From Gammaproteobacteria bacterium (lineage in GTDB: Bacteria > Pseudomonadota > Gammaproteobacteria > Pseudomonadales > Azotimanducaceae), in the NCBI GenBank assembly GCA_026706665.1, contig JAPOYI010000109.1, forward strand, positions 1 through 64,000: DNA of 64,000 nt. The letters run 5' to 3'. The notes beneath the pieces were generated by a model. The model was not told where the DNA came from, made no database searches, and worked only from the letters and a program-made list of their open reading frames with translations. Each line of letters opens with the position of its first letter. Position 1 is the stretch's first letter. Shown here in pieces: positions 1 through 64,000 of this stretch. The position numbers and the translations under genes were made by a program.

Positions 1-1342
1 AGAAGGTCAGACGGTCGTCGCGAAATTCCGCCAGGGCCAGGGCACCAACATCGCGCGCATTGGATTTGTTCGGTACCCAGCCGGCGACAACGAAATCTCC
101 GGTCCGAACGCCCCGCACCTTGATCCAGTCGTGGGATCTCCCACTCCTGTAGGGGCTGTCGGCACGTTTGCCCACCACCCCCTCGATGCCAAGCGTGCGC
201 ATCGAGCGATAGGCGTTGACCCCGAACCGGTCAATGTGGTCCGAGTACCGGATCGGGCCAGCCGACGGCAGCATCGCCCGAAGCAATGCCTTGCGTTTGA
301 GCAAACCCACGTCGCGGAGGTCTCGTTCGAGCGCCTGCGGCAGGTCGAAGGCGTAGTGCACGGCGGGGAGATCCAGGGCAGGGGTGGCGGATATGCCGGA
401 CGCGCTGCGTCCCCGGCGCTGCAGGAGCGAGAAACTCGGCACGCCACGCTCATCGAGCACAACCGCCTCACCATCGATGACGAACTGCGCGTAAGGCAGC
501 CGTGCCGCCGCTCTTGCGATCTCGGGAAAGCTGTCGGTGAGGTCCTTCCCGTTGCGCGAACGGAGCGTCACTTCGCTGTCGGACTTCTCGATCAGCACGC
601 GGTAACCGTCGTACTTGATCTCGAATACCCAGCCTTCCCGATCAAAGGCTTCGCCGGGTTGTGCGAGCATCGGGTCGACCTGGAAGATGCCGGGTTTTGG
701 AGGGCGCGGATCGATGCGGCCCAGCCGGCGCGCAAGCCGACTCGAGAGTCTTCCCGGGTCCGGCATGTCCTCGAGTGTCAGGCCGGAGTACACGGAATCG
801 TCGTGGGGCATCGCCGCCCCCGCCCATTGGTCCCGCTCCTTGATCAGCAGCCACTCCTTGCCCGCGCCCTTTCCGTCCGCTGCGCCCCTGCCCTTCATGC
901 GTACGAGTGTCCATCGGCCGCGGAGTTTGTGGCCCCGCAGTTCGAAGAGCAGCTTGCCTTCCTCGAAGCCTTCCGCGAAAGGTGTCAGCTCCACGTAGTC
1001 GCCGCAGTCCCAGACGATGACGTAGCCGGCACCGTAGTTGCCTTCGGGTATTTGGCCCTCGAAGTCCGCATAGTCGAGGGGGTGGTCCTCGACCAGCGCC
1101 GCAAACCGCTTGTCTTCGGGATCGGTGGATGGGCCCTTCGGCACGGCCCAGGAGCGCAGGACCCCGTCCACCTCGAGCCGGAAGTCCCAGTGCAGCCGGG
1201 TGGCAGCATGCTGCTGAATGACAAACGACCGGCGCGCACCCGTGGCAGGCGCACGCGTCACGCGCTCGGCAAAGGGCTCGGGTGTCGATCCGGCCGTGCG
1301 TTTACGCCGGTAACTGGCGAGATTGTCCCGTGTTGAGGGCAT
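1..1342 (-). CDS. ligD: ATP-dependent DNA ligase LigD (3'-phosphoesterase + ligase domains), partial, runs off left edge
   Basis: Minus-strand translation from ATG at 1342: MPSTRDNLASYRRKRTAGSTPEPF...FVIQQHAATRLHWDFRLEVDGVLRSWAVPKGPS (PE domain) then FEIKYDGYRVLIEKSDSEVTLRSRNGKDLT (ligase KxDGxR motif). Divergent from ku. Confidence 0.93.
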   Translation of the reverse strand, partial: MPSTRDNLASYRRKRTAGSTPEPFAERVTRAPATGARRSFVIQQHAATRLHWDFRLEVDGVLRSWAVPKGPSTDPEDKRFAALVEDHPLDYADFEGQIPEGNYGAGYVIVWDCGDYVELTPFAEGFEEGKLLFELRGHKLRGRWTLVRMKGRGAADGKGAGKEWLLIKERDQWAGAAMPHDDSVYSGLTLEDMPDPGRLSSRLARRLGRIDPRPPKPGIFQVDPMLAQPGEAFDREGWVFEIKYDGYRVLIEKSDSEVTLRSRNGKDLTDSFPEIARAAARLPYAQFVIDGEAVVLDERGVPSFSLLQRRGRSASGISATPALDLPAVHYAFDLPQALERDLRDVGLLKRKALLRAMLPSAGPIRYSDHIDRFGVNAYRSMRTLGIEGVVGKRADSPYRSGRSHDWIKVRGVRTGDFVVAGWVPNKSNARDVGALALAEFRDDRLTF

Positions 1343-1387
1343 ATGAGAGCTGCGCTATAGTCTCCAAAACATTGTGGAGTGCGTCAG

Positions 1388-2272
1388 ATGGTCGCGCGTC
1401 CCATTGGTTCTGCCACCATTTCCTTCGGTCTGGTTTCCATCCCCGTCAAACTCTATTCGACGGTGGACAGCACCAGGACAATCCGTTTCAACTACCTGAG
1501 CGACGATGGCGAACAGGTGTCGAGAGTCAGGCAGCAGTATATCCGTGCGACTGACGGGGAGGTAGTTCAGCGCAGCGAACTGATCCAGGGCTACGAGTTC
1601 ACCAAGGGTCAGTACGTGACGTTTACCGCCGAAGAACTGAAGGCGCTCCACGTGGAGGCGACGAATGCGATCGAGATTGCCGAGTTCATCCCGCTGTCCG
1701 ACGTGGAGCGCATCTACATCGATCACGTCTACTACCTCGGACCGGATACCGGCGCCGCGCGCTCCTATCACCTCCTGAGGCAGGCATTGCAGACGACAGG
1801 CCGTGCCGCGCTGGCGAATTTCGCGAAGCGGGGCCGCAGCCATCTCGTGCTGGTGCGCCCCATGGGCGACGGACTTGTGCTGGAGCAGCTCAAGTACCAG
1901 GACGAGTTACGCACGTTCGAGGACGTTCCGCTTGACTCGGTGGAGGTCGCCGAGGGAGAACTGGACCTTGCCATTCAGATCATTGAGCAGCGCACGAACG
2001 AGGCTTTCGAGCCGGACAGGTTCGAAGATGCCGTCCGCGCTCACATGCTGGACCTGATCCAGCGCAAGGTCGAGGGCAAGGAAGTCTCGGTTGCGCCGGA
2101 AGAACGCCCCGAAACGAAGATCATCGACCTGATGGAGGCGCTGAAGGCATCGGTCAGCGCCGACGGCGATGCCAAGCCCGCGAAGCGCGCCGCGCGTCGA
2201 ACGAGCGCCGCTGCGGACGGGGCGGGTCGCGAAACGAAGACGAGGCGTCGCCCGAAAACAGCGAAAGCATAG
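1388..2272 (+). CDS. ku: Non-homologous end joining protein Ku
   Basis: MVARPIGSATISFGLVSIPVKLYSTVDS... typical bacterial Ku N-terminus; basic Lys/Arg-rich C-terminal tail; next to ligD. Confidence 0.95.
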   Translation: MVARPIGSATISFGLVSIPVKLYSTVDSTRTIRFNYLSDDGEQVSRVRQQYIRATDGEVVQRSELIQGYEFTKGQYVTFTAEELKALHVEATNAIEIAEFIPLSDVERIYIDHVYYLGPDTGAARSYHLLRQALQTTGRAALANFAKRGRSHLVLVRPMGDGLVLEQLKYQDELRTFEDVPLDSVEVAEGELDLAIQIIEQRTNEAFEPDRFEDAVRAHMLDLIQRKVEGKEVSVAPEERPETKIIDLMEALKASVSADGDAKPAKRAARRTSAAADGAGRETKTRRRPKTAKA

Positions 2273-2296
2273 GCACCTGGGCAACAGCCGTACCGG

Positions 2297-3154
2297 ATGG
2301 CAGCAGTGGACAATAACGGGTCGGCGGCCGGATATACCACGGGAGAGGTCGTGGGCTTGATCGGCCTCACCCACGGCCAGGTGCGGCAGTACGTCAAGCG
2401 CGGCATCGTCGAACCAAGGCGGGGCGGCCGGCGCGAGTACCGGTTCTCCTTTCAGGACGTCGTGCTGTTGCGCACGGCCAAGGGGCTGCTCGACGACAAG
2501 GTCCCGGCCCGCAAGGCGATCTCGGCGCTCACCAAGCTCAAGGGCCGGTTGCCGAAGGCGACTCCGCTCGCATCCCTGCGCATATTCGCGGACGGCAAGG
2601 ACGTGGTGGTGCGCGCCGAAAAAGAACTGTGGGATGCGGAGTCCGGGCAGGGCCACCTGGATTTCGGCACACCGGCTGCGGTGGACGTATCGGGCGAAGT
2701 GGCGCGCATTGCCGATCGGGAACCGGGTGATCTTGCGGACCTCGAGGAGTTGGGCAGCCACGAGTGGTACAACCTGGGGCTGGACTACGAAGACTCCGAT
2801 GTCCAGAAGGCGAAGGAAGCCTACGCCCGCGCCATAGCCCTCAGTCCGGACAATGCGGATGCGCATGTCAACCTGGGCAGGCTGTTTCAGTTGGACGGCG
2901 ATCTCAAGCGGGCGAGGCGCCACTATCGCCTGGCACTCGATGCCTCCCCCGGGCACGAGCTTGCGATCTACAACACGGGTACCGTGTTTGATGAGCTGGA
3001 AGAACTGTCAACGGCGGCCAGGTACTACCACCGCGCGCCCGCCGTGCCCGATGCCCACTACAACCTCGCGCGGATCTTCGAATTGCGGGGTGACGAGGTT
3101 TCCTCCCTGCGCCACCTGCGAATCTACCGCCAACTCCTCGAAGAAAAGACCTGA
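2297..3154 (+). CDS. MerR-like HTH / TPR-repeat protein
   Basis: N-terminal YTTGEVVGLIGLTHGQVRQYVKRGIVEPRR...YRFSFQDVVLLRTAKGL (MerR-type HTH), C-terminal TPRs (AKEAYARAIALSPDNADAHVNLGRLFQLDGDLKRARRHYRLAL). Confidence 0.8.
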   Translation: MAAVDNNGSAAGYTTGEVVGLIGLTHGQVRQYVKRGIVEPRRGGRREYRFSFQDVVLLRTAKGLLDDKVPARKAISALTKLKGRLPKATPLASLRIFADGKDVVVRAEKELWDAESGQGHLDFGTPAAVDVSGEVARIADREPGDLADLEELGSHEWYNLGLDYEDSDVQKAKEAYARAIALSPDNADAHVNLGRLFQLDGDLKRARRHYRLALDASPGHELAIYNTGTVFDELEELSTAARYYHRAPAVPDAHYNLARIFELRGDEVSSLRHLRIYRQLLEEKT

Positions 3155-3200
3155 CGCGGTCAGACGTCGGAACACCGACGATTGCAGCGGAACGGGCCGC

Positions 3201-3950
3201 TCAGAAGTATCCTTCGCGCGCGTACCTCGTCCACGGTTCCCTCTCGCCGACACCGTAGCCTCGCAGCAATCCCTGCTTCAGCCACTCGCGAAAGTCGGGG
3301 TGGGCGTCGAGTGCGGTGACCCGGTCGAGGGCGTCCAGCCATGGGTTCGGATCGAATTCAACCTGGCGGTGGTGAAATACCCCGTCTTCGAAGACGCCGT
3401 AGCAGGCCAGCAGGTTGCCGCAGCGATTCTGTCCAACGCTGCCGGGATTGATGAATTCCCGTCCCTCTAGTGTGCGCCTGAACTGGACGTGTGAATGACC
3501 GAATAGCACGTACGGGCAGTCACTGCCGTCCGCCAATTGAACCAGAGCTTCGTCCGGCGAATCCGGCAGGGCGCGACGGAGCGCTCCCGGGAGGTTCCCG
3601 TGCCGCAGGCACATCCTGATTCCGTTCACCTCGTAATCCCCGCCCGGCCGCAGGTTGCGCAGGTATTCGAAGCCGGCGGGATCGAAGACATCGAAGGTCC
3701 ATTCGTACAATGCTCGCCAGTGTCCTGGCAAGGCGGTGACCCGTTCCGGTTTCAACATCTCCGCGTCGTGGTTGCCCATGATGGCGATACCGGGCAGTCC
3801 CTGCAGCAGCGCCATGGTTTCGTTGGGCTGCGGACCCGGAAGGATGGAGTCACCCAGGAAGACCGTCGTGTCCATGTCGCGCTCCTGGTCGAGAACGGCG
3901 GACAGCGCTTCGGCGTTCCCATGGACGTCGGAGATGACCAGTATTTTCAT
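3201..3950 (-). CDS. Metallophosphoesterase (YfcE/calcineurin-like)
   Basis: MKILVISDVHGNAEALSAVL...FLGDSILPGP...IMGNHDAEML...LFGHSHVQF. Confidence 0.88.
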   Translation of the reverse strand: MKILVISDVHGNAEALSAVLDQERDMDTTVFLGDSILPGPQPNETMALLQGLPGIAIMGNHDAEMLKPERVTALPGHWRALYEWTFDVFDPAGFEYLRNLRPGGDYEVNGIRMCLRHGNLPGALRRALPDSPDEALVQLADGSDCPYVLFGHSHVQFRRTLEGREFINPGSVGQNRCGNLLACYGVFEDGVFHHRQVEFDPNPWLDALDRVTALDAHPDFREWLKQGLLRGYGVGEREPWTRYAREGYF

Positions 3951-4097
3951 GCGCGTCGCCTGGCGACACATGCGGAACGCATTGGATCGCTTGCACTTCG
4001 TTTGGACGTATTAGACTTCGCATTGTAGGGGATTCGGGAGCGACTTGGAGTCCCGCGTCAACCGCTTCCGTTTCGCCTTGTTTCGGGAGCAACGAAG

Positions 4098-6941
4098 GTG
4101 AATTCCATGAACCAGACGATCAGGAGAATCTCGCGCCCCGGAAGGGCGATGGTGCCGGATGTCGGCGGATTCCTCATCGTGACATTGTGTCTGACGTTGC
4201 CCGTGCCGCAGTCGGCCTTCGCACAGGAGAGCGGGCCCGCGATCGAGGAGATCGTCGTTACCGGTTCGCGGATTCCGCGCGCCGACCTGGACGGCGTGGC
4301 GCCGGTGGCGACGTATTCGTCGGAAGATATCGACCGTTCCGGCGCGACGTCGATCGGCCAGTTGTTGCGGGAGATACCTTCCGTCGCCGGGGGCGCGCAG
4401 ACGACGCAAGTCAACAACGGCGGCGGCGGGGTCATGCAGATTTCGCTGCGCGGCATAGGCGCGGTGCGCACCCTTGTCCTCCTCAACGGCCGGCGGATCG
4501 TGGCCAGTGTGGACGAGGGCGCGAACGGCCTGGCGGTCGATCTCAACACGATCCCCACGTCTGTCATCGAGAGGGTCGAGGTCCTGAAGGACGGCGCGTC
4601 GGCGGTCTATGGCTCGGATGCCGTGGCAGGCGTTGTCAACATCATCACCAGGAAGCAGTTCGAAGGGTTCGAGTTGAGCGCGTACGCCGGGGACTCGACG
4701 AGAGGCGGCGGCGCCCGGCAACAGGTCGACCTGACTGTCGGAGGTCCCGGGAACTCCGTCTTCATAGCCTCCTTTACCGACGAAGAGGAAATCGAGGTCA
4801 CCGGTCGCGAGTGGGCTCAGACGCCGCTCTTCTATGCCGCCGGCGAGATTATTTTTCTGGGCAGCTCGGCTCCGCCATGGGGCCGTTACCGCAACTTTGC
4901 CGAAGAAGCGGCGGGCCGCGACTGCAACGGAGACGGCGCACTCGACGGAAACTGCGACGTGACGCTCGGACCGGAGTACGGAGACTTCCGCAGGTTCGAC
5001 TATTTTGGGGGTGACTCCTATAACTACGCGCCGTCCAACTACCAGCGGCAACCGAATTCGCGGGCGTCATTTTCCTTTTTTGGCGAAAGCGAACTCGACG
5101 AACTGCCGGAGGGTCTTCTCGGAGATCTGTCCGGCTATCTCGAAGCGACGTACATAATGCGTTCGTCCGAAGCAAAGCTGGCGGAAGTTCCGCTCGCACC
5201 GCTGGCGTTCTTCGGCCATCCCGCGCCATATTCGAAAGACAATTTCTACAATCCGTTTGGTGCCGACATTCCCGACTGGCGGCGACGCATGGTCGAGGGA
5301 GGTTCACGTACTGAGCCCAACGAAGAGGACACCGCGAGGCTCCTGGTCGGTCTCCTCGGAGAGTGGTTCGAGGGCCCGCTCGCTGGCTGGTCATGGGAAG
5401 GTCACGCGTCCTATGGCGAGTCGAAACGCGCGTCCCGATTCGGGCACATTTACGATCTTGAACGTGTCGCCAACGCGGTGGGCCCAACCATCGGCGATTC
5501 ACCAGGCAATTTGCGGTGCGCCAACGACACCGGGAATTGCGTGCCTTTGAGTACTTTTGGACAAGACAGCGTCACCCAGGAGATGCTCGACTACCTGACG
5601 TTCACAACCGACGAGACTTTCGGCATGGACCAGCGAATGCTGGCCGTCTCGTTGACGACGCCGGCCTTGTTCCAGGTGCCTGCGGGTGCCGTCGGTGCAG
5701 CCTTCGGACTCGAGTACCGGGACGAGTTCGCATTCGACATGCCAGACCCCAGGGTCGCTGCGTTGGGAGATGCGGCGACCGGTACGCCGCGTCAGCCCAC
5801 ATCGGGCGGTTATGACGTCACCGAAGCGTACCTGGAAATCGTGCTGCCGTTGCTGGCAGACCAACCCTTGGCGGAGCTTGTAGAGGTGGAGGCGGCGGTC
5901 CGGTTTTCGGACTACAGCGCCTTCGGCGCGACGACCAACCCCAAGATCGGCTTGCGATGGCGGTTGGGCGGCGATGTCGTTGCGCGTGGTAGCTTCTCTA
6001 CAGCGTTCCGCGCTCCGAATGTCGGCGAACTTTTCGGCGGTGCAGGATCCTCTTTCCCGTCGCTGTCGGATCCCTGCTCCGGGGGGCGTATGGGCGGTAA
6101 CGTGTGCATGGACCCGCGCGTTCCCGACCAGGGTTTCGAGATTATAAGCACGCAGATCCGGACTCGCGTGGGCGGCAACCCGGACCTCACGCCGGAAGAG
6201 GCGGATATCTTCACCGTCGGCATGGTATGGACGCCCGAGACAGGGCTTGCGGGCTTGTCCCTCGCGCTCGATTACTACGACTACGAACTCGTCGATGCGA
6301 TCGGAGGCCTGGGCGCGGACTTCATTCTCAACGCCTGCGCGATGCGGGGCGAACTGTGCGACAGGATCGAACGCTTCGCGGACGGCAACGTGCGGCAACT
6401 GGACAACCGGACCGCGAACGCGGCGGGGCTGGACTCGTCCGGCATAGACTTGGCACTCGCGTATCAGGGCCTCCCGCTGCCCGCGGGCGAGCTGGATTTT
6501 CGGCTGGACCTCACGCGCATACTCGCGCATGACGTCATTCAGCCGGACGGCACCGTGATCGAGCATGCACGGTGGTTCCGCGATGACCAGGATGGACACT
6601 TCGGCGAGTGGAAATACTCCTTGGGGTTGGCCTACATCTTCAATGACAACCTCGACATCTCCTGGGACATTCGGTTTATCGACGATGTCATGGAAGAGTA
6701 CGAAGACCAGTTCACCGGGGACGTCCTGGAACGCACCTTGGAAGGCGCCGTCTACCACGACCTGCAGGCGAACTGGCGGTTCGATGCATGGCGGGGCAGG
6801 TCGATGCTGACCGTCGGCGTCGACAACGTTCTCGACGACGACCCGTCCTTCTCGCTGGACGGGTTCAACGACAATACCGACGTGCGGACCTTCGATACGG
6901 TGGGACGTTTTGTGTACGGGAGGGTACGCTTCCAGATGTAG
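4098..6941 (+). CDS. TonB-dependent receptor
   Basis: Signal peptide, IEEIVVTGSRIPRADLDG plug start, LLNGRRI, VERVEVLKDGASAVYGSDAVAGVVNIITRK, C-terminal aromatic-rich beta strand ending FVYGRVRFQM. Confidence 0.95.
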   Translation: MNSMNQTIRRISRPGRAMVPDVGGFLIVTLCLTLPVPQSAFAQESGPAIEEIVVTGSRIPRADLDGVAPVATYSSEDIDRSGATSIGQLLREIPSVAGGAQTTQVNNGGGGVMQISLRGIGAVRTLVLLNGRRIVASVDEGANGLAVDLNTIPTSVIERVEVLKDGASAVYGSDAVAGVVNIITRKQFEGFELSAYAGDSTRGGGARQQVDLTVGGPGNSVFIASFTDEEEIEVTGREWAQTPLFYAAGEIIFLGSSAPPWGRYRNFAEEAAGRDCNGDGALDGNCDVTLGPEYGDFRRFDYFGGDSYNYAPSNYQRQPNSRASFSFFGESELDELPEGLLGDLSGYLEATYIMRSSEAKLAEVPLAPLAFFGHPAPYSKDNFYNPFGADIPDWRRRMVEGGSRTEPNEEDTARLLVGLLGEWFEGPLAGWSWEGHASYGESKRASRFGHIYDLERVANAVGPTIGDSPGNLRCANDTGNCVPLSTFGQDSVTQEMLDYLTFTTDETFGMDQRMLAVSLTTPALFQVPAGAVGAAFGLEYRDEFAFDMPDPRVAALGDAATGTPRQPTSGGYDVTEAYLEIVLPLLADQPLAELVEVEAAVRFSDYSAFGATTNPKIGLRWRLGGDVVARGSFSTAFRAPNVGELFGGAGSSFPSLSDPCSGGRMGGNVCMDPRVPDQGFEIISTQIRTRVGGNPDLTPEEADIFTVGMVWTPETGLAGLSLALDYYDYELVDAIGGLGADFILNACAMRGELCDRIERFADGNVRQLDNRTANAAGLDSSGIDLALAYQGLPLPAGELDFRLDLTRILAHDVIQPDGTVIEHARWFRDDQDGHFGEWKYSLGLAYIFNDNLDISWDIRFIDDVMEEYEDQFTGDVLERTLEGAVYHDLQANWRFDAWRGRSMLTVGVDNVLDDDPSFSLDGFNDNTDVRTFDTVGRFVYGRVRFQM

Positions 6942-6976
6942 CCCGCGCGGAGGCGGGGCATCGATGCGAATCGTCC

Positions 6977-7945
6977 ATGGAGGATCAGGAACCCGGGCAG
7001 GCCGAACTTCCATCCATGGGCGATGTCCTCGCTGCGGCGGAGCGTATCGGGGGTCACGCTATCCGCACTCCCGTGATCACGTCCTCGACCCTGGACGCCA
7101 TGTTCGGGGCGAGGCTTTTCTTCAAGTGCGAGAACTTCCAGAAGGCCGGGGCGTTCAAGTTCCGAGGCGCCTGCAATGCCGTGTTCTCGCTCTCGGAAGA
7201 CGATGCGCGGCGCGGTGTGGCGACGCACTCGTCGGGCAATCACGGGGCTGCGCTGGCACTTGCGGCGAGGTTGCGCGGCATTCCCTGCCGGGTGGTGATG
7301 CCCCGCAATGCGCCGGACGTCAAGAAGGCCGCGGTGTCGGGCTATGGTGCGAATATCGATTTCTGTGCGCCGACGCTCGCTGCGCGGGAGGAGATGCTCG
7401 AGGACGTTGTCGCCCGAACGAACGTTGCGGTCGTTCACCCCTACGACGACTCGCGCGTCATTGCGGGACAAGGCACCGTGGCGCTGGAACTCATCGACGA
7501 CGTGCCGAATCTCGACCTGGTCCTGACCCCCATCGGTGGCGGCGGTCTCACTGCGGGCGTGGCGCTGGCGGTGAAGTCGCGTTCTCCCGGGACCGGAATG
7601 GTGGCCGTCGAACCTGAAGGAGCGGACGACGCCTGCCGGTCGTTTCGTACCGGGGAACGACTGCCTTCCGTCTCGCCGAAGACCATCGCAGACGGGCTGC
7701 TGACATCGGTCGGCGTGCGCAACTTCGCGCTGATCCAGCGTTGGGTCGACGACATAGTGACTGTCGACGACCCGGCGATAATTCGCGCAATGCGCCTCGT
7801 TTGGGAAAGGATGAAGATCCTCGTGGAACCGTCGGCCGCGGTGCCTCTGGCCGCCCTCGTCCAGAACCGGATCGACGTGCGTGGCAGGCGCGTCGGTATG
7901 GTCCTTTCCGGGGGCAATGTCGACCTGGACAGGTTGCCCTGGTAG
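6977..7945 (+). CDS. PLP-dependent serine/threonine dehydratase or racemase family (threo-3-hydroxyaspartate ammonia-lyase / serine racemase-like)
   Basis: FKCENFQKAGAFKFRGACNAV (PLP Lys motif), SSGNHGAALALAA, PIGGGGLTAG, VLSGGNVD. Confidence 0.9.
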   Translation: MEDQEPGQAELPSMGDVLAAAERIGGHAIRTPVITSSTLDAMFGARLFFKCENFQKAGAFKFRGACNAVFSLSEDDARRGVATHSSGNHGAALALAARLRGIPCRVVMPRNAPDVKKAAVSGYGANIDFCAPTLAAREEMLEDVVARTNVAVVHPYDDSRVIAGQGTVALELIDDVPNLDLVLTPIGGGGLTAGVALAVKSRSPGTGMVAVEPEGADDACRSFRTGERLPSVSPKTIADGLLTSVGVRNFALIQRWVDDIVTVDDPAIIRAMRLVWERMKILVEPSAAVPLAALVQNRIDVRGRRVGMVLSGGNVDLDRLPW

Positions 7946-7951
7946 TCGATC

Positions 7952-9178
7952 TTGCGCCTGGCGGAAACCCTCAACGCGAATGTCGCGATTTTCGCCGTGG
8001 CGCAGGCTGCGGCCGTCACGGGGACCGTGGCCGTGATCACCCTGGGCGGGATCGTGGGCAGCGTCATGGCGCCCGTCCCCGCGCTCACCACGCTGTCCAT
8101 GTCGCTTCTTGTCGTCGGTACCGCCGTATCGACGGTATTCGCCGCCTGGACGATGTCGCGGATCGGCCGCGCGCGCGGATTCGCATTCGGCGCGGGCATG
8201 GGATGCGTCGGCGCCCTCTGCGCCTTTGTGGCAATGATCGAGCAGAGTTTCCTGTTGTTCTGCGGGGCTGCCCTGCTCATGGGCGTTGCCAATGCCTTCG
8301 CGCATCAATACCGTTTCGCGGCGGCGGAAAGCGTCCCTCCGGAATCTGCGGGGTGGGCGGTGTCCATCACCCTCCTGGGTTCGCTGGTGGGAGCCGTCCT
8401 GGGTCCAGAGTTCGCCGCGCGCGGCGAATACTGGACGGGCGGCGCGCGGTTTGCCGGAACATTCCTGGCGGTAGCCGGATGCTACGTGTTCGCCGGCCTG
8501 TTGCTGCTGCGGCTGCGCATGCCGCAGGCATCGCCTGTGGTCCCGGAGAACGTGCCAGGGGTGGCCGCAATCGTCCGGAACCGGATCTTCATCGTCGCGG
8601 TTCTCGGCGGGGCGGTGGGCTATGGCGTGATGTCTTTCATCATGACCGCCACGCCGCTTTCCATGCATGTCGTCGACGGCCACTCGCTCGTCCACACTGC
8701 GGCAGTCATCCAGGCTCACGTGCTGGCGATGTATGCCCCTTCGCTGGCGACGGGCTACCTCATCGGCAGGATCGGCAGCCGCCGCGTGATGATCGCCGGG
8801 GCGGGCGTGCTCTGCATCACGGTGATAGCGGGTTTTGCCGGCCGGGAGGTCATGCACTACGGGGCGTCGATGGTCGCCCTGGGCGTGGGCTGGAACTTCC
8901 TCTACGTCGGCGGCACCACGCTCCTCGGTAGCGCGCACCGCCCCGACGAACGGTATCGCGCCCAGGCGATCAACGACGCCACCGTGTTCGGCATCTCGGC
9001 CGCTGGCTCGCTCTCCGCGGGCGCCGTGATGCAGTTTTTCGGCTGGAACGCCGTGCTCGGCACGTCAATCCCGGCGATTGTGATTGCCATCGCGTTACTC
9101 ACCCGGGTTCGACCGGAACCGGGCTTGCATCGCGCTCACCCGCAGCCGAGACCCGGTCGTTCGAGGGGCAGCACCTGA
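7952..9178 (+). CDS. MFS transporter
   Basis: About 12 hydrophobic segments; YbfB/YjiJ-like MFS look; TTG start probable. Confidence 0.78.
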   Translation: MRLAETLNANVAIFAVAQAAAVTGTVAVITLGGIVGSVMAPVPALTTLSMSLLVVGTAVSTVFAAWTMSRIGRARGFAFGAGMGCVGALCAFVAMIEQSFLLFCGAALLMGVANAFAHQYRFAAAESVPPESAGWAVSITLLGSLVGAVLGPEFAARGEYWTGGARFAGTFLAVAGCYVFAGLLLLRLRMPQASPVVPENVPGVAAIVRNRIFIVAVLGGAVGYGVMSFIMTATPLSMHVVDGHSLVHTAAVIQAHVLAMYAPSLATGYLIGRIGSRRVMIAGAGVLCITVIAGFAGREVMHYGASMVALGVGWNFLYVGGTTLLGSAHRPDERYRAQAINDATVFGISAAGSLSAGAVMQFFGWNAVLGTSIPAIVIAIALLTRVRPEPGLHRAHPQPRPGRSRGST

Positions 9179-10179
9179 CCATTGCGCATCGGCGGCAGCG
9201 CGGCGGGGAAGGAGAACGCTTCGCTGGCCGGCATCCAAGGAACCTCGATCCATCTCGATGCGGGCGACGTGAATGCCCACTGCACCGACGCGTAGAGCGA
9301 CGGGCCGAGCCGGAAATTGTGCGGGCAGAGTGCGACGTTATAGAGCTCGGCCAGCGTGCTCACGCGGCGCGCGGCGGTCAGGCCGCCGATCTTCGTGATC
9401 TCGGGCTGCAGATAGGCGAGCGCGCCCGTGGCAAGCAGCCGGTCGAAGCCTTCCAGGGCATATTCGTTTTCACCGGCGGCCAGGTCGCATTCGATGGACG
9501 CGCCCACGCGGGCGATGGCGGCATGGTCCCGCATGGGCCGCACCGGCTCCTCGAACCAGGTGACCCCCAACTCGCTCAGCCGCCTGCCGACTGCGATCGC
9601 CTGCAGAGGATCGAAGTGGCCGTTGACGTCGACCATGATCTCAACGGCGTCACCGAACTCGTCGCGGAGTACGGCGGTTAGCTCCGGGTCGATCTCGTGC
9701 AGCTTGACTGCGGCGAATCCGGCTTCCATGGCGCGAGCGGTTTCGGTGACGAGGCGATCGGGTTCCCGCAAGGGCGGGAGGCTCGCGTAGCCGGGAATAC
9801 CGTCGCTCACCGGTCCGCCGAGGAGGGCCATGACGCTAGTGCCCAGGTGTTTCCCCTTGAGGTCCCAGAGTGCCAGGTCCACGCCGGACAGCCCCATCAG
9901 AAAGATGCCCTGGTCCGCGTACCGATAGCCCCAGTCCCACATTTCGAGCCAGAGGCGTTCGATGGCGTCGGCTTCGCGTCCGCGAATCCTTGGCCCGAGC
10001 ATGTCGTTGATCACGGCGATGATCGGCGATGCCGTCCTGCTCCGTCGCTCGGGATCGAGAATTCCCCACCAGGCTTCGCCCACGCCTTCGATGCCGTCCG
10101 AATCGCGCACCCGCACGACGACATTGACGAGCGACTCGTCGTGCAGCAACTCGGCGGTGACGTTCTCGATTCGGGCCAT
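9136..10179 (-). CDS. Mandelate racemase/muconate-lactonizing (enolase superfamily) enzyme
   Basis: AVKLHE, MVDVNGHFD, WFEEPV, AAGENEY, QPEITKIGGLTAARRV, CPHNF motifs. Confidence 0.9.
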   Translation of the reverse strand: MARIENVTAELLHDESLVNVVVRVRDSDGIEGVGEAWWGILDPERRSRTASPIIAVINDMLGPRIRGREADAIERLWLEMWDWGYRYADQGIFLMGLSGVDLALWDLKGKHLGTSVMALLGGPVSDGIPGYASLPPLREPDRLVTETARAMEAGFAAVKLHEIDPELTAVLRDEFGDAVEIMVDVNGHFDPLQAIAVGRRLSELGVTWFEEPVRPMRDHAAIARVGASIECDLAAGENEYALEGFDRLLATGALAYLQPEITKIGGLTAARRVSTLAELYNVALCPHNFRLGPSLYASVQWAFTSPASRWIEVPWMPASEAFSFPAALPPMRNGQVLPLERPGLGCG

Positions 10180-10301
10180 GGCGACTCCCGGCGCGGCGAC
10201 GGAGAGATTCTGACACAGGGACGGTGAACGCGTCTGCGGGTTGATGAATACCGCCCTGGCAGCGCAGTATCAGCGCTTGCCAATCCTCTCCACGAGATAC
10301 C

Positions 10302-11003
10302 GTGCAACGACCGATCGAGAAACCCGCGGGAACGCCGGTTGAGAACCTGGACACGCCGGCGCTCATTGTCGACCTCAACAGGTTGGACGCGAACTTCGCC
10401 GCGGTACCGGGTCCGGCACGGGCGGAAGTCTGGGTCCACGGGACGCCGGCGATCGCCCGACGCCAGTTGTCACATCCGATGGTTTTTGGCATCGCGGTGC
10501 GCAGTATCGGCGAGGCGGAAGTGTTTGCTGCGGCGGGGTTCGATGACATTCGGATACTGCGACCGTTGGTGACCGAGGTGTCGAAACGCCGCGCTGAAGC
10601 GTTGCCAGGATCGATTCACGTGGCTGGATCGGCGATGGGGCAGGGCGACCGTCTGTCCCTGTGGGGCGCCGACGCACTGGACGGCGCGGTGACTGTCTCG
10701 GCGCGCGTGACGAGCGTCCCGGAACAGGGGCGCGCAATTCACGATTGCGGGCAGAAGGCCGTGGGCCGCGACCACGGCGATCCGGGGATCGTCGGAAGTG
10801 ATCGTCTGAAGGCATCGGGAGGCAGCGCGGAACACGGCATCGTGCTTTCTCCGCAGGACGAGCCGCCGTTCGCCGTCGGCGACTGGCTGCAACTGGTTCC
10901 GGCCGACATCGCCACCGTGTTTGCCTTGCACGACTTTGCGTTCGGCGTCCGGAGTGGCCGCCTTGAGATAGTCTGGCCCATCAGCGCGCGCGGAGCCTTC
11001 TGA
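10302..11003 (+). CDS. Shortened D-threonine aldolase/DSD1-like protein, predicted catalytically inactive
   Basis: VENLDTPALIVDLNRLDANF start and SAEHGIVL...VGDWLQLVP C-terminal region match the downstream paralogue family, but only 233 aa and lacks the RPHGKNHK PLP-lysine segment. Confidence 0.65.
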   Translation: MQRPIEKPAGTPVENLDTPALIVDLNRLDANFAAVPGPARAEVWVHGTPAIARRQLSHPMVFGIAVRSIGEAEVFAAAGFDDIRILRPLVTEVSKRRAEALPGSIHVAGSAMGQGDRLSLWGADALDGAVTVSARVTSVPEQGRAIHDCGQKAVGRDHGDPGIVGSDRLKASGGSAEHGIVLSPQDEPPFAVGDWLQLVPADIATVFALHDFAFGVRSGRLEIVWPISARGAF

Positions 11004-12085
11004 TGATCGGGATGCCCGTTGAAGCGCTTGAGACGCCCGTGCTGCTGGTCGACATGGACGCCCTGGAACACAACATCGGTGTCATCGCGGACTTCTACAG
11101 CCATAGGCACATTCGCCTGCGGCCCCATGGCAAGAACCACAAGTCGCCCGGCATACTCGCAATGCAGGTCGCGGCCGGGGGCACGGTGGGCGGTGTGTGT
11201 GCCGCGAAGGTCTCCGAGGCGGAGGTATTCGTGGATGCCGGCGCGGGCAACGTGCTGATCGCGAACCAGGTGGTGGACGCGGACAAGATCCGACGTCTCG
11301 CGTTGCTCGCGGGACGGGCCGAGACAACGGTTGCCGTCGACGACGAGACGCAGGTCGGGAAGCTGGCCGCCGGTGCCCGTTCGGCGGGCACGACCCTGGG
11401 CGTCGTGATCGAAATCGATACCGTCATGCGCCGCGCCGGCGTGCGCTGCATCGAGCATGCCGTTGTCCTGGCGCAGCTCGTCGAGGGAACGCCGGGTCTG
11501 CGGTTCCAGGGAGTCATGAGCCACCAGGTGCCAGCCGCGCGCGCACCGAGCGGGGAACAACGGTTCGCCGAAGGGGGACGGTCCATTCAACGGGTGGTGG
11601 AAGCGAAGAGGGCGATCGAGGCAGTGGGCATTCCGGTGGAAATGGTCTCGACCGGAGAGTCGTGGACTTACGACGTGGCCGCATCGTGCCCGGATGTCAC
11701 CGAGATTGAGGGCGGGACCTACGCCCTCATGGAGGTCCCGTATGGCTACATGCGCGAGTTTCGACTTGCCGCGCGGGTGATGGGGCGCGTGTACGCCCGC
11801 CCGGACGCCCGCACTGCCATAGGCGATGTGCCCATCGAGGCCATAGGCGCGCCCAATGGCTTGCCGACCCTGGAAGGACTCGACGGCGTCAGGGTGACAG
11901 GTATCGACCACCACGGCGTCGTCCTGTCAGGGGAGGACGTTCTCCCCCTTGAGACTGGCGCGCACTTTTTCCTGCTCACGCACCAGCAGGACGTCACCGT
12001 GAATCGTTGGGACCGCCTGGTCGGCGTGCGCGCCGGCGTCGTTGAAGCCATATTCGAGACTCCGGCACGAGGTTGCGTGCACTAG
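11003..12085 (+). CDS. D-threonine aldolase / D-serine dehydratase-like (alanine racemase N-terminal fold) PLP enzyme
   Basis: VEALETPVLLVDMDALEHNI...RLRPHGKNHKSPGIL (PLP Lys), STGESWTYD, IDHHGVVL, LTHQQDVTVN. Confidence 0.88.
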   Translation: MIGMPVEALETPVLLVDMDALEHNIGVIADFYSHRHIRLRPHGKNHKSPGILAMQVAAGGTVGGVCAAKVSEAEVFVDAGAGNVLIANQVVDADKIRRLALLAGRAETTVAVDDETQVGKLAAGARSAGTTLGVVIEIDTVMRRAGVRCIEHAVVLAQLVEGTPGLRFQGVMSHQVPAARAPSGEQRFAEGGRSIQRVVEAKRAIEAVGIPVEMVSTGESWTYDVAASCPDVTEIEGGTYALMEVPYGYMREFRLAARVMGRVYARPDARTAIGDVPIEAIGAPNGLPTLEGLDGVRVTGIDHHGVVLSGEDVLPLETGAHFFLLTHQQDVTVNRWDRLVGVRAGVVEAIFETPARGCVH

Positions 12086-12294
12086 GAGGGTGCGCCGTAG
12101 AACGGCACGTCAGTGCCGATCAAGGCGCAGCATCGTAGGTGGGCTTGGGCGGGGGTGAAAGACGGCACGCCGAAGGGCTGTCGGATTTCATGGCACTAGT
12201 GTGGCCAGGCGCTTGTCGAGTCACGGATTGTCCTTGCGACTCTCGCTCATGGAAGCGTATGATCAACTTCAACTTGAACTTCATGTGAATCGAG

Positions 12295-12531
12295 ATGGTT
12301 TCCGTATCCATGGTCGAATTTCGACGCGACGCTGAAGGTGTTCTGCAACGCGTCGGCCGAGGTGAGCGACTGGTGTTGACTTATCGTGGCCGCCCGGTAG
12401 CCCGGCTTGAACCCTTTACGGAGCCGGCCACTTCCGTTAGCGACCCCATTTACCGCTTGGCGCAGCTTGCCGCTGACCGGGGAGAGTCGCTCACCAACAA
12501 GGAAATGGACGCCATCGTCTATGGCCGATGA
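12295..12531 (+). CDS. Phd/YefM-like antitoxin
   Basis: MVSVSMVEFRRDAEGVLQRVGRGERLVLTYRGRPVARLEP; overlaps downstream PIN gene by 11 nt. Confidence 0.8.
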   Translation: MVSVSMVEFRRDAEGVLQRVGRGERLVLTYRGRPVARLEPFTEPATSVSDPIYRLAQLAADRGESLTNKEMDAIVYGR

Positions 12532-12937
12532 CACGTTCATCGACACCAGCGGATTCTATTCCTTGCTCGTCCGCCGGGATCGGATGCATGCTCGCGCCGC
12601 AGAGTTCATGGCCAATGCGGTCGGTGTCCGAGGTCGATTCGTCACGACCGACTACGTTCTCGACGAGACGGTCACGCTACTGAAGGCAAGGGGGCATGGC
12701 GATCTCGTCGGCCCGGTTTTTGAAGTGATCGACTCATCCGCCGCCATGCGCGTAGAGTGGACGACCTCCGAACGCTTCAACGAGGCAAGGACTTTCTGCC
12801 TGCGTCATCCGGACAAGGACTGGTCCTTTACCGACTGTGTCAGCTTTGTGGTCATGACATCCCTTGGTCTCGTCAAGGCGTTGACCAGTGACGGTCACTT
12901 CAGACAGGCTGGTTTCCGAGTCCTGTTGGACGGTTAG
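12521..12937 (+). CDS. PIN-domain toxin (VapC-like)
   Basis: MADDTFIDTSGFYSLLVRRD...TTDYVLDETVTLLKARG...DWSFTDCVSFVVM; start overlaps antitoxin stop. Confidence 0.85.
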   Translation: MADDTFIDTSGFYSLLVRRDRMHARAAEFMANAVGVRGRFVTTDYVLDETVTLLKARGHGDLVGPVFEVIDSSAAMRVEWTTSERFNEARTFCLRHPDKDWSFTDCVSFVVMTSLGLVKALTSDGHFRQAGFRVLLDG

Positions 12938-13022
12938 TCCAGATACGATACATACATCGGCTTGTCCGTCAGAGCGAAATCAGCATAGGCTTTCGCGACA
13001 CATTCGCTCCAGGTAAGAAACC

Positions 13023-13799
13023 ATGTCCGACTACGATACCGTCCTTTACGAAATCGACGGCAACCTCGCCACCGTTACGCTCAACCGGCCCGAGAGCCTC
13101 AACGGCATCACGGGAACGCTCAACCGGGAAGTCCACGAATGTCTGCGCGAGGTGGCGGTCGACGAGCGTGTTCGCGTTGTGATCTTCACGGGCGCCGGCC
13201 GCGCCTTCTGTCCGGGCGCGGATCTCAGGGCATCCACCAGCGGCGAACCACAGGAGCCGAACAAGAAGGAGTACTTCCACATCACGACGCTGCTCCACGA
13301 AATGCCAAAGATCACGATCGCCGCGATCAATGGCGCGTGCGCCGGTGCGGGTCTGGGCTGGGCGTGCGCCTGTGACCTGCGCTATGCGAGCGAGCGGGCG
13401 ATGTTCAACTCCGCGTTTCTCGGTGTCGGGATATCCGGCGACATGGGCGGACCCTGGCTCCTGCCCCGGATCGTCGGGGCGACCAAGGCGCGGGAACTGT
13501 TCTTCATGTCGCAGAAGTTCAGTGCCGAGGACGCGGAAGGCATGGGCCTGGTCCTCAAGACCTTCCCGGACGAGACATTTCGCGACGACGTGCGGGAGAT
13601 CGCCGAACGCCTGTCGAAGTCGGCACCGCTGGCTATCGGCGAGATGAAACGGAACTTCATCAACGCCGAGAACATGCCGCTGCGCGAGTACATCGAGCTC
13701 GAGACCGAGCGCCACATGCGAACGGGGTCGAGCAACGACTCCCGGGAGGCAATGCGCGCGTTCATGGAGAAGCGCGAGCCGAAGTTCGAAGGCCGCTAA
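13023..13799 (+). CDS. Enoyl-CoA hydratase/isomerase family protein
   Basis: LNRPESLNGITGTL, FTGAGRAFCPGADL, AAINGACAGAGLGWACACDLRYAS. Confidence 0.93.
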   Translation: MSDYDTVLYEIDGNLATVTLNRPESLNGITGTLNREVHECLREVAVDERVRVVIFTGAGRAFCPGADLRASTSGEPQEPNKKEYFHITTLLHEMPKITIAAINGACAGAGLGWACACDLRYASERAMFNSAFLGVGISGDMGGPWLLPRIVGATKARELFFMSQKFSAEDAEGMGLVLKTFPDETFRDDVREIAERLSKSAPLAIGEMKRNFINAENMPLREYIELETERHMRTGSSNDSREAMRAFMEKREPKFEGR

Positions 13800-13815
13800 C
13801 GTTCCGGCTTGTGCG

Positions 13816-14904
13816 CTACGGCCACCGAATCCGTAGCTGCAATTCCTCGCTGGTGCGGTTGAACCACTCCACGACCTCGCGGTGATAGGGAATGCCCTCG
13901 GCCCTGCGCCGCAGGGTTTCCTCGTGCTCTATCAGGCCGGCGTAGTAGACCCGCTCGTGCCCGGGAGCGGGCTTCATCGTGCTGAGCCGCTCGAGCAGCG
14001 CGTCCATGTCGCGCTTGAACTGATTGAGGTCGGTGAAGGCGTCGATCCTGAACGCCATGACGAACTGGGAGGTGCTGCGCCGTCCGGCGAGAAAGCCCGG
14101 CCCGTTGCCGGACAGGATTCCCGACATGATGTCGGCAATGGCAGCGAAGCCGTAACCCTTGTGGCTGCCGTTCTCCCGCGTGCCTCCGAACGGCAGCATC
14201 CGGTTCTGGCCGCCCTCGGGCGCGTCGATTCGCTCCATGATGGGGCTTCCGTCGAGGTCGGCGATCCACCCCGGCTCCAGTTTCGATCCGACCCGTCTTG
14301 AGAGCGCCAGCTTGTTGGCGGCGATCTGTGTCGTGGCCACGTCGAAAACGAACGGGGGATACTCGCTGGCCGGTGCCGCCCAGGCGATGGGATGGGTGCC
14401 GAAGACCGGTTCCGTACCGTAGGTGGGAATCATGTGATCGCCGGCGGCGGACACCATGCAAACGCCGATCATGTCGCGCTCGATGGCCATGAGCGGGTAG
14501 TAGGCGAGCATGCCGACATGTCCGCAGTTGCGCACCCCGACGGCGCCGATGCCGCTCGCCTCGGCTTTTTCCATGGCCATTTCCATCGCGCGCGGACCGA
14601 CCTGCAGGCCAATGCCGCGGTCTCCGTCGAGGGTGGCGCTGACGGCGGACTCGCGCACGGCATGAACATTCGGGTCGGGATTGAAGCGCCCCGCCTGGTA
14701 CGACTCGATGTAGCGCCGCAACATGTTGGAGATGCCGTGGCTCTCGCAGCCGCGCAGGTCGCTGGTGATGAGCACTTCGGCGCAGAGCGCCGCGTCATCC
14801 GCGTTGAGGCCCATCCTTTCGAAGATGGCTTGCGTCCCGGCCAGCGCGGCGTCTTCGGACACCCGCACGACGTCGGCGTCCGGGACGAGGAAACGCTCAA
14901 GCAT
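13816..14904 (-). CDS. Ldh family (malate/L-lactate dehydrogenase-like) oxidoreductase
   Basis: SDLRGCESHGISNMLRRYIESYQAG, GNGPGFL, AGLIEHEETLRRRAEGIPYHREVVEWFN. Confidence 0.88.
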   Translation of the reverse strand: MLERFLVPDADVVRVSEDAALAGTQAIFERMGLNADDAALCAEVLITSDLRGCESHGISNMLRRYIESYQAGRFNPDPNVHAVRESAVSATLDGDRGIGLQVGPRAMEMAMEKAEASGIGAVGVRNCGHVGMLAYYPLMAIERDMIGVCMVSAAGDHMIPTYGTEPVFGTHPIAWAAPASEYPPFVFDVATTQIAANKLALSRRVGSKLEPGWIADLDGSPIMERIDAPEGGQNRMLPFGGTRENGSHKGYGFAAIADIMSGILSGNGPGFLAGRRSTSQFVMAFRIDAFTDLNQFKRDMDALLERLSTMKPAPGHERVYYAGLIEHEETLRRRAEGIPYHREVVEWFNRTSEELQLRIRWP

Positions 14905-14938
14905 TCTCTTGCTCCGCGAGGCGTCTGGCGCGAGGCCG

Positions 14939-17485
14939 CTACAGTGCCGCCAGCGCTTCCCTTTGCCGCGTGAGACGCGCATCGCGGTCCCGTGCGAACC
15001 GTTCGACGCCTGCCAGGATCGAATCACGGTCCAGGTGCGCTTCCGCAATCACGTCGGGCTCCAGGCCACCGGTCAACCAGCGGTTGTGCCAGTCGGAGAC
15101 CATCGAGTACTCGGCGGTCAGCGGCCCGACATCGCGCAGGGGCCACATGCGCTGGGTGCCGGTGGTGACGATCATCAGGTCGTGTCTCGCCTCCGGTGGC
15201 AGCACCGCGTCGCGATACGCCTGCGGTTGACGTTCGAACAGTTCTTCGCTGATGGCGGCGATCACCTTGACGTTGATGCCTTCGGCTTCCAGGTCGGGCA
15301 GCGCCCGCAGGAGGTTGACGGTGGAACTGGACCCTTGCGTAAGGACATGGCCATGCCTGGGCTTGCCGGGTTCGAAATCGCGCAGGACGTAGAAGCCCTT
15401 GGCGGCGGCCTTCAGGTCAGTGTCGGCGAACGTCGAGCGGTCGGCGACCGGGAAGTCCGGCCGCGCGACTTCGAGGACGATCACGCCCACCAGCGGTTCC
15501 CGGGCGGCAATCTCCGCGGCGGCGAAGTAGCCTGGGGCGACATCGTTGTAATCCCAGAAATTGAGCACGATGACCTGGCCGCGGGGGAACAGCTTCCAGA
15601 CCTGGGGCGCGAATATGCCGAAGTGGGTACGTGCGTCGGCCGCCGTTTCGGGGCCCGAGTGACCGGCGAGAACATTGAGCACGCCGACCCGGAACGGGCT
15701 GTCCTGGTTCTGTTGGCTCCAGACCCGCGCTGGCAGGTACATGAAGGGCGTGAATGCGCCATAGCTGCCGCTCATCGCCCAGACACCGCTGTGCACGTTG
15801 GGATCGAGGGATGCGCTCTGGCCGACCAGCCCGATCGCGGTGGACGCGTTGCCGGCTTCCTGGATCGCCGCCTTGAAGCGCGTGCCCGCCTGGTTTGTGC
15901 GCGGGTCGTAGTGTCCGGTCAGCGTTCCCTTCTCGACGTTGATGGAGTTCGACAGATCGGCGGACACGGTGAGGAAACGGTTTTCGGTGACGTGGTTGAG
16001 CCACTTGATGACTTCGGAGATCGCCCGCCTCGTGCCGGCGACCGCACCCGGCTGCTTGAACAGTTCCACGCCGATTTCCTGGGTCTCGCCGTTCAGGTTC
16101 CCCGCCACCGTGCATGGTTCTACCGGGAGTGCATCGACGCGCAACCGGTCGTCCTGAAATGGATCCTTCCTGACGTCGAAGCGGAGCCTGGCATCATCGG
16201 TCACGCGGTCGCCGATGTCCGCCAGGCGATCAGTGAGCCATACGCCGCGGCCGTCCTTCTCCAGCACGGACATGACGATGTCGATGTTGGTCTTGAATTG
16301 GCGCAGCCGCTCGGCCTCGTCGGAAACCGCGCCGTCGCGGATGCCTTCGAAGGCAACGCCGAAACGCTGTTCGAAGGTCTCGGCCAGGGCGACGAAATAG
16401 GGTTCGTTCATCTTCATTTCGTAGGGGTGGCTGTGATAGCCGACCACCTGCGGTCCGAAACCTGGAATCTCGCCGTTTCGCGCGGCGGGCCACCAGCCCT
16501 TGGTGGTCCTGCCCACCACGATCATCGGTCGCCGATCATCGGGGTCCCACGTGTCCATGGTCTTGAGTGCGGCCACCACCTGGTCGTAGTCGTTGCCGTT
16601 CTCCAGGGTGAGGACGTTCCAGCCGTAGGCGGCCCACTGGTCGGCGATGCGATAGCCGTCGTTGGACTCGGGTACCACGCCGCCGATCAACGAGTCGTCG
16701 ATGCCGGCGTTGTTGAATGAAAGGAGGATGCGCAGACGCTTGCCTACCTGCTGGGCTACGGCGGCGGTTTTGAATTCCTGCGAGTGGCCGGAAGTCATGG
16801 CGAATTCGCCCTCCAGCGCGACGATCTTCGGGGATTCCCCCGCGCCCATGAAGTCCCAGAATGCGGCCTTGCCGGCCGCGGTGGCGATCCCGATTCCCGA
16901 CGGCCCGCCGTTGACGTCGTTGATGAGATCAGTGGTCTCGGAGTGACCGGCAAGGGAACGAATGCCACGCAGCCTGGCCTGGGCGAACAGGGGATCGTCG
17001 CTGAGGCCGTGGTCCGAAAGCAACCTCAGCAGAACGCCGGCGCCGCGGCGGAATCCGAGGCAGTCAATGGGCAGAATGGCGACTTCGGGATCGACGCGGA
17101 AACGTTCGTCGCCGGTGGCGTCGAAGCGGCGCGCCATGGCTTCGCCCATGATCATCCATAGCGCGTAGAGGGTTGGGATGTTGTGGCCTCCCGCAAGCAG
17201 CAGCCTGTCCCCGAACGGGTGCTTGGGCCGACGGTAGTCGTAGAGGAGACCGCCGTTTTCCGGTCCGACAAGGTGCAGGGCGATGTTGTAGGGCGTATAG
17301 GCGAGTGGACCGCCGAAGTGGCCGGTCTGCGCGTAGTTTCCGAGCAGTGTCAACGTCATGGCCGTCATGAAGCCGACGTCCTCCAGTCTTTCGCGCTCGT
17401 AGGCGGGGACCTCGACGCTAGATTCGGTGGATGCGCCGCCACAGGCGGCGCTCCCGATCAGGACCTCTGTTCGGTTGGCGACCAT
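14939..17485 (-). CDS. Transketolase-family (ThDP-dependent) protein, 848 aa
   Basis: GPENGGLLYDYRRPKHPFGDRLLLAGGHNIPTLYALW, ALEGEFAMTSGHSQEFKTAAVAQQ, LSFNNAGIDDSL, GLVGQSASLDPNVHSGVWAMSGSYGAFTPFMYLPARVWSQQNQDSPFRVGVLNVLAGHSGPETA. Confidence 0.8.
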   Translation of the reverse strand: MVANRTEVLIGSAACGGASTESSVEVPAYERERLEDVGFMTAMTLTLLGNYAQTGHFGGPLAYTPYNIALHLVGPENGGLLYDYRRPKHPFGDRLLLAGGHNIPTLYALWMIMGEAMARRFDATGDERFRVDPEVAILPIDCLGFRRGAGVLLRLLSDHGLSDDPLFAQARLRGIRSLAGHSETTDLINDVNGGPSGIGIATAAGKAAFWDFMGAGESPKIVALEGEFAMTSGHSQEFKTAAVAQQVGKRLRILLSFNNAGIDDSLIGGVVPESNDGYRIADQWAAYGWNVLTLENGNDYDQVVAALKTMDTWDPDDRRPMIVVGRTTKGWWPAARNGEIPGFGPQVVGYHSHPYEMKMNEPYFVALAETFEQRFGVAFEGIRDGAVSDEAERLRQFKTNIDIVMSVLEKDGRGVWLTDRLADIGDRVTDDARLRFDVRKDPFQDDRLRVDALPVEPCTVAGNLNGETQEIGVELFKQPGAVAGTRRAISEVIKWLNHVTENRFLTVSADLSNSINVEKGTLTGHYDPRTNQAGTRFKAAIQEAGNASTAIGLVGQSASLDPNVHSGVWAMSGSYGAFTPFMYLPARVWSQQNQDSPFRVGVLNVLAGHSGPETAADARTHFGIFAPQVWKLFPRGQVIVLNFWDYNDVAPGYFAAAEIAAREPLVGVIVLEVARPDFPVADRSTFADTDLKAAAKGFYVLRDFEPGKPRHGHVLTQGSSSTVNLLRALPDLEAEGINVKVIAAISEELFERQPQAYRDAVLPPEARHDLMIVTTGTQRMWPLRDVGPLTAEYSMVSDWHNRWLTGGLEPDVIAEAHLDRDSILAGVERFARDRDARLTRQREALAAL

Positions 17486-17757
17486 CTATACCCTCATGGT
17501 AAGTTGTTTGGAAACAATGGTTTAACTAGTGCAGTGTGGAGACGTTCCCGCTGTTTTGGGGCTGGCGCCCCATGGCACGTCCCCAAGGCAATCTCACGGG
17601 AAAGGCTACCGCAGGCCGCGCCCGCCGTCACCTGTTTGTCACGCCATCAGGCGCCGGGCACCCCTCACAAAAAGACAACGCCGAGCCGACAGGCGACGAC
17701 CGTGGGGCACTTTCGGGTGTTTTTTCGATGTGTTGCCGTACGGGGAGGGTGGAGTTC

Positions 17758-17949
17758 TCAGACCGCTTCGTGCAAGGCCTTGCCGACGGGAGAGAGCGTC
17801 TCTATGAATGCCTCGGCGTATTCCCGGCAGCAGCCACAGCCGGTGCCGACGCCGAGCTTGTCGGCTATGGCGTCGAGACTTGCGTGGCCGTCCTCGACCG
17901 CGTCCCTGATCTCGGCGTCCTTGACCGCTTGGCACAGGCATACGTACAT
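17758..17949 (-). CDS. bfd: Bacterioferritin-associated ferredoxin
   Basis: MYVCLCQAVKDAEIRDAVEDG...LGVGTGCGCCREYAEAFI, four Cys Bfd/[2Fe-2S] pattern; divergent from bfr. Confidence 0.92.
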   Translation of the reverse strand: MYVCLCQAVKDAEIRDAVEDGHASLDAIADKLGVGTGCGCCREYAEAFIETLSPVGKALHEAV

Positions 17950-17966
17950 CGCGGGAGAATTCTAAA

Positions 17967-17981
17967 TGAGAATGATTAGTA
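17967..17981. promoter_or_regulatory. Fur-box-like site 1 (TGAGAATGATTAGTA)
   Basis: 12/15 match by eye to 7-1-7 consensus TGATAATGATTATCA, in bfd-bfr divergent intergenic region. Confidence 0.55.
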
Positions 17982-18034
17982 ATAGCAAATGTATATGGCC
18001 ATTGGTCCGTAACGATCTTTTGGCAGATCGCATC

Positions 18035-18049
18035 TGATAATAATTTTCA
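18035..18049. promoter_or_regulatory. Fur-box-like site 2 (TGATAATAATTTTCA)
   Basis: 13/15 match by eye to 7-1-7 consensus TGATAATGATTATCA, upstream of bfr promoter-like sequence. Confidence 0.6.
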
Positions 18050-18071
18050 TTTATATTTCAAAAAGTTATGT

Positions 18072-18100
18072 TTGACATGGGCTGTGAACAAAGAGATAGT
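18072..18100 (+). promoter_or_regulatory. Sigma70-like promoter for bfr (TTGACA - 17 nt - GATAGT)
   Basis: Perfect -35 hexamer, 17-nt spacer, 4/6 -10 match, 32 nt upstream of bfr ATG. Confidence 0.5.
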
Positions 18101-18132
18101 GTGCGGAGCATCAAGCGACAGTCGGGCCAGCT

Positions 18133-18603
18133 ATGAAACCGCAACATTCGGACATCATCGGACACCTGAACGGCGTGCTGAAGAACGAGTTGACGGCAAT
18201 CAACCAGTATTTCCTGCATTCGAAAATGCTCACCGACTGGGGCATGGGAGAACTCGGCGAAGCCGAAAAGAAAGAGTCCATCGACGAGATGCATCACGCC
18301 GACAGGCTCATCGAGCGGATTCTCTTCCTCGAAGGACTCCCGAACCTGCAGGACCTGGGAAAGCTGCTCGTCGGTACCGATGTCGAGGAGATCCTGAGGT
18401 GCGACCTCGAGCTTGAGATGCAGGCGATGCCGATGCTGCGCGAAGCCATCGCCTTTTCGGAGTCCATATCCGACTACGTCAGCCGGGAACTCTTCGAATC
18501 CATCCTCGAGTCGGAGGAGGAGCACGTCGACTGGCTCGAGACGCAACTCGAACTTATCGGCAAGACCGGCATCCGGAATTACATCCAATCAGCCGTCTCA
18601 TAG
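18133..18603 (+). CDS. bfr: Bacterioferritin
   Basis: [17 protein letters not shown]...[31 protein letters not shown]...[15 protein letters not shown]; axial haem Met retained. Confidence 0.96.
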
Positions 18604-18708
18604 TTCTGTGTCATAACCGTAGGCAGTACCTGCCGAGCGCTTTGGAATCCCGTTCGCGCGCGGTTCATCCGCGCTTTTCGCTGTGCGGCTGAGACGGGTG
18701 TCGGCGTG

Positions 18709-21477
18709 ATGGATTCCAGCCAGTCGGCGAGCCAGTCGGCGAGCCAGTTGCCGAAGGGTCTTGCCGACCTCGCCGACCGGTTCGGGGAGACGGAGGGCCT
18801 CGAACTCCCTGCCTCGTCCCGTCGGATCATGGCGCTCAGCGACTTCGCGCAGCGCGTCGCGTCGCAGCAGCGCGAATGGTTCCTGGAATCCCTGGCCGCA
18901 GATCGCTTCGAGGCGCCGTGGGACGCCGCCTGGTTCAGGAACGAATTGACGGGCGCGACGGGCGGGGCCTCAGCGGATGTTCCGGCGGTGGACGATCTCA
19001 AGCGGGAGTTTCGCCGGCTGCGCAACCGCTCGCAACTGTGGATCGTCTGGCGGCATCTCGCGGGGACGGCGTCCCTCGAGGAAACCGTGCGGGCGCTTTC
19101 CGACATGGCGGACGGTTTCGTTGCCGCGGCGCTCGAGGCGGCGGAGCGGAGGGAGACGGAACGCGTGGGGGAGCCGCGCACGGCGTCCGGCGAACCGCAG
19201 CGTCTCGCGGTATTCGCGCTTGGGAAGCTGGGTGGGCGGGAACTCAACCTGTCTTCGGACGTGGACCTGATCTTCGGCTACCCGGAGGACGGGCAGACGT
19301 CATGGGGCGTGCGCAACCAGCAGTACTTCATCCGGGTCGGGCAGGGAATCATCGATCTGCTGCATCCCGTCACGGTGGACGGCTTCGTGTTTCGCGTGGA
19401 CATGCGCCTGCGGCCATACGGCGCGAGCGGTCCATTGGTCATGCACTTCGCGGCGATGCGGGAGTATTTCGAGTCCCAGGGGCGTAGTTGGGAGCGCTAT
19501 GCGCTCATCAAGGCGCGCGTGTGCGCGGGCGACCGGCAGGGCGGCGAGGAACTGCTGAACTCGCTGAAGCCCTTCGTGTACCGGCGCTACCTGGATTTCG
19601 GCTCGCTCGAAGCGATGCGGGAGATGAAGGCGCGGCTCGCCGCGGAGCGTCATCGCCCGGAAGACGTGAAGCTCGGTCCAGGCGGCATTCGCTACGCGGA
19701 GTTCGCCGTCCAGGTCCAGCAACTCGTGCTCGGCGGACGGTTTGCGGGCCTGCAGCATCCCGGTTTCCTCGACACCCTTGCCGAACTGGAGCGCGCGGAG
19801 AAGTTCGACCCCGATACCGTGACCGAACTGCGCGACTCCTACCGGTTTCTGCGCGATACGGAGCATTGCATTCAGGCCGAGGCGGACAGGCAAACGCAGC
19901 GCCTCCCGGTCACCGACACCGGTCGTTTGCGGCTGGCATTCGCCATGGGTTTCGAGTCCTACGCGGCGTTCCTGTCGTCGCTCGCCCGCCATCGCGACAA
20001 CGTGGAGCGCATATTCGACCGGGTGATCGGAGCGGGAACGCCCCAGGCGGAGGGTGGCCTGTGGACGGGCAGGGACGATTTCTCCCTGTTGGCGGAAGAG
20101 GGCTTTGACGCACCCCGAAGGGTGGCAGAACTGCTGCGCGACCTCGCCGAGGCGCGCGACCGGTCTTCGGTGGGAGAAGACGGCCGGCAACGGCTGGATC
20201 TGATCATGCCGGAAGTTCTCCAGGTCGCCAGCCGGCAGCCCAGCCCGGCGCGGGCGGTGGAGCGGCTGGTGCCTATCTTCAAGACCCTGCTGCGGCGCTC
20301 GACGTACCTGGCGCTGTTGCGTGAGAACCCGGAGGCGCTGGAGATCTTCGTGCGGCTGGTGGGCCAGAGCCGCTGGGTGGCGGACCAGATTGCCGCGCAC
20401 CCCGTTTTCATGGAAGTGATGCTGGACAAGCACGCGTGGGACCTCCTGTCGGGCCGGGACGCGTTGGTGGAGGAACTCGGGGACATGCTCGCTGCCGCGC
20501 CGGATGAAGAAGCCCTGGTGGATGCACTGCGCGAGTTCAAGGAACAGCGTGTCTTTCGGGTGGCGGCGGCGGAGGCTAGGGGCCTGCTGCCGATCATGCA
20601 CGTAAGCGACTACCTGAGCTGGCTGGCCGAAGCTGTGCTCGAGCACGCGATTCGACTCGCCTGGGAGCAGTGCGCGAGCGAGCCGGACGGACCCAGGCCG
20701 TTCATTGCCGTCGGTTATGGCAAGCTCGGCGGGCAGGAACTGGGACTCGATTCGGACCTCGACCTCGTGTTCCTGCACGACCTTCCGAGGAGCGCTTCCC
20801 AGTTCCTCCACCGCATGGTCAGAAAGTTGATGCACCTGCTTACGGTGCGGACGTACACCGGCCCGCTCTACGAGATCGACATGCGCCTGCGCCCATCCGG
20901 CAGCGCGGGTCTCATGGTGTCGAGCCTCGCCTCGTTTCGCGAATACCAGACCAGCCGGGCGTGGGTCTGGGAGCAACAGGCGCTGATCCGCGCCCGCGCC
21001 GTGGCCGGCGATCCGGCGCTCATGCAGGCCTTCGAGAGCACGCGCCGAGAACTGCTGTGCCAGCCCCGGCCCGCCGAATCGCTGCGCCGCGAAGTAAGGG
21101 AGATGAGAAAGCGCATCGACGCGCAGCACCGCGACGAGCATGACCTCAAACGCGGCGTGGGGGGCATCGTCGACCTGGAGTTCATCGTCCAGTACCTGGT
21201 CCTGGCCCAGGCGCACGCGCATCCGAACCTCGCCACCTGGTCGGACAACGTCAGGATCCTGGAGGAAGCGGGAATTGCCGGCGTTCTGCCGGAAGAAGAC
21301 GCGGAGCGACTGGTGCTTGCATACCTCGCCCTGCGCGGCGAAGTGCACCACCAGACGCTGGACCTGCCGGAATCCGAAGAAGCCGCAGCGCGGCTGACCA
21401 CCTACCGGCAGGTCGTATGCGACATGTGGGAACGGCTCTTCGACGAGTCGCGAAGCCTGGACCTTTCCGGGCGTTGA
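18709..21477 (+). CDS. glnE: Bifunctional glutamine synthetase adenylyltransferase/deadenylyltransferase
   Basis: LGKLGGRELNLSSDVDLIFGYPEDG and YGKLGGQELGLDSDLDLVFLHD (two nucleotidyltransferase motifs), VFRVDMRLRPYGASGPLV, GGIVDLEFIVQYLVL. Confidence 0.95.
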   Translation: MDSSQSASQSASQLPKGLADLADRFGETEGLELPASSRRIMALSDFAQRVASQQREWFLESLAADRFEAPWDAAWFRNELTGATGGASADVPAVDDLKREFRRLRNRSQLWIVWRHLAGTASLEETVRALSDMADGFVAAALEAAERRETERVGEPRTASGEPQRLAVFALGKLGGRELNLSSDVDLIFGYPEDGQTSWGVRNQQYFIRVGQGIIDLLHPVTVDGFVFRVDMRLRPYGASGPLVMHFAAMREYFESQGRSWERYALIKARVCAGDRQGGEELLNSLKPFVYRRYLDFGSLEAMREMKARLAAERHRPEDVKLGPGGIRYAEFAVQVQQLVLGGRFAGLQHPGFLDTLAELERAEKFDPDTVTELRDSYRFLRDTEHCIQAEADRQTQRLPVTDTGRLRLAFAMGFESYAAFLSSLARHRDNVERIFDRVIGAGTPQAEGGLWTGRDDFSLLAEEGFDAPRRVAELLRDLAEARDRSSVGEDGRQRLDLIMPEVLQVASRQPSPARAVERLVPIFKTLLRRSTYLALLRENPEALEIFVRLVGQSRWVADQIAAHPVFMEVMLDKHAWDLLSGRDALVEELGDMLAAAPDEEALVDALREFKEQRVFRVAAAEARGLLPIMHVSDYLSWLAEAVLEHAIRLAWEQCASEPDGPRPFIAVGYGKLGGQELGLDSDLDLVFLHDLPRSASQFLHRMVRKLMHLLTVRTYTGPLYEIDMRLRPSGSAGLMVSSLASFREYQTSRAWVWEQQALIRARAVAGDPALMQAFESTRRELLCQPRPAESLRREVREMRKRIDAQHRDEHDLKRGVGGIVDLEFIVQYLVLAQAHAHPNLATWSDNVRILEEAGIAGVLPEEDAERLVLAYLALRGEVHHQTLDLPESEEAAARLTTYRQVVCDMWERLFDESRSLDLSGR

Positions 21478-21498
21478 CCAGGCAACGCGGTCATCCGC

Positions 21499-21897
21499 TC
21501 AAAGAACGAGGGTACCGATGCGGTCGATCTCTCGAAAATGCGCGTCGAATGTCAGGATCGTCCCTCCGGTCCGCGCTGCCGTTGCCGCGATCCAGATATC
21601 GTTTGCGGGTAACGGTCGCCCCTTGCGTCGCAATTCGAGCACCATTTCGCCGTAGATGTGCGCGACCTGCTCATCGATGGACACGACCTCTACAACGGCA
21701 TGATCCAGAAACTCGTCGAGCTTCTGAATGTTCTCGGCATGGCGGGTTCCCATCAGAAATCCGGCCCAGAGTTCCCCGATAACGACACTGGGTATCGCAA
21801 TCCACTCTGCCACGTCAACATGGTCTACGACTTGAGGATGTCCGCTTTGGAACTTGCTGTATGCGGACGTGTCGAGACAAAGTCGGGTCACTTCCAC
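21499..21897 (-). CDS. PIN-domain toxin (VapC-like)
   Basis: LCLDTSAYSKFQSG...IPSVVIGELWAGF...ANDIWIAATAARTGGTILTFDAHF. Confidence 0.88.
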   Translation of the reverse strand: MEVTRLCLDTSAYSKFQSGHPQVVDHVDVAEWIAIPSVVIGELWAGFLMGTRHAENIQKLDEFLDHAVVEVVSIDEQVAHIYGEMVLELRRKGRPLPANDIWIAATAARTGGTILTFDAHFREIDRIGTLVL

Positions 21898-22139
21898 ATG
21901 TCTTCGTCGATTGTCCCGAAAGGCGCTACGGCCTCCTCGAACTGTCGGGATTCGGCTTCGGTCCAGTTTCCCGCGAGTCGTCGAAGACCGTTGCTGCGGC
22001 GTCTGGAATCAGAGAGTCCAAGCGCCTCGCGCATCACTGACAGGACGGTGCGGTTGAGCGACAGCCCCCGACGCTGCTTTTCGACTTCCAGCGCGGCAAC
22101 GATGTCTGCGGGAATATTGCGGACGGTGATGGTCTTCAT
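21888..22139 (-). CDS. VapB/FitA-like ribbon-helix-helix antitoxin
   Basis: MKTITVRNIPADIVAALEVEKQRRGLSLNRTVLSVMREALG; overlaps PIN gene by 10 nt. Confidence 0.82.
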   Translation of the reverse strand: MKTITVRNIPADIVAALEVEKQRRGLSLNRTVLSVMREALGLSDSRRRSNGLRRLAGNWTEAESRQFEEAVAPFGTIDEDMWK

Positions 22140-22301
22140 CGGACAGCATGTCTTGATTGCATGGATTTGCAGTCTATAGAAGCACAAATATGCAGGCAAT
22201 CGGCCCAGGATGGTCTCCGGATCGAGGCGCAGCGGAATATGCATGGATTCCACCCGGCCGGATTGCCTACTATTGTCGTGGCGTCACGCAGGCGAGACTC
22301 A

Positions 22302-23921
22302 ATGACGGCATATGACTACATCGTGGTGGGCGCAGGTTCGGCCGGTTGCGTTCTCGCCAATCGCCTGAGCACCGATCCCGGAAATTCAGTGCTCCTGCTC
22401 GAGGCTGGCGGACGCGACTGGAGCCCGCTCATCCACATCCCCGGGGGCTTCTGGCAGATGATCGACCGGCCGGGCGTGAACTGGTGCTTCGAGACCGAGC
22501 CGGAATCGAATACCCATGGGCGCAGGATCCCCATTCCGCGCGGCAAGGTGCTGGGCGGTTCGAGTTCGATCAACGGCATGCTGTACGTGCGTGGCCAGGC
22601 GCGGGACTACGACACCTGGGCGCAACTCGGCAACAGGGGCTGGTCGTTCGAGGAGGTGTTGCCGCTGTTCAAGCGCTCGGAGAACTTCGAGCGCGGCGGC
22701 GACGAGTTCCGGGGCGATGGCGGCGAACTGAATGTCGCCGACATGATCGAGAGCCACCCCATCCTGGATGGGTTCGTGAACGCGGGCGCGGAGATCGGCT
22801 ACGCGAAAAATCCGGACTACAACGGTGCTTCCCAGGAAGGCTTCGGGATTTACCAGGTGACCCAGCGCGGCGGCAGGCGCATGAGCACGGCGCGCGCTTT
22901 TCTCGATCCGGCCCGCCCGCGCGCGAATCTCACCATCGCAACCCGTGCGCTCGCGCAATCCGTCCTTACGGAGGGATCCGGCTCCGGAAACGGCGTTCGA
23001 GCGGCCGGGGTTCGCTATGCCGCCGGTGGTCGAACGGTGGATGCGACTGCCAACCGGGAGGTGATTCTGGCCGCGGGCGCCGTGCAATCGCCCCAGTTGC
23101 TGGAACTCTCAGGGATTGGCCAGGGCGAACTCCTGCGCAGCCACGGCATCGAGGTCGTTCGCGACATGCCCGGGGTCGGCGAGAACTACCGCGATCACTA
23201 CCTGAGTTCCGTCGTATGGCGCGTGAAGGAGGCCACGAGGACGCTGAACGAGGACACGCGCGGCATGCGCCTGCTGCTGGAGGCCGCAAAATATGCCTTC
23301 CGCCGCCGGGGCGTGCTGACGTACACGGCGGGTATCGCTCACGGCTTCGTGCGCACGCGCGCGGAACTCGATACGCCGGACGTGCAGTTCCACTTCGCGC
23401 ACGCGAGCCACGAGCCGAATCGTCCGCGCGGGACGTTGGAAAAGGAGCCCGGGATGACGTGCGCGGTCTGCCAGTTGCGTCCGGAAAGCACGGGCTCCAT
23501 CCACATCCAGAGCGCGGACCCGGCCGCGGCGGCGGCGATCAGACCGAATTTCCTGTCGGAGGAGGTGGACCGGGCGGCGCTGGTCGAAGGGATACGCATC
23601 GCCCGGCGCGTGGGCGCCGCACCTTCCATGGCCCGCTACGTCGAACGCGAACTGTACCCCGGCGACGCCACGCAGTCGGACGACGAGATTCTTGAATTCT
23701 GCCGTCGCACCGGCTCGACGGTATTCCACCCCGTCGGCACCTGCAGGATGGGAAGCGATGCCAACGCGGTGGTCGATGATCGGCTGCGGGTGCATGGGGT
23801 GGCCGGTTTGCGCGTGGCGGATGCGTCGATCATGCCGACGCTGGTTTCCGGGAACACGAACGCGCCGACCATCATGATCGGGGAGAAGGGGGCGGCGATG
23901 ATCCTCGAGGACAACGACTGA
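22302..23921 (+). CDS. GMC family oxidoreductase (choline/alcohol dehydrogenase-like)
   Basis: [65 protein letters not shown]. Confidence 0.94.
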
Positions 23922-23973
23922 GGCACGGCATGAAATACGGTTATTTCTCGGCCCGACCGCAGGGAGGGCGCCC

Positions 23974-25761
23974 GTGACCGTCTACCGGGCGCCGACCCGT
24001 GACATGTGGTTCGTGCTGGAGGAACTCGTGCCCTGGCGGGAGATCAATGCCTTGCCGGGCTACGAGGAAGCGACGCCCGACCTGGTGCGCGCGGCACTGA
24101 AAGAGGCGGCGGTATTGGCCGAGGAGGTCATCGCGCCGACCAACGTGCCCGGAGATCACGAAGGGGCCCGTCTCGATCCGGACTCCCCCGGGGTGCGCGT
24201 CCCGGCGGGGTTCAAGGAAGCCTTTGAACAGTTTCGCGCCGGCGGTTGGACGGGGCTTGGCGACAATCCGGATTTCGGCGGCCAGGGGTTGCCGGAACTG
24301 TTGGCCGCCGCAGTATCGGAACTCTGGCAGTCCGCGAACCTCGCCTGGTCGAACTGCTCCGAACTCTCCCATGGCGCGGTGCGCACGATCGAGGCGCATG
24401 CGAGCGACGCGTTGAAGACCACGTACCTGCCGCGCCTGGTCGATGGCTCGTGGACGGGCACGATGAACCTCACCGAGCCGCAGGCGGGATCGGACCTGGC
24501 GCTGATCCGCTGCACCGCGATGCCGGACGGCGACCGCCATCTCGTCAGCGGCCAGAAGATCTTCATTACCTACGGCGACCACGACATGGCGGACAACATC
24601 GTCCATCTCGTGCTCGCGCGCCTGCCGGATGCGCCCCCGGGGATACGGGGCATCAGCCTCTTCCTCGTGCCGAAGATCCTGGTGGGAACGGACGGTAGCC
24701 TGGGGCCCGCCAACCGTGTCACGCCGGTCTCCATCGAGCACAAGCTCGGCATCCACGGCAGCCCGACCTGCGTCATGCAGTACGACCGCGCCGTCGGCTA
24801 CCTGGTTGGCGAAGAACACCAGGGTCTCGCCTGCATGTTCACGATGATGAACCGGGCACGGATCGGCGTGGGGTTGCAGGGACTGTCCGTGGCGGAGCGC
24901 GCCTACCAGCACGCGTTGCAATACGCGCAGGAACGGGTTCAGGGCAACCTGCCGGGGCACGACCAACCCGTGACCATCATCCACCACCCGGATGTGCGCC
25001 GGATGCTGATGGAAATGAAGGCGCAGATCGAGGCCATGCGCGCGGTGGGGTACATCGGTGCTTCGTACCTTGACCGGGCGGTCCGCGGGGATGCCGCCGA
25101 GCGGTCTCGGCACGGGGCGCGGGCTGATCTCTTGACGCCGATCATCAAGGGCTGGATCACGGAGACCGGGCAGCAGATCGCTTCCCTCGCGCTGCAGGTG
25201 TTCGGCGGGACGGGCTTTGTCGAGGAGACCGGGGCGGCGCAGCACTATCGCGATGCGCGCATTACAACCATCTACGAGGGGACGACCGGGATACAGGCGA
25301 CGGACCTGGTCGGTCGAAAGATGCTGCGGGATGGCGGCGTGGCGATCCGCGCGCTGATCGATGAGATGCGGAGCATGGAGAAAGATGTCGAGTCGCGGCT
25401 ACCCGACCAGTCGGCGGCCTACCGCACCGGCGTCGACAGGCTTCAGTCCGGCGTCGAATGGCTGTTCGCCCATGCGGGCAACGACTTCGCGGCGGCGGGG
25501 GCAGTGGCCGTAAACATGTTGATGTTGTGCGGCGTGGTCGCCGGCGCGCACGCCATGACACGGGGCGCCCTGGTCGCAGCGTCGCGCCTCCAGGCGGCGG
25601 ATGACGACGCGTCCTTCTTCGCCGCGAAGATCGTCACCGCACGGTTCTACAACGCCCACATCCTGCCTCGGGCTGGCGCGCACCTCGCGGCGATCCGGGC
25701 GGGTTCTGATGCTGTCATGGGCTTGACGGAAAGGCAGTTCGAACCCGTTCCGTTGCGATAG
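23974..25761 (+). CDS. Acyl-CoA dehydrogenase
   Basis: [98 protein letters not shown]. Confidence 0.94.
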
Positions 25762-25779
25762 GAAACCGTTCTTTCCCAG

Positions 25780-26472
25780 GTGGCCAGCGTCATTTCGACA
25801 TCGGGTCTCTGCCGCATCTTCCACGTGGGCGAGGCGCGGGTCAATGCGCTCGATCATGTCGACATCGAGGTCGAAAGCGGGGACTTCGTGGCCGTGATGG
25901 GGCCGTCGGGTTCCGGCAAGTCGACCCTGATGAACATACTTGGGTGCCTGGACAGGCCCGACCTCGGCGAGTACCGATTGCTCGGCCAACCGGTATCGAG
26001 CATGAACGATGCGCAGCTTTCGGGCTTGCGCAATCGGTATATCGGCTTCGTCTTTCAGAGTTTCCACCTCTTGCCGCGAATGACCGCGCTGGACAACGTC
26101 CTGCTGCCGCTCAGGTTCGCGCAGGACGGCGATTTACAGCAACAGGCGCGGCGCCGGGGCCCGGAACTGCTGGACCGCCTGGGGCTCGCCGACTGGATGC
26201 ACCACCGTCCGAACCAGCTTTCCGGAGGTCAACGCCAGCGCGTCGCGATCGCGCGCGCGCTGGTAGCGGCCCCTTCGCTATTGCTCGCGGACGAGCCGAC
26301 GGGCAACCTGGATTCGAGAACTTCCCAGGATCTCATGGCACTGTTCGGCGAGTTCAGCCGGGAAGGCCAGACGATCCTGATGGTCACCCATGAAAAAGAG
26401 ATTGCCGCCCATGCCCGGCGCGTCGTGCACATGCGCGACGGCAAGGTGGAACATGATCGCGCGCGAAACTGA
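25780..26472 (+). CDS. ABC transporter ATP-binding protein (MacB/LolD type)
   Basis: MGPSGSGKSTLMNILGCLDRP (Walker A), LSGGQRQRVAIARALVAAPSLLLADEPTGNLD. Confidence 0.95.
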   Translation: MASVISTSGLCRIFHVGEARVNALDHVDIEVESGDFVAVMGPSGSGKSTLMNILGCLDRPDLGEYRLLGQPVSSMNDAQLSGLRNRYIGFVFQSFHLLPRMTALDNVLLPLRFAQDGDLQQQARRRGPELLDRLGLADWMHHRPNQLSGGQRQRVAIARALVAAPSLLLADEPTGNLDSRTSQDLMALFGEFSREGQTILMVTHEKEIAAHARRVVHMRDGKVEHDRARN

Positions 26473-27445
26473 GAGCCATTCGGTGCGCCGTCCCGCCGGG
26501 TGTTTCGGATCCCTGCTCCCGGCGCTGATGCTGTGGGGCGCGCCCGCGTACGCCGAACCTCCCTACCTGACCGGGGTTGTTGAAGACGGCCAGGCGCAGA
26601 CAGTGGAAATGCCCCGACTGCCGGGCGCGTGGCAGAGAAGCATCGAATGGATGGCGCCGGAAGGCAGCACCGTGTCCGTGGGCGAACTGATCGTTCGGCT
26701 CGACCCCGGACGCCTGATTGCGCTGGAAGAGCAGGCGATCATCGACCTCGATGGACGGCGGCAGGAGAACGAACGGCGGCAGGCTGAACTGGATCTCGCG
26801 ATCATGGACGCGGAAACGGCCGTCCTCCGGGCGGAGTCGGCGGTGCGGCTCGCGCGGCTCGATGCCGAAGTTCCGCCCACCGCGACTTCGCGGCTGATCC
26901 ACTCCCGCGCGCAGCTGACCCTCGCCACTGCCGAACAGGCGCTGGAGCGCGCGCATGCCGAACTCGGCGACAAGAAGGCGGAGAATGCCGGCGCGCAGGC
27001 GTCGATGAAGCTGGCGGTCGCGAGGGCCGACCTGGAAGCGGAGCGCATGCGCGATGCCCTGGAACGGACACGGGTGCATGCGACCAAGGCGGGCTTCCTG
27101 ATCTATGCCGAGAGCGAATTCACGGGACGCAAGGCCTTTCCCGGAGATACCCTTTCCAGCGGCTCGCCCATCGCGCACGTCGCCAGCCGCGAAGACCTCC
27201 GATTCCGGTTCCAGGTGCACGAGGCGGACATACTGAAGCTGCCGGTGGGCGCGAGGATCGTCGTCATCGCAGATGCGATCCCGACAACACCTGTCGCCGC
27301 GACTGTGGATTGGACCTCCAACCAGGCAACGGAACGCGAGGCCTGGAGCCGGGGCGGCTACTTCGACGTCACCGCCGTGCCTGTCGAGGGCATGCCGAAC
27401 AGTTTCATGCCGGGAATGTCCGTCATGGCGGAGCTCGACCAATGA
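26453..27445 (+). CDS. Membrane-fusion/HlyD-like periplasmic adaptor 1
   Basis: Signal peptide; WQRSIEWMAPEGSTVSVGELIVRLDPG, coiled-coil, RVHATKAGFLIYA lipoyl half-motif; overlaps the ATPase gene by 20 nt. Confidence 0.82.
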   Translation: MIARETESHSVRRPAGCFGSLLPALMLWGAPAYAEPPYLTGVVEDGQAQTVEMPRLPGAWQRSIEWMAPEGSTVSVGELIVRLDPGRLIALEEQAIIDLDGRRQENERRQAELDLAIMDAETAVLRAESAVRLARLDAEVPPTATSRLIHSRAQLTLATAEQALERAHAELGDKKAENAGAQASMKLAVARADLEAERMRDALERTRVHATKAGFLIYAESEFTGRKAFPGDTLSSGSPIAHVASREDLRFRFQVHEADILKLPVGARIVVIADAIPTTPVAATVDWTSNQATEREAWSRGGYFDVTAVPVEGMPNSFMPGMSVMAELDQ

Positions 27446-28590
27446 AAAGACTCGGAGTACTGGTTCTGTTGCTGCTCGCTCCGTTCACGGCCGCCGCCGA
27501 ACAGTTCTTCGAGGTGCACGTGGCGGATCGTCCGGTCACGGTCGCCACGAGCGGCCTCGTCGTATCGACCGAGGTACTGCGATTCGGTCCGCCGCCGAGC
27601 GGCAACTGGCAGACGACCATCGCCGAACTGGCCCAGGAAGGTCAAAGGGTTCGGGAGGGCGACCTGCTTGTCCGGTTCGACAGCAGCAACCTGGACGACG
27701 ACCTGACTCGCGTGTCCGGGCAATTGGCCCAGCGGCGGAACGAACTCCTGTCCCTGGACGAGAGGCAGAGACAGGAGATCGAGGACGAAGGGGTGGCCCT
27801 GGCGGCGGCGGAGAGCGAGGCGAGGAAGGCGGGCCGGAAGGCGGAACAGCCCGAGGAACTGATTCCCGGGATCGAGTACCGAAAACTCGTCGAGGAGAAA
27901 CGCATCGCGAACGTGCTCATGCGACGGGCGCGGGAACGGCAGGCGTTGAGCCTTCGGCTACGGGAGGCGAGGCGGCAGGAACTCGAGACCGGCGTGCGCC
28001 AGCTGGGGGTGAAGCTTGCGTCGGTCGAAAAGGAACTCGTATCGTTCACCATCAGGGCGCCGAGACCTGGGCTGGTGGTCCTCGGCACGGACTACGAGGG
28101 CAACAAGGTGGACGTCAACGCCTCGGTGCATCCCGGGCTGGTGGTGGTGCGGCTCGCCGACGATAGCCAGCTGGCCGTGCAGGCGGAGATTCACGAGCAT
28201 GCCGCCGCGCGGCTCGCCGTAGGCCAGCGTGTGAGCGTCGCCATCGATTCGGGCGGGGAGGCGGACCTGGTCGGTCGTGTCAGCCGGGTGGCCAACACCG
28301 TTCGCCGCCGCTCGCGCTATTCCGATTCCATGGTGCGGGACATCACCGTGGAGATCGATCCCGGCCAGCCGCCCGTGCTCAGGCTCGGCATGTCGGTGCA
28401 GATCGAGGTGGAACTGTCGATGTTGAAGGAAGCGTTGGCCATCCCGGCATCGGTGCTCGTCTACCGCTCGGGATCGCCCGGCGTCGTGCTGAGAGGGCAG
28501 GGCTGGCGGCCGGTCCTGCTCGGCGAGCGCAGCGCGGACATGTTCATCGTGGAAGACGGGCTGGAAGAAGGGGACATGGTGCGGCTGTGA
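27442..28590 (+). CDS. Membrane-fusion/HlyD-like periplasmic adaptor 2
   Basis: Signal peptide MKRLGVLVLLLLAPFTAAA; WQTTIAELAQEGQRVREGDLLVRFDSS; FTIRAPRPGLVVL; ATGA overlap with preceding gene. Confidence 0.85.
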   Translation: MKRLGVLVLLLLAPFTAAAEQFFEVHVADRPVTVATSGLVVSTEVLRFGPPPSGNWQTTIAELAQEGQRVREGDLLVRFDSSNLDDDLTRVSGQLAQRRNELLSLDERQRQEIEDEGVALAAAESEARKAGRKAEQPEELIPGIEYRKLVEEKRIANVLMRRARERQALSLRLREARRQELETGVRQLGVKLASVEKELVSFTIRAPRPGLVVLGTDYEGNKVDVNASVHPGLVVVRLADDSQLAVQAEIHEHAAARLAVGQRVSVAIDSGGEADLVGRVSRVANTVRRRSRYSDSMVRDITVEIDPGQPPVLRLGMSVQIEVELSMLKEALAIPASVLVYRSGSPGVVLRGQGWRPVLLGERSADMFIVEDGLEEGDMVRL

Positions 28591-29798
28591 GTGATCGAGT
28601 ACGGATCACGCCGGCGTGGCGGCGGCTGCTGATCGCCGCGGTGGCCGTGGCGGGTTGCGGGGATTCGTCGTCCCGCGTACCGACGATTTCCGCGACGGCG
28701 CAGGACCACACCTTTGTCGTTCGCGCGAGGGGCGAACTGGTGCCGTCCGAGTCCATTGCCATCCGCATGCCGAGCAACATTGACATGCGTTTCAACATCA
28801 CCTGGATGGTGCCGGAGTATTCGGAGGTCAGGAAGGGACAGGTCGTCGTGCGGTTCGACGACAGCGAAGTGCTGGTTCAGCGCGAACTCAGCGTGCTGGA
28901 AGTCGTGAACAGCGATCTGCAGATCGACAGCCACGCGCGCCGGAGCGCCATCGACCGCACCCGTATCGGCCACGAAACGGAGCGCGTCGAGGACGAGACC
29001 GACATTGCCGAAACGTACGTGACGATAGATCCCCGCCTGATGAGCCGCAACGAGTACATCGATGCCCTGGGGGACCTTGCCTACCTGGGGGTCGAAGAGG
29101 CGTACTACGCCTGGCAGGCGATCACGCACGACCAGCGTTCCTTCGCCGAGCAGCGCCGCATCGAGAGCGGTCGCGACGCGAGCCAGGACAAGCTCGCCAA
29201 GCAGGACTCGGCGCTGGCCCAGATGGAATTGCACAGTCCGGCCGACGGGACCTTCGTGTACGCGCGCACGCCCTGGGGCCGAAAGCTCGGGAAGGGACAG
29301 ACCGTGTACCCGGGCCGGGCGGTGGGGCTGCTGCCGATACGCGGCAAGGTCAGGGCGAGAATATATGTGCCGGAAGTCGACGCTGTGGGGATCGAACCGG
29401 GTCAGCCTGTCGCGCTCGTGATCGACAGTGAAGTCGAGCACGATTTCGCCGCCCGCGTTTCCAGCGTTTCGCCCGTCGCCGTTCCCCGGGACCGCAGCGA
29501 TCCGCAGAAGTATTTCGTTGTCGAAGCGGAAATCGACCGGGTGGATCCGCAGCTGATGCGCGTAGGCAGCAGCCTGACGGCGACGGTTACGACCGGCACG
29601 GTCCGGGACGCGTTCCTGCTGCCGCAGCAGTCCGTGTTCTTTGAACAGGACCAGGCATTCATCTACGTGCTGGAGCAGGGGGAGCCATACCCGAGACAGG
29701 TTGACCTGGGACGTCGCAGCCCGACGCTGGTGGAAGTCACCCGCGGCCTGTCGGCGGGTGAGCAGGTAGCCGTGTCGGCTCCGGGAAGCGCGATTTGA
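28587..29798 (+). CDS. Membrane-fusion/HlyD-like periplasmic adaptor 3 (possible lipoprotein)
   Basis: LIAAVAVAGCGDSSS lipobox-like; MRFNITWMVPEYSEVRKGQVVVRFDDS; MELHSPADGTFVYARTPWG; GTGA overlap. Confidence 0.85.
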   Translation: MSDRVRITPAWRRLLIAAVAVAGCGDSSSRVPTISATAQDHTFVVRARGELVPSESIAIRMPSNIDMRFNITWMVPEYSEVRKGQVVVRFDDSEVLVQRELSVLEVVNSDLQIDSHARRSAIDRTRIGHETERVEDETDIAETYVTIDPRLMSRNEYIDALGDLAYLGVEEAYYAWQAITHDQRSFAEQRRIESGRDASQDKLAKQDSALAQMELHSPADGTFVYARTPWGRKLGKGQTVYPGRAVGLLPIRGKVRARIYVPEVDAVGIEPGQPVALVIDSEVEHDFAARVSSVSPVAVPRDRSDPQKYFVVEAEIDRVDPQLMRVGSSLTATVTTGTVRDAFLLPQQSVFFEQDQAFIYVLEQGEPYPRQVDLGRRSPTLVEVTRGLSAGEQVAVSAPGSAI

Positions 29799-31105
29799 TG
29801 ATCGAGCGATGCGCGCGCGCGGCGATCCGGTGGGTGGAAGTCTCCCGCAGGTTCATCGCGGCTACGGCCAAGCGGCTGCGTCCGGATGTCCGGCAGGCGC
29901 TGGGACAACTGGCCCACCACAGGTTGCGCTCGGCGCTGACGCTGCTCGGGATGATCTTCGGCGTCGGCGCCGTGATCGCCATGATCGCGGTCAGCGAGGG
30001 AGGGCGCCGGGAGGCGCTTGCAATGATCGAGGGGATGGGCGTGCGGAACCTGATCGTCGAAGCGGACGAGCCCCGGGGGGAGTCGAAGCGGGACACGCGA
30101 CAGCACTCGGCGGGACTCTCGGTGGCGGACGCTCTCGCCATGTCGGATACGTTGCCCTTCGTGGAAGACTGGGCAGGGATTCGAAGGATCAGCGTATGGG
30201 ACCTGTTCTCCCACCAGGGACAGAGTCACGCCGAAGCCTGGGCCGTGAGCGCCTCCTACTTCGGCATGACGCAGCTCGATGCGGGAGAGGGCGTTCTGTT
30301 CGACGCGGCAGACGATGCGCGTTTCGCGCAGGTGGCCGTGCTGGGCGGCAACGTCGCGAACGAACTGTTTCCCAGGGGCGGCGCCCTGGGCGGTCTCGTC
30401 AAGGTCAACCACCTGTGGCTCGAGGTCGTGGCCGTCCTGCAGGATCGACAACTGCCCGACGGCGAGTTTCAGGGTCGCGAGGTCGGCGGGGAAAACGACC
30501 GCGTCTACCTCCCGCTCCAGACCGGCTTGCGGCGTTTGCGCTTGGGGTTCATGGAGGCCGAACTCAGCGAATTGAAGGTCCAGGTGGCGGATGACATCTC
30601 TCCCCCAGCGGCCGCGGAAGCCGTGCAACACCTGCTGGACCGGCGCCACGGCGGCCAGAAGGACACGCGGATGATCATTCCCGCGCGGCTCCTGGCACAA
30701 CAGAAGCAAACACAATGGATATTCACCATCGTCATGTCGGCCGTCGCCGGCATTTCGCTCCTGGTCGGTGGCATCGGCATCATGAACATCATGCTGGCGA
30801 GCGTGATGGAACGCCGTTCGGAAATCGGTCTGCTCCGCGCGGTCGGTGCGCGCGAGACGGACGTGGTGCGGCAATTCCTTGTCGAGACCGCCGTGATCGC
30901 GCTGTTGGGCGCGGCTGCGGGCGTCGTGCTGGGCGTGGTCATGGCCTATGTGATCGCCGCTTTCGCAGGTTGGGCGGTGGCCTGGTCGTTGGCCGTGATC
31001 GCGCTGGCGGTCATCGTCTGCGTAGCGATAGCGGTGGGGTTCGGCGTCTATCCGGCGCTTTCCGCGGCGCGCATGGACCCGGTGGCCGCGTTGCAGTCGG
31101 AGTGA
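29795..31105 (+). CDS. ABC transporter permease (MacB/FtsX type)
   Basis: LRSALTLLGMIFGVGAVIAMIAVSEGGRREALAMIEGMGVRNLIVE; GGIGIMNIMLASVMERRSEIGLLRAVGARETDVVRQFLVETAVIALLG; ATGA overlap. Confidence 0.94.
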   Translation: MMIERCARAAIRWVEVSRRFIAATAKRLRPDVRQALGQLAHHRLRSALTLLGMIFGVGAVIAMIAVSEGGRREALAMIEGMGVRNLIVEADEPRGESKRDTRQHSAGLSVADALAMSDTLPFVEDWAGIRRISVWDLFSHQGQSHAEAWAVSASYFGMTQLDAGEGVLFDAADDARFAQVAVLGGNVANELFPRGGALGGLVKVNHLWLEVVAVLQDRQLPDGEFQGREVGGENDRVYLPLQTGLRRLRLGFMEAELSELKVQVADDISPPAAAEAVQHLLDRRHGGQKDTRMIIPARLLAQQKQTQWIFTIVMSAVAGISLLVGGIGIMNIMLASVMERRSEIGLLRAVGARETDVVRQFLVETAVIALLGAAAGVVLGVVMAYVIAAFAGWAVAWSLAVIALAVIVCVAIAVGFGVYPALSAARMDPVAALQSE

Positions 31106-31578
31106 GAACCGACTGGTCGCGACTTCAGTCCAGTCCTTGGGCGGTGCCCCTGGCGCACCAGTCGGCGGTCGAACTCGAAGGCCCGGATCGTGCCGGGAAC
31201 AACCTTGTCGAAGTCCGCGTGGACAGGATTGATCACGACGTTGCGTTCCAGCGGGTTCACCGCGCTTGGTGCCATGATCGCCAGGCGGGTCCGGAGCATT
31301 TCGGCACCGATCTGCCGGGTGTCGCCGGTGGATGCCGAAACCGCGGTTATCGCGTCGTCGGGAACGTCGAGGTCCAGGATACGGTGGTTTGGGAACGTCG
31401 ATGGGCTCGCGAGATTGGCGAGGATTTCCAGTGCTGCCAGCGACGAGTTCTCGCTGCAGTACACGGCGGGGATTCCCCTGGGGTTCCATCGGCCACCGTA
31501 CCTGGAGGCGCCTTCGCCGTTCAGCATGTCCTCGACGCTGCGCGCACGCTCGAACTTTGCGATTCGCCAAACGATCAT
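31048..31578 (-). CDS. RES-domain toxin
   Basis: MIVWRIAKFERARSVEDMLNGEGASRYGGRWNPRGIPAVYCSENSSLAALEILANLA; C-terminal tail runs antisense into the end of the permease gene. Confidence 0.85.
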   Translation of the reverse strand: MIVWRIAKFERARSVEDMLNGEGASRYGGRWNPRGIPAVYCSENSSLAALEILANLASPSTFPNHRILDLDVPDDAITAVSASTGDTRQIGAEMLRTRLAIMAPSAVNPLERNVVINPVHADFDKVVPGTIRAFEFDRRLVRQGHRPRTGLKSRPVGSHSDCNAATGSMRAAESAG

Positions 31579-31654
31579 GGAACAGGCGTGTCCGGGGAGC
31601 GTAGCGGCCGCGGGCGTTTGTTCCATGAACGACGAGCCGGGCCGTGGGGCACTT

Positions 31655-32068
31655 TCATGTCGGTATTCCGTGCTCCATGCGGCCGATAAGGTCAATCACA
31701 TCCTCCTTGCCGATGGCGGTGTCCGCACGTTCAAGCGGCGTTTCGCCTCCGAGAGCGGGGTTGGGGTGCTTTAGCCAACCAAGCGCGTGTTCCCGGTTGT
31801 GGTCGAAGTACCCAAGCGCCATGTTGAACACCCTTGCCAGCATGGCAGCCCTGTCAGCCTCTGCCATGGGCAGGACTCCACGGCTCTTGCGCCGTCGAAC
31901 CAGGGTCTGACGCGCGACGCCGACGGCCCTTGCAAGTTGCGTTTCAGTCATTTCCAGGGTGTTCTTCAGATTGTCCAGATAGCTTGCCGGTACGCCGTCT
32001 CGTATCTCGGCCAGCGTGGGTTGTTCAAGTGACACAGGTGCGCCTGGTTTGTTCGGTCCTCGTCGCAT
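31655..32068 (-). CDS. Xre/MbcA/ParS-type (DUF2384) antitoxin
   Basis: YLDNLKNTLEMTETQLARAVGVARQTLVRRRKSRGVLPMAEADRAAMLARVFNMALGYFDHNREHALGWLKHPNPALGGETPLERADT. Confidence 0.9.
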   Translation of the reverse strand: MRRGPNKPGAPVSLEQPTLAEIRDGVPASYLDNLKNTLEMTETQLARAVGVARQTLVRRRKSRGVLPMAEADRAAMLARVFNMALGYFDHNREHALGWLKHPNPALGGETPLERADTAIGKEDVIDLIGRMEHGIPT

Positions 32069-32188
32069 AACCTTTCACTTTTGGTGCATTAGGGACAAAC
32101 GATTGTACCATTTGAACGCATGCATCGGCGGTGCGTCCAAAGTGCCGATGGCGGGCGATGGCCACCGGGTACGGTAGGCCGCGGGGAT

Positions 32189-32710
32189 TCACGAGCGCTG
32201 AACCTCCTCCACTGCCGCTTCCAGCGCGAAGACGTGTGGATCGTGGGCACCCAGATCGCGCAGCGCCGCGGCCAGCTCCAGCAGGTAGTCCACGTTCCTG
32301 CCGCTCGGTCCCGCCGAACCCTGGATGTGGCGCGCCATTTCCTTGAGCGGCGCGTCTCCCAGGAAGGCGAAGTTGTCGATGGGCGCGATATAGACGACGC
32401 CATCCACGTTTTTTCCGCTGGCGAGTGCCAGGCTGACCGGGACGCGTTCGTAGCCGTTTTTCTCGCGGTGGTCGAGATGGTCGAATACCTGCGATTCCAC
32501 GCGGTACGCCACGCCCGCGCATGTTTCGTGCCGTGACCGCACCAAGGTGACGACCCTGCCGGGCGCGTCGGGAATACCGCGATGGTCGTGGGAGCCCTGC
32601 CAGAACCTGCGCGCCCACCCGGATAGCGTCGCGGGTTGCCGTTCCAGCCAGGGGAAGTCGGCGCGCCATATGAGCGAGCCGTAACCGAATACCCACGCCG
32701 GTGTGTCCAT
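32189..32710 (-). CDS. Gamma-glutamylcyclotransferase, ChaC-like
   Basis: MDTPAWVFGYGSLIWRADFPWLERQPATLSGWARRFWQGSHDHRGIPDAPGRVVTL, YLLELAAALRDLGAHDPHVFAL. Confidence 0.92.
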   Translation of the reverse strand: MDTPAWVFGYGSLIWRADFPWLERQPATLSGWARRFWQGSHDHRGIPDAPGRVVTLVRSRHETCAGVAYRVESQVFDHLDHREKNGYERVPVSLALASGKNVDGVVYIAPIDNFAFLGDAPLKEMARHIQGSAGPSGRNVDYLLELAAALRDLGAHDPHVFALEAAVEEVQRS

Positions 32711-32717
32711 GACCGGA

Positions 32718-34268
32718 TCAGACGATGCGAGAACCGCGCCTGCCCCAGTACTCGTCCCTCAGGTAGCGCTTGTAGAGCTTGCCGGTGGGCAGCCGGGGCA
32801 GTTCGTCCCGGAAGTCGATGGCCTTTGGGCACTTGTAATGCGCGATGTTCTCCCTCGCATAGGCGATGAGTTCCGCTTCCAGCGCCGGACTCGGCGCAAC
32901 GCCCTCCGCGGGTTGCACGACCGCCCGTGCTTCCTCGCCCATTTCTTCGTCGGGCGCGCCGATGACGGCGACGTCGAGCACCTTGGGATGGAGGATCAGC
33001 GCGTTCTCGATCTCCTGCGGATAGATGTTCACGCCGCCGGAAATGATCATGTAGGTGGCGCGGTCGGTGAGGTAGAGGAAGCCATCGGCGTCGACGTAGC
33101 CGATGTCGTCCAGGGTTGTCCAGTTGGCGTGTTCCGGGTGTTGCGCTTTCCTGGTCTTTTCGGGGTCGTTCAGGTACTCGAACGGGGTCGCCGGCATCTC
33201 GAAATAGACTACGCCCGTCTCCCCTATGGGTAGTTCCAAGTCGTCGTCGCAGATGTGAATCGTGCCCATGATGGGCTTGCCCACCGTGCCGGGGTGTTCG
33301 AGCCAGTCGTTCGGGCCCGCGTGGGTGAATCCGTTGACCTCGGTCCCGGCGTAGTACTCGTAGATGATCGGCCCCCACCAGTCGAACATCTGCTCCTTGA
33401 CCCTGGGCGGGCAGGGCGCGGCGGCGTGGATGGTGACCTTGTGCGAAGACAGGTCGTGGCGGTCTCGCTCGGACTCTTCGAGCTTCAGCATGCGCGAGAA
33501 CATCGTGGGTACCCACTGGCTGTGCGTGACCTCGTATTCCTCGATGGCTTGCAGGGCGTGCGCAGGATCGAAGCGCGGCATGTAGACCACGGTGCCGCCC
33601 AGGGATTGCACACCGACGCTGAAGCTTAGCGGTGCCGCGTGATAAAGGGGTGCCGGAGACGGGTAGACGGCGTTTTCGTCGATCCCCCAGAGCATGCCCT
33701 GCAACGCGCTGATCGGTCCCGCGTCTTCCGAGACGGACGCTTCCGGCAGCGGCCTCAGGATACCCTTCGGACGGTCGGTGGTCCCGGAGCTGTAGAGCAT
33801 CACCCCGCCCGTCGGCTCCTCGGCCAGCGGTTCGGCAGGATAGTCCCCGATGGTCTCCTCAAAGTCCTGGTAGCCGTCGATGGTGCCGTCGATCATGAGC
33901 CAGGTGCGGCAGCGCGGCGCGAACTTGTGGAGATTGCCGGCCACGTCCGCCCGGGCGCGGGTCGTGATGAGCACTTGCGACTCGGAGTTGTCGAGGATGT
34001 AGCCCGCCTCTTCGTCGGTCAGGTAGCGGTTGACGGTCGTCAGGTACAGCCCCGATCGTAGCGCGGCCCAGACGACATCGAACCAGGCGAAGTGGTTCTC
34101 GGCGAAGATCGACAGGTGGTCGCCGCGTCGCAATCCCTTGTCGAACAGGAACTGCGCCAACTGGTTGGACCGGTCGTTGAGTTCGCCATAGGTCCTGCGT
34201 GCGCCCGTGAAGCTGTCTATGGCCGCCGTCTTGTCCGGAAAGACCTTCGCCCAGTTGCCTGGATACAT
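32718..34268 (-). CDS. Acyl-CoA synthetase / AMP-dependent ligase
   Basis: GVMLYSSGTTDRPKGI, DDIGYVDADGFLYLTDRATYMIISGGVNIYPQEIENAL, ELPRLPTGKLYKRYLRDEY. Confidence 0.95.
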   Translation of the reverse strand: MYPGNWAKVFPDKTAAIDSFTGARRTYGELNDRSNQLAQFLFDKGLRRGDHLSIFAENHFAWFDVVWAALRSGLYLTTVNRYLTDEEAGYILDNSESQVLITTRARADVAGNLHKFAPRCRTWLMIDGTIDGYQDFEETIGDYPAEPLAEEPTGGVMLYSSGTTDRPKGILRPLPEASVSEDAGPISALQGMLWGIDENAVYPSPAPLYHAAPLSFSVGVQSLGGTVVYMPRFDPAHALQAIEEYEVTHSQWVPTMFSRMLKLEESERDRHDLSSHKVTIHAAAPCPPRVKEQMFDWWGPIIYEYYAGTEVNGFTHAGPNDWLEHPGTVGKPIMGTIHICDDDLELPIGETGVVYFEMPATPFEYLNDPEKTRKAQHPEHANWTTLDDIGYVDADGFLYLTDRATYMIISGGVNIYPQEIENALILHPKVLDVAVIGAPDEEMGEEARAVVQPAEGVAPSPALEAELIAYARENIAHYKCPKAIDFRDELPRLPTGKLYKRYLRDEYWGRRGSRIV

Positions 34269-34352
34269 GGTGTCGCCCGAAGATTCCCTGGAACGGGCGC
34301 CAGATTGGCAAATGTGCCGGAGTTCGGCAAGACGGTTGGCGCGGCTCGCGCC

Positions 34353-36068
34353 CTACGGGTTGTCCTCGACCGCCGGGGCTGGGGAAGCGGCGAGTTCCCG
34401 CATGGCTTCGTCCGTGGTGATATAGAGGTTGCCCGACAGTTCGTCGGGGAGGCCCGTCGACCCGAGCCTGTCCCGCAACCGGCCCTTCAGCTCTGAAAGG
34501 TGCAGCGCGATGTCGTGTAATGCGAGCGTGTGATTCAGGCGCCGCAGCATTTCGAGGCCGGTCGTATCGATGAAGTTGATGGCGCTGCAGACGAGTACCA
34601 GGTGGCGCGCTTCCTCGTGACGGTCCATGATCGCGAGCAATCGGTCCTCCACCTGGTTCGCATTGGCGAAATAGAGGTTTTCGTCCAGCCTGACGGCGGC
34701 AACATTCGGAGAGGTCTCCGTGTCGTACCGGGTGACGTTGCGAAAGTGGCCCGAATCGCCAAGTCTCCCGACCACCGCGATGTGCGGTCTGCTGGAACGG
34801 TGCACCAATTGCACGATAGCGGTGCCGACCGCGAGCAGCAGTCCGGCCTCCACGCCGAGCATGAGCACGCCGCCGAGTGCCAGGAAGTGCACGAATACGT
34901 CAGCGCGGCAGAAGCGCCATTGTTCCCGAAGCATCGAGAAGTCGATGATCCCTACGATAGCCACAATGATGATCGCGGCGAGCGTCGCGTGCGGCAGGTT
35001 CGCGAACAGCGGCGTCATCCAAAGCAGCGTCGCTGCGATCACCACCACGCAGACCAGCGCGCTGACCGGTGTTCGCGCGCCGGCCGCGACGTTGACGCTC
35101 GACTTGGAAAAGCTGCCAGCTACGGGATACGCGCCCGTAAACGCCGCGCCGACGTTGGCGGCGCCGAGGGCGACGAGTTCCTGCGATGCGTCGATACGGC
35201 TGCGCTCCCGCGACGCCAGCGTTGTCCCGATGGAGAAACTCTCGATGTAGGTGACCAGCGCAATCATCGCGGCTGCGGGTGCGAGGTCCAGCCAGAGCAG
35301 GGGATCGAAGGGGGGCAGGGCGAAAGCGGGCAGTCCGGCAGGCACGAAGCCCACGGTATCGACGCCGAGTCCAAGGATCGCAACCGTGGCGGTGCCGGCG
35401 ATGGCTACGAACATCGGCCCGGTCCGACTGATCGGATGGTCGCGGTCGCGCATCGCGAGCCCCGCGTAACGGCGGACAAGCCAAACGCCGGCGAGACTTG
35501 CGATACCGATGCCGACCGCCACGGGATCGAGATTCCCGATGGCCGAGAAGAGCAGGGTGAGCCGGTCCGCCGCGTTGTCGCCGCGGTCGATGGCGATGCC
35601 AGTGAATGCGGGCAGTTGGCTGATGATGATCAGGATCGCTGCCGCGTTGACGAATCCCGTGATCACGGGATGGCTCAGGAGGTTGACGATCCCGCCCATC
35701 CCGAGGAGCCGCAGCAGCCAGAGCAGGATGCCAACCTGCATGCACAGGATGGTGGTGATCCCGATGTAGGCGTCAGAATGTGCCGGGGCGTGCTCCCCCA
35801 CCGTCGCCGCCACCATGAGCGCGGCGATGGCGACGGGGCCCACGATGAGTTGGCGCGAGGAGCCGAGAACGGAGTAGATCACCATGGGTGCGAGGCAGGC
35901 ATAGAGCCCGGCCTGCGCTGGCAATCCGGCGAGGAACGCGTAGGCGACCGCCTGGGGGACGGTCACGACGCCGAGCACGAGTCCGGCCACCGAGTCGTGG
36001 GCGAAGTCGATCCGACGATAGCCGCGCAGCGTATCGACGATCGGCAGTGCTTGGATCCAGCGTCTCAT
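34353..36068 (-). CDS. SulP family anion (sulfate) permease with STAS domain
   Basis: DSVAGLVLGVVTVPQAVAYAFLAGLPAQAGLYACLAPMVIYSVLGSSRQLIVGPVAI; C-terminal STAS VRLDENLYFANANQVEDRLLAI...LVLVCSAINFIDTTGLEMLRRLN. Confidence 0.94.
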   Translation of the reverse strand: MRRWIQALPIVDTLRGYRRIDFAHDSVAGLVLGVVTVPQAVAYAFLAGLPAQAGLYACLAPMVIYSVLGSSRQLIVGPVAIAALMVAATVGEHAPAHSDAYIGITTILCMQVGILLWLLRLLGMGGIVNLLSHPVITGFVNAAAILIIISQLPAFTGIAIDRGDNAADRLTLLFSAIGNLDPVAVGIGIASLAGVWLVRRYAGLAMRDRDHPISRTGPMFVAIAGTATVAILGLGVDTVGFVPAGLPAFALPPFDPLLWLDLAPAAAMIALVTYIESFSIGTTLASRERSRIDASQELVALGAANVGAAFTGAYPVAGSFSKSSVNVAAGARTPVSALVCVVVIAATLLWMTPLFANLPHATLAAIIIVAIVGIIDFSMLREQWRFCRADVFVHFLALGGVLMLGVEAGLLLAVGTAIVQLVHRSSRPHIAVVGRLGDSGHFRNVTRYDTETSPNVAAVRLDENLYFANANQVEDRLLAIMDRHEEARHLVLVCSAINFIDTTGLEMLRRLNHTLALHDIALHLSELKGRLRDRLGSTGLPDELSGNLYITTDEAMRELAASPAPAVEDNP

Positions 36069-36114
36069 GCGTAGGGGAGCTTCGATCGCCGATGGATTTT
36101 TCCAGGCCAGGACT

Positions 36115-36536
36115 TCACTCGGTTGCCTCTTCACCCCAGGCCCGTCGCATCTGGATGAAGGCGAAAGACGCGGACCAGGCGATGAACACGAGACCCGCGA
36201 TGGCTTCGGCGGCTGTAACGGTGCGCAGCGCCCCGAGCGGCACCAGGTCGCCTATGCCGAGCGTGGTGTAGGCAGGTCCCGAGAAATACATGTGGTCGAG
36301 AAACGTCTCGGCGCCCTGCACCGATCCAGAGGCGGTACCCGATAGTGAAGCAAAGACGCTGGCGAACATCCCGATTTCGACAACGTGCACGAAGATCAGT
36401 CCTGCCACCATACCGGGACGCCATGGCGGCGGTGATACAGGGTGCGGGAACCCAGGAAACGGAGCGTTCCATAGTGGATTGCCACGCAGATGGCCGAAGT
36501 CACTATGGCAATCAGGTAGGCGATACCGTCGATCAT
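36115..36536 (-). pseudogene. Two-TM ion channel protein, apparently frameshifted near 36415-36417
   Basis: N-terminal fragment (ATG 36536, stop 36396): MIDGIAYLIAIVTSAICVAIHYGTLRFLGSRTLYHRRHGVP; C-terminal part in another frame: GMVAGLIFVHVVEIGMFASVFASL...FSGPAYTTLGIGDLVPLGALRTVTAAEAIAGLVFIAWSASFAFIQM. Confidence 0.7.
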
Positions 36537-36714
36537 GTCGGCTCGTGGCGGTTTCGGGTCCGGCGTCCATTCTAGGCCCTTCGCAGGCGTCTCGCGCCTT
36601 CAAGACACCCCTGTCGGTGGGCCAACCTCGTTCGCGCGATCCCCTTCCGCTGGATTTGCGTCGTGGCATTTGACAGTCCTATGGCCAACGGTAAGATACG
36701 CGGTCGCCAGCGCG

Positions 36715-36790
36715 GGGTGTTTAGCTCAGTTGGGAGAGCGACGGCCTTACAAGCCGTAGGTCGCAGGTTCAAGCCCTGCAACACCCACCA
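36715..36790 (+). tRNA. tRNA-Val (anticodon TAC)
   Basis: GGGTGTTTAGCTCAGTTGGGAGAGCGACGGCCTTACAAGCCGTAGGTCGCAGGTTCAAGCCCTGCAACACCCACCA; acceptor, D, anticodon and T arms pair; encoded CCA. Confidence 0.96.
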
Positions 36791-36799
36791 CGCCCGTAC

Positions 36800-36877
36800 G
36801 GAGCGGTAGTTCAGTCGGTTTAGAATACTGGCCTGTCACGCCAGGGGTCGCGGGTTCGAGTCCCGTCCGCTCCGCCA
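36800..36877 (+). tRNA. tRNA-Asp (anticodon GTC)
   Basis: GGAGCGGTAGTTCAGTCGGTTTAGAATACTGGCCTGTCACGCCAGGGGTCGCGGGTTCGAGTCCCGTCCGCTCCGCCA. Confidence 0.96.
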
Positions 36878-36939
36878 AACACTCAATTCGACGGTCGACG
36901 CGCGCTCCGACCGGCGCATCAGGGTTTCCTGCGTCCCGC

Positions 36940-37791
36940 CTACTCCAGCCAGTCGTTGAACTTCGGCGTCCGCTTCTCGTGAAACGCACGGACGCCCTCC
37001 CGGGTATCGGGATGGTGATCGGAGATCCCGGTCTTGGCGGCGATCTCGTCCAGGCTCTGCTCCCAGTTCATTTCGGCGGCGTTGTAGACCGAGCGCTTCA
37101 GGAGCCGCATGGACACCTGCGGTCCGTTGGCGAGTTCCGTGGCGAGATTCATTGCCGCCGTCTCGAGATCGTCAGGCTCCACCACCTCGTTCACCAGGCC
37201 GAGCTCCAGTGCTTCGTCGGCCTCCACGATCTTTTTCTTCATCAGGAACTCGATCGTCTTCGCAACGCCGAGTAGTTGGACCAGCAGGTACTGCCCGCCC
37301 TCGTCCGGCAAAAGGCCGAAGCGCAACGTCGCGCTGCCCATGCGTGCGCCCCGGGCCGCGATGCGGAAGTCGCAGGAGAGCGCCAGGGAGAACCCGGTCT
37401 GGATCGCGATCCCGTTGATTGCGGCGATCGTGAGCTTGTCGAGCGACCGCACGGCGGTATTGACGCGCTGGGAGATGGTGCGCAGACCGTTGTAGGTGCC
37501 GATGCTGCTGTCGTGACCGTGGTCGATCTCGGGAACCAGCGGGGTGCCTGGAATCTGCGCGTTCCGGTAACCCTTCAGGTCGTCGCCTGCGCAGAAAGCC
37601 CGGCCGGAGCCGGTGAACACCAGGACGCGCACGGCGTTGTCCATCTGCGCCTGGGTGACGGCTTCCACCAGGTCGCGCTTGATCTTCGCGGTCATGCCGT
37701 TCAGGCGTTCCGGGGTCGAGAACTGGAACCAGGCTATGCCGGAATCGCGCATCGTGACGTTGAACCCCCTGAATTCGCCGGTGTCCATCAA
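36940..37791 (-). CDS. Enoyl-CoA hydratase/isomerase family protein
   Basis: FTGSGRAFCAGDDLKGY, AINGIAIQTGFSLALSCDFRIAARGARMG. Confidence 0.92.
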   Translation of the reverse strand: MMDTGEFRGFNVTMRDSGIAWFQFSTPERLNGMTAKIKRDLVEAVTQAQMDNAVRVLVFTGSGRAFCAGDDLKGYRNAQIPGTPLVPEIDHGHDSSIGTYNGLRTISQRVNTAVRSLDKLTIAAINGIAIQTGFSLALSCDFRIAARGARMGSATLRFGLLPDEGGQYLLVQLLGVAKTIEFLMKKKIVEADEALELGLVNEVVEPDDLETAAMNLATELANGPQVSMRLLKRSVYNAAEMNWEQSLDEIAAKTGISDHHPDTREGVRAFHEKRTPKFNDWLE

Positions 37792-38029
37792 ACGGCCTCC
37801 TCGTTGTTGTCTGTCGTTCCGGGATCCGCCGCCACGTCGGCAGATCTTTCGCGGCGGGGCGTCATTTGAACACGAAAGAGGTGCCCGGATCGCCCTGATC
37901 TACTGACCGCGACCGGATGGATTCCGGGGAACGACGCTTGCGGAAGACGACGCAGACGTGCGACAGGCTTCGCCTGTGTCCCCAATCAAGGCAAAATTGC
38001 CCCTCCACCCAATAACGAGAGGACAACCG

Positions 38030-39082
38030 GTGAGAGTAGTGTTACAGGGCGGGGATCGGGCGCGACAGAGGGAGCTCTACGAAGCTGCGGGGATCGATGT
38101 CGAAATCGGTCGCTGCCGGACCGAAGACGAGATGATCGAAATGATCGGCGACGCGGACGGTGCCCAGGTGGGCATCCACCCGCCCACCACGCGGCGGGTG
38201 ATGGAGTCCTGCCCGAACCTCAAGGCGGTCAGCCGTTTCGGCGTCGGCGTGGATTCCATCGACCTTCAGGCGGCTACGCAACTCGGCGTGATGGTGTGCA
38301 ACGTGCCGGGCTCGAACACCACGGAAGTCGCTGACCATGCGATGTCGCTGCTGCTGTTGCTGACCCGGCGCCTGTTCGATGCCATCACCAGCACGCGCGC
38401 GGGCGCCTGGGCGGACGATCCGAACTCGCGGGGTACCTTCACCACGTCGATGCGCCGGTTGGCCGGTCATACCGTAGGCATCGTGGGCTTCGGCAACATC
38501 GGCCGCGCGTTCGCCAGTCGCGCACGGGGATTCGGTGTCAGCCGCATCCTCGCCTACGATCCGTACGTCAGTCAGCTCGCCGGCGACCTGTACGGTGTGC
38601 AGCTCGTGGACTTCGAGACGCTGACCGCCGAGGCCGACTTCATCACCATCCACAGCTCGGCGACAGATCAGTCCAAGTACCTTTTCGATGCCGAGACCTT
38701 CAAGCGCATGAAGTCCACCGCGTTGCTGGTCAACACCGCGCGCGGTCCCATCGTCAACGAGCAGGACCTTGCCGATGCCCTGGAAACCGGCGAAATCGAA
38801 GCCGCCGCACTCGACGTCACGGAGATCGAACCGCTGCCTTCCGACAGCCGGCTCCTGCGTCTTCCGAACTGCTACGTGACGCCGCACGTCGCCGCCATGT
38901 CTGCGGTGTTCATCGCGGAAACGTCCGTCATGCAGGCGGAGAACATCATCTTCGTCCTGACCGGCAAGAAGCCACACGGCCTGGCGAATCCCGACGTGAT
39001 CAAGACCATCGCGATCATGCGGCATACGGATCCGGGCCGGTGGGCCGGCGTGCCGGATCTGTCCACGGCGCTGCAGGTCTGA
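38030..39082 (+). CDS. D-2-hydroxyacid / phosphoglycerate dehydrogenase family
   Basis: LKAVSRFGVGVDSIDLQAATQLGVMVCNVPGSNTTEVADHAMSLLL, VGIVGFGNIGRAFASRA, LLVNTARGPIVNEQDLADALETG; GTG start. Confidence 0.92.
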   Translation: MRVVLQGGDRARQRELYEAAGIDVEIGRCRTEDEMIEMIGDADGAQVGIHPPTTRRVMESCPNLKAVSRFGVGVDSIDLQAATQLGVMVCNVPGSNTTEVADHAMSLLLLLTRRLFDAITSTRAGAWADDPNSRGTFTTSMRRLAGHTVGIVGFGNIGRAFASRARGFGVSRILAYDPYVSQLAGDLYGVQLVDFETLTAEADFITIHSSATDQSKYLFDAETFKRMKSTALLVNTARGPIVNEQDLADALETGEIEAAALDVTEIEPLPSDSRLLRLPNCYVTPHVAAMSAVFIAETSVMQAENIIFVLTGKKPHGLANPDVIKTIAIMRHTDPGRWAGVPDLSTALQV

Positions 39083-39154
39083 GAGAGCCGGCGGACCGGC
39101 TCAAAAAAAGGCGATGGCGCCGCTATCGTCTCATCATTCGGTGGCCTGCCACGG

Positions 39155-39502
39155 TCAGTCCGGAATGATGTCGTCGACCGTGATCCGGAGGGCATCCGCC
39201 AGCTTGCGCAGCGTCCGGACGGAGCCGGTCCGGCGCCCCGCCTCGATATCGACGATCTGGACGCGGCTGGTGTCTGCGGCACGCGCGAGTTCGGACTGCG
39301 ACAGGGAGCGGTGTTCGCGCCAGACGCGTAAGGGCGGCTCACCGTCAATCAGCCTGTCTGCGATTCGCGCCGGGACCAGTTCCTCGGTGCCGGCGGTGAT
39401 CTTCTCCTCGACTGCGCGCGCCGCCTGGATGTCGGAGAGATCCTCCTCGAGTGCACAGAGACGTTCATACTCGGTCTTGGGAATGGTAACGGTGTCGCTC
39501 AT
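39155..39502 (-). CDS. XRE-family HTH antitoxin
   Basis: LRVWREHRSLSQSELARAADTSRVQIVDIEAGRRTGSVRTLRKLADALRITVDDI; downstream of RelE-like gene. Confidence 0.87.
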   Translation of the reverse strand: MSDTVTIPKTEYERLCALEEDLSDIQAARAVEEKITAGTEELVPARIADRLIDGEPPLRVWREHRSLSQSELARAADTSRVQIVDIEAGRRTGSVRTLRKLADALRITVDDIIPD

Positions 39503-39516
39503 GTGTTCAATCCCTG

Positions 39517-39762
39517 TTAGGCCCCGCCGCGGCTGGCGATGTGAAGAACCTGGACTCGACCCGCATCGCGCATGATGACGCGCCAGTCGCCGACGCGAAG
39601 GCGGAGCAGTCCATCGGCACCACGCAGCCGTTCGACATTGTTGGCCTGCGAAGAGGGGTTCTCGGCGCAGGCTCGGATCTTGTTGCGTATGCTGATGGCC
39701 CGGTGACGGGGCATGCGAGCGAGGGTCCTCACGGCGCCGCGGCTGTACTCGATGTCCTTCAC
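39517..39762 (-). CDS. RelE/ParE-family toxin
   Basis: MKDIEYSRGAVRTLARMPRHRAISIRNKI...NNVERLRGADGLLRLRVGDWRVIMRDAGRVQVLHIASRG. Confidence 0.9.
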   Translation of the reverse strand: MKDIEYSRGAVRTLARMPRHRAISIRNKIRACAENPSSQANNVERLRGADGLLRLRVGDWRVIMRDAGRVQVLHIASRGGA

Positions 39763-39840
39763 GGAGAAAATGTAGCTCTGCGCTACAGCGTAGTCAAGCG
39801 CGACAGTTGAATCAGACAGGCGTGGCTTCGTTTGCGAGGA

Positions 39841-41517
39841 TCAGGTCGCATCATGGCGTTCCAGTAATCCTGCAACTTCGTCGTGGCCCCGGCGACGCGC
39901 CCACGCCAGCGGCGTCGACCAGGCTGGCATTGCCGGCAGCGCGGGATCGAATCCGTTCGCCAACCCAAAGCGGATGAACTCGGCCTGACCCCGCCGCGCC
40001 GCCCAGCCGAGCGGCGTGGTGCGGTACTCCTCGTCGATGGCATTGGGATCGGCGCCGCATTCCAGGAACAGCCTGGCCGTTTCGATGTCGCCTTTTTCCG
40101 CCATGTAGTGCAGCGGTCGCACCTGCTGCCAGTTGGGAAGGTTGGGGTCCATGCCGTGATCGAGCAGCATCCGGGCGAGACCGCGCGACCGCCAGAGGTA
40201 TGTCTGGCAATACGTCGCCGATGCGGGTATCCGCAGGCCGCGCGCCAGCATCAGGCGCACGAGCGCTTCGTGTCCCGCCGACACCGCCATGGTGAAACCT
40301 TCGGTAACCCGCATCTCGTCGAACATTTCCGGCTTCGCGTCGAGCAGCGCGGCGATCGTATCGATGTTGCCTTCGTGGAAATGCAGGGCGAGCGGCATGC
40401 GTCCGCCGTGTCGGTAGAGCAGGGCGCGCATCTCGGCGTTGGGAGTGCCGGTGGGTGTGCCCGACGACTCCACGTCGGCGTTGGGGTCGGCGCCGGCATC
40501 GAGGAGCATCTTCGCGACTTCGAAGTACCCGTGATGTGCCGCCGCCCACAGTGCGAAGCCCCGGGGGCAGTTTGGGCCCTCGTCCAGGTTGGGGTCTGCC
40601 CCGGCCTCGAGCAGGTGTTTCACGATGTCCGCGTGGTTGCGCTCGGCGGCCGCCGACACCGGGCGCTTGCCACCGGGTTCCTGGTCGTTGGCGAGGTCGG
40701 CATCCGATGCCAGCAACTCACGCACCCGCGCCTCGTCGCCCAGTGCGGCGGCGACGGTGATCGAATACCGCGCACCTCGCGCGAGCAACTGGCGGCAGAT
40801 CGCGTAGTCGTTGCGCTGCTGCCAGTAGGGGTGGTGCCATAGCGCCAGGACCACCGGCCGGAATCCGGTTCCACCGAGCCGGTCGTCGCTGCTGAATCCT
40901 GACGCGTCCACGTCCGCGCCATGGTCGATGAGGAGGTCGACGAGGTCGGCATGGCCCGCTTCGACCGCGTAGTGCAGGGGCCTTCGACCAAGGTGATCAC
41001 CGAGATTCGCCAGTCCGGTTTCCTTCGCGAGAAGATTCTCGACCGCTTCGGCGTCGCCTGCTGCGACCGCGTCATGAATGGCGTGGCGGCTTCCGGAGGA
41101 GGAGGCCCGAAGTCTCAACTCTTCGCGAAGCAGGTTGGCGACTTCGTCGTGACCGCGATCCAGCGCCATCTGCATCAGCGGTTCCTGCGCGTACAACGAC
41201 CGGTGAAATATGTCGGCACCGGCTTCGATCAGGAGGCGCGTGGCATCCAGGTGGCCTTCGCGCACGGCGAAGTGCACGGGAGGCGTGTACCAGAACTCCG
41301 CCTTCACCAGCGTCCGGTCGTCTTCGAGCATGGCGCGCAGCCTGGCCGTGTCCCCGTCGCGAGCGGCGTTCAATACCTGCCAGATCGTTTCGCCCCGCCA
41401 ATTGCCGGTCCAGTCCTTCGCGTCGGGGGCAAGCTCGAAGGGTTGTATGAGTCCGGGTCGGGGCACGTCGTCGGGGCTGGAGCGTATCGGTGGGGTGGAG
41501 GTTCGGCGCCAATACAT
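39841..41517 (-). CDS. Ankyrin-repeat protein
   Basis: Repeated units such as GHADLVDLLIDHGADVDA, NHADIVKHLLEAGADPNLDE, GYFEVAKMLLDAGADPNADVE, GDIETARLFLECGADPNAIDEEYRTTPLGWAARRG. Confidence 0.9.
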   Translation of the reverse strand: MYWRRTSTPPIRSSPDDVPRPGLIQPFELAPDAKDWTGNWRGETIWQVLNAARDGDTARLRAMLEDDRTLVKAEFWYTPPVHFAVREGHLDATRLLIEAGADIFHRSLYAQEPLMQMALDRGHDEVANLLREELRLRASSSGSRHAIHDAVAAGDAEAVENLLAKETGLANLGDHLGRRPLHYAVEAGHADLVDLLIDHGADVDASGFSSDDRLGGTGFRPVVLALWHHPYWQQRNDYAICRQLLARGARYSITVAAALGDEARVRELLASDADLANDQEPGGKRPVSAAAERNHADIVKHLLEAGADPNLDEGPNCPRGFALWAAAHHGYFEVAKMLLDAGADPNADVESSGTPTGTPNAEMRALLYRHGGRMPLALHFHEGNIDTIAALLDAKPEMFDEMRVTEGFTMAVSAGHEALVRLMLARGLRIPASATYCQTYLWRSRGLARMLLDHGMDPNLPNWQQVRPLHYMAEKGDIETARLFLECGADPNAIDEEYRTTPLGWAARRGQAEFIRFGLANGFDPALPAMPAWSTPLAWARRRGHDEVAGLLERHDAT

Positions 41518-41551
41518 GCACCGGGTTCAATCCGGCTTCTATAATGAACCG

Positions 41552-41719
41552 ATGGCTGTTGGCAAATCGAAGACTCCGCGCTCCTCTCTTTCGCAATCCG
41601 GAGTCGACCTGACGATGCTTCGATGGATGGCGTCGAAAACGCCCGAAGAACGCCTCCGGATCCTCCAGGGCAACGTGAACGCCATCCTCCGCGCCCGCAA
41701 TGCCCGAAACCGCGCCTGA
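41552..41719 (+). CDS. Small (55 aa) protein paired with nucleotidyltransferase
   Basis: MAVGKSKTPRSSLSQSGVDLTMLRWMASKTPEERLRILQGNVNAILRARNARNRA; overlaps next ORF by 20 nt. Confidence 0.55.
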   Translation: MAVGKSKTPRSSLSQSGVDLTMLRWMASKTPEERLRILQGNVNAILRARNARNRA

Positions 41720-42191
41720 CTTTTCGGCCATCCTCGCGGTGCTTGCGCGCCACAGGGTCGAGTTCATCGTGGTCGGTGGCGTCTGCGCCGTTTTGCTCGG
41801 GGCGCCGGTCGGAACGTTCGATGTCGACATCGTTCACTCCAGGTCGGAACAGAACCTGGACCGGCTTTCAAGAGCGCTGCGGGAACTGGATGCCCACTAT
41901 CGTGAACACCTTCCCCGACGCATCAGGCCATCCAGGGAGGCGCTGGCGGGTTCAGGCCATCACCTGCTAGTCACGACATCAGGACCGTTGGACGTCCTCG
42001 GCTCGATTGGCGAGGACGATGACTATCCGGCGCTATTGCACAACTCGGAACAGGTGCGGATCGATCAGGATGTCAGCGTCAGAATCCTTGTCCTCGACAC
42101 GCTCATCGAGGTCAAGGAGAAGACTGCGCGCGCCAAAGACCGCCACATGCTCGAGATACTTCGGGCGATGAAGGAGGACTTGCCGGAATAG
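41700..42191 (+). CDS. Nucleotidyltransferase-like protein (possible TA-type NTase)
   Basis: FSAILAVLARHRVEFIVVGGVCAVLLGAPVGTFDVDIVHSRSEQNLDRLSRAL...TLIEVKEKTARAKDRHMLEIL. Confidence 0.75.
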   Translation: MPETAPDFSAILAVLARHRVEFIVVGGVCAVLLGAPVGTFDVDIVHSRSEQNLDRLSRALRELDAHYREHLPRRIRPSREALAGSGHHLLVTTSGPLDVLGSIGEDDDYPALLHNSEQVRIDQDVSVRILVLDTLIEVKEKTARAKDRHMLEILRAMKEDLPE

Positions 42192-42206
42192 CATCCGGTT
42201 GGACCG

Positions 42207-44189
42207 CTACAGCCCTCCCGGCCCGCAGTCGTTCTTCAGGTAGTCGATCAGCGCGTTGTAGAACGTGATCTTGTGGTCGTAGAAGAGCGTGTTCGAGAAG
42301 TGGTCAGCGCCTTCGAGTTCCACGTACTTGTAGGACTTGCCGTACTTGTCCAGTTCCTTCAGGTACTTGTTCGCGTGGTCCACAGGCACCCGCTGATCGA
42401 CGTCGCCGTGGACGATCAGCATCGGCACGTTCACCTTCTCCACGTCTTCGATGGGTGACAGGCTCCTGAGCCATGTCCTCACGAACGCGAGGCCTTCGGC
42501 GCCATCGACGTTGTCACGGAAGTAGTTGACCTGCATCATCCGGTCCGCGACTGCGGCACCCGCGACGGTGCACTGGTATATCTGCGGTGTGCGCGCCGCC
42601 GCGACCAGCGCCGCGTAACCGCCGTAGGACCAGCCGAACATGGCCATCCGATCCGGATCCGCCAGCCCCTGCTCGACCAGGTACTGGGCGCCGTCGTCCT
42701 TGTCGTCCTGCATGGCATAGCCACCCTGGCCGCCTTCCTCGAACGCGGCCGTGTAGAACTTCATGCCGTATCCCCGGGAGCCGCGATACTGTGGCTGCAG
42801 CACGAGATACCCATTGTTCGCGAGCAACTGTGCCCATTCGTCGAACAGGATGATCTCATGCACGAAGGGGCCACCGTGCGGAAGGACGACGAGCGGAAAC
42901 GGCGGTTTCCCGTGCGGGACAGTAAGGAAGCCGGGAATCGTCAAGCCGTCCCGCGACTTGTACTCGATGCGTCTGACTTCCGCCAGATCGTCGCTGCGCA
43001 GGAGAGGCTTCTCGCTGCCGACGGACTGCAGCTTGCCGTCATTCAGCAGGTAGTAGGTGCCCGGATCCCTTGGTCCCAGGTTGTGCACGACCATGGTTGC
43101 ACCATCCCGGGAGCGGCTGGAGATGCGTACGTAGTACGCGTAGGGAATGACGCTTTCCAGTTGCGCGTAGGTCGCGGCTTCGACTTCGTCGAAGTACTCG
43201 ACGTGGAACTTGTCCTTGAAGTAGACGACACCGACGACCTTCCCGAAATGGGTCCATCGGTTGCTGTGGTAGCGAACGCCATAGACGTCGACGTCGGAGC
43301 GACGGTAGATCGGCTCCATGGCCTTCGTGTCGAGGTCGAGCGACCACAGCCCGTAAGTGTCCTGACCATTCAGGGCGGTCACCAGGATGCTGTTGGGTTT
43401 CATGTCGTCGACGCCGTCGATTCCGAAGTTGCCGAACTCGTCCTCGTGTTGGCGATGCACCTCCTCCCAGCCCGAGGCGCCGGGTCGGCGCGTGTACCAG
43501 ACCCAGGATTCGGCATTCCTGTCCGGACCTTGGGTAAAGCGGGGGTTGCCCTCCGCATCGAAAGAGACACGACGGATCGCGAGGTTGCCGCGAAGGAGGA
43601 GTGTTGTCCTGCCAGTTTTGAGATCCATTGTGTGGTAGGACGGGGTCCAGCGCGCATCCTTGGCCCTTGCGCCAGGTCCCCGGTCGTCTGTCGGAAAGGC
43701 CTCGACGATGATCTTGTCCGGCTCGTCGGGCAGGAGGTGGACCACCTGCAGGTTGCGTTTGCCCAATTCCGTGGTCTTTTGCTTCGTTACGTCGAGCAGC
43801 GCGAACTTGTAGTCGTACACCCCCCGGTTGTAGCCCTCGATCCTGTCGCGGACCTTCTGCCGCAGCGCGAACACCAGCGCGTCGTCACTCACCCAGTCGT
43901 ACTGGATTATCTCCATGGGATCCGCATCGAGACGGAACGGCTCCTTCCCCATGTCGTCAGTCTCGTAGACCTCGATGACCGGGTTGGCGTCGCGCATTGG
44001 AATCCGCATCAATCCTACATAGGTGCCGTCCCTCGACAGCGAGACGTTACTGATGGTGGCGCGCAACGCCCAGTTTTCGAGGGGATAAGGCTCCAGCGCG
44101 GCTTCCGCCGCGCCGACCGCAAGGCTCGCCACGCATAGCATCGCCGCGAGCGCAGTGCGCATGCCGGTCGCGGACTTCCCTTCCATCAT
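42207..44189 (-). CDS. S9 family (prolyl oligopeptidase-type) peptidase
   Basis: Signal peptide; PLVVLPHGGPFVHEI, MFGWSYGGYAALVAAARTPQIYQC, MLIVHGDVDQRVPVDHA, GADHF. Confidence 0.93.
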   Translation of the reverse strand: MMEGKSATGMRTALAAMLCVASLAVGAAEAALEPYPLENWALRATISNVSLSRDGTYVGLMRIPMRDANPVIEVYETDDMGKEPFRLDADPMEIIQYDWVSDDALVFALRQKVRDRIEGYNRGVYDYKFALLDVTKQKTTELGKRNLQVVHLLPDEPDKIIVEAFPTDDRGPGARAKDARWTPSYHTMDLKTGRTTLLLRGNLAIRRVSFDAEGNPRFTQGPDRNAESWVWYTRRPGASGWEEVHRQHEDEFGNFGIDGVDDMKPNSILVTALNGQDTYGLWSLDLDTKAMEPIYRRSDVDVYGVRYHSNRWTHFGKVVGVVYFKDKFHVEYFDEVEAATYAQLESVIPYAYYVRISSRSRDGATMVVHNLGPRDPGTYYLLNDGKLQSVGSEKPLLRSDDLAEVRRIEYKSRDGLTIPGFLTVPHGKPPFPLVVLPHGGPFVHEIILFDEWAQLLANNGYLVLQPQYRGSRGYGMKFYTAAFEEGGQGGYAMQDDKDDGAQYLVEQGLADPDRMAMFGWSYGGYAALVAAARTPQIYQCTVAGAAVADRMMQVNYFRDNVDGAEGLAFVRTWLRSLSPIEDVEKVNVPMLIVHGDVDQRVPVDHANKYLKELDKYGKSYKYVELEGADHFSNTLFYDHKITFYNALIDYLKNDCGPGGL

Positions 44190-44225
44190 CCGTGTCCTCC
44201 CAATTCTGCCCGCTCTTCGAACCCC

Positions 44226-47200
44226 TTAGAGGGACCCAAGGCCACCGAGCAGGTACCGGACTGTCAGGAAGTACCGCTTGCCGCGGTAATCGTACCCGTA
44301 GCCGATGGGCGAGTTGTTGGTGGAGAAGACCTCGGTACCATCCACGACCGGTGGCGGCGTATCAAACACGTTGCGGATGCCGCCGCGGATCTGCCACGCA
44401 TCGCCAAGCCGGCCGACGGAGACGCTGTGCAGGTAGTACTCGTCGGCGAAGCCCACGTCCCGGCACAGAAGATCGTTCGGTGGCCCGAGGCAGGTGTCAG
44501 ATGCTCCCGTAATCGCGTCCTCCCAGTCGTCAACCCCGCCGGGATCCTGGTCGACGCTTCCGAGGTAGAAGGTGGACCATGCGAAGCGCCATTTGCCGTA
44601 CTCTGCCCGGACGTTCAGTTGACCCTGAAATTCCGGATAGCCCCACTCGTCGTAATAGTTGTCGAAGTCCTCATCGCCCTGATCGTTGATGAAGAGGTCC
44701 GACGCTTCGATCTGGCGGTGCATGGTGAGGTCGATGGTGACGTCGATGGCCCGGTCGAAGACGGTCCAGGAATCCTCGAAGGCGATGTTCAGGTCCACGC
44801 CCCGGTGGATTTCGCTGTCGCGGTTGATGAAGCTCCGGTCGACGTAGTCGATGAACGGCATGACGGGATCGGACTCGCGCTGGATGCGCGGGCAGAACGA
44901 GCCGCCGGTGGTCGAATTGTAGCAGTCGTAGACGATATAGCCCGGCGTCGGTTCGATGATCGAGTCGTTGACCTCGATCTCGTAGTAGTTCATCCCGATG
45001 GACAGGTCGAAGGCGTTGGTGAACTCCTGCTCGTAGGCGAATCCCGCGGACAGGGACTCCGAGCGCTCTTCCTGCACGCCGGTCGTTCCCCCCGCTCCGA
45101 CTTCCACGCTGTAACTGTTGAACCCGTTATTGTGAGCGACGGTCGGATCGACGCCGTTTGCGCGGCAATTGTCGAGCACATGCTGTTCCCGGTCGTCGTT
45201 CTCGGGAATGTAGCTCCCTGTCAGATCGTCGATCGCGTCTGCCGGGATCAGGCACGGGTCGAAGACGTTGAGAAACCCTGTCTGCGGCACGATGAACAGT
45301 TCCCGCAGATTCGGCGCGCGATAGGACGTGCCGGTGGTGGCCCGCAGCAGCAGCGAGCTGATGGGACGGTACGCCATCTTGTAGGAGTGCGTCCAGGCGC
45401 CGCCGTAGAACTCGTCGTCGGTGAATCGCGCCGAGACATTGAACACCAGCTCTTCTGCCGCGGGTTGTCCCGCGATCACGGGAATCTCGATTTCGCCGAA
45501 AAACTCCCGCGTGTACTTGTCGCCAATGGCGCCGCCATCCGCGAAGTAACCGAAGAAGAGTCCGTCGCGGGCGACGTGATCCGGGATCGACTCGAGGTCG
45601 TCAATGCGGTACTCGAAACCGATTCCCCCAACGATCCAGTCGGAGGGAAGCTGGAACAGGTTGCCGGTCATGTAGAAGGAAACCAGCGTCTGGTCGTAGA
45701 CCGTCTCGAAGTCGCGGTCGTCCATGACATAGTTTCGCTCGGCCGCTGTCGCGAAGTCGCCGACCACACTTGCCGGATACAGGGACGGCGCGAACAGGTT
45801 CACCGGCACGCAACCCGCCGCGACATCGGACGCAAGCTGCGCGCCGGTGTCGTTTTCGCACGGCGTATGGGTGGTCGAGTACGCGCCGAGGGCGTAATCG
45901 AGCTTGTCCTCCCGGACGCCCGGTCGCCTCGACGTCCCGTCGGATGTCGTCTGCACGACGCCGAAGTCGAACGTCCAGTTGCTCAAGCTGCCGAAATCCA
46001 TCCACGGCAGATCGCCCGACACCCCTCCGACGACTCGAAGCTGTGCGATGTCGACGTAGGACTGTACGCGGTCTCCGCGCACGGACACGATCGGTCGCGT
46101 TCTGACCGGTCCCATGGGAGGACTGTAGAGGAACCCGAATGCGGGAGCACCGTAGGTGGCAAGCATCTGTTTCTGGAAGTTGGGATTGTTCAGGAGCGCG
46201 TTATAGGCGAGGCCGCAGTCGACGCCGTTCTCGGCTGCAGGGTTGCAGATATTGAACGGGTTGTTCGCGGGGACCCAGGGAAACAACTGGTACGCGCCAG
46301 AGTCGCTGAAGAAGTCCCGCTTGGTCCAGAGGACCTCGAAGAACGGCGTGAGGTTCATGTCGCCTTCGAGCGTGTATTCGCCGTACGTCATGAAGGAGTC
46401 TTGCGTAATGTCGGGACGCAGATGCGCGAACTGCCTCTTGCCATTGAGATCGTAATCGCGGAAGCTGACATCCGCCTGGCCGTCGCCGTCGCCGTCGACG
46501 CCGAACCTGCCGAACATGGACGATTCCGAAAAGTCCGGCCAGCCGCCGTTGCTATAGCCGGGCGTGTAGTAGATGCTGCCTATGCGTCCCGGGGGAACAA
46601 TTACGCGTCGCGCCAGAGAACCGAACGCACAATCGTCCCATTTCATGCGGTAGACCTGCGTATAAAAGATTCCTCCCTGTTGCCGACGCTTCCCGGCCTG
46701 GTCGACTTCCTCGTGCCGCAGGCAGCCCGCGGTCCATGGACGATCATCGAGGGTCACCGGATCCCACTCCGACCGTTCGATGGCAGCGCCGACGAAGCCG
46801 CGGTCGAAATTCTTGCCCCAGGTCAGGGTCATCTTGCTCTCGAAGCCCTTTTCGTGTTTGGGTGCCGTCGGGGAGACGTCGAACTCGAAGCCGTCGAAGT
46901 CCTTGCGCAGGAGGATATTGGCAACGCCTCCGATCGCGTCGGAACCGTAGACCGACGATGCGCCGTCGAGCAACAGGTCGAATTGCCCCACGAGGGACCC
47001 CGGAATGAGGCCGACGTTGGGACTGACGGGTGCTCCCTCGACGCCGGACGGGGCCATGCGGCGGCCGTTGATCAATATGAGGGTGCGGTTTCCGCCCAGG
47101 CCCCGAAGACTGACTTCCGTGGCGCCGGGACCGTTGTCTAGCACGTATCCCTGGAAGGTGAGGTCGACCTGGTTGCCGGTCGACGCGCTGGATTCGCGCA

Positions 47201-47558
47201 GGATGTCGTCGGCGTCAATGAGACCGGCTTCCCTTGAGACCTCTGCCGTGATGATCTGCAGCGGCGCGATGCTGGAATAGGTGTCCCGCTTCAGCCGCGA
47301 GCCGGTGACGACGACGAGTTCGTCAGCCGTTGGCTCCTCGTCTTCCGCTACAGGCACCACCTCTTCGATTTCGGCGGCGGGCGCCTCCTCTTGGGCCGCT
47401 TCGTCGGCTTCGTTTTCCTGCGCAAGAATCTGCTGCGAAAAGGCGATCAGGCAACCCGACAGAACCAGGCGGACAAGGTTCTGCATCCACGGTGTTTGCT
47501 TCTTTTCGGCTGCGTCCATTGTTTCCCTCCTTCGCGCTCCCGTCGTGTGGGGCGACAT
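44226..47558 (-). CDS. TonB-dependent receptor
   Basis: LVVVTGSRLKRDTYSS, TLILINGRRMAPSG, QFDLLLDGASSVYGSDAIGGVANILLRKDF, C-terminal beta-barrel ending GKRYFLTVRYLLGGLGSL. Confidence 0.95.
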   Translation of the reverse strand: MSPHTTGARRRETMDAAEKKQTPWMQNLVRLVLSGCLIAFSQQILAQENEADEAAQEEAPAAEIEEVVPVAEDEEPTADELVVVTGSRLKRDTYSSIAPLQIITAEVSREAGLIDADDILRESSASTGNQVDLTFQGYVLDNGPGATEVSLRGLGGNRTLILINGRRMAPSGVEGAPVSPNVGLIPGSLVGQFDLLLDGASSVYGSDAIGGVANILLRKDFDGFEFDVSPTAPKHEKGFESKMTLTWGKNFDRGFVGAAIERSEWDPVTLDDRPWTAGCLRHEEVDQAGKRRQQGGIFYTQVYRMKWDDCAFGSLARRVIVPPGRIGSIYYTPGYSNGGWPDFSESSMFGRFGVDGDGDGQADVSFRDYDLNGKRQFAHLRPDITQDSFMTYGEYTLEGDMNLTPFFEVLWTKRDFFSDSGAYQLFPWVPANNPFNICNPAAENGVDCGLAYNALLNNPNFQKQMLATYGAPAFGFLYSPPMGPVRTRPIVSVRGDRVQSYVDIAQLRVVGGVSGDLPWMDFGSLSNWTFDFGVVQTTSDGTSRRPGVREDKLDYALGAYSTTHTPCENDTGAQLASDVAAGCVPVNLFAPSLYPASVVGDFATAAERNYVMDDRDFETVYDQTLVSFYMTGNLFQLPSDWIVGGIGFEYRIDDLESIPDHVARDGLFFGYFADGGAIGDKYTREFFGEIEIPVIAGQPAAEELVFNVSARFTDDEFYGGAWTHSYKMAYRPISSLLLRATTGTSYRAPNLRELFIVPQTGFLNVFDPCLIPADAIDDLTGSYIPENDDREQHVLDNCRANGVDPTVAHNNGFNSYSVEVGAGGTTGVQEERSESLSAGFAYEQEFTNAFDLSIGMNYYEIEVNDSIIEPTPGYIVYDCYNSTTGGSFCPRIQRESDPVMPFIDYVDRSFINRDSEIHRGVDLNIAFEDSWTVFDRAIDVTIDLTMHRQIEASDLFINDQGDEDFDNYYDEWGYPEFQGQLNVRAEYGKWRFAWSTFYLGSVDQDPGGVDDWEDAITGASDTCLGPPNDLLCRDVGFADEYYLHSVSVGRLGDAWQIRGGIRNVFDTPPPVVDGTEVFSTNNSPIGYGYDYRGKRYFLTVRYLLGGLGSL

Positions 47559-47921
47559 GGATCGCCGGCATGTTTGGCCGGGCGACGTTAACGCAATGTT
47601 CGAACTACTACCGTCGTGTCTTTACCTCTTGAACTCGGCTTCAGCCAAACTTCATGGTGGCACAGCACGGTTGCGGCGAACATTACACCCCGCAGGACGA
47701 TTTCGCACGTAAATTCGAGCAATATTCTCGACAAGATTTGAGCCGGTTCGGACATATTGGAAGCACTGTCTCCGAGGAAGCGCGGATTTCTCTGGTGAAG
47801 CGCCAAAGCAGACGACAGACGTCAGAACGTGGTCAGGGCATTTCGTCACTCTTCCGCCTCGAGTTCCGCCGGGCGATTCGGCGGAAAACAACGTGCCACC
47901 GGAGAGGGTGTTTGGGTGAGC

Positions 47922-48617
47922 ATGCGTATCAACGCCGAGCTTGAAGGTGGTTCCTGCAGCGACATACTAACGAGCCGCGGGGCGAAGCTGCCTCACTCGC
48001 CCGATCGAAGAATCCTCCAACGACTGACGCCACCTGTCTTTCCTGTTCCGGCAGGGACGATCCTTCACCGCATCTACTTTCGAGGCGGCCGGTACGCCTG
48101 CACATGGAAGTCGCTCCGACACTTCGGTCCGGCGGATGCGCGATTCGATCATCACAAGCGGGACAGGTCGGGCCGACCGTTCGATCAAGCGCGCGGAATC
48201 ATCTGTCTCGCCAGCGATATCCCCACTGCATTGGCCGATGTGTTTCAGGTCGGTCGAATGGTCGACCGAGAACGACACCAGCCATGGCTCGCGTCCTTCG
48301 CCCTCACTCGAGAAGTCCGGTTGCTGGACCTGAGCGGGATGTTCTGTGTTCAGGCCGGCGGATCGATGAAACTCATCAGTGGCCCAAAGACATACGCCCG
48401 GAACTGGTCGCGCGCCTTCTACGCCTGCTATGGGAACATTGAGGGCATCTGCTATCCCTCATCTCTCACCAATCGTCCGGTCGCGGCCCTCTACGAACGT
48501 GTGTCGCAATCTCCGCCGTTCCCCTCGACACCAGCCCTGCATCGAGCGCTAACGGACGCGCTGCTTGTCGATCCCATTCGTGGGGCTTGTCGGGATATCG
48601 GATACAACTTCCTGTAG
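47922..48617 (+). CDS. RES-domain protein, divergent subfamily, no recognisable partner
   Basis: ILHRIYFRGGRYACTWKSLRHFGPADARFDHH...RGIICLASDIPTALADVFQ...RLLDLSGMF; similar to the 53936-54565 product. Confidence 0.72.
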   Translation: MRINAELEGGSCSDILTSRGAKLPHSPDRRILQRLTPPVFPVPAGTILHRIYFRGGRYACTWKSLRHFGPADARFDHHKRDRSGRPFDQARGIICLASDIPTALADVFQVGRMVDRERHQPWLASFALTREVRLLDLSGMFCVQAGGSMKLISGPKTYARNWSRAFYACYGNIEGICYPSSLTNRPVAALYERVSQSPPFPSTPALHRALTDALLVDPIRGACRDIGYNFL

Positions 48618-48717
48618 TGGCCGTCCGGGCGCAGGTTCGCCCTGGCTATCGCCTGGCACTTCGGTCCCGAAAGTCGATCTGACCGGACAGTTCGGATCCG
48701 TCCGTTGATCCGACGAT

Positions 48718-49617
48718 TCAGTCAAGGCGTTGAACGGCGTCAAGCAGGGCTCGAATGGTCGCGTTGAGGCGGTGCCGCCCGCCGGGACGCCAGCCGAGGG
48801 ACCGAAGTCCGTCGCAGCGCATGATGTGGTCCGGCGGCGGCATCTCCTTCGGCAACGGGAGGGACCCGGCCGCCACGCCCTGCGCGGCGTACATGCGCTG
48901 GGCGATCTCGCGGGTGCCGAGAACGAGGTCGGAACAGTTGAAGGCTCGGCCCGCGACATCCTCTTCGGGCGCGTTGAGCAGGAGCCAGACCGCGGTCGCC
49001 ACGTCGTCGCCGTGGACTTCGGTTGAAGTGCGCGCCACGGATACAGGCCGTCCGGATGCCACCGCCCGCGCCATGTCGAACCACTTGCTGCGGGCGACTG
49101 GATGCGTGATCCCGTAGACCCCCGTGGGCCTGATGCAGGTCGTGCCGGGATATACGGTGGCCAGGGCTTCCAGGGCAACCTTGAGCGCGCCGTAGTGCGT
49201 GTCGGGGGACGTCGGATGCCTGTCGCCGACGCGCGTGCTGACCGGGCCGCCGAAGACCGCCCGGCTGGACAGGACGACGACGCGGCCGACGTTGTTTGTT
49301 TTCGCGGCGTGCACGAGGCGCAGGCTCCCCAACAGGTTGGTCTGCCAAAAACCCTCGACATCGTTGCCCTCGCCGCCGCGATAGTGACCGGGCAAGTGAT
49401 CGTAGGCCGAGTGCACGAGCGTATCGGCGCCTTCCACCAGGGTGTCCAGCGCCGCCTCGGTGTTCAGGTTGCCCTCGATCCAGGTTACCGGGAAGTCGAA
49501 ACCGGTCCGGTCGCTGTCGGGACGGGCCAGCGCCACGATGTCGCAGCCTTCGGCGGCGAGGCGGGCGGCGATGAAGCGGCCGACGATCCCGGTGGCGCCT
49601 GTCAACGCGACTCTCAT
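48718..49617 (-). CDS. NAD(P)-dependent epimerase/reductase, probable SqdC-like
   Basis: MRVALTGATGIVGRFIAARLAAEG...YGALKVALEAL; follows SqdD-like gene with 4-nt overlap. Confidence 0.8.
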   Translation of the reverse strand: MRVALTGATGIVGRFIAARLAAEGCDIVALARPDSDRTGFDFPVTWIEGNLNTEAALDTLVEGADTLVHSAYDHLPGHYRGGEGNDVEGFWQTNLLGSLRLVHAAKTNNVGRVVVLSSRAVFGGPVSTRVGDRHPTSPDTHYGALKVALEALATVYPGTTCIRPTGVYGITHPVARSKWFDMARAVASGRPVSVARTSTEVHGDDVATAVWLLLNAPEEDVAGRAFNCSDLVLGTREIAQRMYAAQGVAAGSLPLPKEMPPPDHIMRCDGLRSLGWRPGGRHRLNATIRALLDAVQRLD

Positions 49618-50408
49618 CGCTGCGCGGGGGCGCGAATGTCTTCCGGAATCGGCCGACCCTCGAGCACCCGGTACCACAGGTCGATCAGCGGTGCGAGCAG
49701 GTCGCGCTTGGGGTGATCTCTCTGCCAGGGCTTCTCGTACTGGTAGTGAACCACCTTGACGCTCGGCCAATGCCAGAGATCGGGCTGGTTGAAGAAGATG
49801 TACTGCAATACGTTGTAGGTGTAGGGCAATCCATGCCAGTCGGGGTAGTACGACTCGAGGAAGGTCTGATCGGTGCGCCGCCAGAACACGTCCGGGGTGT
49901 CCAGCCGTTCGAGCATTCCCTCGTAGGTGTTCTCACTGGGCTGGGCGACGAAAACCCCGGAGTTCATCCGGTGCATGTCCGCAAGGGACTCGTAGAGGTT
50001 GGGAGCGGCCGAGAATTCCGGGTAGCCGAACAGCTTGTCGATGTTGCGCACGGCGATGGCGTCGGCGTCGATGAAGACGATCCGCTCGTGCTCGGTGAGG
50101 CGCCAGAGCTCGAGCTTCATGAAGTTGTCGATGGGATCGTGGAATGCGGGCTTTTCGCCCTTGGTGAACGGGCTCCTCGCATGCTGCGACGCGCGGCTGT
50201 GGCGCGCCTGGAAGGCCTTTGACATCGCCGGCTTCCCGGTTTCCCGGACGATGCACCCTTCGGCTTCGAGCCGGTCGAGCCCGGGCGTTCCGGGCTTCGC
50301 CATCACGAGGAGGGGGCAGGCGGCCGAGACGCGTTTCAGCGAACGCGCGAGCGCCGTCGCACCCAGCGCGTAGTCCGCGTTGGTCACCAGGGTCGCATAG
50401 GCGAACAC
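49614..50408 (-). CDS. Glycogenin-like (GT8) glycosyltransferase, probable SqdD-like
   Basis: MFAYATLVTNADYALGATALARSLKR...ERIVFIDADAIAVRNIDKLFGYPEFSAAPN...MNSGVFVAQPS...TDQTFLESYY. Confidence 0.87.
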   Translation of the reverse strand: MFAYATLVTNADYALGATALARSLKRVSAACPLLVMAKPGTPGLDRLEAEGCIVRETGKPAMSKAFQARHSRASQHARSPFTKGEKPAFHDPIDNFMKLELWRLTEHERIVFIDADAIAVRNIDKLFGYPEFSAAPNLYESLADMHRMNSGVFVAQPSENTYEGMLERLDTPDVFWRRTDQTFLESYYPDWHGLPYTYNVLQYIFFNQPDLWHWPSVKVVHYQYEKPWQRDHPKRDLLAPLIDLWYRVLEGRPIPEDIRAPAQR

Positions 50409-50466
50409 GGCCTGTGCCCTGGCTCAAGAGGATCCGCAGCTACGGATGAATCGGGAGGTCCCCGGA

Positions 50467-51675
50467 CTATCCGATCGCGTCGCCATTGGCACTGGCGAGG
50501 TGCTCGGCCCGTTCCTTGGTCCAGGCGGCCGTGCTGAGGATCCGGTTGCGGTCGATCCGGTGCGCGTACTTCTTCGCCACATCGACGAGCTCTTCCAGCA
50601 GCCCTTCTCTCAGCGTTGTCGGTTGCAGGCCAAGATCGAGCAGGTGTTCGTTACTGACGACGAGTTCGTTTTCCGCCGCTTCGTTCCGGGGGTTCGGCAG
50701 CCACGCGATTTGCGCGCCGGTCATGTCCTGGATCATGTGGGCGAGGTCGCGCAGACGATGGGTTTCGGTCATCTGGTTGAAAATCTGCGTTCGCTCGCCG
50801 CGCTTCGGCGGATTCCTGAGCGCGAGTTCGATACAGCGCACGCAGTCCTGGATGTGAATGAACGCTCGCGTCTGGCCGCCGGTACCATGCACTGTCAGCG
50901 GGTAACCGATGGCGGCCTGGATCAGGAAGCGGTTGAGCACGGTCCCGTAGTCGCCGTCGTAGTCGAAACGGTTGATGAGTTGCACGTGGCGCCGGGTCTG
51001 GTCGGTGTGGGTGCCCCACACGATGCCCTGGTGCAGGTCGGTGATGCGCAGGCGATCATTCTTGGCGTAGAACTGGAACATGAGCTGATCCAGGCACTTG
51101 GTCATGTGGTAGATGCTGCCTGGATTGGCTGGATAGAGGATCTCCAGGGGAGTGGTGCTGCCGTCATCGAGACGGATGTCCACGGGGAGATAGCCTTCGG
51201 GAATCGTCGCGCCGACGTTGGCGTAGCCGTACACGCCCATGGTGCCGATGTGTACCAGGTGCGCGTCGAGGGAGAGTTCGACGAGCGCGTTCAGCACCTG
51301 GTGGGTGGCGTTGACGTTGTTCGAGACCGTGTAGTTCTTGTGCCGGTCGCTCTTCATGGAATAGGGGGCCGCGCGCTGCTTCGCCAGGTGCACGATGGCG
51401 TCGGGACGCACATCGGCGAGCCAGTTCTTCAGGCCCGGGTAGTCGGTGGCGACATCGATGCGTTCGAAGCCGAGATCGCGCCCGGTGACTTCCCGCCAGA
51501 CGCGCCGGCGCTCCTGGATGGAGTCCATCGGCGTCAGGGACTGCACGCCCAGTTCCGTATCGATCCACCGCCGGCTCAGGTTGTCGGCGATGAACACTTC
51601 GAAGCCGAGATTCGAGAGGTGCAGCGTCGCCGGCCACCCGATGAACCCGTCGCCTCCCAAAACCGCGATTCGCAT
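50467..51675 (-). CDS. sqdB: UDP-sulfoquinovose synthase (SqdB/SQD1-like)
   Basis: MRIAVLGGDGFIGWPATLHLSNLGFEVFIADNLSRRWIDTELGVQSLTPM, SIYHMTKCLDQLMFQFYAKNDRLRITDLHQGIVWGTHTDQT, RTQIFNQMTETHRLRDLA. Confidence 0.93.
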   Translation of the reverse strand: MRIAVLGGDGFIGWPATLHLSNLGFEVFIADNLSRRWIDTELGVQSLTPMDSIQERRRVWREVTGRDLGFERIDVATDYPGLKNWLADVRPDAIVHLAKQRAAPYSMKSDRHKNYTVSNNVNATHQVLNALVELSLDAHLVHIGTMGVYGYANVGATIPEGYLPVDIRLDDGSTTPLEILYPANPGSIYHMTKCLDQLMFQFYAKNDRLRITDLHQGIVWGTHTDQTRRHVQLINRFDYDGDYGTVLNRFLIQAAIGYPLTVHGTGGQTRAFIHIQDCVRCIELALRNPPKRGERTQIFNQMTETHRLRDLAHMIQDMTGAQIAWLPNPRNEAAENELVVSNEHLLDLGLQPTTLREGLLEELVDVAKKYAHRIDRNRILSTAAWTKERAEHLASANGDAIG

Positions 51676-51716
51676 ATCGCGACCCCCGCCGATTGTCCGC
51701 GTCTCGAAAGCCTATG

Positions 51717-52136
51717 TTACCGCTTCGCGCCGGTGCGTTCGATGCTGCTGGCCGAGAGGATGTCGGGCCATGTCCGGCCCTGGCGGTCGAACAGCATCCA
51801 GGCGTGGCCGAGACCGAGGCAGGCAAGGCTCAGGATTCCCCCGGCGATCCTGAGGTGTGCCTGCCGCAGGCCAATGGGCGCATTGCCGTCCGTCACCCGC
51901 AGGCGCCACGCCAGCATGCCGAGCGTCTGGCCCCGCCGCGTCCAGAAGAAGAGGAAGAAGGCGTACGCTTCCGCGAGGAGCAGGACCTGGACCCAGAAAC
52001 CCGTGACCGCGGCTCCGGTCGCCGCCACCAGGACAACGAGAGTCAGTATCCACATGGCGAGGATGACGAGAGCGTCGTAGAGCATGGCGAGCAGGCGCAG
52101 GTGCAACCCCGCGCTGCTTTTGGCCGGTGCGGACAT
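51717..52136 (-). CDS. RDD family membrane protein
   Basis: LHLRLLAMLYDALVILAMWI...FFWTRRGQTLGMLAWRLRVTDGNAPIG. Confidence 0.85.
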   Translation of the reverse strand: MSAPAKSSAGLHLRLLAMLYDALVILAMWILTLVVLVAATGAAVTGFWVQVLLLAEAYAFFLFFWTRRGQTLGMLAWRLRVTDGNAPIGLRQAHLRIAGGILSLACLGLGHAWMLFDRQGRTWPDILSASSIERTGAKR

Positions 52137-53242
52137 CAGAAGACGACGGTGCCATCCGTGTCGATGCGCGCCTGACGGCCGCAGAACTCTTCCGTGGCCA
52201 TTGCCCCGAGCACCTCGGCGTCCCTGGTGTTCGCCCAGGCCCTTCGGCCATCGGGGAGCCTGCAGGCGGCCAGGCCGAGATCGGATTCGCCCCGCCCGAA
52301 CATGACGGTATACGACTCGATCTCCACCGGACCTTCGGCCGACTCCGCGAGTTCGCGCGTCGGCATGGCGTCCACCCGGTCCTGCGGCGTTTCGTGGCGG
52401 AATGCCCAGGCCGGTGGCTCCGAGGCGAACAGGCAGAACGCATGCTTGGTCAGGAATCCGCCATTGCCGGTTACGAGGCCGACCTCGCCCGGGTTGCCGC
52501 GCAGCACCTCGGTCATGCGGGCGATGCCGTGCATCGCGTAGTTGTTCAGCGGACCTCCGGCGAACGCCATGCCGCCGGTCACCGTCAGCGGCCGCTCCTC
52601 GTCGATTCCGAGTTCCGCTGTGGCCACCTGGACGGCGGACGGGAAACAGCTATAGATATCCATGTGCTGGATGTCGTCGACATCGAGGCCGGCCATCTCG
52701 ATACAGCGGTTGCCGGCGATGCGCAGTCCCGGTGAGGTATGAAGGTTGTCGCGATGCGACACGGCATGGGTGTCGTGCGCTTCGGTGGATACCCAGGGGA
52801 AAATCCACTTCGAGGGGGGAATGCCGAGGCGTCGCGCCACCTCGGTGGAAGTGAGGATCAAAGCCGCCCCCTGGTCAACTTTCTCATTGGAATTCATGAG
52901 CTTGAGATAGGGAACGGAGACGGGTCGATTGCCTGGTCCCGGAGTGCGGATCTCGACCGCGCCCTTCGGCTCCCGCATCCAGGCATGCGGATTTCCCGCC
53001 GCGACAAGGCTGAAGCCCGCCCACAGGCGGGAAATGCGTTCGAGGTGGGCGTCGAGCCCTTCGCCCCGCGCGTGCCGGATCGCGTTCTCGAAGATGGGGT
53101 ACATCTGCACCGGGTTCACGATCCCGCGCGATGCCTCGGCGCGGTGGCGCATCCGTAGCTCCTCTGCGACCGCCGGGTCGTCGACGTACTGCTCGACCTG
53201 CGCAACACCCACCAGGACCGGAGTCGTCTCGCTCGTTCTCAT
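52136..53242 (-). CDS. Thiolase-like / acetyl-CoA acetyltransferase family protein
   Basis: TTPVLVGVAQVEQY..., GAALILTSTEVARRLGI, DIYSCFPSAVQVATAELG, VTGGMAFAGGPLNNYAMHGIARM. Confidence 0.85.
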   Translation of the reverse strand: MRTSETTPVLVGVAQVEQYVDDPAVAEELRMRHRAEASRGIVNPVQMYPIFENAIRHARGEGLDAHLERISRLWAGFSLVAAGNPHAWMREPKGAVEIRTPGPGNRPVSVPYLKLMNSNEKVDQGAALILTSTEVARRLGIPPSKWIFPWVSTEAHDTHAVSHRDNLHTSPGLRIAGNRCIEMAGLDVDDIQHMDIYSCFPSAVQVATAELGIDEERPLTVTGGMAFAGGPLNNYAMHGIARMTEVLRGNPGEVGLVTGNGGFLTKHAFCLFASEPPAWAFRHETPQDRVDAMPTRELAESAEGPVEIESYTVMFGRGESDLGLAACRLPDGRRAWANTRDAEVLGAMATEEFCGRQARIDTDGTVVF

Positions 53243-53353
53243 GGAATTGCTGCCCGCTGCCTTGCGAACGGCATGATACGTGAAGGGAGGCCCCGGCCGT
53301 TCGGGAACCCGTTGGGGACCCGTTGGGGACCCGTTTGACTTCGTGTCTGTTGA

Positions 53354-53369
53354 ATCAGATATTTCTGAT
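53354..53369. promoter_or_regulatory. Inverted repeat ATCAGA-tatt-TCTGAT abutting regulator start codon
   Basis: Perfect 6-4-6 palindrome immediately 5' of the ATG at 53370. Confidence 0.4.
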
Positions 53370-53939
53370 ATGACCGAAACACCTGAAACTCGTTTGCCGG
53401 TGGCGGTGGAGAATTTCATCCTGCGCTGGGGCGACATGGGGACGCACTGGGGCATCAATCGTTCGATCGCCCAGATTCACGCATTGCTGTACCTGTCGGA
53501 GCACGCGCTGACGGCGGAAGAGATTTCGCGTCAGCTCGGTATCGCGCGTTCGAACGTCAGCAACTCCCTGCGCGAACTGGTCGGCTGGAAGCTGGTGCGC
53601 CGCGTCTCCGTTCGCGCGGACCGGCGTGACTATTTCGAGGCGGAGACGGATCTTTGGGAGATCGTCACGCGCATCGCCGAGGGCCGCAAGGCGCGTGAAA
53701 TAGACCCGGTCCGCCTGGCCCTCAAGGAGTGCATCGCCGAAGCCGAGGCCGATCCCGACGTGAGTGGTGTCGCCATGACGCGCCTCGCGGACATGATGGC
53801 GTTCATCGACACGATGAACAACTGGTACGGGCAGATGCTGACCCTCCCGAAGAGCACGCTCGTGGCGCTGATCAGCATGGGGTCACGGGTGGTCCGGGCG
53901 CTGAGGCCGGGCAGAAGCATCGAGCCGACGGGGCGCTAA
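53370..53939 (+). CDS. GbsR/MarR family transcriptional regulator
   Basis: GINRSIAQIHALLYLSEHALTAEEISRQLGIARSNVSNSLRELVGWKLVRRVSVRADRRDYFEAETDLWEI. Confidence 0.88.
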   Translation: MTETPETRLPVAVENFILRWGDMGTHWGINRSIAQIHALLYLSEHALTAEEISRQLGIARSNVSNSLRELVGWKLVRRVSVRADRRDYFEAETDLWEIVTRIAEGRKAREIDPVRLALKECIAEAEADPDVSGVAMTRLADMMAFIDTMNNWYGQMLTLPKSTLVALISMGSRVVRALRPGRSIEPTGR

Positions 53940-54565
53940 CGGATGACATGACCGACTTCACGTGCGGCGTTCTTCAGAAGGGTGATCATCCCGGGGTCGT
54001 CCAGCGCCTTGTGAAATCGCGGTGAGTTTGGCAGTGCTACTGCGGGGTCGACACGGTCATTCAGCACGATGGCCACGGCGTTTGCATGCATCGAGGAGGG
54101 ATAGGCGAGGCCCTGCGCCTTCGAGTAGGCAACGTATAGTTCCCAAGCCCAATTGCGGCTCACGGATCGCGCGCCGGTCATGAGCCCCATCGAGGCACCG
54201 ATGCGTGTCGGGAACGCGCCGGTGAGGTCGAGAAGCTTGAGCGGCTGCGTCACCGGGAATCCGACCAACGCCGGTTTGCGGTGGGAGCGATGGATCGTGC
54301 GGGTTTTCTGGAAGACTTCCGCGAGGCAGGTGACGGGGTTTAGTGCCAAGTACATGACGGAACGACCTTCGGCCGGCTGGCCTTCTGGCTGGTGATCGAA
54401 CCGCGCGTCGGTAGGGCCGAACGTTCGGAACTGATTCCAGCGGGACGGGTGCTCGCCGCCCCGGAAGTACACACGCCACAGCTCGTCACCGGGCTCGACA
54501 GGGCGCCACTCGGGAGCGGTGGAGTCGAGTGTGTCGAGATTCGGGTATTGGGGAACCTTCGGCAC
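53936..54565 (-). CDS. RES-domain toxin, divergent subfamily
   Basis: LWRVYFRGGEHPSRWNQFRTFGPTDARFDHQ...SVMYLALNPVTCLAEVFQ...LKLLDLTGAF; GTG start overlaps upstream antitoxin-like stop by 1 nt. Confidence 0.8.
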   Translation of the reverse strand: MPKVPQYPNLDTLDSTAPEWRPVEPGDELWRVYFRGGEHPSRWNQFRTFGPTDARFDHQPEGQPAEGRSVMYLALNPVTCLAEVFQKTRTIHRSHRKPALVGFPVTQPLKLLDLTGAFPTRIGASMGLMTGARSVSRNWAWELYVAYSKAQGLAYPSSMHANAVAIVLNDRVDPAVALPNSPRFHKALDDPGMITLLKNAAREVGHVIR

Positions 54566-54783
54566 TACCGATCCGGCAGCACCTTGAGTACGGCGTTGAC
54601 ATCGAGTCCAGCATTCAACCAACCAAGCGGTGACATGTCTTGCAGGTCCGGATCGGTAGTGGTGATCCAGCGTTGCACCGACACGGGATCGAGATCGGCA
54701 ATTGCCTGATTCACTCGGCTGATATTCGGTACGAGTCTCTGATCGGCGAGCTGGTAGACGGGGATGTACCAGCGTCCATCGGC
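54565..54783 (-). pseudogene. Antitoxin-like reading frame without a recognisable start (probable N-terminally truncated partner of the RES toxin)
   Basis: Minus-strand translation DGRWYIPVYQLADQRLVPNISRVNQAIADLDPVSVQRWITTTDPDLQDMSPLGWLNAGLDVNAVLKVLPDR*; no in-frame ATG upstream as far as the SDR 3' end. Confidence 0.5.
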
Positions 54784-54790
54784 ATTGACG

Positions 54791-55639
54791 TCAGTATATG
54801 CCCCGCTCGTCCAGGTACTGTCGCCAGCGCTCGACAGAGCCCTGGATGTCGGCCAGTCGCCCTGAGACCCCGGCTGCGATGTCGGGATGCGTGAATATGT
54901 ACGCTTCGTTCTGCTGGATCGCGTGGAGCGTCATGTCCCCCACGATGGAAGGGTCGAGCATGCCGTCGAGGAACTTCGCGTAGGCTTCGAGATTCATCGG
55001 CTGAGGATCGGAACCCGGCTGCGCCCGGAGCGCATCCGGACGGGTGCGCCCCGAGGTAAAGATGTTGGTGTCGACGAAGCCGGGACAGAGCACGGATACG
55101 CCGATGTTTCGCGATGCAAGTTCGGCGCGCATCGTCTCGGACAGTCCGACGACGGCGAACTTGGTGGTGTTGTAGACGGAAAGGCCCGGTACCGGCACGT
55201 GTCCCGCAAGGGAAGCCGTGTTCACGATGTGGCCGCCTTCGCCGTGCGCGACGATGCGCGGCAGGAAGGTCTGGACACCGTTGACAACGCCTTGCAGGTT
55301 GACGCCGAGGACCCAGTCCCAGTCGTCGTAGGACAGCTCCTCGATGGGACCCGCGAGACCGACGCCGGCGTTGTTGCAGACCACGTGAACCTTGCCGAAG
55401 GCGTGCTCCGTCTCGTCAGCGGCGCGGGCCATGGCGTCCCGGTCGGTGACATCCGTGCGCAGCCCGATCACGGGGGCGTTGCCCGGCGCGAAGGACGCGA
55501 TGGCCGCATCGAGGGCCTGCTCCTCGATATCCGCGATCGCAACCTTCATGCCGGCCGCGCAGAACGACCGCGCCATGGCCAGGCCGATCCCGCTGGCGCC
55601 GCCGGTGACGAATGCGACCTTTCCCGCTACGTCGCGCAC
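54791..55639 (-). CDS. SDR family NAD(P)-dependent oxidoreductase
   Basis: AFVTGGASGIGLAMARSFCAAG, NNAGVGLAGPIEE, NTASLAGHVPVPGLSVYNTTKFAV. Confidence 0.95.
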   Translation of the reverse strand: MRDVAGKVAFVTGGASGIGLAMARSFCAAGMKVAIADIEEQALDAAIASFAPGNAPVIGLRTDVTDRDAMARAADETEHAFGKVHVVCNNAGVGLAGPIEELSYDDWDWVLGVNLQGVVNGVQTFLPRIVAHGEGGHIVNTASLAGHVPVPGLSVYNTTKFAVVGLSETMRAELASRNIGVSVLCPGFVDTNIFTSGRTRPDALRAQPGSDPQPMNLEAYAKFLDGMLDPSIVGDMTLHAIQQNEAYIFTHPDIAAGVSGRLADIQGSVERWRQYLDERGIY

Positions 55640-55821
55640 TTTCGTGAATCCCTGTTAGGAGGAGGAAAAGGGATGGTACTACGGCGAATCCGTGTGTCCG
55701 GCGCCGGGATTCGGGGTGGCCGCGCGAACGGTGGTGTTGGGCATGTGGCCGAGGCGGGTTGAAATTCGCGGGCAACCTTCTAAGAATATGCGCCGCTTCT
55801 ACAGGCGGGAAGGATCGACGG

Positions 55822-56727
55822 GTGATTGAGGCACGGGAGCTGACGCGGCGCTTCGGCGAAAACGTGGCGGCGGATTCGGTGAGTTTCACCATAGGGCAGG
55901 GTGAAATCGTCGGTCTGCTCGGGCACAACGGCGCCGGCAAGACGACGGTCATGAAGCTGTTGACGGGTTTCCTCGAACCGAGTTCGGGAGCGGCGGAAAT
56001 AGACGGGCAGGATGTGACCGAACACGCAGCGGAGGTGCGGCGCAAGGTGGGCTACCTGCCGGAAACGGTGCCGCTGTATTCGGAAATGACGGTGGTCGAC
56101 TACCTCGAATTCGCGGCCACGGTTCGGGGCGTGCCCGCGTCCGAACGCTCTTCCGCCGTTGGCCGGGTAGTGGAGGCGACGGGCCTGAACGAACACGCGC
56201 TTGCCGTCATCGACACCTTGTCCAGGGGTTTCAAGCAGCGTGTCGGCGTGGCCCAGGCGATTCTGCACTCACCCCGGTTCCTGATCCTGGACGAACCTAC
56301 CAGCGGCCTCGATCCGGCGCAGACGCAGGAGATGCGGGACCTTATCCGCCGCCTGGCGGAGTCCGCCACGGTGATCCTTTCTACCCACATCATGCAGGAA
56401 GTGGATGCCGTGTGTGACCGGGTGATGATTCTCCGGGCCGGGGAACTCGCACTGGACGAGAAACTTGCCGACCTGCAGCGAAGCGAACGCCTGTTCGTGG
56501 GTACGGACGCCGAACGCGAGGCCCTGGCGGAAGCTGTTGGCGAGCGCGTCGACCTCGATGCCGCGGACGGCGGCTGGTTCCTCACCTTCGACCGCCCGCC
56601 GGGCGACGACCTCTCCGCTGAAGTTGCGGCGAGCCTGGTCCGGTCGGGAATCGCGTTTCATGCGCTGCAACGGGAGAAGCGCGACCTGGAGACCGTTTTT
56701 CGCCGTGTGAGTGGCACCGATGTCTGA
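55822..56727 (+). CDS. ABC transporter ATP-binding protein (GldA-like)
   Basis: VGLLGHNGAGKTTVMKLLTGFLEPSSG, LSRGFKQRVGVAQAILHSPRFLILDEPTSGLDPAQ; GTG start. Confidence 0.92.
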   Translation: MIEARELTRRFGENVAADSVSFTIGQGEIVGLLGHNGAGKTTVMKLLTGFLEPSSGAAEIDGQDVTEHAAEVRRKVGYLPETVPLYSEMTVVDYLEFAATVRGVPASERSSAVGRVVEATGLNEHALAVIDTLSRGFKQRVGVAQAILHSPRFLILDEPTSGLDPAQTQEMRDLIRRLAESATVILSTHIMQEVDAVCDRVMILRAGELALDEKLADLQRSERLFVGTDAEREALAEAVGERVDLDAADGGWFLTFDRPPGDDLSAEVAASLVRSGIAFHALQREKRDLETVFRRVSGTDV

Positions 56728-59686
56728 TAGCGCCATGGAGGGAAAGAGCCTGGCACGTTGGCCGTGGGATACGGTGGGCGCGATCGTCCGCAAGGAACTG
56801 GCGCTCTTCTTCGGTTCGCCCATCGGGTACCTGTTCCTGCTCGCGTACCTGGGCGTAACGCTGTTCGTCTTCTTCTGGGGCGAGGCATTTTTCGCGCGCA
56901 ACATCGCGGATGTACGCCCGATGTTCGAATGGTTGCCGATCCTGCTGGTGTTCCTGGCCGCCGCGTTGACGATGCGCATGTGGAGCGAAGAGCGCCGGAT
57001 CGGTACGCTCGAGTTCGTGGTCACCGTGCCGGCGAGCGCGTGGCAGTTCGCCGCCGGCAAGTTCCTCGCCTGCTGGGCGCTGCTGGCGGTGGCCCTGGCG
57101 CTGACCCTGCCGCTGGCCGTCACGGTCGCGTTCCTCGGAGACCTGGACTGGGGCCCGGTCTTCGCCGGCTATGTCGCGGCGCTCCTGCTCGGCGCGGCTT
57201 ACCTCTCCATCGGCCTCTTTGTCAGCGCGAAAACCGACAACCAGATCGTCGCGCTGATTCTCGCCACGTTCTCCTGCGGTGTGTTCTACCTCGTGGGAAG
57301 CCCGTTCATCGCGGAGCTGTTTGACAACGAAGTCGGCGATGTCCTGCGCGCGCTCGGGGCGGGATCGCGCTTCGAGTCCATAACGCGGGGGGTCCTCGAC
57401 CTGGGCGACCTCTACTACTACGTGTCGATCGTCGGGGTCTTCCTGGCGCTGAATGTCTACGCCATCGAAAGCCACGGCTGGGCTGACGACGGCCCGGAAG
57501 GGCGGCACCGTAACGCCCAGCGGCTGACTGCGCTGGTTGCTCTCAATTTCATCGCCGCCAACTTCTGGCTCGCGGGTTTCGGGGCGCTCCGGTGGGATGT
57601 CACCGAGGGCAGGCAGTTTTCGATTTCCGACGCCACCCGCTCCTACCTTTCGCAGCTTCAGGAACCCTTGCTGGTGCGGGGATATTTCAGCAACAAGACG
57701 CATCCCCTGCTGGCGCCCCTCGTGCCGGAGATGCGCGACCTGCTGACGGAATACGAAGTCGCGGCGGACGGTCGCCTGCGTCTCGAACTGGTTGATCCCG
57801 CCACCGCGCCGGATGTGGAGGACGAGGCGAACTCGAAGTACGGCATCCGGCCGGTGCCGTTCCAGGTTGCGGACCGTTATCAGTCGAGTCTTGTGAGTTC
57901 CTACTTCGACGTCCTGGTCCAGTACGGGGACGAGTACGAAGTGCTCGACTTTCGCGACCTGATCGAAGTCAAGGTGACCGGCGAATCGGACCTCGACGTC
58001 CGGTTGCGCAACCCCGAATACGACCTCACGCGCGCCATCAAGAAGGTGCTGTACGGTTTCAGGGGAGGTGGCGACGTGTTCGACGCCATCAGCGAACCCG
58101 TCGCGTTTACCGGATACATCTCCCGTGACGAGCGGCTGCCGGCTGCGCTTGTGGACCTCAAGGGCGAACTGGATGTCGTGCTCGACGAGTTGATCGCCGA
58201 GTCGGACGGAAAGTTCACGCCCTCGATACACGACCCGGACGCCGGCGACGGCGCGCTCGCGTCGGAGATCGAGGAGCGGTACGGGTTTACGCCCATGGCG
58301 GCGAGCCTGTTCGATCTCAATACGTTTTACTACTACCTGACGCTTTCCGATGGCGAGACGGTGGTGCAGGTACCCATCCCGGAATCGCTCGATGCGGACG
58401 GCCTGAGGCGTGGCCTCCTCGAGGGACTGAAGCGGTTTGCGGAGGGCGTGCTGAAGAAGGTGGCTGTGCACCTGCCGCCTGCACCGAATCCATACATGCA
58501 GCAGCAGATGCCGGTCCCGCCGGGGGATCAGTTCGAAAACCTGCGCAGTTTCCTGGCGGTGGACTTCGACATCGCGACAGAGAGCCTCGACGACGGCGAC
58601 GTGGGGGCGGGCGCGGGCGTGCTGCTCGTGGTCGATCCCGGCGCGCTCGGCGAGAAGGAAGTCTTTGCGATCGACCAGTTCCTCATGCGAGGGGGCACGG
58701 TAGTCGTTGCGGTCGGCGCGTTCGAAGTGCTCCTCTCCCCGCAATCGCTCACGTCGATGGCCAGGAATAGCGGGCTGGATGACTGGCTCGCGCACCACGG
58801 CGTCGTGATCGACAAGTCCTTCGTCATGGATGCTGCAAACTCGGCCTTCCCGGTGCCGGTCCGCCGGCAGGTGGGCGGTTTCAGCTTCCAGGAACTCGTC
58901 ATGCTCGACTATCCGTACTTCGTGGACGTCCGGGACGGGGGCCTGAACCAGGACTTCATGCCCACATCGGAACTGCCGCAGGTGACATTCGCCTGGGGGT
59001 CCCCGGTCGATATCGACGGGGAAGCGAACGCGGACCGCGCGGTGACGGCGCTGCTCGAGAGCTCAGCCGGGGCATGGCGTTCCACGTCGACGGACGTGAT
59101 GCCGAGCGTGGGAGAAAACGCCGAGACGCCGTTCGTTCCGACCGGCGACGTCGGAGTCGTGACGTTGGCGGGAATGATCGAGGGACGTTTCGACTCGTTC
59201 TTCGAGGAATCTCCGCTGCTTGCCGGGCAAGCGGAAGATCCGGTCGAGGAAGACGGGGCGGCGGCAGACGGCGGGGGGGAAGGAGATGCGGCCACCGACG
59301 CTGAAGATGAGATCGGTGCCGTAACGAGCGTGATCGGGCGGTCGCCGGAGTCAGCCAGGCTCGTCGTCATCGGATCCAGTTCGTTCCTTGCGGACCAGAC
59401 GCTGGCCATGATCGGTTCAGCGGACGGTACGCGGTATGCGAACTCCGTCCAGTTCATCGCCAATCTCGTGGACTGGGCCGTCGAGGACCAGGCCCTCCTG
59501 TCGATCCGCGGCCGTGGCCATTTCAACCGCACCCTGGCCCCGATTGACGAGAACGCGCAGCGGGTCTGGGAATATGCCAACTATGCCGTCGCCGTATTGG
59601 CCGTGTTCGGCGCATTTGTCCTCCATGTTGCATGGCGAGCGCGGCGCCGGCGCCGGCAGACCGCATGGCTTGGGGCGGCATCGTGA
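56711..59686 (+). CDS. Fused GldF-like ABC permease and GldG-like (Gldg/ABC_transp_aux) protein, 991 aa
   Basis: N-terminal permease IVRKELALFFGSPIGYLFLLAYLGVTLFVFFWGEAFF; second half WDVTEGRQFSISDATRSYLSQLQEPLLVRGYFSNKTHPLLAPLVPEMRDLLTEYEV; C-terminal TM near GRGHFNRTLAPIDENAQRVWEYANYAVAVLAVFGAFVL. Confidence 0.88.
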   Translation: MAPMSDSAMEGKSLARWPWDTVGAIVRKELALFFGSPIGYLFLLAYLGVTLFVFFWGEAFFARNIADVRPMFEWLPILLVFLAAALTMRMWSEERRIGTLEFVVTVPASAWQFAAGKFLACWALLAVALALTLPLAVTVAFLGDLDWGPVFAGYVAALLLGAAYLSIGLFVSAKTDNQIVALILATFSCGVFYLVGSPFIAELFDNEVGDVLRALGAGSRFESITRGVLDLGDLYYYVSIVGVFLALNVYAIESHGWADDGPEGRHRNAQRLTALVALNFIAANFWLAGFGALRWDVTEGRQFSISDATRSYLSQLQEPLLVRGYFSNKTHPLLAPLVPEMRDLLTEYEVAADGRLRLELVDPATAPDVEDEANSKYGIRPVPFQVADRYQSSLVSSYFDVLVQYGDEYEVLDFRDLIEVKVTGESDLDVRLRNPEYDLTRAIKKVLYGFRGGGDVFDAISEPVAFTGYISRDERLPAALVDLKGELDVVLDELIAESDGKFTPSIHDPDAGDGALASEIEERYGFTPMAASLFDLNTFYYYLTLSDGETVVQVPIPESLDADGLRRGLLEGLKRFAEGVLKKVAVHLPPAPNPYMQQQMPVPPGDQFENLRSFLAVDFDIATESLDDGDVGAGAGVLLVVDPGALGEKEVFAIDQFLMRGGTVVVAVGAFEVLLSPQSLTSMARNSGLDDWLAHHGVVIDKSFVMDAANSAFPVPVRRQVGGFSFQELVMLDYPYFVDVRDGGLNQDFMPTSELPQVTFAWGSPVDIDGEANADRAVTALLESSAGAWRSTSTDVMPSVGENAETPFVPTGDVGVVTLAGMIEGRFDSFFEESPLLAGQAEDPVEEDGAAADGGGEGDAATDAEDEIGAVTSVIGRSPESARLVVIGSSSFLADQTLAMIGSADGTRYANSVQFIANLVDWAVEDQALLSIRGRGHFNRTLAPIDENAQRVWEYANYAVAVLAVFGAFVLHVAWRARRRRRQTAWLGAAS

Positions 59687-60618
59687 ACCGGCAGGCAATC
59701 CTGGCAGGCGTCCTGCTCGTGCAACTGATCGCCGTCGCCCTGGTGTGGGGGCTGCAGGCGCGTCCCGGGGACGCGCCGCCGGTTTTCCTCAGTTTCGACG
59801 CCGGCAACGCGGACACGATGACCGTGGCCGATGCCGAAAGCACCGTGACCGTCTCCCGGGCCGACGGCGAGTGGACGCTATCGAACGGACTGCCGGCCGA
59901 CGGCGGCAAGATCGATGGTGTTCTTCAAAAACTGTCGGATCCCGGTCCCGGCTGGCCGGTGGCGACCAGCGAGACGGCCATGCGGCGGTTCGAGGTGGTC
60001 GAAGAGACGCACCAGCGCCACGTGACAATCGGCGCCGGCGAAGAGACCCTGGCGGACATATACCTCGGGACATCGCCCACTTTCGGCAGGGTGCATGCGC
60101 GCCACGTGGACGGCGGGCCGGTGTATGCCATCGGTTTCTCGAACTACGAAGCGGGCGCGAAACAGTCCGACTGGCTGAAAAAGTCGCTGCTGCAACCCGA
60201 GGGTGAAGTGCAATCCGTCACCCGCGCGACCGCGAGCGGCGAGTGGACGCTGACGACGACGGACGGCACCTGGACCAGCGATGGCGTGGAACTCGACCAG
60301 GAGGAGACGAACACGTTCGTCGACCGGCTCCGAAGACTGAATGTGCTGGACCTCGTCGATGCCGAACTGCCTGAAGAGCCGGGCACGACGTTTGTCGTGG
60401 TGGACGACGCGGGCGTACACGAGCTGGCGCTGTTCGCGCTCCCGGATGACGACTACGCGGCGATATCCAACCGGTTCGAAGGGGTGTTCGGAATCTCGTC
60501 CTACATCGCGGAACAGCTCGAAACGCCGCTTGAAGACCTGGCCGTTGACGTGCCGGACGCGGACGAGAGTGGCGAGCCGAGCCCGGCTGCGGATTTATCG
60601 GGGGATCAGCAGGGCTAA
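59683..60618 (+). CDS. DUF4340 domain protein
   Basis: MNRQAILAGVLLVQLIAVALVWG...repeated DGEWTLS / SGEWTLTTTDGTW modules; GTGA overlap with preceding gene. Confidence 0.82.
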   Translation: MNRQAILAGVLLVQLIAVALVWGLQARPGDAPPVFLSFDAGNADTMTVADAESTVTVSRADGEWTLSNGLPADGGKIDGVLQKLSDPGPGWPVATSETAMRRFEVVEETHQRHVTIGAGEETLADIYLGTSPTFGRVHARHVDGGPVYAIGFSNYEAGAKQSDWLKKSLLQPEGEVQSVTRATASGEWTLTTTDGTWTSDGVELDQEETNTFVDRLRRLNVLDLVDAELPEEPGTTFVVVDDAGVHELALFALPDDDYAAISNRFEGVFGISSYIAEQLETPLEDLAVDVPDADESGEPSPAADLSGDQQG

Positions 60619-60649
60619 ACGAGGCCTGGCGCCGCCCTGCAAGGCCTCG

Positions 60650-61864
60650 TCAGTCGTCCACTCCGCCCGGGTAGTCGCTCTGGCGTGGGTCGCGACCTCC
60701 CGGAAACCCGCGTGCGCGAGGTGCGTCCCCCCGGCGTCCGCGCCGGTCCCGAGCCCGGGGCGGGGGCCCCGCCTGCTGCGCTTCGGCGGTGAGCGTTGCG
60801 ACGTACGCGACGCCATCGGTCACGACGGGCTTGCCTTCCTCGAATCTCGGGGCGTAGCGGTACTTCCGGATCATGGTGATCGCAACGTCGTTGAGTGCTT
60901 CCTCGGACGATTCAGTAACCGATGCATTCCGTACGTAACCCTGCTCGTCGATCGTGAACTCGAGCGAGACTTCGCCGGACAGCTTGTCGTCAATGGCCTC
61001 CTTGGAATACTCCGGTCTCGCGCTGTAGATGGGCGTGGGGGGTGCCGACCATGGCTCCCGCTCGCCGAGGGCAACGCAGTGTTCGGTCGCGCGTTCGGGC
61101 TGTTCCATGTTTTCGTACAACTCGACGAGACGGGTCCGGATCGTCTTCTCCATCTGCCGCATCGGCGCTTCGTCGGTTCTGAAGGCTGTCAGGGAGTCAT
61201 CGAAATGCTCGGCGGCCTTCTGGAACTGGCGCCTGCCGGCGGCCCACATGCCCATGTGGAAGGATGTGAGCCCAAGCCGAAGGTCGTTCTCCTGCAACTT
61301 CTTCTCGTAGATTGCATGGGCGCTCTGGATGAATTGCTCGGCAAACCGGATGCCTCCCCGGTTCAGCAGCTCCCGAGCGATTTCGTAGCACTGCTGGGCG
61401 CGATACAGATCGTTTTCGTGGTTGCCCGCCAGCCAGGACGCGCGACTGAAGTACTCGAGCGCCTCCCTGGGCCTGCGGGGGTCGAACTTCACCCGGCCAA
61501 GCTGAACCAGGGCCGGCACGAGTTCGATCGCATCCGTGCCGTAGTGGTCCTCGAGGACCGAGAGCTTCCCGCGGAGGACCCTTCCGGACTGCCTGTACTC
61601 CCCGGAGTCGTTCAGCAGGACCGCGTAGTTGACGGCAAGGTTCGCGGTATTGATGTTCTTCTTCCCGAAGAGCTTCGAACCGAGGGTGTAGGCTTGTGAC
61701 GCGGCGTCCAGGGCCTTGGAGGTTTCCTTTGCTTCGATGTGTTGTTGATACGCTTGGTAGACGCGCTGAAACTCGGCCCTGTCGTCGGCGTTGCCGGCCG
61801 ACCCGACGAACAGGAGGAGCCAAGCCATCGCCCCTGTCGTGAGCACCTTTGCGCGATGCGACAT
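60650..61864 (-). CDS. TonB C-terminal-domain / TPR protein
   Basis: TPIYSARPEYSKEAIDDKLSGEVSLEFTIDEQGYVRNASVTESSEEALNDVAITMIRKYRYAPRFEEGKPV; helical repeats and N-terminal signal. Confidence 0.85.
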   Translation of the reverse strand: MSHRAKVLTTGAMAWLLLFVGSAGNADDRAEFQRVYQAYQQHIEAKETSKALDAASQAYTLGSKLFGKKNINTANLAVNYAVLLNDSGEYRQSGRVLRGKLSVLEDHYGTDAIELVPALVQLGRVKFDPRRPREALEYFSRASWLAGNHENDLYRAQQCYEIARELLNRGGIRFAEQFIQSAHAIYEKKLQENDLRLGLTSFHMGMWAAGRRQFQKAAEHFDDSLTAFRTDEAPMRQMEKTIRTRLVELYENMEQPERATEHCVALGEREPWSAPPTPIYSARPEYSKEAIDDKLSGEVSLEFTIDEQGYVRNASVTESSEEALNDVAITMIRKYRYAPRFEEGKPVVTDGVAYVATLTAEAQQAGPPPRARDRRGRRGDAPRARGFPGGRDPRQSDYPGGVDD

Positions 61865-61899
61865 GAGAACCCCCCACAGTTTCTGGAGTCCGAGCATAT

Positions 61900-62715
61900 A
61901 TGAAGCGACCATACGCGTCACAGACTTTGCGGGGGTGGCCGAGGCATGTCCTCCTCGCCGCGATTCTGGGTTCCGCGGGATGGCTTTGCGGCGAACCGCC
62001 GGTGCCCGCGGACACCCTGACGCTTGAACTCGAATACGACGTGTTCATTCGGGGTGTTCGTGTGGGCGAAGCGCGAATCCATGCCGAGACCGGGGGCGGT
62101 GGATACCGCGTCTGCGGAACCATGCAGACGACCGACGTCTGGTCCCGAGTCGTGCCGTGGGAAGCGCGTTTCGCCGTGCGTGGCCGTATCGAAGAGGCAC
62201 GCGCCGTACCGGAAGAGTTCCGCATGCACGAACGCGCGCGGAAGAAAAGGAGCCGGCTCATCCACGTTGCCGGGGACGTGCTGCGCCAGGTTCGGGACGG
62301 CGAGGCACAGGACGACCAGCCGGCGCCGGAGGGCGTTGACATCATGTCCTTCTTTTGGGTGACGGCGCGGTGCGATGACGAACCCCTGCTGAACAATGGA
62401 CGCAAGACCTACCCGATGGTGCTGCGGGAACATGCGGTAGCCGATGACGGCACGGAAAGGTGCGACTACGATGTCCTCCGCGACGACGGCAAGCGGTCGC
62501 CGGCCCGTTTCGACATTGTCGAGCGGCACGGGCGCCGGGTGCCGAAGACCGTCACGATGCCCGCCACATTGCGGCGGCAGCTTAGGCTGGTCGACGCATC
62601 GGTCGTGGAGGAAGCGTCCGGGGAGGCGGCGGACGCCTGTTCGCTGCCGGACTTCGAAGGGGCCAGACACCGGTTCGCAAGGCGCGGGCGACAGGTCCCC
62701 ATGGACTGTTCATAA
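61900..62715 (+). CDS. DUF3108/DUF6134-like exported protein
   Basis: Signal-like N-terminus, LELEYDVFIRGVRVGEARIHAETGGGGYRVCGTM. Confidence 0.5.
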   Translation: MKRPYASQTLRGWPRHVLLAAILGSAGWLCGEPPVPADTLTLELEYDVFIRGVRVGEARIHAETGGGGYRVCGTMQTTDVWSRVVPWEARFAVRGRIEEARAVPEEFRMHERARKKRSRLIHVAGDVLRQVRDGEAQDDQPAPEGVDIMSFFWVTARCDDEPLLNNGRKTYPMVLREHAVADDGTERCDYDVLRDDGKRSPARFDIVERHGRRVPKTVTMPATLRRQLRLVDASVVEEASGEAADACSLPDFEGARHRFARRGRQVPMDCS

Positions 62716-62821
62716 TGCGCCCCTTTGGGCGCTCGAGCGGACAGCGGATGGGTTCCACTCGAAGGCAGCGTGACAGTTGCCGGCGCTGTTCGCAGCATGG
62801 CTTCTTCGCGAGGATCGGGTC

Positions 62822-64000
62822 TTGAGCGACGCGTATGTCGGGGGTGCGGCGCCGCGTGACGGCGGGTTGATCGAGTGGTTCGCCAACAACACCGTGGCGG
62901 CGAACCTGATCATGCTGCTCATGCTCGTCGGCGGGTTCTTCGCCGGGTCGCAGCTGACGGCACAGATATTCCCGACGGTCGATCCGCAGCTGATCACGGT
63001 CCGCGTGACCTATCCGGGCGCGACGCCTTCCGAAGTGGAGGAGGGCATCACCCGGCGCGTGGAGGAAGCGGTATTCGGGATAGATGGCGTCGAGCGAGTC
63101 CTTTCGGAGGCCTCCGAGAACGTCGGCAGGGTGACCGTCGAACTCAAGGACTTCGTCGACGCGGCGCGCGTCCACGACGATGTCGAGTCGGCCGTGCAGC
63201 GGATCTCGGACTTTCCGCCGGAGGACGCGGAACAGCCCAGCGTCGTTCGCGCGGAAACCGTCGGCGACGTCCTGACGATGGTGGTGTCTTCCGAGCTTTC
63301 GGAAGCGGAACTGCGGCGGGGCGCCGAACTGCTGGAAGAGGAACTGCTCGCGCTGCCGTCCGTCTCCCTCGTTTCTCTCGTGGGGGCCCGCGACTACGAG
63401 ATATCCATCGAGGTGCGCGAGGAGGCGTTGCGCCGATACAACCTGAGCATTCAACAGGTGGCACAGGCCGTGGGGCGAGCGTCGCTCAACCTGTCGTCCG
63501 GCGAGTTGCGCACGGAAGGCGGCGATCTGCTGCTGCGCACGAACGCCAAACGGGAGCGGGGCGAGGAGTTCGAGGACATCGTCGTCCGCTCTGCTCCTGA
63601 CGGGGCAGTGCTCCGACTGCGGGACGTTGCCAACATCCGCGATGGTTTCGCCGACGTGGATCTCGTCCACGAGTACAACGGCCGGCAGAGCGTGTTCGTG
63701 CAGGTGCAGAAGTCCGAGGCCGAGGATGCGCTGGTGATCGCGGAAGATATCAAGGAGATGCTCGCGGGCTATCAGCCGCCTCCCGGTATCGACATAGCGG
63801 TGTGGGAGGACCAGACGGAGATCCTCAAGGACCGCATCAGCCTGCTGGTGCGCAACGGCCTGCTCGGTTTCGCGCTGGTGTTCCTGTTCCTGGTGGTCAT
63901 GCTGGACCTGCGGCTTGCGCTGTGGGTGGCGATGGGCGTCCCGATCTCGTTCCTCGGCGCGTTCCTTTTCTTCGACTTTCTGGACGTGAACATCAACATG
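62822..64000 (+). CDS. RND (AcrB/MdtB-like) efflux transporter, partial, runs off right edge
   Basis: LIEWFANNTVAANLIMLLMLVGGFFAGSQLTAQIFPTVDPQLITVRVTYPGATPSEVEEGITRRVEEAVFGIDGVERVLSEASEN; TTG start tentative. Confidence 0.92.
   Translation, partial: MSDAYVGGAAPRDGGLIEWFANNTVAANLIMLLMLVGGFFAGSQLTAQIFPTVDPQLITVRVTYPGATPSEVEEGITRRVEEAVFGIDGVERVLSEASENVGRVTVELKDFVDAARVHDDVESAVQRISDFPPEDAEQPSVVRAETVGDVLTMVVSSELSEAELRRGAELLEEELLALPSVSLVSLVGARDYEISIEVREEALRRYNLSIQQVAQAVGRASLNLSSGELRTEGGDLLLRTNAKRERGEEFEDIVVRSAPDGAVLRLRDVANIRDGFADVDLVHEYNGRQSVFVQVQKSEAEDALVIAEDIKEMLAGYQPPPGIDIAVWEDQTEILKDRISLLVRNGLLGFALVFLFLVVMLDLRLALWVAMGVPISFLGAFLFFDFLDVNINM

Follow-up and report, generated by a model that had tools for sequence, protein, structure and literature searches.

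A truncated D-threonine-aldolase-like pseudoenzyme is conserved with an overlapping paralogue and is likely a subunit of a heteromeric PLP protein

In the 64,000-nucleotide stretch of DNA analysed here (the window), a short member of the D-threonine aldolase (DTA) family, encoded by gene A, runs into the start codon of a longer paralogue, gene B. The initial annotation described A as a pseudoenzyme coupled to an intact paralogue and left two possibilities for it: decay, or recruitment as a regulatory or heteromeric subunit. The features concerned are as follows.

10302..11003, + strand: gene A, a truncated DTA/BhcC-like pseudoenzyme of 233 aa (from the open reading frame, homologues and AF2 model)
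11001..11005, + strand: the TGATG overlap between the stop codon of A and the start codon of B
11003..12085, + strand: gene B, a full-length BhcC/DTA-related PLP protein of 360 aa with a non-canonical active site

Gene A begins with a GTG codon, and its product has both the N terminus (LDTPALIVDLNRLDANF) and, near the C terminus, the SAEHGIVL...VGDWLQLVP stretch that had been attributed to it. The C-terminal part is a significant match to the PF14031 domain (E = 2.3e-14), and sequence similarity to D-threonine aldolases and 3-hydroxyaspartate aldolase of known structure extends over both halves; among PDB sequences, A matched the D-threonine aldolase 4v15 (AxDTA; E = 3e-19) and also the D-3-hydroxyaspartate aldolase 6qkb, and it matches B in two stretches. 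The best curated family was BhcC (NF045642), with a score of 86.7 bits that lies far below the 690-bit cut-off. A could be aligned to AxDTA over residues 18-130 (apart from a gap at 43-49) and 270-377; what lies between these two blocks aligned only over a short, doubtful stretch, so that ~150 residues are gone and the barrel is largely absent, as the initial annotation had stated. The AF2 model of A was confident (pLDDT 87.4), its best PDB fold match in Foldseek was again AxDTA (E = 1.6e-18), and its TM scores to AxDTA-type structures were ~0.80-0.84 by query length. Thus, by its PF14031 domain, its PDB sequence matches and its fold, A is a member of the DTA family by ancestry and by structure.

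Gene B, modelled like A with the family fold, is a normal full-length member in its architecture (pLDDT 85.6; TM ~0.92 to 4v15). It matched the alanine racemase N-terminal domain and the PDB sequences 4v15 (1.5e-40) and 6qkb (1.1e-52), and its best curated family was likewise BhcC (NF045642), at 233 bits and again far below the cut-off. The full-length barrel and beta-domain are present, and the PLP lysine (Lys44) is found in 19/19 B sequences. The description of B as intact held for this lysine but not for the rest of the site: in AxDTA numbering, Tyr187 is replaced by His, His193 is not conserved and the metal ligand His347 is replaced by Gln in all 19 B sequences. The PLP-phosphate loop is also altered. 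Because Tyr187, His193 and His347 are missing, we do not call B a D-threonine aldolase. Its much altered cis site may support a new chemistry, or little chemistry, and any reaction of the predicted A:B pair is probably not the standard aldol cleavage of DTA; we infer that the pair would act on a D-configured or beta-hydroxy amino acid.

If A were a fragment left by decay or by a local deletion and kept by chance, its truncated barrel and the loss of its PLP lysine and metal ligands would be readily accounted for, and relatives of the same length would not be expected to recur. A protein-pattern scan of GTDB r220 (one genome per species, two motifs, so that remote forms could escape) found 22 loci with A homologues, all from Gammaproteobacteria or Pseudomonadales metagenome-assembled genomes. 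Wherever a contig end does not cut them, the homologues are 228-236 aa long and without stops; they are 59-91% identical to A over the best segment. In all, A has at least 22 further loci in two genera of one Pseudomonadales family, among them one deep member at 55% identity. Bin names such as RHO, COS and IRC suggest that the bacteria are probably sponge associated. Pairwise omega values (NG86) of ~0.12-0.40 for A and 0.09-0.27 for B indicate purifying selection on A.

B accompanies A throughout. The B type was present in 24/24 genomes of the two genera (9/9 of the window's genus and 15/15 of the second genus), and in 21 of them A lay directly 5' of B; in the others, three in number, B is too close to the end or start of its contig for the presence of A to be judged. 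No A without B was seen among the genomes of the two genera examined. In the window, the TGA of A (11001-11003) and the ATG of B (11003) have one base in common, as previously reported, and at all loci examined the stop codon of A likewise overlaps or adjoins the start codon of B, an arrangement that suggests translational coupling. In one genome (loci L055, 8702-9779, and L103), an apparent frameshift interrupts B downstream of an intact A; this could reflect an assembly error or a broken B.

The pair appears to be confined to these two genera. We found no short A-like proteins outside them in 343 genomes of the order and 369 of the class, and none elsewhere in GTDB r220 with the two-motif scan; nor did any B closer than ~237 bits turn up in 399 genomes of the phylum, full-length B proteins of the two genera scoring above 520 bits. 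At the thresholds used, A and B were the only DTA relatives in the two genera and a canonical DTA was absent, although most other genera of this family possess one; A-B thus appears to substitute for the canonical enzyme. In a quick tree, A and B each sat on a separate long branch, and the two genes may or may not be sister duplicates. An origin of A from phage or plasmid was rejected: viral contigs held no relative, and plasmids gave only partial matches, at less than 60% identity and none covering 80% of A, those listed being annotated, where annotated at all, as BhcC or DSD1 family.

The genes around the pair change from lineage to lineage, and A-B is constant across at least seven contexts. 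The two closest relatives share the gene order of the window (BhcB-like, MFS, enolase superfamily, A, B, enoyl-CoA hydratase). At other loci, the neighbors are a divergent PhyH oxygenase, a TonB receptor with a CoA transferase, IlvD, a solute-binding protein with MraZ, BatD with a biotin-dependent carboxylase, or a GFA enzyme. Since only A-B is constant, the association favors a direct functional link between the two genes over an order simply inherited, and because neighbors differ between lineages, we rejected a shared pathway read from them as a general argument. Taken together, the same-length homologues in two genera with their invariant motifs, omega values well below 1 and a linkage to B maintained in changing neighborhoods rule out decay or local deletion, and we give that option of the initial annotation practically no credence.

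Several of these neighbors are recorded here for their own sake. The window carries a BhcB-like beta-hydroxyaspartate dehydratase/threonine dehydratase gene at 6968-7945 (+), followed downstream by an MFS transporter gene and then a divergent enolase-superfamily gene. The BhcB-like gene is the best match in the genome to NF045641 (446.7 bits; cut-off, 550) and is seen beside A-B only in the window and its two closest relatives, a hint of beta-hydroxy-aspartate metabolism that extends no further than the window's own lineage. At four other loci (L040, L042, L048 and L054), a PhyH-type oxygenase gene lies directly upstream of and divergent from A, with an intergenic region in common, and the product matched PF05721 in L040 and L048. 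A PhyH-type amino-acid hydroxylase would fit a role for the pair as a beta-hydroxy-amino-acid enzyme; such a gene is not beside A in other lineages. Between B and the enoyl-CoA hydratase gene of the window sit a small open reading frame that by eye resembles a Phd/YefM-type antitoxin gene (12295-12531, +) and, adjoining it, one for a PIN-domain protein (PF01850; 12407-12937, +). No PIN homologue was matched at the two closest relatives, and the two frames are therefore probably a recently gained toxin-antitoxin module.

What A might contribute to B can be judged from the structure of AxDTA, a head-to-tail, alanine racemase-like dimer in which two loops of the second protomer's beta-domain, residues 295-298 and 319-323, help to build the active site and the metal ligands act in cis (PMC4401734). 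Our alignment comprised 22 A sequences, 19 B sequences, AxDTA, BhcC and, as outgroups, 29 full-length members of the family taken from other genomes. The positions discussed below, in AxDTA numbering for the family and in the numbering of each protein otherwise, are encoded as follows.

10431..10433, + strand: Trp44 of A, where the family has its PLP lysine (AxDTA Lys59); Trp in 22/22 A, Lys in 29/29 outgroups and 19/19 B
10749..10760, + strand: Gly150-Gln-Lys152-Ala153 of A, corresponding by alignment to AxDTA loop 295-298, a putative trans donor (loop role, PMC4401734)
10821..10835, + strand: Gly174-Ser-Ala-Glu177-His178 of A, corresponding to AxDTA trans loop 319-323
10905..10913, + strand: Asp202-Ile-Ala204 of A, the remnant of the cis metal site His347/Asp349
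11132..11134, + strand: Lys44 of B, the predicted PLP lysine (RPHGKNHK), in 19/19 B
11831..11842, + strand: Pro277-Ile-Glu279-Ala280 of B, in place of the family trans-loop motif GxK (Asp279 in most relatives)
11900..11914, + strand: Gly300-Ile-Asp302-His303-His304 of B, the second trans loop, with Glu322 replaced by His
11984..11992, + strand: Gln328-Gln-Asp330 of B, the metal loop, with His347 replaced by Gln and Asp349 kept, 19/19

Twelve cis residues (His57, Lys59, Arg157, Tyr187, His193, Thr233, Gln249, Gly251, Ser252, Tyr260, His347 and Asp349) are invariant in the 29 outgroups, as are the trans-loop residues Gly295, Lys297, Asp321, Glu322 and His323, with one exception at His323. A has lost the cis set. 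The initial annotation was right that both the PLP lysine and the metal-ligand region are replaced: in a gapless alignment, RAEVWVHG with Trp44 stands against RPHAKAHK with Lys59, and in all 22 A sequences His347 has become Asp, and Asp349 has become Ala, Thr or Pro. The presence of Trp in 22/22 A also disposes of the idea that the homologues would all prove to be full length with the lysine. B, by comparison, keeps His57, Lys59, Arg157, Gly251, Tyr260 and Asp349 in 19/19 sequences. The trans loops follow the opposite pattern. Gly295 and Lys297 are kept in 22/22 A and 0/19 B, and Glu322 and His323 are kept in 22/22 A, with Glu322 in 0/19 B, whose first loop has mostly Pro for Gly295 and Asp or Glu for Lys297, a sequence conserved among B but unlike the family. 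Only Asp321 is reversed, being Ala in A and kept in B; in AxDTA, its main-chain amide alone is proposed to touch the substrate (PMC4401734).

At the 90% level, A kept 0/12 cis and 4/5 trans-loop residues, and B kept 6/12 and 1/5. The discordant columns (A:B) were 0:6 in cis and 4:1 in trans at this level (Fisher p = 0.015) and 0:6 and 3:1 at the 50% level (p = 0.033), a test that is only moderate because the columns are few and each lineage is counted once. The reciprocity is visible only with the literature-based cis/trans split: when A and B were compared over the whole beta-domain, no significant difference emerged (p = 0.76), since this domain also contains the cis-acting metal loop.

These observations suggested how the two proteins might work together. 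A is likely a conserved pseudoenzyme subunit of a heteromeric PLP protein, and of the readings offered by the initial annotation the heteromeric subunit best fits the homologues, the linkage to B and the residue pattern. On the strength of the sequences, we think it fairly probable that A and B form an obligate heterodimer with one chimeric active site, and we rate at slightly better than even the fuller proposal of a natural, obligate heterodimer of fold type III (the alanine-racemase fold), one in which a homodimer's active site was partitioned over two genes after duplication, B supplies a lysine barrel with new chemistry and the short, lysine-free A acts as loop donor only. The heteromer would take the place of the family's usual homodimer. 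The ancestral site would have combined one subunit's barrel, with the PLP lysine, PLP contacts and metal loop, with two loops of the other's beta-domain. B would now give the barrel, with PLP on Lys44, and A, without a working barrel, would lend its partner the beta-domain loops Gly150-Lys152 and Ser175-Ala-Glu177-His178. Each A:B dimer would thus have one chimeric working site, and the opposite interface, between the pseudo-site of A (invariant Trp44 and Arg67 where residues touching PLP would stand) and the altered loops of B, would be catalytically dead; the stop/start overlap would hold A and B near 1:1. The sequences and monomer models show conservation, constant pairing, purifying selection, the predicted folds and the reciprocal residue pattern; the dimerization of A with B and the catalytic role of the chimeric site we infer. 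As A is without a PLP site, its kept loops would be purposeless in an A:A dimer, and with no canonical DTA turning up in these genomes apart from the pair, the barrel of B is the sole family barrel to which they could contribute.

Several points argue against a chimeric site. The cis site of B is much altered, the residue test is only moderate, and the long separate branches of A and B do not mark them as sisters. A further point is the Asp321 exception, lost in A and kept in B. Finally, the trans loops of B are replaced rather than degenerate: their mean identity within B (0.84) is close to that of the A loops within A (0.85), and this conservation implies that they have a role. They could form the interface to the A pseudo-site, or they could belong to a re-tooled site in a B:B homodimer, which is possible, with A regulatory. 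Like a prozyme, A would then bind B and switch or stabilize it, allosterically or by relieving autoinhibition, and would lend no catalytic residues. The evidence for obligate pairing fits such a role equally well, the conserved loops of B could complete a site alone, and there is a precedent in the trypanosomatid deoxyhypusine synthase, whose activity a dead paralogue raises 3000-fold (PMC3663545). Regulation of this kind gives no account, however, of why A has kept the very trans-loop residues that B replaced and lost all cis residues, and we regard it as a serious but rather unlikely alternative. It is improbable that A has an independent function, such as amino-acid or cofactor binding, and is tied to B for pathway co-expression only. 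The pseudo-site residues Trp44, His46 and Arg67 are invariant and could belong to a ligand site used by A itself, but A has only half a barrel, its family loops are known to act in a partner's active site, and it was never found without B, whereas pathway partners would be expected to part sometimes under reshuffling.

The best-described pseudoenzyme subunits on which a living paralogue depends are eukaryotic. If the heterodimer reading of A-B is true, it would add a bacterial case that comes with a natural variant series and makes a clear prediction about structure; in its fold class, laboratory mutants have already shown the trick to work. It would make it possible to test the passage from a homodimer to an obligate heterodimer through the loss of different halves of a common active site, and the automatic labels "D-threonine aldolase" for B and "fragment" for A would be misleading.

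None of the papers searched names both D-threonine aldolase and heterodimer, and the known systems each resemble A-B in part. The AxDTA-type enzymes (4v15, 7dib and 7yqa) are like A and B in fold, N-terminal DTP motif and beta-domain, and like B in the PLP lysine, Arg157, Gly251, Tyr260 and Asp349. They are encoded by one full-length gene and form homodimers whose single chain type carries every catalytic residue, whereas in A-B two unequal paralogues divide these residues between them, and Tyr187, His193 and His347 are missing from B. BhcC (6qkb, NF045642) is the best curated match of both proteins, and a BhcB-like gene lies upstream in the window; unlike BhcC, A and B fall below the 690-bit cut-off and have no canonical metal and base residues. 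In the trypanosomatid prozymes (the AdoMetDC prozyme and DHSp), a dead paralogue is likewise conserved alongside a catalytic one and is required for activity in known cases, just as A is conserved and co-inherited with the lysine-bearing B. The prozymes have other folds, are eukaryotic and act by a mechanism described as allosteric activation, in contrast to the overlapping bacterial genes and truncated dead subunit of A-B. A parallel in mechanism would be the Entamoeba ODC (EhODC), also of fold type III, in which mixing two inactive mutants, K57A (PLP lysine) and C334A (trans residue), restored 29% activity because their heterodimer contains a single functional site (PMC3289617). There, too, the site is shared across the dimer interface and the lysine-less subunit lends trans residues. 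The EhODC pair consists of laboratory mutants, whereas A-B would be natural and evolutionarily fixed, with one subunit shortened; the division into a cis keeper and a trans keeper expected of an EhODC-type pair is what B and A display, Asp321 excepted.
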